From Alphaproteobacteria bacterium (GTDB lineage: Bacteria > Pseudomonadota > Alphaproteobacteria > SP197), in contig JAJEBJ010000003.1 of the NCBI GenBank assembly GCA_022822575.1, positions 1 to 34,647 on the forward strand: DNA of 34,647 bases, in the 5' to 3' direction. Below the pieces are notes generated by a model. It made no database searches. It had not been told where the DNA came from and worked only from the letters and a program-made list of their open reading frames with translations. This document shows positions 1 to 34,647 of this stretch, one piece after another. The position numbers and the translations under genes were made by a program. The number at the start of each line of letters is the position of its first letter. The first letter of the stretch is position 1.

Positions 1-930
1 ATCTGCGTGTCGTCGGGCAGCCTCACCGGCATTCCGCTGATGCACCAGGGCTTCGATCTGCCGATTGCCAACATCATGCACACCGGGTCACCGCACTGGT
101 ACCACGAAGGCCTGGAAGGTGAATCGGAAGAGGATTTCGCGACCCGAAGGGCCGAGGAACTCGAACAGATGATCCTTGCCGAGGGGCCCGAGACGGTGGC
201 CGCCTTCATCGCCGAGCCTGTCATGGGTGCCGGCGGCGTCATCGTGCCACCCGCCGGCTACTTCGAGAAGATCCAGGCCGTCCTGGCGAAGTACGACGTG
301 CTGATGATCGCCGACGAGGTGATCTGCGGTTTCCACCGCACCGGTCAGCTGTTCGGTTCCAACACCTACGGCATCAAGCCGGACATCATGGTCGTGGCCA
401 AGCAGCTCTCCTCGGCCTACCTGCCGATCAGTGCGGTGATCGTGAACGAGAAGGTCTATGGACCGATTCGCGACTTCTCCGACGAAAACGGCGTGTTTGC
501 TACAGGCTTCACCTATTCGGGCCATCCTGTTCCGGCAGCGGTTGCTGTCGAGACCCTCAAGATCTACGACGAAATCAACATTGCCGACCACGTCGCCAGG
601 ATAGCACCGGTGATGCAGGAACGACTGATGGCCCTCGGCGATCACCCGATCGTCGGCGAAGCGAGGGGTGTCGGCCTCATCGGCGCGGTGGAACTCGTCA
701 GGGACAAGGAGACCCGGGAGAACTTCCCGCCCGCCATTGCCAACTACTGTGGCGAACGGTGCCTCGCGCATCGCCTCATCGTGCGGGCGGCCGGAGGAAA
801 TTCTGTCGCGGTCTGTCCTCCCCTCATCATCGAGGAAGAGCAGATTCACCAGATCTTCGATCGGCTGAAGGCAGCACTCGACGACACCCTGGAGTACGTC
901 CGCCAGGAGAGCCTGCTCGACGCAGCCTGA
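1..930 (+). CDS. Class-III (omega) aminotransferase, 5'-truncated by the window edge
   Basis: Frame is open from base 1 (ICVSSGSLTG...). Class-III PLP features: IADEVICGFHRTG and the AKQLSSAYLPISA Schiff-base lysine region. Confidence 0.9.
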   Translation: MCVSSGSLTGIPLMHQGFDLPIANIMHTGSPHWYHEGLEGESEEDFATRRAEELEQMILAEGPETVAAFIAEPVMGAGGVIVPPAGYFEKIQAVLAKYDVLMIADEVICGFHRTGQLFGSNTYGIKPDIMVVAKQLSSAYLPISAVIVNEKVYGPIRDFSDENGVFATGFTYSGHPVPAAVAVETLKIYDEINIADHVARIAPVMQERLMALGDHPIVGEARGVGLIGAVELVRDKETRENFPPAIANYCGERCLAHRLIVRAAGGNSVAVCPPLIIEEEQIHQIFDRLKAALDDTLEYVRQESLLDAA

Positions 931-964
931 TCACCTGTCACGGGCGCCCGCTGCCGCCAGGAAG

Positions 965-2098
965 TCAGCGGGCGCCACCCAGTCTTGACGGCGACAGGGT
1001 TCCCGGATCCAGACCTGCGCCGAGGAGATCCTGTGGCAGGCTGTTACCGAGGATGATGGAGGCGGCATAGGCGGACAGACCCGTGGATGTCTGGATTCCG
1101 GCGCCGCCCTGGCCGACATTCCAGAAGAACCCCTCACATGCAGGGTCGAAACCTGTCACCGGCAGCCTGTCCGGGACGAAGCTTCGCAACCCCGCCCATC
1201 GGCTTTCCATGCGCCGGATGTCGAGTGTGGTCCACTCCATGATCCGGTGGGCGGCAAGGGCGAGGTCCAGTTCCTCGGGCGCGGCATCGCAGGGTTCACT
1301 TGGCTGTTCGTCGGCCAGGGAACCGAGGATCAGCCCGGCCTCCGGCTTGAAGTAGAAACTCTCGCCATCATCGGCGACCAACGGCCAGGCGCCATGGTCC
1401 ATGCCGTTCGGCCCACGGAACGTGAAGGCGGTGCGGCGCATGGGTACAAGGCCAACCGGCGCGGCTCCGGCCATGCGGCCGACGACATCGCCCCAGGCAC
1501 CGGCGCAATTGGCCACGACGGGCGCCTCGAGGGTCTTTCCGGGCACCGTCACGTGCCAGACCCCGCTGCGGTGTTCCATCTGCGTGACCGGCGCATTGAG
1601 GAGCATGGTGGCACCGGAGGCTCGCGCCGCCCGGAGATAGGCGCCGTGGATGGCATGGACGTCGATGTCGCCGGCGGCGGGTTCCCAGAGCCCTGATTGG
1701 ATCTTCTCCGGCTTGAGAACCGGACACCGTTCGAGGCACCCGTCGCGATCGAGTTCGAAGAGCTGGTGCCCGATCACATGGCTCAATCCGTTGAGTGTGA
1801 ATGAGGCGTCCCGGGTTCCGGTCCCGAAGAGAAGGAGAACGGGCCGCCTCCTGATCAGGGGTACATCGGTGAACCCTGGCGGTGGATTCTCGAGAAAGGG
1901 CCTGGTGGCAGCACTGAGGGCCTGGATGACCGCGCCGCCGATCACATCGGTGTAATGCGCCGCCGATCGTCCCGTGCTGTGATAGCCCGGCTGGTCTTCC
2001 GCCTCGAGGATCGCCACCCTGCGGGATGGCGCAAGGCGCCAGGCGAGCGACGCTCCCACCACGCCTGCGCCAATGATGACGACGTCAAATGCGGCCAT
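965..2098 (-). CDS. FAD-dependent oxidoreductase, DadA / glycine-D-amino acid oxidase-like
   Basis: N-terminal dinucleotide-binding motif DVVIIGAGVVGASLAWRLA, GRSAAHYT segment and C-terminal FFWNVGQGGAGIQTS. Confidence 0.88.
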   Translation of the reverse strand: MAAFDVVIIGAGVVGASLAWRLAPSRRVAILEAEDQPGYHSTGRSAAHYTDVIGGAVIQALSAATRPFLENPPPGFTDVPLIRRRPVLLLFGTGTRDASFTLNGLSHVIGHQLFELDRDGCLERCPVLKPEKIQSGLWEPAAGDIDVHAIHGAYLRAARASGATMLLNAPVTQMEHRSGVWHVTVPGKTLEAPVVANCAGAWGDVVGRMAGAAPVGLVPMRRTAFTFRGPNGMDHGAWPLVADDGESFYFKPEAGLILGSLADEQPSEPCDAAPEELDLALAAHRIMEWTTLDIRRMESRWAGLRSFVPDRLPVTGFDPACEGFFWNVGQGGAGIQTSTGLSAYAASIILGNSLPQDLLGAGLDPGTLSPSRLGGAR

Positions 2099-2121
2099 GG
2101 TTCCAGATTGATCCGGTAGAA

Positions 2122-2196
2122 TGGTGCCGAAGGGGAGATTCGAACTCCCGACCTACTGATTACGAATCAGTTGCTCTGCCACTGAGCTACTTCGGC
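2122..2196 (-). tRNA. tRNA-Thr (anticodon CGT), CCA encoded
   Basis: Reverse complement GCCGAAG.TA.GCTC...GAGC.A.ACTGA.TTCGTAA.TCAGT.AGGTC.GGGAG.TTCGAAT.CTCCC.CTTCGGC.A.CCA folds as a cloverleaf by eye; anticodon loop TTCGTAA. Confidence 0.96.
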
Positions 2197-2259
2197 TGGG
2201 TTACCCGGTCAGGGCGGTGAACCTAGTCACAAGCCACCGCCAGGGTCAATGCCGCAAGC

Positions 2260-3606
2260 TCACGACAGCGTGACCGGTTCGGCCGGTCCCGGTGATGCCA
2301 GGACCGAAGGGCCGGTCTCTTCCACGGTGCCCGGACTGCGCCAGATCATGGAGTCGAAGCGCCCGCAGCCTTCACAGACAGCATGCCATGTCCGGGTAAT
2401 ATGGCCACAGCCTTTGCATTGCCAGGTCCTGTCCGGACTCGCCTCGATCATGCTCGCCTGCCACTTCGCGGCCTCCTCGGCGTTCTCCTCGCTGGTCTCT
2501 AGGTCGATCCACAGACGGATCTCCCGGGGTGCCAGGCCCGTCGTGCCGATGGCGTTGAGATGGCGCCGCATCTCTCCTGTCAGCTTCGATTCCATCGCCA
2601 CCCGCGCCGCAGCCACATGGGCCTCCCGGTCATCCTCGTTGAGGTTGAGCAGGCGTTCCATGCGACGATAGCGGTTGGCCCCATCGTCACCCCAGGCCGA
2701 TATATAGAGATCGGCGAGATCCGGATGCGGCGCCATCTTCCAGGTCTTCTCGACGACACGAACGGCCTGGGTTCCCTTTCCGGAGTCGATGAGAAGCCGG
2801 GCGAGGATACAGCCCGCAGGCACCAGGTCCGGCGCCTCGCCGTGAGCTGTGCGGGCAAGCTTGAGGGCCTCTTCTCGACGCCCTTCCTCGTGGGTCCGCA
2901 CCGCTTCCTCAACCAGCAGAACGGCATGGCGCCGCCGTCCAGGCGCGGCCTCGACGACCTTGCGATCGCGTGCGGACTTCAGTGTCTGGCGGGCCGCGGT
3001 CCAGTCCCCGGCCCGTGTCTGCAACTCGAATACAGCCTCAGCCGCCCACGCGGCATCGGGTCTGAGAGCATGGGCCTGGCGCGCATACCCTGCCGCAGCC
3101 TCGTGATCGCCCTTCCTCAGGGCTGCCGCCATCAGGCCGCGAAGACCCAAAAACTCCGTCTCCGGACGCTCCAGCATGGCACGAAAGCGCCGGTCCGCCT
3201 CGGCGTCATCCCCGTCGAGCTGGGCGGCCTGGGCCGTCAGGAGCAGGGTGAGCGGTGGACGATCGAGCAGCCTGTCGGCTCTCTTCGCATGGGACCGGGC
3301 GCCCGGGGCGTCGCCGGCTGCCACCGCCACAAGTCCCGACGTCAACGCCTGCCAGCCCTTTTCCTTGCGGCGATCGCCCAGGGCGAGCCGGATGCGGCGC
3401 GGTCCGCGCCAGACCCACTGGAGAAGGAGCACCGCCAGCACGGACACGACGACGAGGACAAGGATGCCGAGAATCAGTATCGGCGTCTCGGTCGTCACTT
3501 CCCAGACATCCCAGACGAAGGTGACGCTGCCCCCGCGATCGGCAATCCACACGATACCGCCGATCGCCGCGGCCATGACAATGACGTAGAAGAGGAGAGC
3601 GATCAT
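2260..3606 (-). CDS. hemY: HemY-family inner-membrane TPR protein (heme biosynthesis-associated)
   Basis: Two N-terminal TM segments with WIADRGGSVTFVWDVWEVTTETP, TPR-like body, C-terminal CKGCGHITRTWHAVCEGCGRFDS; last gene of the hemC-hemD run. Confidence 0.9.
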   Translation of the reverse strand: MIALLFYVIVMAAAIGGIVWIADRGGSVTFVWDVWEVTTETPILILGILVLVVVSVLAVLLLQWVWRGPRRIRLALGDRRKEKGWQALTSGLVAVAAGDAPGARSHAKRADRLLDRPPLTLLLTAQAAQLDGDDAEADRRFRAMLERPETEFLGLRGLMAAALRKGDHEAAAGYARQAHALRPDAAWAAEAVFELQTRAGDWTAARQTLKSARDRKVVEAAPGRRRHAVLLVEEAVRTHEEGRREEALKLARTAHGEAPDLVPAGCILARLLIDSGKGTQAVRVVEKTWKMAPHPDLADLYISAWGDDGANRYRRMERLLNLNEDDREAHVAAARVAMESKLTGEMRRHLNAIGTTGLAPREIRLWIDLETSEENAEEAAKWQASMIEASPDRTWQCKGCGHITRTWHAVCEGCGRFDSMIWRSPGTVEETGPSVLASPGPAEPVTLS

Positions 3607-4676
3607 GGTTGCACGATGCCGGCGACGGCCCGCGCATGAAGGCGATCGAGGGCGGCATCGGCCTCGATGCGCGCCCTCGCCTCACCGGCCCATTGCGCCA
3701 TGATTCCGGCAGACTGAGCGGGAAGGGAATCGATCTCCCTCAACGCCTCTTCAAGGTTTCCTGCGGCCACTGCCGCCTCGATCCTGAGCATCGTTGCCTG
3801 ACTGCCCGTGCCGGCGTGCTCGCCGTCGATCCGCCTGACGGTGACGAGGCTTTCGATATGGGCCAGGGTTTCGTCGACCCATCCGCTGGCCTCCGCCACC
3901 CTAGCGGCATTGCGAGTGGCCGTGAGTACGTCACCGAGGGACGCATCGAGTGCGTGATGCGCGGGAATGCCCGTGCCGGCATGAGGGGCCAGGATGTCAA
4001 GGTCTGCCTCGACTTCGGGATCATTCCCTTCGAGGGCGGCAACGGTTTCGTGTTCCGCAGTGAACGGCCGGCCGCTGTCGACGGCATCCCGCAGTCGGCC
4101 AAGGGCGACGACGAACGCCGCACCGTGATCACCGGACCGGGAGGCGAGGGTGTCCAGCATCCGGCGAAGGTCCGCCACATCCCGACGAAGCGCATCAATC
4201 AGGCGGGCTCGCTCCCTGTCCGCGGCATCGGGAGTTTCGATGTCCGTGCCCGGAACGACCGGGGGCGATGCATCGTTCAGGGTTTCATCGATTCCGTCGA
4301 TGCGCTGGACAAGTTCTGCAAGGTCCATCTCCAGTCCGGTGCGATAACTGCCTTCAGCGGCGAGCGCAGCCTCCGCCGCATCGAGGCGTTCCGCGAGACG
4401 CGTCACGGTGAGGTCAATGTCCGTCTCGCCATCCTCCGCAGAGAGGCGAAGCACCCGTTCCTCGAGTTCGGCAAGGCGCTCCGTGGCATCGCGCATCCCG
4501 GACCACAGCCAGGCCAGACCGGCGACAAGGGCCGCCATCGCCAGAATGAGGATCCCTGACGCCAACCATCCGGAGTATCTTGCCAGTGACAGCTTCACGG
4601 CTTGCGCCGGCTTCCTGGTCCAGGGCGCATCGGTGGTGTCGTCTTTCGCCGGATTGCTGCTGTCGTCAGACGTCAT
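3603..4676 (-). CDS. Mitofilin/COG4223-like membrane protein
   Basis: Start trimmed to MTSDDSSNPAK; single TM (GILILAMAALVAGLAWLW) then coiled coil. ATGA overlaps with hemD upstream and hemY downstream. Confidence 0.82.
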   Translation of the reverse strand: MTSDDSSNPAKDDTTDAPWTRKPAQAVKLSLARYSGWLASGILILAMAALVAGLAWLWSGMRDATERLAELEERVLRLSAEDGETDIDLTVTRLAERLDAAEAALAAEGSYRTGLEMDLAELVQRIDGIDETLNDASPPVVPGTDIETPDAADRERARLIDALRRDVADLRRMLDTLASRSGDHGAAFVVALGRLRDAVDSGRPFTAEHETVAALEGNDPEVEADLDILAPHAGTGIPAHHALDASLGDVLTATRNAARVAEASGWVDETLAHIESLVTVRRIDGEHAGTGSQATMLRIEAAVAAGNLEEALREIDSLPAQSAGIMAQWAGEARARIEADAALDRLHARAVAGIVQP

Positions 4677-5392
4677 GAATGTTCTCCGGCAAGGACGATG
4701 CACCCCGCAAGACTCTCTGCATCACTGCGAGGGGCCACGACAAGACCTTTCCAGCCCGATCCCTCAAGGGTCCGGGCGACAGCGTCGCTCAGACAGAACC
4801 CGATGAGCGACTGCAAGCACGTTCCGGCACCCGCCTCGCGAATGAGCCTCATGAAGATTGCGGCCGTTCGCGGCGAAAAATGGGCCACGCCCAGAAGATG
4901 GCCTCCCCGAAGCGCGGTCAGGGCCGCCTGTGGCAGGCTACTGACAGCGTCGGCATGATAGCCGACAACCCGTTCGACGACGAATCCGTCCCCCGCCAGG
5001 AGGCCCGCCAGATCGCCGGCGATTCTCGAGCCCGACACATGAATCAGTCGCCCGGATCCGGGGTCAAGGTGCTGGCGGATGAGGATCGCAAGGCTCTCCA
5101 GGTTGCCTCCGGCAGCATGGACACCCGTGAAGCCGTGATCCCGTGCCCGGCCTGCCGAGACCGTGCCGACGGCCAGGACCGGAACCGAACGGTTGGCCGT
5201 GGCCCGTGCAAGAGCATCGGCGCCATTGGCGCTCGTCACCACGCATCCCTGGACTCCGCCAAGGTCGCCAAGCGTGACGGTGATGTCGACGATCGTCAGC
5301 AACGGAGCAATGAGGGACTCAATTCCCCGCCGCCGGAGAATGGCCGCAAAGGCAAGGGAGTCCCTCTTCGGCCTTGTCACGAGAACGGTCAC
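4673..5392 (-). CDS. hemD: Uroporphyrinogen-III synthase
   Basis: Start trimmed to GTG (VTVLVTRPKRDSLAFAAILRRRGIESLIAPLL), whose GTGA overlaps the hemC stop; TSANGADALA motif. Confidence 0.9.
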   Translation of the reverse strand: MTVLVTRPKRDSLAFAAILRRRGIESLIAPLLTIVDITVTLGDLGGVQGCVVTSANGADALARATANRSVPVLAVGTVSAGRARDHGFTGVHAAGGNLESLAILIRQHLDPGSGRLIHVSGSRIAGDLAGLLAGDGFVVERVVGYHADAVSSLPQAALTALRGGHLLGVAHFSPRTAAIFMRLIREAGAGTCLQSLIGFCLSDAVARTLEGSGWKGLVVAPRSDAESLAGCIVLAGEHS

Positions 5393-6306
5393 GGCATCCG
5401 GCTTCCGTAGAGATTCCTGCCTGCCCGGCTCAGAAGCCTCTCGCCAACCGCCCTGCCCACGGCCTCGGCCTCTGCGCCCTTCTCTTCGCTCATCGTCCAC
5501 CGGCTGCCATCGTCCGACAGCACCTGGGCTCGAACCCGCACGTCGTCTCCGGACCGTGTGGCGAGGGCAGCAACGGGTGTCCGGCACGATCCATCGAGGA
5601 CTGCGAGGACGGCACGTTCCGCCTCGACGCATTGTCTGGTGGGCGCATCGTCGATGGCCTCGAGCACGGCCAGGATGCCGGATTCCCCGGTGCGGCACGT
5701 CACGCCGATGGCGCCCTGTCCGGCAGCAGGGAGCATGTCGCCCGGATCAAGGAGCGCCGTCGCCTCGTGGAGAAGGCCCAGGCGTTCCAGGCCGGCTGCC
5801 GCCAGCAACGTTGCCGCGGCCTTTCCCTCCTTCAACCGGGCAAGGCGCGTGTCGACGTTGCCTCGCCAGGTCACGATCTCAAGATCGGGCCGCAGGCTGA
5901 GGAGCTGCGCCCGGCGGCGTATTGACGACGTGCCCACCCGGGCGCCTCTGGGGAGTTCGCGGATTGAGGCGGCAACGGTCGAGACGAAGGCATCGCGAGG
6001 ATCGGCGCGTGGCAGGATGGATCCCAGCGCCACCTCCTCGGTGACGGTGGTTTCAACGTCCTTCATGGAGTGAACGGCAAGATCGGCATCGCCCCGGACC
6101 ACAACCCGGTCGATTTCCGCGGTGAAGACACCCTTGCCCCCCACCTCGGCGAGAGGTCGGTCCCGGACCCGATCGCCTGTGGTGCGCACAATCACCAACT
6201 CCGGCGGCGCGAGACCGGGATGACGCATCATCAGAGTCTCGCGGACGAGGTTGGCCTGGAACCGTGCCAACCGGCTTCCCCGCGTGGCAATTCTCAGGGG
6301 TTCCAC
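5389..6306 (-). CDS. hemC: Hydroxymethylbilane synthase (porphobilinogen deaminase)
   Basis: LRIATRGSRLARFQA, VHSMKDVET, GTSSIRRRAQL, and LDGSCRTPVAA dipyrromethane-cofactor cysteine region. Confidence 0.97.
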   Translation of the reverse strand: MEPLRIATRGSRLARFQANLVRETLMMRHPGLAPPELVIVRTTGDRVRDRPLAEVGGKGVFTAEIDRVVVRGDADLAVHSMKDVETTVTEEVALGSILPRADPRDAFVSTVAASIRELPRGARVGTSSIRRRAQLLSLRPDLEIVTWRGNVDTRLARLKEGKAAATLLAAAGLERLGLLHEATALLDPGDMLPAAGQGAIGVTCRTGESGILAVLEAIDDAPTRQCVEAERAVLAVLDGSCRTPVAALATRSGDDVRVRAQVLSDDGSRWTMSEEKGAEAEAVGRAVGERLLSRAGRNLYGSRMP

Positions 6307-6418
6307 GTTCTATCGTCTCTCAAAGAACCTTGTTGTGGGCGATGGTGACCGTTTGCCATCATCCGGAATCCAGGCGCAATGGCATGGAAGCCTCTGGCTA
6401 TGGCGTCCATTTCCAACG

Positions 6419-7501
6419 TCAGGCATGCCAGTCAAATGCGCCGCATGCCTGGTCAAATTGCCGCAGATAGGCAGACCTCTGCTGGCTTGTCATCCAGGCC
6501 GATTGATAACCATTGCGCATGAGTTTGATCAGGGTCTCAGTCGGCAGGTTCCCGTTTCTCTGGGCCTCAAGTATTGTCCTGTTCAACCACCCTGAACCAA
6601 ACTGTTCTGGATCATCCGAGTTGATCGTTATCACAACACCGCGATCCATCAATCTGATCAACATATCCAGATTGCCCGCAGATGCAGTCTCATCCTCGAA
6701 CACATACCGTGTAGGGCACCCCGTCAACGCGATCCCCTTGTCCACGAGGAGTGATACGAGATCATCATCTTCGATCGCGTTCAACCCATGATCGATGCGT
6801 TCTACGCCCAGAATTTCAATGCAGTCGCGAATATGCCGGAGGGAGTTTGGCTGGTGCACGTCACAATGAGAGGTGAGCCTGTAGCCTTGCTCCCTCGCCC
6901 GAGCAAAAAGGGGCGAGAACTTATTCGGAAAGTCGTTTATCTCCGGGTTGTCTAGACCGACTCCAACGATGTCGTCTCTGTATGGCTTGACGCTATCCAG
7001 GACAGCGCAGGCGTCATCCAAGCTTTGATCCCGTTGGAAACACATGATCCATTGGGTTACGATTCCGAACTCGTCATGTGCAGTCCGTGCGCCCGAAAAC
7101 AACCCTTCGAGCAGCGCATCGAGACTGACGCCCTGGCGCAGTCCCTGTTGCGGATCGAACATGATCTCGGCATACACGATGTTCTCGCCATGGCATTTCT
7201 TGAGACACCTGTACGCAATATCCTCGTAGTCTCGACCGGTACGCAAAACCGAACGACAAACGTCCAGGCATTCAATAAAGCTGATAAGGCCTGCTTCTCC
7301 GTCTCCGTTGCGTCCGTTCGCTCTCTGAGCCATCAGGATGTCATCTGCCGAATCGTACGGTAATTGGACGCTATTCCGCTCGGCGATGGAAAACAGCAAG
7401 TCAGGTTCGATTGTTCCCTCAATGTGGATATGCAGCTCCACCTTTGGCATTGCTTCGATGAACTCTGAGATCCTGGTCATGGAAGTCTTGCCTATGATCA
7501 A
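6419..7501 (-). CDS. Adenosine deaminase-like amidohydrolase (substrate uncertain)
   Basis: HIHIEGT metal motif, YAEIMFDPQ, GVGLDNPE, RIDHG, INSDDP; HCDV replaces the canonical HAGE. May start at the internal MTRISEF (7480). Confidence 0.87.
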   Translation of the reverse strand: MIIGKTSMTRISEFIEAMPKVELHIHIEGTIEPDLLFSIAERNSVQLPYDSADDILMAQRANGRNGDGEAGLISFIECLDVCRSVLRTGRDYEDIAYRCLKKCHGENIVYAEIMFDPQQGLRQGVSLDALLEGLFSGARTAHDEFGIVTQWIMCFQRDQSLDDACAVLDSVKPYRDDIVGVGLDNPEINDFPNKFSPLFARAREQGYRLTSHCDVHQPNSLRHIRDCIEILGVERIDHGLNAIEDDDLVSLLVDKGIALTGCPTRYVFEDETASAGNLDMLIRLMDRGVVITINSDDPEQFGSGWLNRTILEAQRNGNLPTETLIKLMRNGYQSAWMTSQQRSAYLRQFDQACGAFDWHA

Positions 7502-7675
7502 TCGATTGCTGGTGTCTCGATGCTAATACCGGTTCTCCGATTTGTCGCTGACGACAGGCGTGCTGGCCCACACAATCGGAGGTTCAGTTTCGGAGCTGCC
7601 CCGGTGCGACAGCCCGTCTGTCCGGAGATGCTGGTGAGCCATGATCACCGGGCCGTGCGGGCCTTCTGAATCCGG

Positions 7676-9217
7676 TCAGATCCTGGCTTCGATCAGGAAC
7701 GGGCCCGGTGTCGCAAATCCTGCGGCCAGCGCCTCGTTGAATTCTTCGGCGGTGTCCGCCCGGCTGGCCTCGACGCCCATGGAATGCGACATCTCGACCC
7801 AGTCGATCTCGGGTCGGTCGAGATCGAACATGTCGTGGGCCTTCGGTCCCGGCGTGGCGCCGACATTCAGAAGCTCGGTGTGGAGAATGGCATAGGTCCG
7901 GTTGGCATAGACAACCGTGACGACATCAAGCTGTTCACGTGCCTGGGTCCACAGGGCCTGGACCGTGTAGAGCGCACTGCCATCACCGGTGAGGCAGAGC
8001 ACCTTGCGGTCGGGGCAGGCCACCGCGGCTCCCGTCGCCTCGGGTACGGCGCGGCCGATGGACCCTCCGGTTCCGAACAGCCAGTCGTGGTGCGGACAAC
8101 CGCTTGTGTAGGGGTGGAGCATGCGTCCCGATGTGATCGCCTCGTCGGAGACGATGCACCCTTCGGGCATCAGGTGGCCGATTGCCGCTGCGATCTTGTG
8201 GATGTCGAGGTCTCCTGATCCAAGGTCAGGCCTCTTCGCCGCCTCGCGGCGGGGCTCGCACCCCATGGCGCCCAGCTCATCCGCGAGTCGTTCGAGCCCA
8301 TCCACGACATCGTCAGCCACTCCCGCAAGCTCGACCGGGCGGGCCGTCTCGGGAACGAGCAGGCTCGGCTTGCCGGGATAGGCAAAGAAGGCAACCGGCA
8401 TCTTCGCGCCGACAAGAACCACATGCCGTATTCCGGCGGTGGCGGCGAGGGCGACATCAACCACATAAGGCATGCGTTCCGGGTTGACCCGGCCGGCGCC
8501 ACGCTCCGTACGGGCGCCGGCAAACTCACTCATGAGGAGAGCGCCGGTCCGCTCGGCGATGCGCCCGGCCAACTCCGCTGCATCGGCGCGCAAGGCCCGG
8601 CCGCCGAGCAGGATCAGCACCGGCTCGCCGGACGTGAGCACATCCCGGCATGCCCTGATCCGGTCCTCGTCCACACGTTGCGGCGCCGGCACACGCGGAA
8701 CCGGCGATGGGCCTTCCGCATCGTTCCAGGCCGTGTCCGCCGGAAGAACGAGGGTGGCGATCTGACCTGGCGGAGTCCGTGCCGCAGCAATCGCCGCCGC
8801 CCCGTCGGGGGCGACCGACACCGCGTCCGCGCTCGTCCTCACCCAATCGGAAACCGGCCACGCAATGCCCTCGATATCGGCTGTCAGCGGCGCATCATGG
8901 GCAATGTGGTAGGTCGCATGCTCGCCAACGATGTTGACGATGGGTGTGCGCGCCTTTCTGGCATTGTGCAGGTTGGCCAGACCGTTTCCCAGTCCGGGAC
9001 CCGTGTGGAGAAGCGTTGCCGCAGGAGCGTCCTTCATGCGTCCGTAACCATCGGCGGCGCCTGTCACCACACCCTCGAAGAGACCAAGGATGCACCGCAT
9101 GCCATCGACCTTGTCGAGGGCAGCGCAAAAGTGCATTTCCGAGGTGCCGGGATTGGTGAAGCAGGTGTCCACTCCGCCGTTGACGAGGGTACGCACGAGG
9201 CTCTCGGCCCCGTTCAT
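7676..9217 (-). CDS. Thiamine diphosphate-dependent enzyme, IlvB/benzoylformate decarboxylase-like
   Basis: FTNPGTSEMHF, LFEGVVTGAADGYGRM, and ThDP/Mg motif GDGSALYTVQALWTQAREQLDVVTVVYANRTY. ATG at 9217 chosen because GGAAGG lies 7 nt upstream. Confidence 0.87.
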   Translation of the reverse strand: MNGAESLVRTLVNGGVDTCFTNPGTSEMHFCAALDKVDGMRCILGLFEGVVTGAADGYGRMKDAPAATLLHTGPGLGNGLANLHNARKARTPIVNIVGEHATYHIAHDAPLTADIEGIAWPVSDWVRTSADAVSVAPDGAAAIAAARTPPGQIATLVLPADTAWNDAEGPSPVPRVPAPQRVDEDRIRACRDVLTSGEPVLILLGGRALRADAAELAGRIAERTGALLMSEFAGARTERGAGRVNPERMPYVVDVALAATAGIRHVVLVGAKMPVAFFAYPGKPSLLVPETARPVELAGVADDVVDGLERLADELGAMGCEPRREAAKRPDLGSGDLDIHKIAAAIGHLMPEGCIVSDEAITSGRMLHPYTSGCPHHDWLFGTGGSIGRAVPEATGAAVACPDRKVLCLTGDGSALYTVQALWTQAREQLDVVTVVYANRTYAILHTELLNVGATPGPKAHDMFDLDRPEIDWVEMSHSMGVEASRADTAEEFNEALAAGFATPGPFLIEARI

Positions 9218-9253
9218 GACATTGCCTTCCATGAGGTTTCCCATCAGTTCTTG

Positions 9254-10000
9254 TCAGGGTTCATCGAGAAATCGGTTGAGCTTGCCGGCAAGGTCCTTCA
9301 CCGATGCATCCACCAGGCGGCGTCCCGCGTCGGGCGTGGACAGCGACGGCAGGCTGCCGATCCGCCCGTCGGGATAGCGTCTGCGGTAATCGTCCGAATC
9401 GTGGAACCCTGACCAGGCAGGCGCCCTGCCCTCAAGATTGACCTTCTTGATGTGGTCGGGAAAGGCAAACCAGGTGACCGAAACCTCGCTGCACGTCGCG
9501 TGCTCGCCCTCGTCGGCCCCATAGAGTTCTTTCGAGATTGACCGCACGCCCGCCGAATCCCACCAGTTCGACAGCGAGCAGCGCAGCGACCGTTCAACGG
9601 GCCGGGTGCGCATCGAGACCTCGGAGTGGATTTCGGCGATTGCCGCATGGATGGTGGCAATGTTCCCTCCGTGACCGTTGAGAAAAAAGAACCGGTCGAA
9701 TCCGTGACGGGCAAGGGAGATGACACAGTCCCGGATGACACTCATGAGCGTCGAGGGACGCAGGCACATTGATCCTGAAAAGCCGAGATGGTGCTGGGCG
9801 ACCCCGATGCCCAGGGTGGGCGCCACAAGGACACCGGTTTCCTCCCCAAGACGACGGGCGACGACTTCCGGACAGATGGCATCGGTTCCGATCAGGCCGC
9901 CCGGGCCGTGCTGTTCGGTGGAACCCACCGGCATGATGATGCCGGAACGCGACTCCAGGTAGTGTTCCACTTCCTGCCATGTGGAAAGACTGAGCTGCAT
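9254..10000 (-). CDS. Creatininase-family amidohydrolase
   Basis: MPVGSTEQHGPGGLIGTDAI, FFLNGHGGNIATI and EGEHATCSEVS metal-ligand motifs. Start trimmed to MQLSLSTWQEV, preceded by GGGGGA. Confidence 0.9.
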   Translation of the reverse strand: MQLSLSTWQEVEHYLESRSGIIMPVGSTEQHGPGGLIGTDAICPEVVARRLGEETGVLVAPTLGIGVAQHHLGFSGSMCLRPSTLMSVIRDCVISLARHGFDRFFFLNGHGGNIATIHAAIAEIHSEVSMRTRPVERSLRCSLSNWWDSAGVRSISKELYGADEGEHATCSEVSVTWFAFPDHIKKVNLEGRAPAWSGFHDSDDYRRRYPDGRIGSLPSLSTPDAGRRLVDASVKDLAGKLNRFLDEP

Positions 10001-10666
10001 GATGTCCCCCGCCGCGCCTGCGCCAAGACTATCCCGCCCGGCCATCACGGGACAATGGTAGTACCAGGGGGCAAGCGCCAGGATTTCCTGAGTTTCCTGT
10101 TTTGATGCCGGCAACGTCCGTGACGAGCCCGGGCTGCAGACAAGAGGGACAAGACGGTGGTTGGCATGACAGCAGCTTTCGCTCGGAGTTCGTCACCGCA
10201 GGGAGAATGGCCACGGAGCCCGTGAATCACCGGCTTCATTGCGAAGAACTGGCGACCCGACGCCAACACGATGATAGGCCGTGCCACCTGAATTCAGCGA
10301 TGGAAGCCACGTCTCGTCACAGGGGGGCCGCATTGCGGCCCGAAGCATCCATGTTCCGCAGATCCACATATCGGTCGTTTCGCGTTTCACCTCGCGTGGT
10401 GAAGGCAAGGGCACCCCTGCACGAGGCTGGTCGAGGTCCTGCAGGAAGTTCGATTCATGTCGCCCGGGTTAGGACCACTTCTTCAACAAGACGATGACGA
10501 TCAACGTTACAACTCAGGCTGGCACAGACGACCTGACAGTCCTTCGCCGGGCAGGGCATCCGTTGTCAGGAACCTCGCGAAACGGCATCCTGTGCCGGGC
10601 AGGTGGATTCTTGATTCCAGGAGCCGTGTCGGGCCACACTTCCGGGCGTTCAGCGACGAGGCTCCC

Positions 10667-12607
10667 ATGACCGACGAAGTTGTCCACAGCGTTCCATCCG
10701 GATGGGCTTCGCGGGCCCATGTCGACAACGACGCCTACCTTGCCATGTACGAGGAATCGATCCGTGACCCAGACGGATTCTGGGCACGGCACGGCCTTCG
10801 GATCGACTGGATCACACCCTACACGAAGGTCAAGAACACGACCTACGACGATGGCGTGGCAATCAGGTGGTTCGAGGACGGCGAACTCAATGTCGCGGCC
10901 AACTGCCTCGACCGGCACCTTGAGGCACGGGGCGATCAGGCGGCGATCATCTGGGAGCCGGACGATCCCGGGGAGGCCTCGCGCACGCTGACCTACCGGG
11001 ATCTCCACGAAGATGTCTGCAGGATGGCCAACGCTCTCCTCGCGATGGGCGTGGGCCGTGGCGACCGGGTCACCATCTACATGCCAATGATCCCCGAAGC
11101 GGCCTCGGCCATGCTCGCCTGCGCCCGGATCGGTGCGGTTCATTCCGTCGTGTTCGGAGGGTTCTCGCCGGACGCCCTTGCCAGCCGGATTCACGACTGC
11201 GATTCGCGCTTCCTCATCACGGCCGACGAGGGATTGCGCGGCGGCAGGAAGGTTCCACTCAAGAACAACGCGGATCAGGCGCTCAAGGATTGTCCAGATG
11301 TCAGTGCCGTCCTGGTGGTCCGCCGCACCGGCGCAGATGTGACGATGAAGGAGGGCCGAGACCACTGGTGGCATGACGTCAAGGCTTCGGCCGGCGCCGA
11401 CTGTCCGGCGGTGACCATGAACGCGGAGGATCCGCTCTTCATCCTCTATACGTCAGGTTCGACCGGCAAGCCCAAGGGAGTGCTGCACACCTCCGGCGGC
11501 TATCTCGTCTATGCCTCCATGACCCACAGCTACGTCTTCGACTATCACGATGGCGACATCTACTGGTGCACGGCCGATGTCGGCTGGGTCACCGGCCACA
11601 GCTACATCGTCTACGGGCCGCTGGCCAACGGCGCCACCACATTGATGTTCGAAGGCGTACCGAACTGGCCCGATGCCAGCCGTCACTGGCAGGTCGTCGA
11701 CAAGCACTCTGTCAACATCTACTACACGGCGCCGACGGCCATCCGCGCCCTCATGAGGGAGGGTGACGAACCGGTCACATCCACGTCGCGCGCCAGTCTG
11801 CGCCTGCTCGGCTCGGTCGGGGAACCGATCAATCCGGAAGCCTGGGACTGGTACTGGCGTGTTGTCGGCGACAGCCGCTGCCCGATCGTCGATACCTGGT
11901 GGCAGACGGAAACCGGGGGCATCCTGATCACCCCCCTGCCCGGTGCCACCGATCTCAAGCCGGGGTCCGCAACCAGACCGTTCTTCGGCGTCAGACCCGC
12001 CATCGTCGACAATGACGGCCGGGTCCTGGAAGGAGCCACCTCCGGAAATCTCTGCCTGCTGGATTCCTGGCCGGGTCAGATGCGGACGGTCTACGGCGAT
12101 CACGAGCGCTTCATCCAGACCTATTTCGCTACCTATCCCGGCAAGTACTTCACCGGTGACGGCGCCAGGAGGGACGAGGACGGCTACTACTGGATCACCG
12201 GCCGGGTGGACGACGTTCTCAATGTCTCCGGTCACCGCATGGGAACCGCCGAGGTCGAAAGCGCACTGGTCGCCCACCCCAAGGTTGCCGAGGCCGCCGT
12301 GGTCGGCGCTCCGCACGACATCAAGGGACAGGGCATCTATGCCTATGTGACGCTCAATGCCGGCGAGGAACCCGGCGACGAACTGGCGCGGGAACTCGTT
12401 CAGTGGGTGCGCAAGGGAATCGGCCCCATCGCCAGCCCGGACTGGCTGCAGTGGGCCCCCGGTCTGCCCAAGACCCGTTCAGGCAAGATCATGCGGCGCA
12501 TTCTCCGCAAGATCGCCGAAAACGACTTCGGGAACCTCGGAGACACGTCAACCCTTGCCGAACCCGGTGTCGTGGACGACCTCATCGAGAACCGGCAGAA
12601 CAGGTAG
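10667..12607 (+). CDS. acsA: Acetyl-CoA synthetase / acetate-CoA ligase
   Basis: [58 protein letters not shown], and C-terminal [18 protein letters not shown]. Start trimmed to [13 protein letters not shown]. Confidence 0.96.
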
Positions 12608-12634
12608 TCCCGCCACGTCAGGGGAATCGGGGTC

Positions 12635-13651
12635 ATGCCGACGCTTGATGCGGATGTCCTGGAGGGCTTCTGCAAGGACATTCTCGTTGACGCCGGCATG
12701 CGTGACGGCGACGCCGGCGCGGTTGCCGCCCATCTCGTTGACGCCGAACTCAAGGACGTTGTCTCCCATGGCGTCAACAGGATTCCCTACTACCTCTCGT
12801 TTTTCGAAAGCCGCAGCGCCGAACCGGTTGCCGATATCACCGTGACACGGCACGGGCCTTCGGTAGCACGTGTCGACGGCGGCAGCGGACTTGGCATTCT
12901 GGCCATGGAACGGGCGGTCGATGAACTGATTGACATGAGACGTCACCAGCCGGTGGTTACAGCCGGTATCGTCAATGTCGCCCACACCGGGCGCATGGGC
13001 GCCTACGCCGAACGACTGGCCCGGCATGGCCTGCTGGCCATGATCTGCGGTGGCGGCGGGCGGGAGCGCTGGCGCATGGTGGCCGCCCATGGCGGTCGCG
13101 GCGGGGTGCTGTCGACCAATCCCTGGGCACTTGCCATGCCGGCTGGTGAGGCCGGATCCGTATCGGCGGATTTTGCCACCTGTGTCGTGGCAAACGGCAA
13201 GATTCGCCTGCGACGTCGAACCGGCGAGGAGGTGCCTGAAGGCTGGCTGATCGACCGCGACGGTCATCCCACCACGAATATCGATGATTATGACAACGGC
13301 GGAGCCCTGCTCCCGGCCGGCGGCCACAAGGGTTACGGTCTCGCCATTATTGGGGAGATTGTCGGAAGCGCCATGCTTGGCCCGGCATTCGAATTCAACT
13401 GGTTTATTGTCGCCATCGCCACGGACGTCTTCAGTTCAGCCGAGCACTATGACGAAAACGCACGGGCCATTGTCGAAAACCTGCGTGCCTCACCGCCCGC
13501 TCCCGGTTTCGACCGCGTGCGGGTTCCGGGCGATCCCGAAAGGGAAAGCGAATGCCGGAAACGGAAATCCGGAATCGAACTTCACTCGGAAGTCTGGCAA
13601 GGCCTCGTCGATGCTGCCCGAAAAACCGGGGTGCCGGTGCCGTTGGCCTGA
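12635..13651 (+). CDS. Ldh-family (malate/L-lactate/ureidoglycolate-type) dehydrogenase
   Basis: VSHGVNRIPYYLSF, VAHTGRMGAYAERLARHG, TNPWALAMPAG, GGHKGYGLAIIGEI. Confidence 0.92.
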   Translation: MPTLDADVLEGFCKDILVDAGMRDGDAGAVAAHLVDAELKDVVSHGVNRIPYYLSFFESRSAEPVADITVTRHGPSVARVDGGSGLGILAMERAVDELIDMRRHQPVVTAGIVNVAHTGRMGAYAERLARHGLLAMICGGGGRERWRMVAAHGGRGGVLSTNPWALAMPAGEAGSVSADFATCVVANGKIRLRRRTGEEVPEGWLIDRDGHPTTNIDDYDNGGALLPAGGHKGYGLAIIGEIVGSAMLGPAFEFNWFIVAIATDVFSSAEHYDENARAIVENLRASPPAPGFDRVRVPGDPERESECRKRKSGIELHSEVWQGLVDAARKTGVPVPLA

Positions 13652-13664
13652 AGGCGGCACCGGC
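13633..13664. terminator. Candidate hairpin between convergent genes
   Basis: Perfect 10-bp arms GCCGGTGCCG/CGGCACCGGC with a 12-nt loop, overlapping the Ldh stop. A TTTTT follows on the minus strand after a short gap; no clear T-tract on the plus strand. Confidence 0.35.
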
Positions 13665-13671
13665 CCTGACT

Positions 13672-14568
13672 TCAGCTGGCGACGTATCGATATCCGTCGC
13701 GATGCACCCTGCCTTCCTGCAGGAGGTCCTTGACAGCCCGTGTCGCGTCGGCGCCGGAAAGCGACACACCGGTCACCTGCTCGACGCCAGCACGAATGGC
13801 GGACATTTTGCAGCCTGCTTCTCCAGCCCGGGCGATGACGCCGGCAACTTCGGCCATCGCCTGCGCGACCTCGTCGGAAACAGGCTTGCGGGGACGCCCA
13901 CGCCTGGCGCCTCCCGACGGTGCCGCCGGTGCGGTCAACTCCAATTCGTCGGATCCGCCTGACGCCGGATCTTCCTCGAACGGAATCGAGTCGTCCCCGG
14001 ACTGCGCCGCCACCGGTTCCTGACCGCCATCATCCGACGGCGCTTCGGTTTCGGCCTGAACGATCTCGGGCGCGGCCTCTGCTGCAGCTTCCCCGGCAGC
14101 CACGAAGCGGTAGCCCTCGCGTCGAATGCTCATTTCCGAAAGAAGCGACTGAAGAGCATCGTCAAGCGCCTTGCGTGTCGGTTCCTCGCCCTTGCGATTG
14201 GCCAGCAATCCGCTCAGGGCTGAACGCTTGACGCCGCGTTGACCGGAACCGGAAATCGCAGCGAGAACTTTCGCAGGCGCAACCCTGTCATGTCCTCCAG
14301 TGGCTTTTCCGGAGGGCTTCCGGCCGCGCCCTTTTCCGGACCGAGTCTTGCCGGTTTTCCTGGCGGGACGCCTGCCACTCCTTGACGGCTGGCGCTCCGC
14401 AGCGACATCGCCGATCAGCGCTTGCAGGCTTTGTGCCGCCTTTTGCATTTCCTCGATGGATTTCCCGACTGTTGCAGCTTCAGCCAGCAACGTCTGGTGC
14501 CTTTCTTCTTCGGATGCAATTTCCCTGTTAATCATCTCCAGGGCTTCTGCAATCTTGGCGTTGCTCAC
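13672..14568 (-). CDS. Predicted DNA-binding protein: coiled coil, basic/AT-hook-like segments, two related C-terminal modules
   Basis: GTG start at 14568 with AAGGGAG upstream; basic run RSGRRPARKTGKTRSGKGRGRKP; AT-hook-like RRGRPRKP; two modules ending RREGYRFVA and HRDGYRYVA. Confidence 0.75.
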   Translation of the reverse strand: MSNAKIAEALEMINREIASEEERHQTLLAEAATVGKSIEEMQKAAQSLQALIGDVAAERQPSRSGRRPARKTGKTRSGKGRGRKPSGKATGGHDRVAPAKVLAAISGSGQRGVKRSALSGLLANRKGEEPTRKALDDALQSLLSEMSIRREGYRFVAAGEAAAEAAPEIVQAETEAPSDDGGQEPVAAQSGDDSIPFEEDPASGGSDELELTAPAAPSGGARRGRPRKPVSDEVAQAMAEVAGVIARAGEAGCKMSAIRAGVEQVTGVSLSGADATRAVKDLLQEGRVHRDGYRYVAS

Positions 14569-14675
14569 GTGGTCTCCCTTTCCCGGTCGCTTCGAGATTC
14601 CGGTGTACTCCAACATGCACTAAAGCCGGGGTAGGCAAACGTCAATCCTTTTGTGCAGGAAGACGAAGAATGTAC

Positions 14676-14697
14676 GCGGAACTATGGTAGGTTCCGC
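14676..14697. promoter_or_regulatory. Inverted repeat in the divergent intergenic region, possible operator or leader hairpin
   Basis: GCGGAAC-tatggtag-GTTCCGC, perfect 7-bp arms, 26 nt upstream of the methyltransferase ATG. Confidence 0.35.
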
Positions 14698-14723
14698 ATT
14701 CAATTGCAGCTGGAGTTCAGCAG

Positions 14724-15461
14724 ATGGCAGACAGTGACACCAAAGAAGGCTGGAGTGAGGATGATTCGCGCCACTTCATTGACTACGGCGCCTACTTTGT
14801 GCCCGAACGGGAAACACAGGTTGATACAATTTGCAGTGTCATTCCCAGTCCACAGGAAAATGCCCTCATTGTGGATATCTGCTGCGGTGAAGGTCTACTC
14901 GCTTCAGCCCTGGCCCGAAGATTCAGCAAATGCCATATCCTGGCGCTTGACGGCTCATCGGCCATGCTCGAGGCAGCAGGCAAACGCCTCGACAAAACCG
15001 GGGCATCCTGGACGACATCGATCATGGATATTGCCGATTCAGGCTGGCGGCAATTCGACCGCCCGGTCCACGCCTTCGTGTCGTCGCTTGCCGTCCACCA
15101 CCTCGACGGACCGGGAAAAGCCGGTCTGTTCAGGGATCTCGCAACTGCCCTCGCACCCGGAGGCGTGATCGTCATCTGCGATCTCGTCGAGGCGCGGAAT
15201 CAGGAAGGTCTCACGCTTTGGGAACGCCACTGGGACGACGGTGTCAGGGAAAGGGCTACCCGTCTCGATGGCAATGAGGACATGCTGCACTTCTTCCGCG
15301 AAGACGGCTGGAACTACTACAGCGATCCTGAAGCCGATCCGGTCGACATGCCATCCGGTCTGTTCGAACAGCTCAAGTGGCTGGAAGAGGCCGGTCTGGT
15401 GGATATCGATGTACACTGGCTTCTGGCCGGACACGCAATCATGTCAGCCCGCAAGCCCTGA
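14724..15461 (+). CDS. Class I SAM-dependent methyltransferase
   Basis: Motif I VDICCGEGLLASALARRF, LALDGSSAMLEAA, SSLAVHHLDGPGKAGLFRDLATALAPGGVIVICDLVE. Confidence 0.9.
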   Translation: MADSDTKEGWSEDDSRHFIDYGAYFVPERETQVDTICSVIPSPQENALIVDICCGEGLLASALARRFSKCHILALDGSSAMLEAAGKRLDKTGASWTTSIMDIADSGWRQFDRPVHAFVSSLAVHHLDGPGKAGLFRDLATALAPGGVIVICDLVEARNQEGLTLWERHWDDGVRERATRLDGNEDMLHFFREDGWNYYSDPEADPVDMPSGLFEQLKWLEEAGLVDIDVHWLLAGHAIMSARKP

Positions 15462-15470
15462 GACCTGACG

Positions 15471-17762
15471 TCAGGCGCATTTGGAGAACCCGCAGGATGT
15501 ACAGAGGTGGCACCCTTCCTGATGGATCAGGCCGGGAAGACCGCATCGCGGGCAACTGGCGGAGCGGCGATCCGGCTCGCCGACGGAGCCGATGCTCTCA
15601 CTTGTGTCGCTGATGAAACCGATGCTGGTCATGTGGGTCTCAAGCACATCGCCGATGGCGGCCAGCAGCGAGGGCACATAGCGACCGTTCATCCATGATC
15701 CGCCGCGCGGATCGAACACCGCCTTCAGTTCCTCGACCACGAAGCTCACGTCACCGCCACGGCGGAACACCGCCGAAATCATCCGGGTGAGACCCAGTGT
15801 CCAGGCGTAGTGATCCATGTTCTTCGAGTTGATGAAGACCTCGAAAGGCCGCCTGCGGCCATTCCTGACCACATCGTTCACAGTCAGGTAGATCGCATGG
15901 TCGCTCTCCGGCCAGCGCAGCTTGTAGGTTCTCCCCGGGAGAACCTCGGGACGGTCAAGGGGCCGGGTCAGGTGAATGACGCCGGCAGTCTCGAATGTAT
16001 CCCCCGGGATTTCGGATCCGGGCTCGTCAAGGGGCAGAAGGGGCTCGGCGTCCGCGGCCGCGGGCGCCTCGAGGACAGCACCCGTGACATCGTTCGGCCT
16101 GTATGTCGTGCATCCCTTGCATCCCAGCCTGTAGGCCTCGAGATAGACATCCTTGAAGTCCTCGAAAGGCATGTCCACGGGCACGTTGATGGTCTTGGAA
16201 ATCGAACTGTCGATGTACTCCTGGACGACCGCCTGCATGCGGATGTGGTCGGTCGGCCTGAGTGTCTGGGCATCCACGAAGTAGTCGGGCAGCGGAGCGT
16301 CCTCTCCGCGCATCCGGCGCCACAGGCGGAGCGCGTAGTCGGTGACCTCCTCGCTTCTCCTGGTTCCGTCGGGCATCAGCACATTGCGCGTGTAGGAGAA
16401 GGCAAAGACCGGCTCGAGACCCGAGGAGATGTTGTCTGCGAAGAGCGAAATGGTGCCGGTCGGGGCAATCGATGTCAGCAGTGCATTGCGGATGCCATTG
16501 GCAGCAATCGCGTCGCGCACGTCCCGGTCGAGTCCGGCGACGGTTTCACCCGCCAGATAGGCTTCGGCATCGAAGAGTGGAAAGGGTCCCTTCTCCTCCG
16601 CCAGGCGTGCCGATGCAAGATAGGCTTCGCGACGCAGGCATGCGAGCCAGGTGCGGGCCAGCGTGACCGCCCTTTCGCTGCCGTAATGCGCCTTCATCAT
16701 GATGAGCGCGTCGGCAAGACCGGTGACACCCAGACCGATGCGCCGCTTGGCGGCAGCCTCCTGACGCTGTTCCTCAAGAGGAAACTGCGACACGTCGATG
16801 ACGTCGTCCATCATCCTCACCGCAGCTGCCACCGTGCGGGAAAACCCCTCGTCATCAAACCGCGCTTCGTCACCGAAGGGATCGGTGATGAAGCGCGTCA
16901 GGTTGATCGAACCCAGGAGACAGGCGCCGTAGGGCGGCAGGGGCTGTTCACCGCACGGATTGGTGGCGGAGATAGTCTCGCAATAGTGGAGATTGTTCCG
17001 CCGGTTGATGCGGTCGATGAAGATGACGCCGGGCTCGGCGCAGGCATAGGTGCCGCGCATGATCCGGTCCCACAGGTCGCGGGCCGACACGGTTCCGTAG
17101 ACAACACCGTCAAAGACAAGCTCCCAGGCATCGTCCTGCCGGACCGCGTTCATGAAGGCATCGGTCACAAGCACGGAAAGATTGAACATGCGCAGCCGTC
17201 CGGCTTCCTGCTTGGCGTCGATGAACGCCTCGATGTCCGGGTGATCGCAACGCATGGTCGCCATCATCGCACCGCGACGGTGGCCGGCACTCATGATGGT
17301 GCGGCACATTGAATCCCAGACATCCATGAAGGTCAGCGGTCCGGAGGCGTCAGCGCCCACACCACGAACGGCAGCACCCTTGGGTCTCAGTGTCGAGAAG
17401 TCGTAGCCGATTCCGCCACCGGCCTGCATGGTGAGCGCCGCTTCCTTCAGGTGATCGAAGATCCCACCCATGTCGTCGGGAATGGTCCCCATGACAAAGC
17501 AGTTGAAGAGCGTGACATTCCTCTCGGTACCTGCACCGGCCAGAATCCTGCCGGCGGGCAGGAAACGATAGCCAGACATGGCCTCGAAGAACTGTTCTCC
17601 GATCCGGCGTCGGTTGGCGGGTTCCTCTACCGTGACACAGGCTCCTGCCACCCGTCGCCAGGTCGCCTCGACATTATCGTCGACCGGCGTGCCGTCGGGC
17701 CCCTTGAGACGGTACTTCATGTCCCAGATCTGCAAGGCAATGGGGGATTGTGCGTCGCTCAT
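15471..17762 (-). CDS. nrdJ: Adenosylcobalamin-dependent (class II) ribonucleoside-diphosphate reductase
   Basis: FLPAGRILAGAGT, ATNPCGEQPLPPYGACLLGSINLTRF, TSIAPTGTISLFADNISSGLEPVFA, C-terminal CPRCG...CTSCGFSKC. Start trimmed to MSDAQSPIALQIWDMKYR. Confidence 0.94.
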   Translation of the reverse strand: MSDAQSPIALQIWDMKYRLKGPDGTPVDDNVEATWRRVAGACVTVEEPANRRRIGEQFFEAMSGYRFLPAGRILAGAGTERNVTLFNCFVMGTIPDDMGGIFDHLKEAALTMQAGGGIGYDFSTLRPKGAAVRGVGADASGPLTFMDVWDSMCRTIMSAGHRRGAMMATMRCDHPDIEAFIDAKQEAGRLRMFNLSVLVTDAFMNAVRQDDAWELVFDGVVYGTVSARDLWDRIMRGTYACAEPGVIFIDRINRRNNLHYCETISATNPCGEQPLPPYGACLLGSINLTRFITDPFGDEARFDDEGFSRTVAAAVRMMDDVIDVSQFPLEEQRQEAAAKRRIGLGVTGLADALIMMKAHYGSERAVTLARTWLACLRREAYLASARLAEEKGPFPLFDAEAYLAGETVAGLDRDVRDAIAANGIRNALLTSIAPTGTISLFADNISSGLEPVFAFSYTRNVLMPDGTRRSEEVTDYALRLWRRMRGEDAPLPDYFVDAQTLRPTDHIRMQAVVQEYIDSSISKTINVPVDMPFEDFKDVYLEAYRLGCKGCTTYRPNDVTGAVLEAPAAADAEPLLPLDEPGSEIPGDTFETAGVIHLTRPLDRPEVLPGRTYKLRWPESDHAIYLTVNDVVRNGRRRPFEVFINSKNMDHYAWTLGLTRMISAVFRRGGDVSFVVEELKAVFDPRGGSWMNGRYVPSLLAAIGDVLETHMTSIGFISDTSESIGSVGEPDRRSASCPRCGLPGLIHQEGCHLCTSCGFSKCA

Positions 17763-17820
17763 CAAAGCATCTCTTCCGTCTCTCGTGACATCATAACGTT
17801 CCTGAAATGTACTCTCAACT

Positions 17821-18543
17821 CTAGCCCCTGTTCCTGGCCTCGGCGACGAGCTCCCTGGTTCCGGATTCGATCCTTGATTCAAGCTCTTCCATGAAACGTG
17901 CCCGCGGCAGGGCAGGTGGTATCGCCTCGAGGAAGGACATGACGGCGCACCCCGGCGTCTTTCTGATCTGCCGGCGCGGCCAGAAGACCCCGCTGTTGAG
18001 CGCCACCGGAACCACTGGCACGCCCAGTGCAGCGTAGAGTCCGGCCACGCCACGCTGATAGGCGACCCTTTCACCGGGAGCCGTGCGTGTCCCCTCGGGG
18101 AATATCACCATGCACCGGCCCTCGCTGGCCACCGTTGCCGCGTGACCCAGGATCCGGCGCAGTGCGGAGAGGCCGGCGCTGCGATCAATGGCGAGGCAAT
18201 CCATGGCCGAAATGAACCAGCCGACAACCGGAATTCGGACGATTTCCTGCTTTATGATGAAACAGGCATCCGGAAACAGCCTCACGAGGGCATAGGTTTC
18301 CAGGGCGGACTGGTGCTTGACGGCGATCAGCGCCGGGCCGTCAGGCAGATTGTTCCTGCCCCTCACCTCGATCCTGAGCCCGGCCACCACATCGAGGAGA
18401 AAGAGCTGCACACCGGCGAACCAGAAAGGAACCCGGGCGGCCAGGCGGCGTGCAAGGAGCAGTGTCGGCAGCGTCGTGACGCCCAGAAACACCATGACTC
18501 CAAGCGACAGGGCGAGAAACGCGCATGACCGGATGAGGGTCAT
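17821..18543 (-). CDS. plsC: 1-acyl-sn-glycerol-3-phosphate acyltransferase (PlsC family)
   Basis: KHQSALETYAL (HX4E form), VIFPEGTRTAPG; ATGA overlap with the upstream ydcF-like gene. Confidence 0.9.
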   Translation of the reverse strand: MTLIRSCAFLALSLGVMVFLGVTTLPTLLLARRLAARVPFWFAGVQLFLLDVVAGLRIEVRGRNNLPDGPALIAVKHQSALETYALVRLFPDACFIIKQEIVRIPVVGWFISAMDCLAIDRSAGLSALRRILGHAATVASEGRCMVIFPEGTRTAPGERVAYQRGVAGLYAALGVPVVPVALNSGVFWPRRQIRKTPGCAVMSFLEAIPPALPRARFMEELESRIESGTRELVAEARNRG

Positions 18544-19133
18544 GCCGGAGGCCAGATCAGGCTGACAAGGTACTTGGAGTACTCGCCGGCAAGAAGAAGC
18601 AGGGTACGCGGGTGACGCCACCAGATATCCAGATGCACCGCGCCTGACACCACCGGGTAGGGAATGACATCGATCGCCGGCATGAACCGACGGAAGAGGA
18701 CAAGACTGCGCGGCATGTGGTAGTTGGCGGTCACAAGGATCATGGACGTGCGCGCTCCCGCCGCCATCCAGTTCGCTGTCTCGCGCACGTTGCCCACGGT
18801 ATGACGGGCATCGTGTCCAAGATCGATGCAGCAGGCCAGGGTCGTTGGCGCATGACTGTTGAGATCAAGAATCTCGGCGACATCGACGCCAGTGTGAACA
18901 CCGCTGACAAACAGGCGCTCCGCCATCCCCTTCTGCAGGAGATCGATCCCGGCGGGCAGCCGCTCCCTGCCTCCCGTGAGCACGACGATGGCGTCCGCCT
19001 TCTGGCCGATCGCCAGCGGGGTTTCCGGGGCGATCTGCGTGACAAAGCGCATCAGTCCACCAACCCAGACCGCCGCCAGGATCACCAACAGGACGATGAC
19101 AAGCCGCGCTCTCAGTGTTCTCTTCCGTTTCAC
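18540..19133 (-). CDS. YdcF/SanA-like DUF218 membrane-anchored protein
   Basis: GTG start (VKRKRTLRARLVIVLLVILAAVWVGG) forming GTGA with the ftsX stop; DAIVVLTGGRERLPAGIDLLQKGMAERLFVSGV, TANYHMPRSLVLF. Confidence 0.88.
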   Translation of the reverse strand: MKRKRTLRARLVIVLLVILAAVWVGGLMRFVTQIAPETPLAIGQKADAIVVLTGGRERLPAGIDLLQKGMAERLFVSGVHTGVDVAEILDLNSHAPTTLACCIDLGHDARHTVGNVRETANWMAAGARTSMILVTANYHMPRSLVLFRRFMPAIDVIPYPVVSGAVHLDIWWRHPRTLLLLAGEYSKYLVSLIWPPA

Positions 19134-20014
19134 GGCATGCGGCCCAGTGAGGTGATCACCGTCACCCGCGCCGCGACCATCGCCACCAGCGCCGCGACGA
19201 CGGGAATCGTACCGAGAAAGAGCCACTCGCGAACCGAGAAGGAGACCGCCGGCAACAGGGGCGCCTCGATATCGCCGGACAGTTCGCCCATCAGGATTAT
19301 GATGATGATGGCCAGAACGTTGCCGGGAATGCCTCCCATCAACGCCAGGGTGAGGGACTGGTTCTGGAACTGGGTCGCGATATAGCTGTCCTGGGCTCCG
19401 ACCTGGTGCAGAATCTCGATGGTGTCCTGATGAATCGAGAGCGCCGTGCGCGTGACATAGATGATCGAGACGACAGAGATCAGCGCAATGATGATCAGCA
19501 TCAGGGCGGTCACCAGTTGAACGGTACCGACGGTGCTGCGTACGGCAAGGAGCCACTGCGGTTCGACATAGACCGTGACGGCACCGACAGTCTCCTCGAG
19601 AATCTGCTCGATGACGTCACCTCTCAGGGATTCCGGCGACACGGCTTCGACATCGATCAGCACCGGTAACGGCAACAGGTCCGGGTCGGGTCTGCCACCT
19701 GTCCACGCCTCGATGGTCTCGAGAATCTCGTCATCCCCGACCAGGTGGACCCGGCTGATTCCCGGCAACTGTGCCAGCACGTCGATGGAAGTGGCCACGG
19801 CCTCTTCGTTGGCGCTCTTCCGGGACAGTTCGATGGTGGCGCCATACTGCTGACCGGTGATCTGCCACCGGTCCGCGACTCCTTCCATGGCCAGCGAGGC
19901 ACTGAGTACCAGGGTCGACAGGAACACCATGGCGCCGATGATGGTCGGAACAAAGCTGGACGAGGGATCCGAAGCGAGCGGGACCTCCTGCGGTCGCTGC
20001 CTCCACCTCACCAT
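19130..20014 (-). CDS. ftsX: Cell division protein FtsX (ABC permease)
   Basis: Multi-TM permease directly following ftsE and overlapping it by 7 nt; TM regions near VFLSTLVLSASLAMEG and VTALMLIIIALISVVSIIYVTRTAL. Confidence 0.85.
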   Translation of the reverse strand: MVRWRQRPQEVPLASDPSSSFVPTIIGAMVFLSTLVLSASLAMEGVADRWQITGQQYGATIELSRKSANEEAVATSIDVLAQLPGISRVHLVGDDEILETIEAWTGGRPDPDLLPLPVLIDVEAVSPESLRGDVIEQILEETVGAVTVYVEPQWLLAVRSTVGTVQLVTALMLIIIALISVVSIIYVTRTALSIHQDTIEILHQVGAQDSYIATQFQNQSLTLALMGGIPGNVLAIIIIILMGELSGDIEAPLLPAVSFSVREWLFLGTIPVVAALVAMVAARVTVITSLGRMP

Positions 20015-20673
20015 GGGCGGCCCGCTTTCAGGAACCCTTCCTTGAGGTGGAGGACCGGATGGGGAAACCGCTGCGGAAGCCTGGTGTTGTGGGTGGCGAT
20101 CACCAGGGTCGTGCCATGGCGATTGAGCTCCATGAAGAGCATCATCAGACGATCCGCCATCGGCTCGTCGAGATTGCCCGTCGGTTCATCGGCGAGCAGC
20201 ACGTCCGGCTGTCCGATCACCGCCCTCGCCACGGCTACCCGCTGTTTTTCGCCACCCGACATGAAGGGTGGCTTCACGTCGGCCATGGTGTCGAGGCCCA
20301 CCCATTCCAGCAGCTGGTGGACGTGATCGCTCACCATGCCCGGATCCGTGCCGACCAGACGCAGCGGCAGCGCAACGTTGTCGAAGGCCGAGAGATGATC
20401 GAGCAGGTTGTAGTCCTGGAAGACGACACCAATGCGCCGGCGAAGGCCCGTGAGGGCGCTCCGCGTTGCCGTCGCCACATCCTGCCCGAACATGGTCAGC
20501 AGCCCCCGGGTGGGCCGCCGGCCAAGATAGAGCAGTCTCAGCATCGAGGTCTTGCCGGCGCCTGTGGGTCCGACAAGGTAGTGGCCGGATCCCGATTCCA
20601 GGGTGAGATCGATGTCATGCAGAACTTCCGGTCCGCTGCCATAGCGCAGACCGACGTTTTCAAACCGAATCAC
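20008..20673 (-). CDS. ftsE: Cell division ATP-binding protein FtsE
   Basis: VIRFENVGLRYGSGPEVLHDIDL, Walker A GPTGAGKTS, FMSGGEKQRVAVARA signature, Walker B VLLADEPTGNLD. GTG start at 20673. Confidence 0.93.
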   Translation of the reverse strand: MIRFENVGLRYGSGPEVLHDIDLTLESGSGHYLVGPTGAGKTSMLRLLYLGRRPTRGLLTMFGQDVATATRSALTGLRRRIGVVFQDYNLLDHLSAFDNVALPLRLVGTDPGMVSDHVHQLLEWVGLDTMADVKPPFMSGGEKQRVAVARAVIGQPDVLLADEPTGNLDEPMADRLMMLFMELNRHGTTLVIATHNTRLPQRFPHPVLHLKEGFLKAGRPW

Positions 20674-20769
20674 GCCAACTTTCCCTGCTTCATGCCCGAT
20701 GAGGAGGCAAGGTCCCCGGGACACTAGCACAGAGCCGAAGCCTACGGCATGCCTTGACCGGATAGAGCG

Positions 20770-23172
20770 TCAGAACCGCCTGAGCAGGCGGCGGAGATAC
20801 TCCTGCTCCTCCTGAGGCCTGTGCTGTTCAGCGGCGCGTCGTTTCAGTTCGTCAAGTATCTGGCGAACGCGGATGAGGGATCCCTTGTCGGGAATGTTGA
20901 TATCGTCGGTGGCGGAACCGATGGCGTTGCCGAGGCTGCGCCCGATCGGGTCCCTGGGCGCCGAGAAGAATCCCTGGGAGTCACCTCCCACACTCTCCCC
21001 GAGGAGATCGAGAATTTGCGCCATCATGTCGCCGGCGCCTTCCTTGAGGAAATCGACGGCCTCTGTCTGGTGATCGACCGCATGACCCGGACGGTTGGCC
21101 TTCAGCTGGCGGACGGCGCGGCGCATCGAGCGGTTGGCCCGGCTGTAGTGGCGGGGCACGTCGTAGCCGAACTCCTCCATGCGCTCCATGAAACTCTCGA
21201 GAACGTCCCTCACGTCGGCCTGGCGTACGGCCTGATCGGTCGTGTCAACGTCCTCTTCCCCGACATCGCGCAGGATCCTGAAACTCTCATCCAGCAGCTG
21301 CTGCTGCTCGCTGATGATCTGGCGGATGGTCTGGATCATTTCCACGGCTTCGGCAGACGAACTTCCCGAAAGGTCACTGAGATTGCCCACGGAAATGCTT
21401 TCCATGATCTCCTGGAGTCGGGTCAGCAGGGTTCGTGCCTGCTGGCGCGAACCAGTGCGCACCAGCTCGGATATTCTGTCCACCAGATCGGTCAGTTCGC
21501 GGCTGCCGACCGCCTTCAGCGCCTCGGTGGGGTCGAACAGTTCTCCTGGATCCGAGCGCAGCCTGTTCGAAAGAGCCCGCATGTAGTCGTCCATGGCGTT
21601 GCGCAGCTCTGCGAGCAGGCGTTCGATCTTGGCGTCCGGCGCGCCGCCACTGAGAGCCTCGAGAATCTGCTGCTGCAGATCGCGCACCCGCTGTTCAGCG
21701 AAAGCCAGCGGACCCTCTTCGATGGCAAGCGCCGTTTCCCACATCAATCCGATCACATCGTCGGCGGTCGATTCCCGACCGGCGCTGTAATCGAGGCGCA
21801 GTGCGCCCGTCACCAGCGCCAGATGAACGTCGACTTCCGAGAGGTAGGATTCCGGTTCCCTTGAAAGACGGTGCAGCACCGAAGCCGTCTCGCCTGCAAG
21901 GTCCCTGTCCACCGCGAACGCCTTGCGCTGCTTCGCGATTTCGCGTGCCACCGGGTGATGGAAAAAGCGCTCCGGCAACTCGAAGGTATGACGGACGCTC
22001 CTACTCCTTTGACCAATCTCGTCCGTGGCAACCAGAACCAGTTCCACCTCGTGACCGGCCCATGGATGCGCCATCAGGTTGTAGAAGGTGGGACCCTGCA
22101 CGGTACGGATTCCCGGCTGCGCCAGTGGCACGGAAACCCGCAGCACGTCATCGCCGGCGCCGCCTGGTCGGCGGATCTCGCCAGTGATGGACTCGAGGCC
22201 GTAGTCATCGCTGGCTGCAACATCGAGGCGCAGCCCTGTCCGCAGTGTCTCGGAAGGCTCCGCCGTGAGAGCGACCTCGGGCGGATCGTCAGCGATCAGC
22301 GTGATCGTCCTCCCTTCCAGCAGATTGCCGGACTGGAGGATCGAGAACCGCGTGCCGCTGTCGAGCACGTGGGCGATCTGCCAGTTTTCTCCTCCGGCAT
22401 CGGTGAAGTCGAAGGGCACGTCATCGACCCTCAGCACCGGCAACCGGGAGCCGCCGCGAACCTGCACCACCAGTTCACTGCCGACGGGAACCGGCACCGG
22501 GTGATCCCCTGCGCTCTGCTCGAACCAGATGGGAGCGACGTCCGTGTAGGCTGGAGGCGTGATCCAGAATGTCGCCTCGCCAGCAGCACCGGCACCTCCG
22601 CTCAAGGAGTATCCCGGCTGCAGCAGGGCGGTGAAGTTGGCCCGGGCCTGTGACCAGCCGGCAATTGCCCCCCAGACCAGGACCAGCAGCGCAAGATACC
22701 TGAGGGCGAAACGGTCACGCGAAGCCAGCGCGCTGCGCGGCCAGCCGACCCGCAGGCGGCGTGCGCGTCCGGCCGCTCGCGCCCGATGCATCTCGAACAG
22801 CGCCTGGCTGGCCCCGTCCTGAAGATCGCCCGCATAATGATCGTCGAGCGCCATCAGTGGTCTGTGCGGCACACCGCTCCCGATTTCGAGACGGCGTCGC
22901 ACATGCCCTTCCCTGGGCCAGGCGAATCCCCGGAAATCCCGCCACAGGACAAGAGGCGTGGCCATGGCGAAGAAAACCAGGAGAGCGATATGGAGAATCC
23001 CCGGAAGAGATGACACCACTCCGAGCAGGACGAGTCCCAGGAAGAGAATGACGAGGGATGCAGAGCGCCAGGACCGGATGACGAGGTCCTCCCAGACGAG
23101 CGCCAGGCGGGCAAGGAACAACCGCCACGCCACGACGGCGGATCCGGCTCTGTTGTCAGCGGACGGTGTCAT
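20770..23172 (-). CDS. TIGR02302/DUF4175-family large membrane protein
   Basis: About 800 aa, N-terminal TM segments, long charged/coiled region, located between lysA and ftsE as in many alphaproteobacteria (from general knowledge). Confidence 0.8.
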   Translation of the reverse strand: MTPSADNRAGSAVVAWRLFLARLALVWEDLVIRSWRSASLVILFLGLVLLGVVSSLPGILHIALLVFFAMATPLVLWRDFRGFAWPREGHVRRRLEIGSGVPHRPLMALDDHYAGDLQDGASQALFEMHRARAAGRARRLRVGWPRSALASRDRFALRYLALLVLVWGAIAGWSQARANFTALLQPGYSLSGGAGAAGEATFWITPPAYTDVAPIWFEQSAGDHPVPVPVGSELVVQVRGGSRLPVLRVDDVPFDFTDAGGENWQIAHVLDSGTRFSILQSGNLLEGRTITLIADDPPEVALTAEPSETLRTGLRLDVAASDDYGLESITGEIRRPGGAGDDVLRVSVPLAQPGIRTVQGPTFYNLMAHPWAGHEVELVLVATDEIGQRSRSVRHTFELPERFFHHPVAREIAKQRKAFAVDRDLAGETASVLHRLSREPESYLSEVDVHLALVTGALRLDYSAGRESTADDVIGLMWETALAIEEGPLAFAEQRVRDLQQQILEALSGGAPDAKIERLLAELRNAMDDYMRALSNRLRSDPGELFDPTEALKAVGSRELTDLVDRISELVRTGSRQQARTLLTRLQEIMESISVGNLSDLSGSSSAEAVEMIQTIRQIISEQQQLLDESFRILRDVGEEDVDTTDQAVRQADVRDVLESFMERMEEFGYDVPRHYSRANRSMRRAVRQLKANRPGHAVDHQTEAVDFLKEGAGDMMAQILDLLGESVGGDSQGFFSAPRDPIGRSLGNAIGSATDDINIPDKGSLIRVRQILDELKRRAAEQHRPQEEQEYLRRLLRRF

Positions 23173-24418
23173 CGCGTTGCAGGTCCGGCACTGTCTCAAG
23201 CGCCATCATCTCAGCATGTCCCGGCCGCCTGCGGACCACGGCATGGCGATCTTGATCCACCATCACCTCCGGTACCAGCAAGCGTCCATTGTACCCCGAG
23301 GCCATGACAGCGCCATAGGCTCCGGCGTGGCCTATGGCCAGCAGGTCACCGTCGTCGAGAGCGGGCAACGGCGCGTCGTGGGCCAGCACGTCCCCCGACT
23401 CGCAGACCGGCCCTGCCACCACGGATTCGAGGAGTGGAGGCGTCGCCTCACGGTGCGGCCAGACCGGATGGCGGGCGCCATAAAGTGTCGGCCGCACGAG
23501 ATCATTCATGGCGGCATCGACGATGACGACGCGCTTCGATCCGGCCTGCTTGACCGTGTTCACTGCGGTCACGAGCGCCCCGGCCGACGCGACCAGCCAG
23601 CGTCCTGGTTCAATGGCGAGTTCCGCGTCCGTCCGGCGGCGGACATCCGCCAGCAGGCGTGCATAGCCGCCGAGGTCGATCGCTTCTTCCTCTTCGTGGT
23701 AGGCGATGCCCAGTCCCCCGCCAAGATCAAGCGAGGAGACACCATCCAGCGTGCCGGCCAGGTCCAGCAGCCTGTCGAAGGCGGTGCGGTAGAGTCCGAT
23801 ATCGTGTATCTGGGACCCAATATAAACCGCGAGTCCGACGGGCCGGACCAGGGGATGAGCCCGGGCCCTTGACCACAGGCGCCGGATGGTTGCCGCGGGA
23901 AGGCCGAACTTGTCAGTCTGCCGCCCAGTGGAGATCTTCTCGTGCCCGCCCGCATCGACATCCGGATTGAACCGGAAGGCCACGGGCGCTTCCCTCTGGA
24001 GTTCGTCGCAAATCTCCCGGATACGATCGAACTCGCCTTCGCTCTCGACGTTGATCTGCCTGATGCCGCTTTCCAGGGAGAAGACGATCTCGTCACGTGA
24101 CTTGCCGACCCCCGAGAAGACAATCGTGCTCGCGTCGATTCCCGCGGCAAGGCAACGGTGTATCTCCCCTGCCGAGACGACATCCGCCCCCGCTCCCAGG
24201 CCACCAAGGAGATGAACGACCGCGAGGTTGCTGTTGGCCTTGACCGCATACAGGATCGACGTACCGGTTCCGTCCACCGCGCCCCGGAGGTGAAGAAAGC
24301 GGCGACGCAACGCCGTTGCGCTGTAGCAGTAGAATGGCGTGCCGATCTCGCAGGCAATGGTCGCGAGGTCCACGTCCTCCACATGCAACCGCCCGTTGCG
24401 GTACGTGAAGGCGTTCAA
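23156..24418 (-). CDS. lysA: Diaminopimelate decarboxylase
   Basis: YAVKANSNLAVV, GGGLGIAYHEE, IEPGRWLVA, PVCESGDVL, GAYGAVMASGYN. Start reassigned to TTG at 24418 ([18 protein letters not shown]), overlapping the lptM stop. Confidence 0.93.
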   Translation of the reverse strand: MNAFTYRNGRLHVEDVDLATIACEIGTPFYCYSATALRRRFLHLRGAVDGTGTSILYAVKANSNLAVVHLLGGLGAGADVVSAGEIHRCLAAGIDASTIVFSGVGKSRDEIVFSLESGIRQINVESEGEFDRIREICDELQREAPVAFRFNPDVDAGGHEKISTGRQTDKFGLPAATIRRLWSRARAHPLVRPVGLAVYIGSQIHDIGLYRTAFDRLLDLAGTLDGVSSLDLGGGLGIAYHEEEEAIDLGGYARLLADVRRRTDAELAIEPGRWLVASAGALVTAVNTVKQAGSKRVVIVDAAMNDLVRPTLYGARHPVWPHREATPPLLESVVAGPVCESGDVLAHDAPLPALDDGDLLAIGHAGAYGAVMASGYNGRLLVPEVMVDQDRHAVVRRRPGHAEMMALETVPDLQRDDTVR

Positions 24419-24525
24419 CTGTCGTCCGACTCCCCGTCCGTACCGGGACGTGTCAGACTTCCCCTGCGCCCGCATGCGGCTGCGAGGGCTGCGAGCACCA
24501 GCATCAGGATGCCGCGTCTGGTCAT
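24415..24525 (-). CDS. lptM: Small LptM/YifL-like lipoprotein, 36 aa (not in supplied ORF track)
   Basis: Read from the reverse complement: [45 protein letters not shown] upstream; ATGA overlap with the argH stop; Cys-Gly-x-x-Gly-x-Leu after the signal peptide. Confidence 0.85.
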
Positions 24526-25919
24526 GCAAGATACCTCCTGCGGGCTTCTTCCACCGCTTCTGCCACCCGTTGTGGCGCCGTACCGCCCGGACTCGCACGG
24601 CTGGCGACCGAAGCCTCGACCGTGAGCACCTGGCGCACCGAGGCGTCGAGACGGTCGTCCACCCGGCGCATCGCGTCAAGCGGCAACGACGCCAGATCAC
24701 ATCCCGCCTCCTCGGCAAGCGCCACGAGACGGCCAGTGATGTGATGCGCCTCCCGGAACGGAAGCCCCTTCTCGCGAACCAGCCAGTCCGCGAGATCGGT
24801 CGCAGTCACAAATCCGTCATCCGTGCGCGACCGCATGGCCTCGGTGTCGACGGTCATTCCGCGTATCATGGCTGCCGTGGCCGGAACCACCAGCATCAGC
24901 GTCTCGGCAGCATCGAAGAGCGGTTCCTTGTCTTCCTGCATGTCCTTGCCGTAGGTCATCGGCAGACCCTTCAGCATGGTGAGCAGCGACACCAGCGCGC
25001 CGGTCAGGCGTCCAGCCTTGCCGCGCACCAGTTCGGCGGCGTCGGCATTGCGTTTCTGGGGCATGATCGACGACCCCGTGGTCAGACTGTCGGGCAGGCG
25101 CACAAACCCGAAGGCCGGACTGGTCCACAGGACGAGCTCTTCCGCCAGGCGTGACAGGTGCACACCGATGATGGCCCCGGCGGCGAGAAACTCCAGGCAG
25201 AAATCCCGGTCTGACACCGCATCCATGGAGTTGGCCGCCGGCCGATCGAAGCCCAGCGAGGCGGCCGTCGCCTCACGGTCCACCGGAAACGATGTTCCGG
25301 CCAGCGCCGCAGCCCCCAAAGGCGATTCGTTCATTCTTTGTCGACAGTCCTTCAGCCTGCCGCGATCCCTGCCGAACATCTCGACATAGGCCAGCATGTG
25401 ATGACCTAGGGTGACGGGCTGGGCCGGCTGCAGGTGAGTCATTCCCGGCATGACCGACGCCACATGCCGTTCCGCCTGGTCGATCAGCGACTCCTGGAGA
25501 CCGACAAGCGCGTCATCGAGATGATCGAGGTGATCGCGCAACCACAGGCGCAGGTCCGTGGCGACCTGATCGTTGCGCGAACGCGCCGTGTGCAGACGCC
25601 GGGCCGGCTCACCGATGAGGTCGGCAAGACGCGCCTCGATGTTCATGTGAACATCTTCCAGCGCCGGATCCCAGGTCATTGTTCCCTCCTCGATCTCGCG
25701 GGCAATGTGATCAAGGCCCTCCTGGATGGCATCGTTATCGGCGGCCGAAAGGATGCCCGTGGCCGCCAGCATGGAAGCGTGGGCCCTCGACCCGGCGATG
25801 TCATAGGGCGCCAACCGGCGGTCGAAGTCCACCGAGGCGTTGATCCGCTCCATGATGGCGGACGGCTCTTCGCGGAAGCGCCCGCCCCGGACAGGGTTGG
25901 AGTTGTTGGTTGCTGACAT
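24522..25919 (-). CDS. argH: Argininosuccinate lyase
   Basis: [70 protein letters not shown]. Start trimmed to [13 protein letters not shown]. Confidence 0.96.
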
Positions 25920-26091
25920 GCCGATCAGGCACCGGAGCGGTGTGTCGATGCTGGTACCGGCCCGCCGACTCATGCCCACCGGCCGGAACGTGACGTGGAG
26001 TGTAGCGGGCGCCCGCAACTGTGTCCAAGACGGCGACAAGCGTGGCGTTTCCGCTTCGACCGGGTATTCTCCGCACCTCCTCGATACCGAG

Positions 26092-27345
26092 ATGGCGATC
26101 TCCCTTGTCATGAATGCCTCCGAGGCGCCGTCCCGCAGTTTTCTGTTCCTGGCGGGTCGCGTCTTCCTTCCCTTCGCAGCCGGTTACTTCCTTTCCTATG
26201 TCTTCCGGACGGTGAATGCCGTTCTGGGACCGGTTCTCGGCGAGGAACTGGCTCTGGATGCCGCTGCCGTCGGCCTGATGACCAGCGCCTTCTTCCTGGC
26301 CTTTGCCGGTATCCAGCTTCCTCTCGGCATGGCGCTCGACAAGTTCGGACCCCGGCGCACACATGCGGTGCTGCTGATCATCGCCGCAGCAGGTGCGGTT
26401 CTGTTCAGCCTGGGTGACGGCACTCCCGTCCTCACGCTGGCGCGCGCCATCATCGGCATCGGCATGGCCGGAGGCCTTCTGGCCGCCATGAAGATGTTTG
26501 CACTGTGGTTTCCGGGCCAAAAGCTGCCACTGATCAACGGCCTGGTCCTTGCGGCGGGCGGCGCCGGAGCCATGGCTGCATCTGCTCCGGTCCACGCCAT
26601 GATTGCTCTCATCGGCTGGCGGCAGCTGTTTGTCGTGCTCGCTGCCGTGACCGTGCTGGTGGCAGCGATCATCTACATCGTCGTACCGGAGCGACGGGCG
26701 ACAGGTGCTCCGGTTACGTTGTCGGACCAGTTGAAGGGACTCCGGCTCATCCAGCGCTCGCCGGCCTTCCTGGCCGTGGCGCCGCTGGTGATGACGACAC
26801 AGGCGGCGTGGCTGTCGACCCAGGCGTTGTGGTTCGGACCATGGCTGCGTGATATGGCCGGCCTTGATGCCGGCCGTGCGGCCGACGCTCTCTTCATCGG
26901 CGGCTTCGCGATGATCGTCGGGTATGCCCTCCTCGGCTGGCTTGCCGAACGGCTGAGCCGGTTCGGCATCCCGGTTTCCTTCGTCGCCGCTCCGGTCACC
27001 TTGGTGTTCATTGCCGTGCAGGCGATTCTGGCACTGGGAAGCGGACTGCCTGCATGGGTGTTGACGGCGGCGTTCTCCGCGACCGGGGGTGCGATCGTCA
27101 TCTTCTATGCCGACATGACCCAGAGATTCCCGCCGGCCATGGCCGGCAGGGTCAACACGACGCTCGCCCTCTTGGCCTTCGCGCTGGGCGGCGTCCTCCA
27201 GATCCTCGTCGGCCTCGTCCTCGATCTCTTCCCGGCACCCGAAGGCGGCTATTCGCCCTCAGGCTATCTCGCCGCGTTCGGCGGCTGGGTGCTGATCCAG
27301 GCCGCCTGTTTCGTCTGGTATCTCGCCCGCCGTCACCACGGCTGA
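26092..27345 (+). CDS. Major facilitator superfamily transporter
   Basis: About 12 TM segments; [32 protein letters not shown] loop motif. Start at 26092 or 26110. Confidence 0.88.
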
Positions 27346-27401
27346 CGCCAGTTCCCGATTGCTCGCCGAGCCCTCACGACAATGACGTCGCGATCCGTTT
27401 T

Positions 27402-27827
27402 TCAGACCCGACCCAGCAGTTCCAGCGCCGTGCGGGCGGTCACAACCGGAATGCCGTCAACGTCCAGGAGCGCAAGCATGTGCCTCTTGTCTCCGGAGAC
27501 GATCAAATCGACGCCGCCGGCGTTTGCGGCCGCCAATACCTGGTTGTCCATGGGGTCTGGAGAGTAAGACACCCCCGGGAGGTCATGAAGGATGATGGCG
27601 CGCGTGCCAATGTTCTCGACAATAGCGGAAGCCTCGTCGGCGTTGACGAACTTCCGGAGTCGATCTCTTCCGAGCACATCTACCAGTTCGCGGATCTGCG
27701 CGTTTGATGTCACAACGTCCAACTCGCCCCGCAGCCACGCCTGATACAGGCTATCCGGAGGAGTACCCTTGGTGATGAGGGCGCCGATCAGGATGTTGGT
27801 GTCAAGAACGACCCGCACCCGCCGCAC
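27402..27827 (-). CDS. PIN-domain (COG1569-type) putative toxin
   Basis: VVLDTNILIGALI, LDVVTSNAQIRELVDVL, YSPDPMDNQVLAAANAGGVDLIVSGDKRHML acidic active-site residues. Confidence 0.9.
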   Translation of the reverse strand: MRRVRVVLDTNILIGALITKGTPPDSLYQAWLRGELDVVTSNAQIRELVDVLGRDRLRKFVNADEASAIVENIGTRAIILHDLPGVSYSPDPMDNQVLAAANAGGVDLIVSGDKRHMLALLDVDGIPVVTARTALELLGRV

Positions 27828-28038
27828 TCACCTCTTCGTCGATTAAGTCGAGAATCTGCCGTTGGTCCAATTCGGCACTGCGATCCTTGACCTGTCTGAT
27901 GGTGAGGTCGAAAACACGCTGACGAACTGACTCATCGACAAACCGGGAGAGATCACCTTTCTTTCCACCGTTGCGGGCAAGAAAGGTGCGTACGGCACGA
28001 TCCGTCTTCTCAGAAATAGAGAGGTTCCATCGAGTCAT
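27802..28038 (-). CDS. Ribbon-helix-helix-type putative antitoxin
   Basis: 78-aa MTRWNLSISEKTDRAVRTFLARNGGKKGDLSRFVDESVRQRVFD..., overlaps the toxin gene start by 26 nt; SD GGAG 8 nt before ATG. Confidence 0.83.
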   Translation of the reverse strand: MTRWNLSISEKTDRAVRTFLARNGGKKGDLSRFVDESVRQRVFDLTIRQVKDRSAELDQRQILDLIDEEVSAAGAGRS

Positions 28039-28050
28039 GGTAGCAGCTCC

Positions 28051-28078
28051 GCGCATAAGCGTTTAAACGTATATGCGC
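28051..28078 (-). promoter_or_regulatory. Palindromic operator upstream of the antitoxin gene
   Basis: GCGCATA-AG-CGTTTAAACG-TA-TATGCGC, 24 of 28 positions symmetric, starting 13 nt upstream of the antitoxin ATG. Confidence 0.75.
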
Positions 28079-28090
28079 ACATGCTGTCAA
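28062..28090 (-). promoter_or_regulatory. Predicted sigma70-type promoter of the TA pair
   Basis: Minus strand TTGACA (28090-28085), 17-nt spacer, TTTAAA (28067-28062). Confidence 0.5.
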
Positions 28091-28292
28091 TCAAGGGGCA
28101 GATAGTCGACCCCATGACGGTGCTGACTGAACGACACATGAATTCGACGAACTTCCGCACGGGATTCGTCCCTCTCACAAGCGTGGAGAAGAGTACGGCC
28201 AGACCTCTTCGCAAGGCACTTGGAGAGGAAACGGAGACGATCCTGGCGCTTCGGCATCGCGATGAAACGCCCGTGGACGCCAAAAAGGGCGA

Positions 28293-29174
28293 TCAGCGCG
28301 TCGGGACCGGGGTTTCGCCTGAGTAGTCGTAGAAGCCGCGGCCGGACTTGCGGCCGAGCCAGCCCGCCTCGACATACTTGGCGAGCAGCGGACACGGACG
28401 GTACTTCGTGTCCGCGAGGCCGTCATAGAGCACCTGCATGACGGAATAGCAGACATCAAGGCCGATGAAGTCGGCGAGTTCGAGCGGGCCCATGGGGTGG
28501 TTGGCGCCGAGCCGCATCGCCGTATCGATGGAATCGACGGTGCCGACGCCCTCGTAGAGGGCATAGACCGCCTCGTTGATCATCGGCAGCAGGATACGGT
28601 TGACGATGAAGGCCGGGAAATCCTCGGCGTTGGCCGGCACCTTGCCGAGTTCGAGCGTCAGGGCACGGATGGTATCGAAGGTCTCGCCGTCGGTGGCCAG
28701 TCCGCGGATGAGTTCCACCAGGTTCATCATCGGCACCGGGTTCATGAAGTGCATGCCCATGAACTTCTCCGGCCGGTCGGTGGCCGCCGCCAGGCGTGTG
28801 ATGGGGATCGACGAGGTGTTGGTGCAGATGATGGCGTCCGCCTTGAGGGACGAAGTCAGTTCGGCAAGAATCTCCTTCTTGACCTTCTCGTTCTCGATAG
28901 CGGCTTCGATGACACAGTCGCAGTCAGCCAGTCCGGCATAGGAGTCGACCACGGCAATGCGGCCGAGTGCGGCATCCATCTGGTCCTGATCGATGACTCC
29001 ACGTCGCCGCTGACGCTCCATGTTGGAGCGCACCACCTCGACGCCGGCCTCCGCAAGAGCCCGCGACATGTCGACAATCAGGATGTCGTATCCCGCCAGG
29101 GCACAGACGTGTGCGATTCCCGACCCCATCTGGCCGGCACCGATCACGCCAATGCTCCTGATCTCCATGCCCAA
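28293..29174 (-). CDS. 3-hydroxybutyryl-CoA dehydrogenase (3-hydroxyacyl-CoA dehydrogenase family)
   Basis: [79 protein letters not shown]. Confidence 0.94.
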
Positions 29175-29189
29175 GACCCTATCCCCCGG

Positions 29190-30143
29190 TCACCGCGGCT
29201 GGATGCCTCTTTGCTCCAGCTCGGCCTTCAGTTCGGGAACGGCATCGAAGAGGTCCGCAACCAGACCGAAATCGGCAACCTGGAAGATCGGCGCCTCCTC
29301 GTCCTTGTTGATACAGGCGATGACCTTGCTGTCCTTCATGCCGGCCAGGTGCTGGATGGCGCCCGAGATGCCGACGGCAAGATAGAGTTCCGGCGCCACC
29401 ACCTTGCCGGTCTGTCCCACCTGGTAGTCATTGGGCACGTAACCGGCATCGACAGCGGCCCGACTGGCGCCGACAGCCGCCCCGAGAATGTCCGCCACTT
29501 CCTCGAGCATGGCGAAGTTGTCACCGGACTTCATGCCTCGGCCACCCGAAATGACCACGCGGGCCGTGGTCAGTTCCGGGCGCTCGCCGCCCGAAAGCGC
29601 GGCGCCCTCGAAGCTCGAAAGACCGGCATCGGCCGCGCCAGACACCGTCTCGATGGCAACCGCCGTGTCGCTCTCCTCCGCGGCGTCGAAGGTCGTCGTG
29701 CGAACCGTCACGAATACGATGTCGTCGCTTGACTGGACCGTGGCCATGGCGTTGCCGGCGTAGATCGGACGCACGAAGGTATCGGCAGCGACCACGGCGG
29801 TGATATCCGAGACCTGCTGCTTGTCGAGAAGCGCTGCGGCCCGCGGCATGATGTTCTTGCCGGTGGTGGTTGCCGGCGCCACGACGTGGCTGTAGTCCGG
29901 CGCCAGGCTGGCGATGAGAGGGGCAACGTTCTCGGCGAGCTGCGCTTCAAGCGGCGCCTCGTCGGCAAGAAGGACCCGGGCGATACCGGCTGTCCGGGAA
30001 GCGGCTTCCGCCACCGCACTGCAACCGCTGCCTGCCACTAGGACGGTGATGTCGCCGCCCATTTCCAGGGCGGCCGTCACGGTGCTTGCGGTGGCCGACG
30101 CAAGTTCCTGATTGTCGTGTTCCGCATAGACCAGTATCGCCAT
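29190..30143 (-). CDS. etfA: Electron transfer flavoprotein alpha subunit
   Basis: [19 protein letters not shown]-terminal FAD domain [72 protein letters not shown]. Confidence 0.95.
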
Positions 30144-30144
30144 G

Positions 30145-30894
30145 TCAGATCGCTCCTGCGTCGTTCTGCAGCTTGTCCACCAGTTCCCCGACGGAACCGA
30201 CCTTGATGCCGCTCTTGCGGCGTGGCGGTTCCTCGACACTCACCACCTTCAGGCGGGGTGTGACGTCGACTCCGAGTTCGTCAGGCGTACGCTTGGCGAT
30301 TTCCTTTTTCCGCGCCTTCATGATGTTGGGGAGTGACGCGTATCGTGGATCATTGAGTCGGAGGTCCACTGTGATGATCGCCGGCATTGTCAGCACCACC
30401 GACTCGAGCCCGCCGTCGACCTCCCGCACGACCTTCAGAGAACCGTTGGCCGCCTCGACCTTCGAGACGAATGTGCCCTGGGCCCAGCCCAGCAGCCCGG
30501 CGAGCATCTGGCCGGTCTGGTTGGCATCGTCATCAATCGCCTGCTTGCCGAGGATGACCACATCGGGCAACTCCTCGGCGACGATCCGGGCGATCATCTT
30601 GGCCACGGCAAGCGGCTCGAGATCACCCTCATGAACGACATGGATGGCGCGATCGGCGCCCATGGCCAACGCCGTGCGCAGGGTTTCCTGACTCTGGGTC
30701 GGTCCAAGGGACAGGGCGATCACCTCGGTGGCGGTTCCCGCCTCCTTCATGCGGATGGCCTCCTCGACGGCAATCTCGTCGAATGGATTCATCGACATCT
30801 TGACGTTGGCAAGATCAACGCCCGAACGGTCCGCCTTGACGCGCACCTTCACGTTGTAATCAATGACCCGCTTGACCGGGACGAGCACTTTCAT
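30145..30894 (-). CDS. etfB: Electron transfer flavoprotein beta subunit
   Basis: [75 protein letters not shown]. Confidence 0.96.
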
Positions 30895-31012
30895 GGCGTG
30901 CCTCTCCAGGCGCTTGTTGTGACAGGGATTATCGGATTCCGCGGCAGGAATTCGCAGGGCACACTATGACCGCTCGATCGCCGGAGTCAACGAAACGTCG
31001 GCGCATTCCGGC

Positions 31013-31582
31013 TCACCCTTCCCGGGTGGCGCCGGGAGTCCACAGGTGATCCGCGCGCCCGTTGTCGTTGAGATGGCGTGCCATCACGAAGAGGTGATCG
31101 GAGAGCCGGTTGGCGTATTCGAGAGCGGCCGGATTGACCGTCTCGTCGAGGGAGAGCGCGGTGATCAGGCGTTCGGCCCGGCGGACCACCGTACGCGCCA
31201 GGTGAAGCCACGCCGAAACATCGCACCCTCCTGGCAGGATGAAGGATTTCAGGGGTTCGAGCCCGGCGTTCATGGCATCGATTTCATTCTCGAGACGCAC
31301 CACCTGGACAGGCGTGATCCGCAGCGCACCGGCGCCGCGGCGGCCTTCCTCGGGCACGGCCAGGTCGGCCCCGAGATCGAAGAGATCGTTCTGGACGCGC
31401 GCCAGCATCGCGTCACAGTCGCCGTCTGCATGCACTCTGGCGAGGCCGATCACCGAGTTCGCCTCATCAACGGTGCCGAAGGCCTCGATCCTGAGGGCGT
31501 GCTTGGCTACCCTGCTGCCGTCGCCCAGGGACGTCTCGCCCCGGTCTCCGCCGCGGGTATAGATCCTGTCCAGCCTGACGAT
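31013..31582 (-). CDS. Cob(I)alamin adenosyltransferase, PduO type, with apparent ATC start
   Basis: Extending the listed 146-aa ORF upstream gives IVRLDRIYTRGGDRGETSLGDGSRVAKHALRIEAFGTVDEANSVIGLARVH..., the PduO-type N-terminus; GGAGG lies 8 nt before ATC. Confidence 0.87.
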   Translation of the reverse strand: MVRLDRIYTRGGDRGETSLGDGSRVAKHALRIEAFGTVDEANSVIGLARVHADGDCDAMLARVQNDLFDLGADLAVPEEGRRGAGALRITPVQVVRLENEIDAMNAGLEPLKSFILPGGCDVSAWLHLARTVVRRAERLITALSLDETVNPAALEYANRLSDHLFVMARHLNDNGRADHLWTPGATREG

Positions 31583-31586
31583 GGTT

Positions 31587-31784
31587 CTACCCTCCCTGCA
31601 TGACGAGAAACATGACGGCGAGAAGGACCAGTGCAGCCAGCTGGAATCCCACGCGAAAGCGCATCATGCGGTTGCCGTGACGCCGGTTGAACTCGCCTCC
31701 CCGGGCAAATCCGCCGATGCCGACGAAGAGGGCGATGAGGGTGAGGGCGACAAAGCCCAGGATTGCATAACCGATCCAGCTCAT
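31587..31784 (-). CDS. Small twin-transmembrane protein, 65 aa
   Basis: MSWIGYAILGFVALTLIALFVGIGGFARGGEFNRRHGNRMMRFRVGFQLAALVLLAVMFLVMQGG: two TM helices flanking a basic ARGGEFNRRHGNRMMRFRV loop. Confidence 0.8.
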   Translation of the reverse strand: MSWIGYAILGFVALTLIALFVGIGGFARGGEFNRRHGNRMMRFRVGFQLAALVLLAVMFLVMQGG

Positions 31785-31812
31785 GACGTCGCCCTGCGCC
31801 GCGCCGCCATGG

Positions 31813-33459
31813 TCAGTTCGTCACGGCGAGCAGGCGCCTGGCGATCACCTGCGCCTGGATTTCCGCCGCGCCCTCGAAGATGTTGAGGATACGGGCATCA
31901 CACAGCAGCCGGCTGGCTTCGTACTCGAGGGCGTAGCCGTTGCCGCCATGGATCTGCAGGGTGTTGTCGGCCGCCGACCAGGCCACCCGGGCACCGAGAA
32001 GCTTGGCCATCCCCGCCTCGAGATCGCAGCGTCGGCCGGAGTCCTTGCGGCGCGCCGCATACCAGCACAGCTGGCGGGACATCATCGTCTCGACGGCCAT
32101 CCATGCCAGCTTGTTGGCAACGCGCGGGAAACCGGCGATGGCGCGGCCGAACTGATGGCGTTCCAGGGCATAGGCCAGGCCCGCTTCAAGAGCGGCCTGG
32201 GCAACACCTGTGGCCCTGGCCGCGGTCTGGATGCGCGCCGATTCGAACGTCGCCATGAGCTGCTTGAACCCCTTGCCCTCCTCGCCGCCAAGCAGGTTCC
32301 CGGCAGGAACCTCGAAGCGGTCGAAGCCGATCTCGTACTCCTTCATGCCACGATAGCCGAGAACGCCGATCTCGCCACCCGACATGCCGGGAGCGGGGAA
32401 CGGGTCCTCCTCGGTGCCACGCGGCTTCTCGGCCAGAAACATGCTCAGGCCCCGGTAGCCCGGTTCATCCCCGTCGGTACGCGCCAGGAGAGTCATGAGA
32501 TCGGCCCGGGCGGCATGGGTGATCCAGGTCTTGTTGCCGGTGACGAGGTAGCGGTCGCCGTCGCGCACCGCGCGGGTCGCGAGGCTGCCGAGATCCGAGC
32601 CCGTGCCGGGTTCCGTGAAGACCGCCGTCGGGATGATATCCCCGGAGACGATCCCCGGAAGCCACCGCTGCTGCTGCTCGGGCGTACCGCCGGTGATGAT
32701 GAGCTCGGCAGCGATCTCCGTGCGCGTGCCCAGTGAGCCGACGCCAATGTAACCGCGCGCGAGCTCTTCGGTGACCACGCACATCGCAACCTTGGAGAGA
32801 CCCAGACCGCCGTGTTCCGCAGGCACCGACAGCCCGAAGACGCCGAGGTCGGCGAGTTCCCGGAGAATCTCGAGGGGAATCAGTTCGTCACCTAGATGCC
32901 AGGCGTGCGCTACGGGCCTGATGCGCTCGTCGGCATAGCGGCGGAACTGGTCGCGGACCATGACAAGGTCGCCTTCGAGGCCGGAGTCGGCGACACGCCC
33001 GTCGCCGAGGAGGAGGGCGAGCCGGGAGAGGCTCTCCTTCGTCGATCCGCGGTTGATCAGGTCCGCCACGTCATCGGTCCACAGGGCATGGAGATCGTCG
33101 CTGCCGACCGAAAGGTCACGCAGCCGCACGATTTCCCCCTGGCTCATGGCAATGCCGCCGGTCAGCTGGGCCAGGGACTCCTGGAAGGCGCAGTCGAGTA
33201 CAAGCTGCTCTGTTTCGCCGAACCGTCCTTCCGGCTCCAGGGATTCGGCCCATCGGAGCATCTGGCGCAGGCTCTCGACCGAGGTTGCCACCCAGGCAAG
33301 GCCGTGGACCGCATGCTGGCATGCATCGATGCGCCGGGGATCAATGGCGCCGCCGTCATCAACCACCATGCCCCTGACTCCCTCGCGGGCCGCGCCGAGA
33401 AGCCGGTCGGCGGCGTCAAGAGCACCGCGGCAGCGCGCGAGAAGAGTGTCGGCGTTCAT
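31813..33459 (-). CDS. mcd: Acyl-CoA dehydrogenase, probably (2S)-methylsuccinyl-CoA dehydrogenase
   Basis: 548 aa with an N-terminal extension before a full acyl-CoA dehydrogenase fold (FTEPGTGSDLGSLATRA, QIHGGNGYALEYEASRLLCDARILNIFEGAAEIQ); directly follows ccr. Confidence 0.85.
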   Translation of the reverse strand: MNADTLLARCRGALDAADRLLGAAREGVRGMVVDDGGAIDPRRIDACQHAVHGLAWVATSVESLRQMLRWAESLEPEGRFGETEQLVLDCAFQESLAQLTGGIAMSQGEIVRLRDLSVGSDDLHALWTDDVADLINRGSTKESLSRLALLLGDGRVADSGLEGDLVMVRDQFRRYADERIRPVAHAWHLGDELIPLEILRELADLGVFGLSVPAEHGGLGLSKVAMCVVTEELARGYIGVGSLGTRTEIAAELIITGGTPEQQQRWLPGIVSGDIIPTAVFTEPGTGSDLGSLATRAVRDGDRYLVTGNKTWITHAARADLMTLLARTDGDEPGYRGLSMFLAEKPRGTEEDPFPAPGMSGGEIGVLGYRGMKEYEIGFDRFEVPAGNLLGGEEGKGFKQLMATFESARIQTAARATGVAQAALEAGLAYALERHQFGRAIAGFPRVANKLAWMAVETMMSRQLCWYAARRKDSGRRCDLEAGMAKLLGARVAWSAADNTLQIHGGNGYALEYEASRLLCDARILNIFEGAAEIQAQVIARRLLAVTN

Positions 33460-33466
33460 CCGGTTC

Positions 33467-34647
33467 CTAGCCTTCGAGGACGTCCTCAAGGGTGCGCAGA
33501 CCCGGTCGCGGAGACTGCACGAGAACCGCCATGTTGCCTGGCTTGTGCTGGTTGGCCCGCATCTTCATGTGGGCGCGGGGAATGTCGTCCCACGAGAAGA
33601 CTTCCGACATGCAGGGATCCAGGCGGCGTTCCAGCATCAGCCGGTTGGCCTGTGCCGCCTGCATGAGGTTGGCAAAATGACTGCCCTGGATGCGCTTCTG
33701 GCGCATCCACACGAAACGGGCATCGAAGGTGATGTTGTATCCGGTGGTCCCGGCGCAAAACACCACCATCCCTCCACGCTTGACGACAAAACACGAGACC
33801 GGGAACGTCGCCTCGCCCGGGTGTTCGAAGACGAAATCGACATCGTTGCCCTTGCCGGTGAAGGACCAAATGGCCTTCCCGAACTCGCGGCACTTCTTCA
33901 TGTAGGCGCCATAGGCCGCCGTATCCGACACCTCCGGCAGCCGCCCCCAGCAGTCGTAGTTCTTCCGGTTGATGACGCCACGCGCACCAAGCGACAGCAC
34001 GAAATCGGCCTTCTCATCCTCACTGATGACACCGATGGCATTGGCGCCGGCGGTGGCGATCAGCTGGACGGCCATGGATCCGAGGCCCCCGGAGGCTCCC
34101 CACACCAGCACGTTGTGACCGGGTCTGAGGATATGCGGCCGGTGGCCGAACAGCATGCGGTAGGCCGTCGCCAGGGTCAGGGTATAGCAGGCCGACTCCT
34201 CCCAGGTGAGATGGCGCGGACGGGCCATGAGCTGCTGGGCCTGGACTCGGGTGAACTGGGCGAAGCTGCCATCGCCGGTCTCGTAGCCCCAGATGCGCTG
34301 ACTGGTGGAATACATCGGATCGCCGCCATTGCATTCCTCATCGTCGCCATCGTCCTGGTTGCAGTGTATGACGACCTCGTCACCGACCTTCCAGCGCTTC
34401 ACCCTGGACCCGACGGCCCAGACAATTCCAGAGGCATCGGATCCGGCGATGTGGACGTCGCTCTTGTGAACATCGAAGGGACTGATGGGAACGCCGAGAG
34501 AGGCCCACACGCCGTTGTAGTTGACACCCGCCGCCATGACGAGAACCAGGACCTCGTTGCTGTCGATCTCGTGCGTCGGCAGCACCTCCACCTGCATCGC
34601 CGTCGAGGGTTCGCCGTGGCGTTCACGGCGGATGGCCCACGCATACA
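33467..34647 (-). CDS. ccr: Crotonyl-CoA carboxylase/reductase, N-terminus beyond the window edge
   Basis: HIAGSDASGIVWAVGSRVKRWKVGDEVVIHCNQDDGDDEECNGGDPMYSTSQRIWGYETGDGSFAQF; frame open to the window end (YAWAIRRERHGEPSTAMQVEVLP). Confidence 0.95.
   Translation of the reverse strand, partial: YAWAIRRERHGEPSTAMQVEVLPTHEIDSNEVLVLVMAAGVNYNGVWASLGVPISPFDVHKSDVHIAGSDASGIVWAVGSRVKRWKVGDEVVIHCNQDDGDDEECNGGDPMYSTSQRIWGYETGDGSFAQFTRVQAQQLMARPRHLTWEESACYTLTLATAYRMLFGHRPHILRPGHNVLVWGASGGLGSMAVQLIATAGANAIGVISEDEKADFVLSLGARGVINRKNYDCWGRLPEVSDTAAYGAYMKKCREFGKAIWSFTGKGNDVDFVFEHPGEATFPVSCFVVKRGGMVVFCAGTTGYNITFDARFVWMRQKRIQGSHFANLMQAAQANRLMLERRLDPCMSEVFSWDDIPRAHMKMRANQHKPGNMAVLVQSPRPGLRTLEDVLEG

Follow-up and report, generated by a model that had tools for sequence, protein, structure and literature searches.

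A candidate H-NS-like silencer, P0001, in an alphaproteobacterial clade with a truncated MucR

In four related genomes of Alphaproteobacteria, the orthologous mucR gene is truncated and its zinc finger is lost; the same genomes encode a protein with two predicted winged helices, here called P0001. The lost part is the DNA-binding half of MucR, and the part that has been kept is the oligomerisation half. With moderate confidence, we regard P0001 as a clade-specific nucleoid-associated protein of the Rok/H-NS type that has most likely assumed the DNA-binding role of MucR. The silencing of AT-rich foreign DNA is regarded as a convergent solution in H-NS, MvaT, Lsr2, Rok, and MucR, but how a switch from one such protein to another happens is difficult to follow. 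In the present genomes, MucR persists at its locus and is under selection despite having lost its DNA-binding half, and an unrelated silencer-like candidate is encoded in the same genomes. If confirmed, this would be a case of silencer replacement open to direct testing. It would also add a MucR oligomerisation domain standing by itself and a novel architecture in which each chain has two units of hook and winged helix.

MucR is an H-NS-like silencer of AT-rich DNA whose N-terminal domain oligomerises (PMC6250670, PMC11662661, PMC8857273). In Brucella, its residues 1–56 form a ring-shaped oligomer (PMC11662661), and the region 33–44, with L36, L39, and I40, is required for oligomerisation (PMC6250670). 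We compared 16 genomes of the family, all of them drafts or MAGs, four with P0001 (the source genome, G001, G004, and G007) and 12 without. Of the 12 genomes that lack P0001, 11 have a full-length MucR (PF05443), the exception being G009. In the four that carry it, PF05443 matches only at positions 2–47 or 2–62, and a sensitive profile search yielded no other MucR sequence at E ≤ 10; the only MucR sequence of the source genome lies at G000:C250. None of the 16 genomes has H-NS (PF00816), with the E. coli control detected.

The truncated gene, mini-mucR, encodes 59 amino acids in each of the four genomes (L079:2220–2396, minus strand; L080:2986–3162, plus strand; L081:3290–3466, minus strand; L082:3327–3503, minus strand). 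The stop codon is at the same place, the sequences share the pattern M-E-K-A-M ... L-P/V-P-E-L-I ..., and dN/dS is 0.15–0.25. The product matches PF05443 at positions 1–44 with 35.7 bits (cut-off 25.4), which identifies it as an oligomerisation domain; the L39-I40 positions are kept, and position 36 holds L or V. The gene is the orthologous mucR, since the gene order is shared: five relatives have rpiB – mucR – ABC permease, and the P0001 genomes have rpiB – mini-mucR – exo/endonuclease-phosphatase-like gene – ABC permease. No trace of the zinc finger was found in the mini-mucR gene, in the DNA downstream, or in the rest of the genome (E ≤ 10). In a check across the class, 29 of 29 further MucR N-termini were followed in frame by zinc-finger sequence, whereas that of the source genome is not. 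Contamination or incompleteness of the MAGs was rejected as the cause of the missing MucR, because the truncated gene is found at the orthologous site in four genomes. The constraint on mini-MucR implies that it does something, i.e., that the system was remodelled and has not simply decayed.

Several observations accompany the truncation. The exo/endonuclease/phosphatase-family gene (L082:2386–3216, minus strand, with matching places in L079–L081) is not at that place in the five permease-bearing relatives, and MucR may have lost its zinc-finger half through the arrival of this gene. In G059, one of the 29 genes checked, the zinc-finger sequence lies in a shortened frame of 101 amino acids. 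Neither MucR nor P0001 was found in G009, from the same genus, even by sensitive search; this assembly is 90% complete and consists of 530 contigs, so that a real absence is uncertain there, and loss of MucR without P0001 may also occur.

The P0001 gene occupies positions 13,672..14,568 on the minus strand of the window (the whole analysed stretch of 34,647 nucleotides) and lies at a locus separate from mini-mucR. It encodes 298 amino acids plus stop from a GTG start at 14,568. The orthologs begin at the equivalent GTG, and a longer ATG start at 14,616 is not conserved. An RBS-like AAGGGAG is situated at 14,574..14,580 (minus strand), with a purine-rich box at the equivalent place in the orthologs. 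Pairwise dN/dS over the whole gene is about 0.25–0.37, the linkers being variable and the coil and modules constrained, a pattern indicating that the protein is made and under selection.

The protein consists, in this order, of a long helix, a basic linker with RGRK, module 1, an acidic linker, an AT-hook, and module 2, all encoded on the minus strand. A sequence-only reading of this DNA had proposed an N-terminal coiled-coil-like stretch, a basic and an acidic linker, and a near-canonical AT-hook, and each of these is recovered here, the first as a prediction. Residues 3–58 (14,395..14,562) are modelled by AlphaFold2 as one long helix with a heptad pattern (p = 0.008 against shuffles), and dN/dS in this region is the lowest of the gene for most ortholog pairs; it is predicted to form a coiled coil for self-association. 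The basic linker, residues 59–93 (14,290..14,394), has 13 K/R and no D/E, and the variable acidic linker, residues 159–220 (13,909..14,094), has 16 D/E and no K/R. Both linkers are disordered in the full-length AlphaFold2 model. The AT-hook RRGRPRKP, residues 222–229 (13,882..13,905), has a GRP core with basic flanks, the features of an AT-hook protein, although Pfam AT_hook is absent among the Pfam matches; RRGRPRK is invariant in all four orthologs, and a GRP-core hook arises in 0.28% of composition-preserving shuffles of P0001. The further proposal that a basic minor-groove-type segment precedes each module describes the layout correctly, but only the second segment is a canonical AT-hook. 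The first, KGRGRK(P), is by its sequence a non-canonical, RGR-type hook-like motif, the final P of which is replaced by A in three of four orthologs; its RGRK, residues 81–84 (14,317..14,328), arises in 1.4% of such shuffles.

Searches with P0001 gave no credible match in Pfam, NCBIfam, PADLOC, or PHROGs, and only chance matches to PDB chains by sequence. In particular, it does not match H-NS PF00816, Ros/MucR PF05443 (nor was a zinc finger found with Pfam), or the Lsr2 models of Pfam and NCBIfam, while a short RGR motif is present. Judged from these comparisons, P0001 belongs to no known family and is a previously undescribed candidate for a convergent H-NS-like silencer.

Orthologs were found only in the three other P0001 genomes, all from the same genus, with 82–88% identity and the same gene neighbourhood. 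P0001 was not found in the remaining 12 genomes of the family, and a divergent ortholog was sought at the syntenic sites of other family genomes and not found. A weak match in G010 (E = 0.004) was dropped, as it crosses two stops. The module profile, scanned against 385 genomes of the class, gave only weak matches (E from 2e-5 to 1e-2), and the three best-placed ORFs (L017, L018, and L020) were read. They are not RNase R winged helices; they are BamA-type outer-membrane assembly proteins with an RseP-type protease encoded upstream of them, and the match falls in the POTRA region. The class matches, none of them beyond chance POTRA-like ones, are hence treated as chance resemblance. Scanning 84,980 species genomes for a peptide pattern, an approach that reaches close relatives only, revealed no further P0001, and nothing was found in plasmids, phages, or viral contigs.

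In trees of two neighbouring genes, the four P0001 genomes form one clade with full support and a long stem of 0.32–0.38 changes per site. Thus, the gain of P0001 and the truncation of MucR are one observation and not four, and their coincidence by chance is possible. This feeds the strongest rival explanation, in which P0001 is a regulator with few targets, e.g., the divergent methyltransferase neighbour, and the truncation of MucR happened independently along the same long stem. The gene neighbourhood adds to it: P0001 is divergent from a conserved methyltransferase gene (14,724–15,461, plus strand), and in G003 its slot holds a nitroreductase-family gene (L065:1727–2473, minus strand), situated between the dehydrogenase and the methyltransferase. 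We nevertheless consider this explanation somewhat unlikely. With its two units of hook and wing and a long coil, P0001 looks more suited to multivalent binding than to recognition of an operator. Pfam and NCBIfam revealed neither a ligand-binding nor a receiver domain in it, and mini-MucR has been kept under constraint, which points to remodelling of the system.

On its other side, P0001 is convergent with a gene of the Ldh_2-family dehydrogenase (12,635–13,651, plus strand). The dehydrogenase and methyltransferase genes flank P0001 in all four P0001 genomes; in most relatives, they are unlinked or several kb apart. The methyltransferase gene is adjoined by an ordinary gene of the ribonucleotide reductase large-subunit type (15,471–18,074, minus strand), with Pfam barrel, N, and TSCPD domains.

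The sequence-only reading had also pointed to two related modules, residues 94–158 (14,095..14,289) and 232–298 (13,675..13,875), and these are true repeats. Their BLOSUM62 local score is 79, compared with 54 for the best of 2000 shuffles, and profile-profile alignment by hhalign gives a probability of 95.6% and E = 1.1e-8, with shallow profiles of four close sequences each. Fifteen positions are invariant over both modules in the four orthologs, including R59, Y62, R63, V65, and A66 at the wing. The accompanying idea of winged-helix-like units agrees with the predicted structures: modelled alone by AlphaFold2 from the module alignment, module 2 has the topology H-H-H-H-E-E with pLDDT 95.6, and the full-length model reproduces these helices and the wing in module 1 as well as in module 2, with pLDDT per 10-residue block of about 55–73 in module 1 and 81–88 in module 2.

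Foldseek gave no match at E ≤ 0.001 for either the module or the whole model; very small folds are usually without matches at this threshold. Most of the matches obtained are winged helices; they comprise, among others, the Rok DNA-binding domain, Sso10a, linker-histone GH5, ScpB/ScpAB, cullin, and MotA. The Rok domain (5zux/5zuz) ranks sixth for the module and third for the full model (E = 0.015–0.2). Assignment of the modules to the winged-helix class is thus well supported by prediction, and the choice of a nearest structural relative among winged helices is without good support.

Winged helices can also bind proteins or RNA. The modules of P0001 might accordingly be mainly protein-binding, as in ScpB, the cullin WHB, and the MotA activation domain, in which case P0001 would be a scaffold or chromosome-structure factor touching DNA by its hooks only. 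The ranking of the ScpAB, cullin, and MotA domains beside Rok and the lack of net basic charge in module 2 (nine acidic and eight basic residues) are consistent with such a role; however, the fold ranks are all weak and hence non-discriminating, each module is directly preceded by a basic hook or hook-like segment, and both repeats have R59, Y62, and R63 as invariant wing residues, which makes the protein-binding role improbable.

The nucleoid-protein reading of P0001 fits its layout (coil, basic hook, winged helix, acidic linker, AT-hook, winged helix), which contains the components that an architectural silencer would need. The N-terminal coiled coil would self-associate, the two units of hook and winged helix in each chain would grip the AT-rich minor groove, and the oligomers would coat and bridge DNA, silencing AT-rich genes. 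As the DNA-binding MucR is gone and H-NS is absent, the economical reading is that AT-rich binding and bridging are now supplied by P0001 where the MucR zinc finger has been lost. The finding on MucR strengthens the nucleoid-protein reading, which is plausible and unproven; the DNA binding of P0001, its AT preference, bridging, the replacement of MucR, and any link between P0001 and mini-MucR are inferred. The more specific scenario of a non-orthologous replacement, in which MucR was reduced to an oligomerisation hub of 59 amino acids and P0001 became the silencer of AT-rich DNA, perhaps with the hub as its platform, is tentative. Mini-MucR may serve as a multimerisation partner, as an antagonist, similarly to the action of H-NST on H-NS, or as something else.

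That mini-MucR itself is the primary innovation, a freed hub recruiting P0001 or another DNA-binding protein into a split two-part silencer, would account for its extent, which matches the Brucella oligomerisation domain at residues 1–56 (PMC11662661), for the residues retained at positions 36, 39, and 40, and for purifying selection though full-length MucR is gone, but it is quite improbable, given that P0001 has a predicted coil of its own and no MucR-like segment.

Among known systems, Rok, the xenogeneic silencer of Bacillus subtilis, has an N-terminal coil, a linker, and a C-terminal winged helix (PMC6212790, PMC6936261), a layout similar to the one predicted for P0001. In contrast to Rok, P0001 has two predicted winged helices, its linkers are basic and acidic where that of Rok is a neutral Q linker, and it carries AT-hook motifs, which are not used by Rok; the minor-groove contacts of Rok are made by N154, T156, and R174. 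MucR/Ros proteins resemble P0001 in the proposed job, i.e., an oligomer bridging AT-rich DNA (PMC11662661, PMC8857273), whereas P0001 lacks both a PF05443 match and a zinc finger, and its clade encodes MucR in a different gene, which is truncated. H-NS, Lsr2, and MvaT share with P0001 the layout of a self-association segment, a linker, and a minor-groove motif of the RGR/GRP type, but have no winged helices, and PF00816 is unmatched in the source genome. Finally, the archaeal nucleoid protein Sso10a combines a winged helix with a coiled coil and is among the Foldseek matches of P0001, as is linker-histone GH5, and HMGA-type proteins have AT-hooks, as P0001 does; for all three, no sequence similarity to P0001 was detected, and the architecture is different.

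The closest parallel to mini-MucR is H-NST, a truncated H-NS. H-NST coexists with full-length H-NS and antagonises it, whereas the P0001 clade has no full-length MucR; the two proteins are alike in being oligomerisation domains without a DNA-binding domain (PMC7074111).
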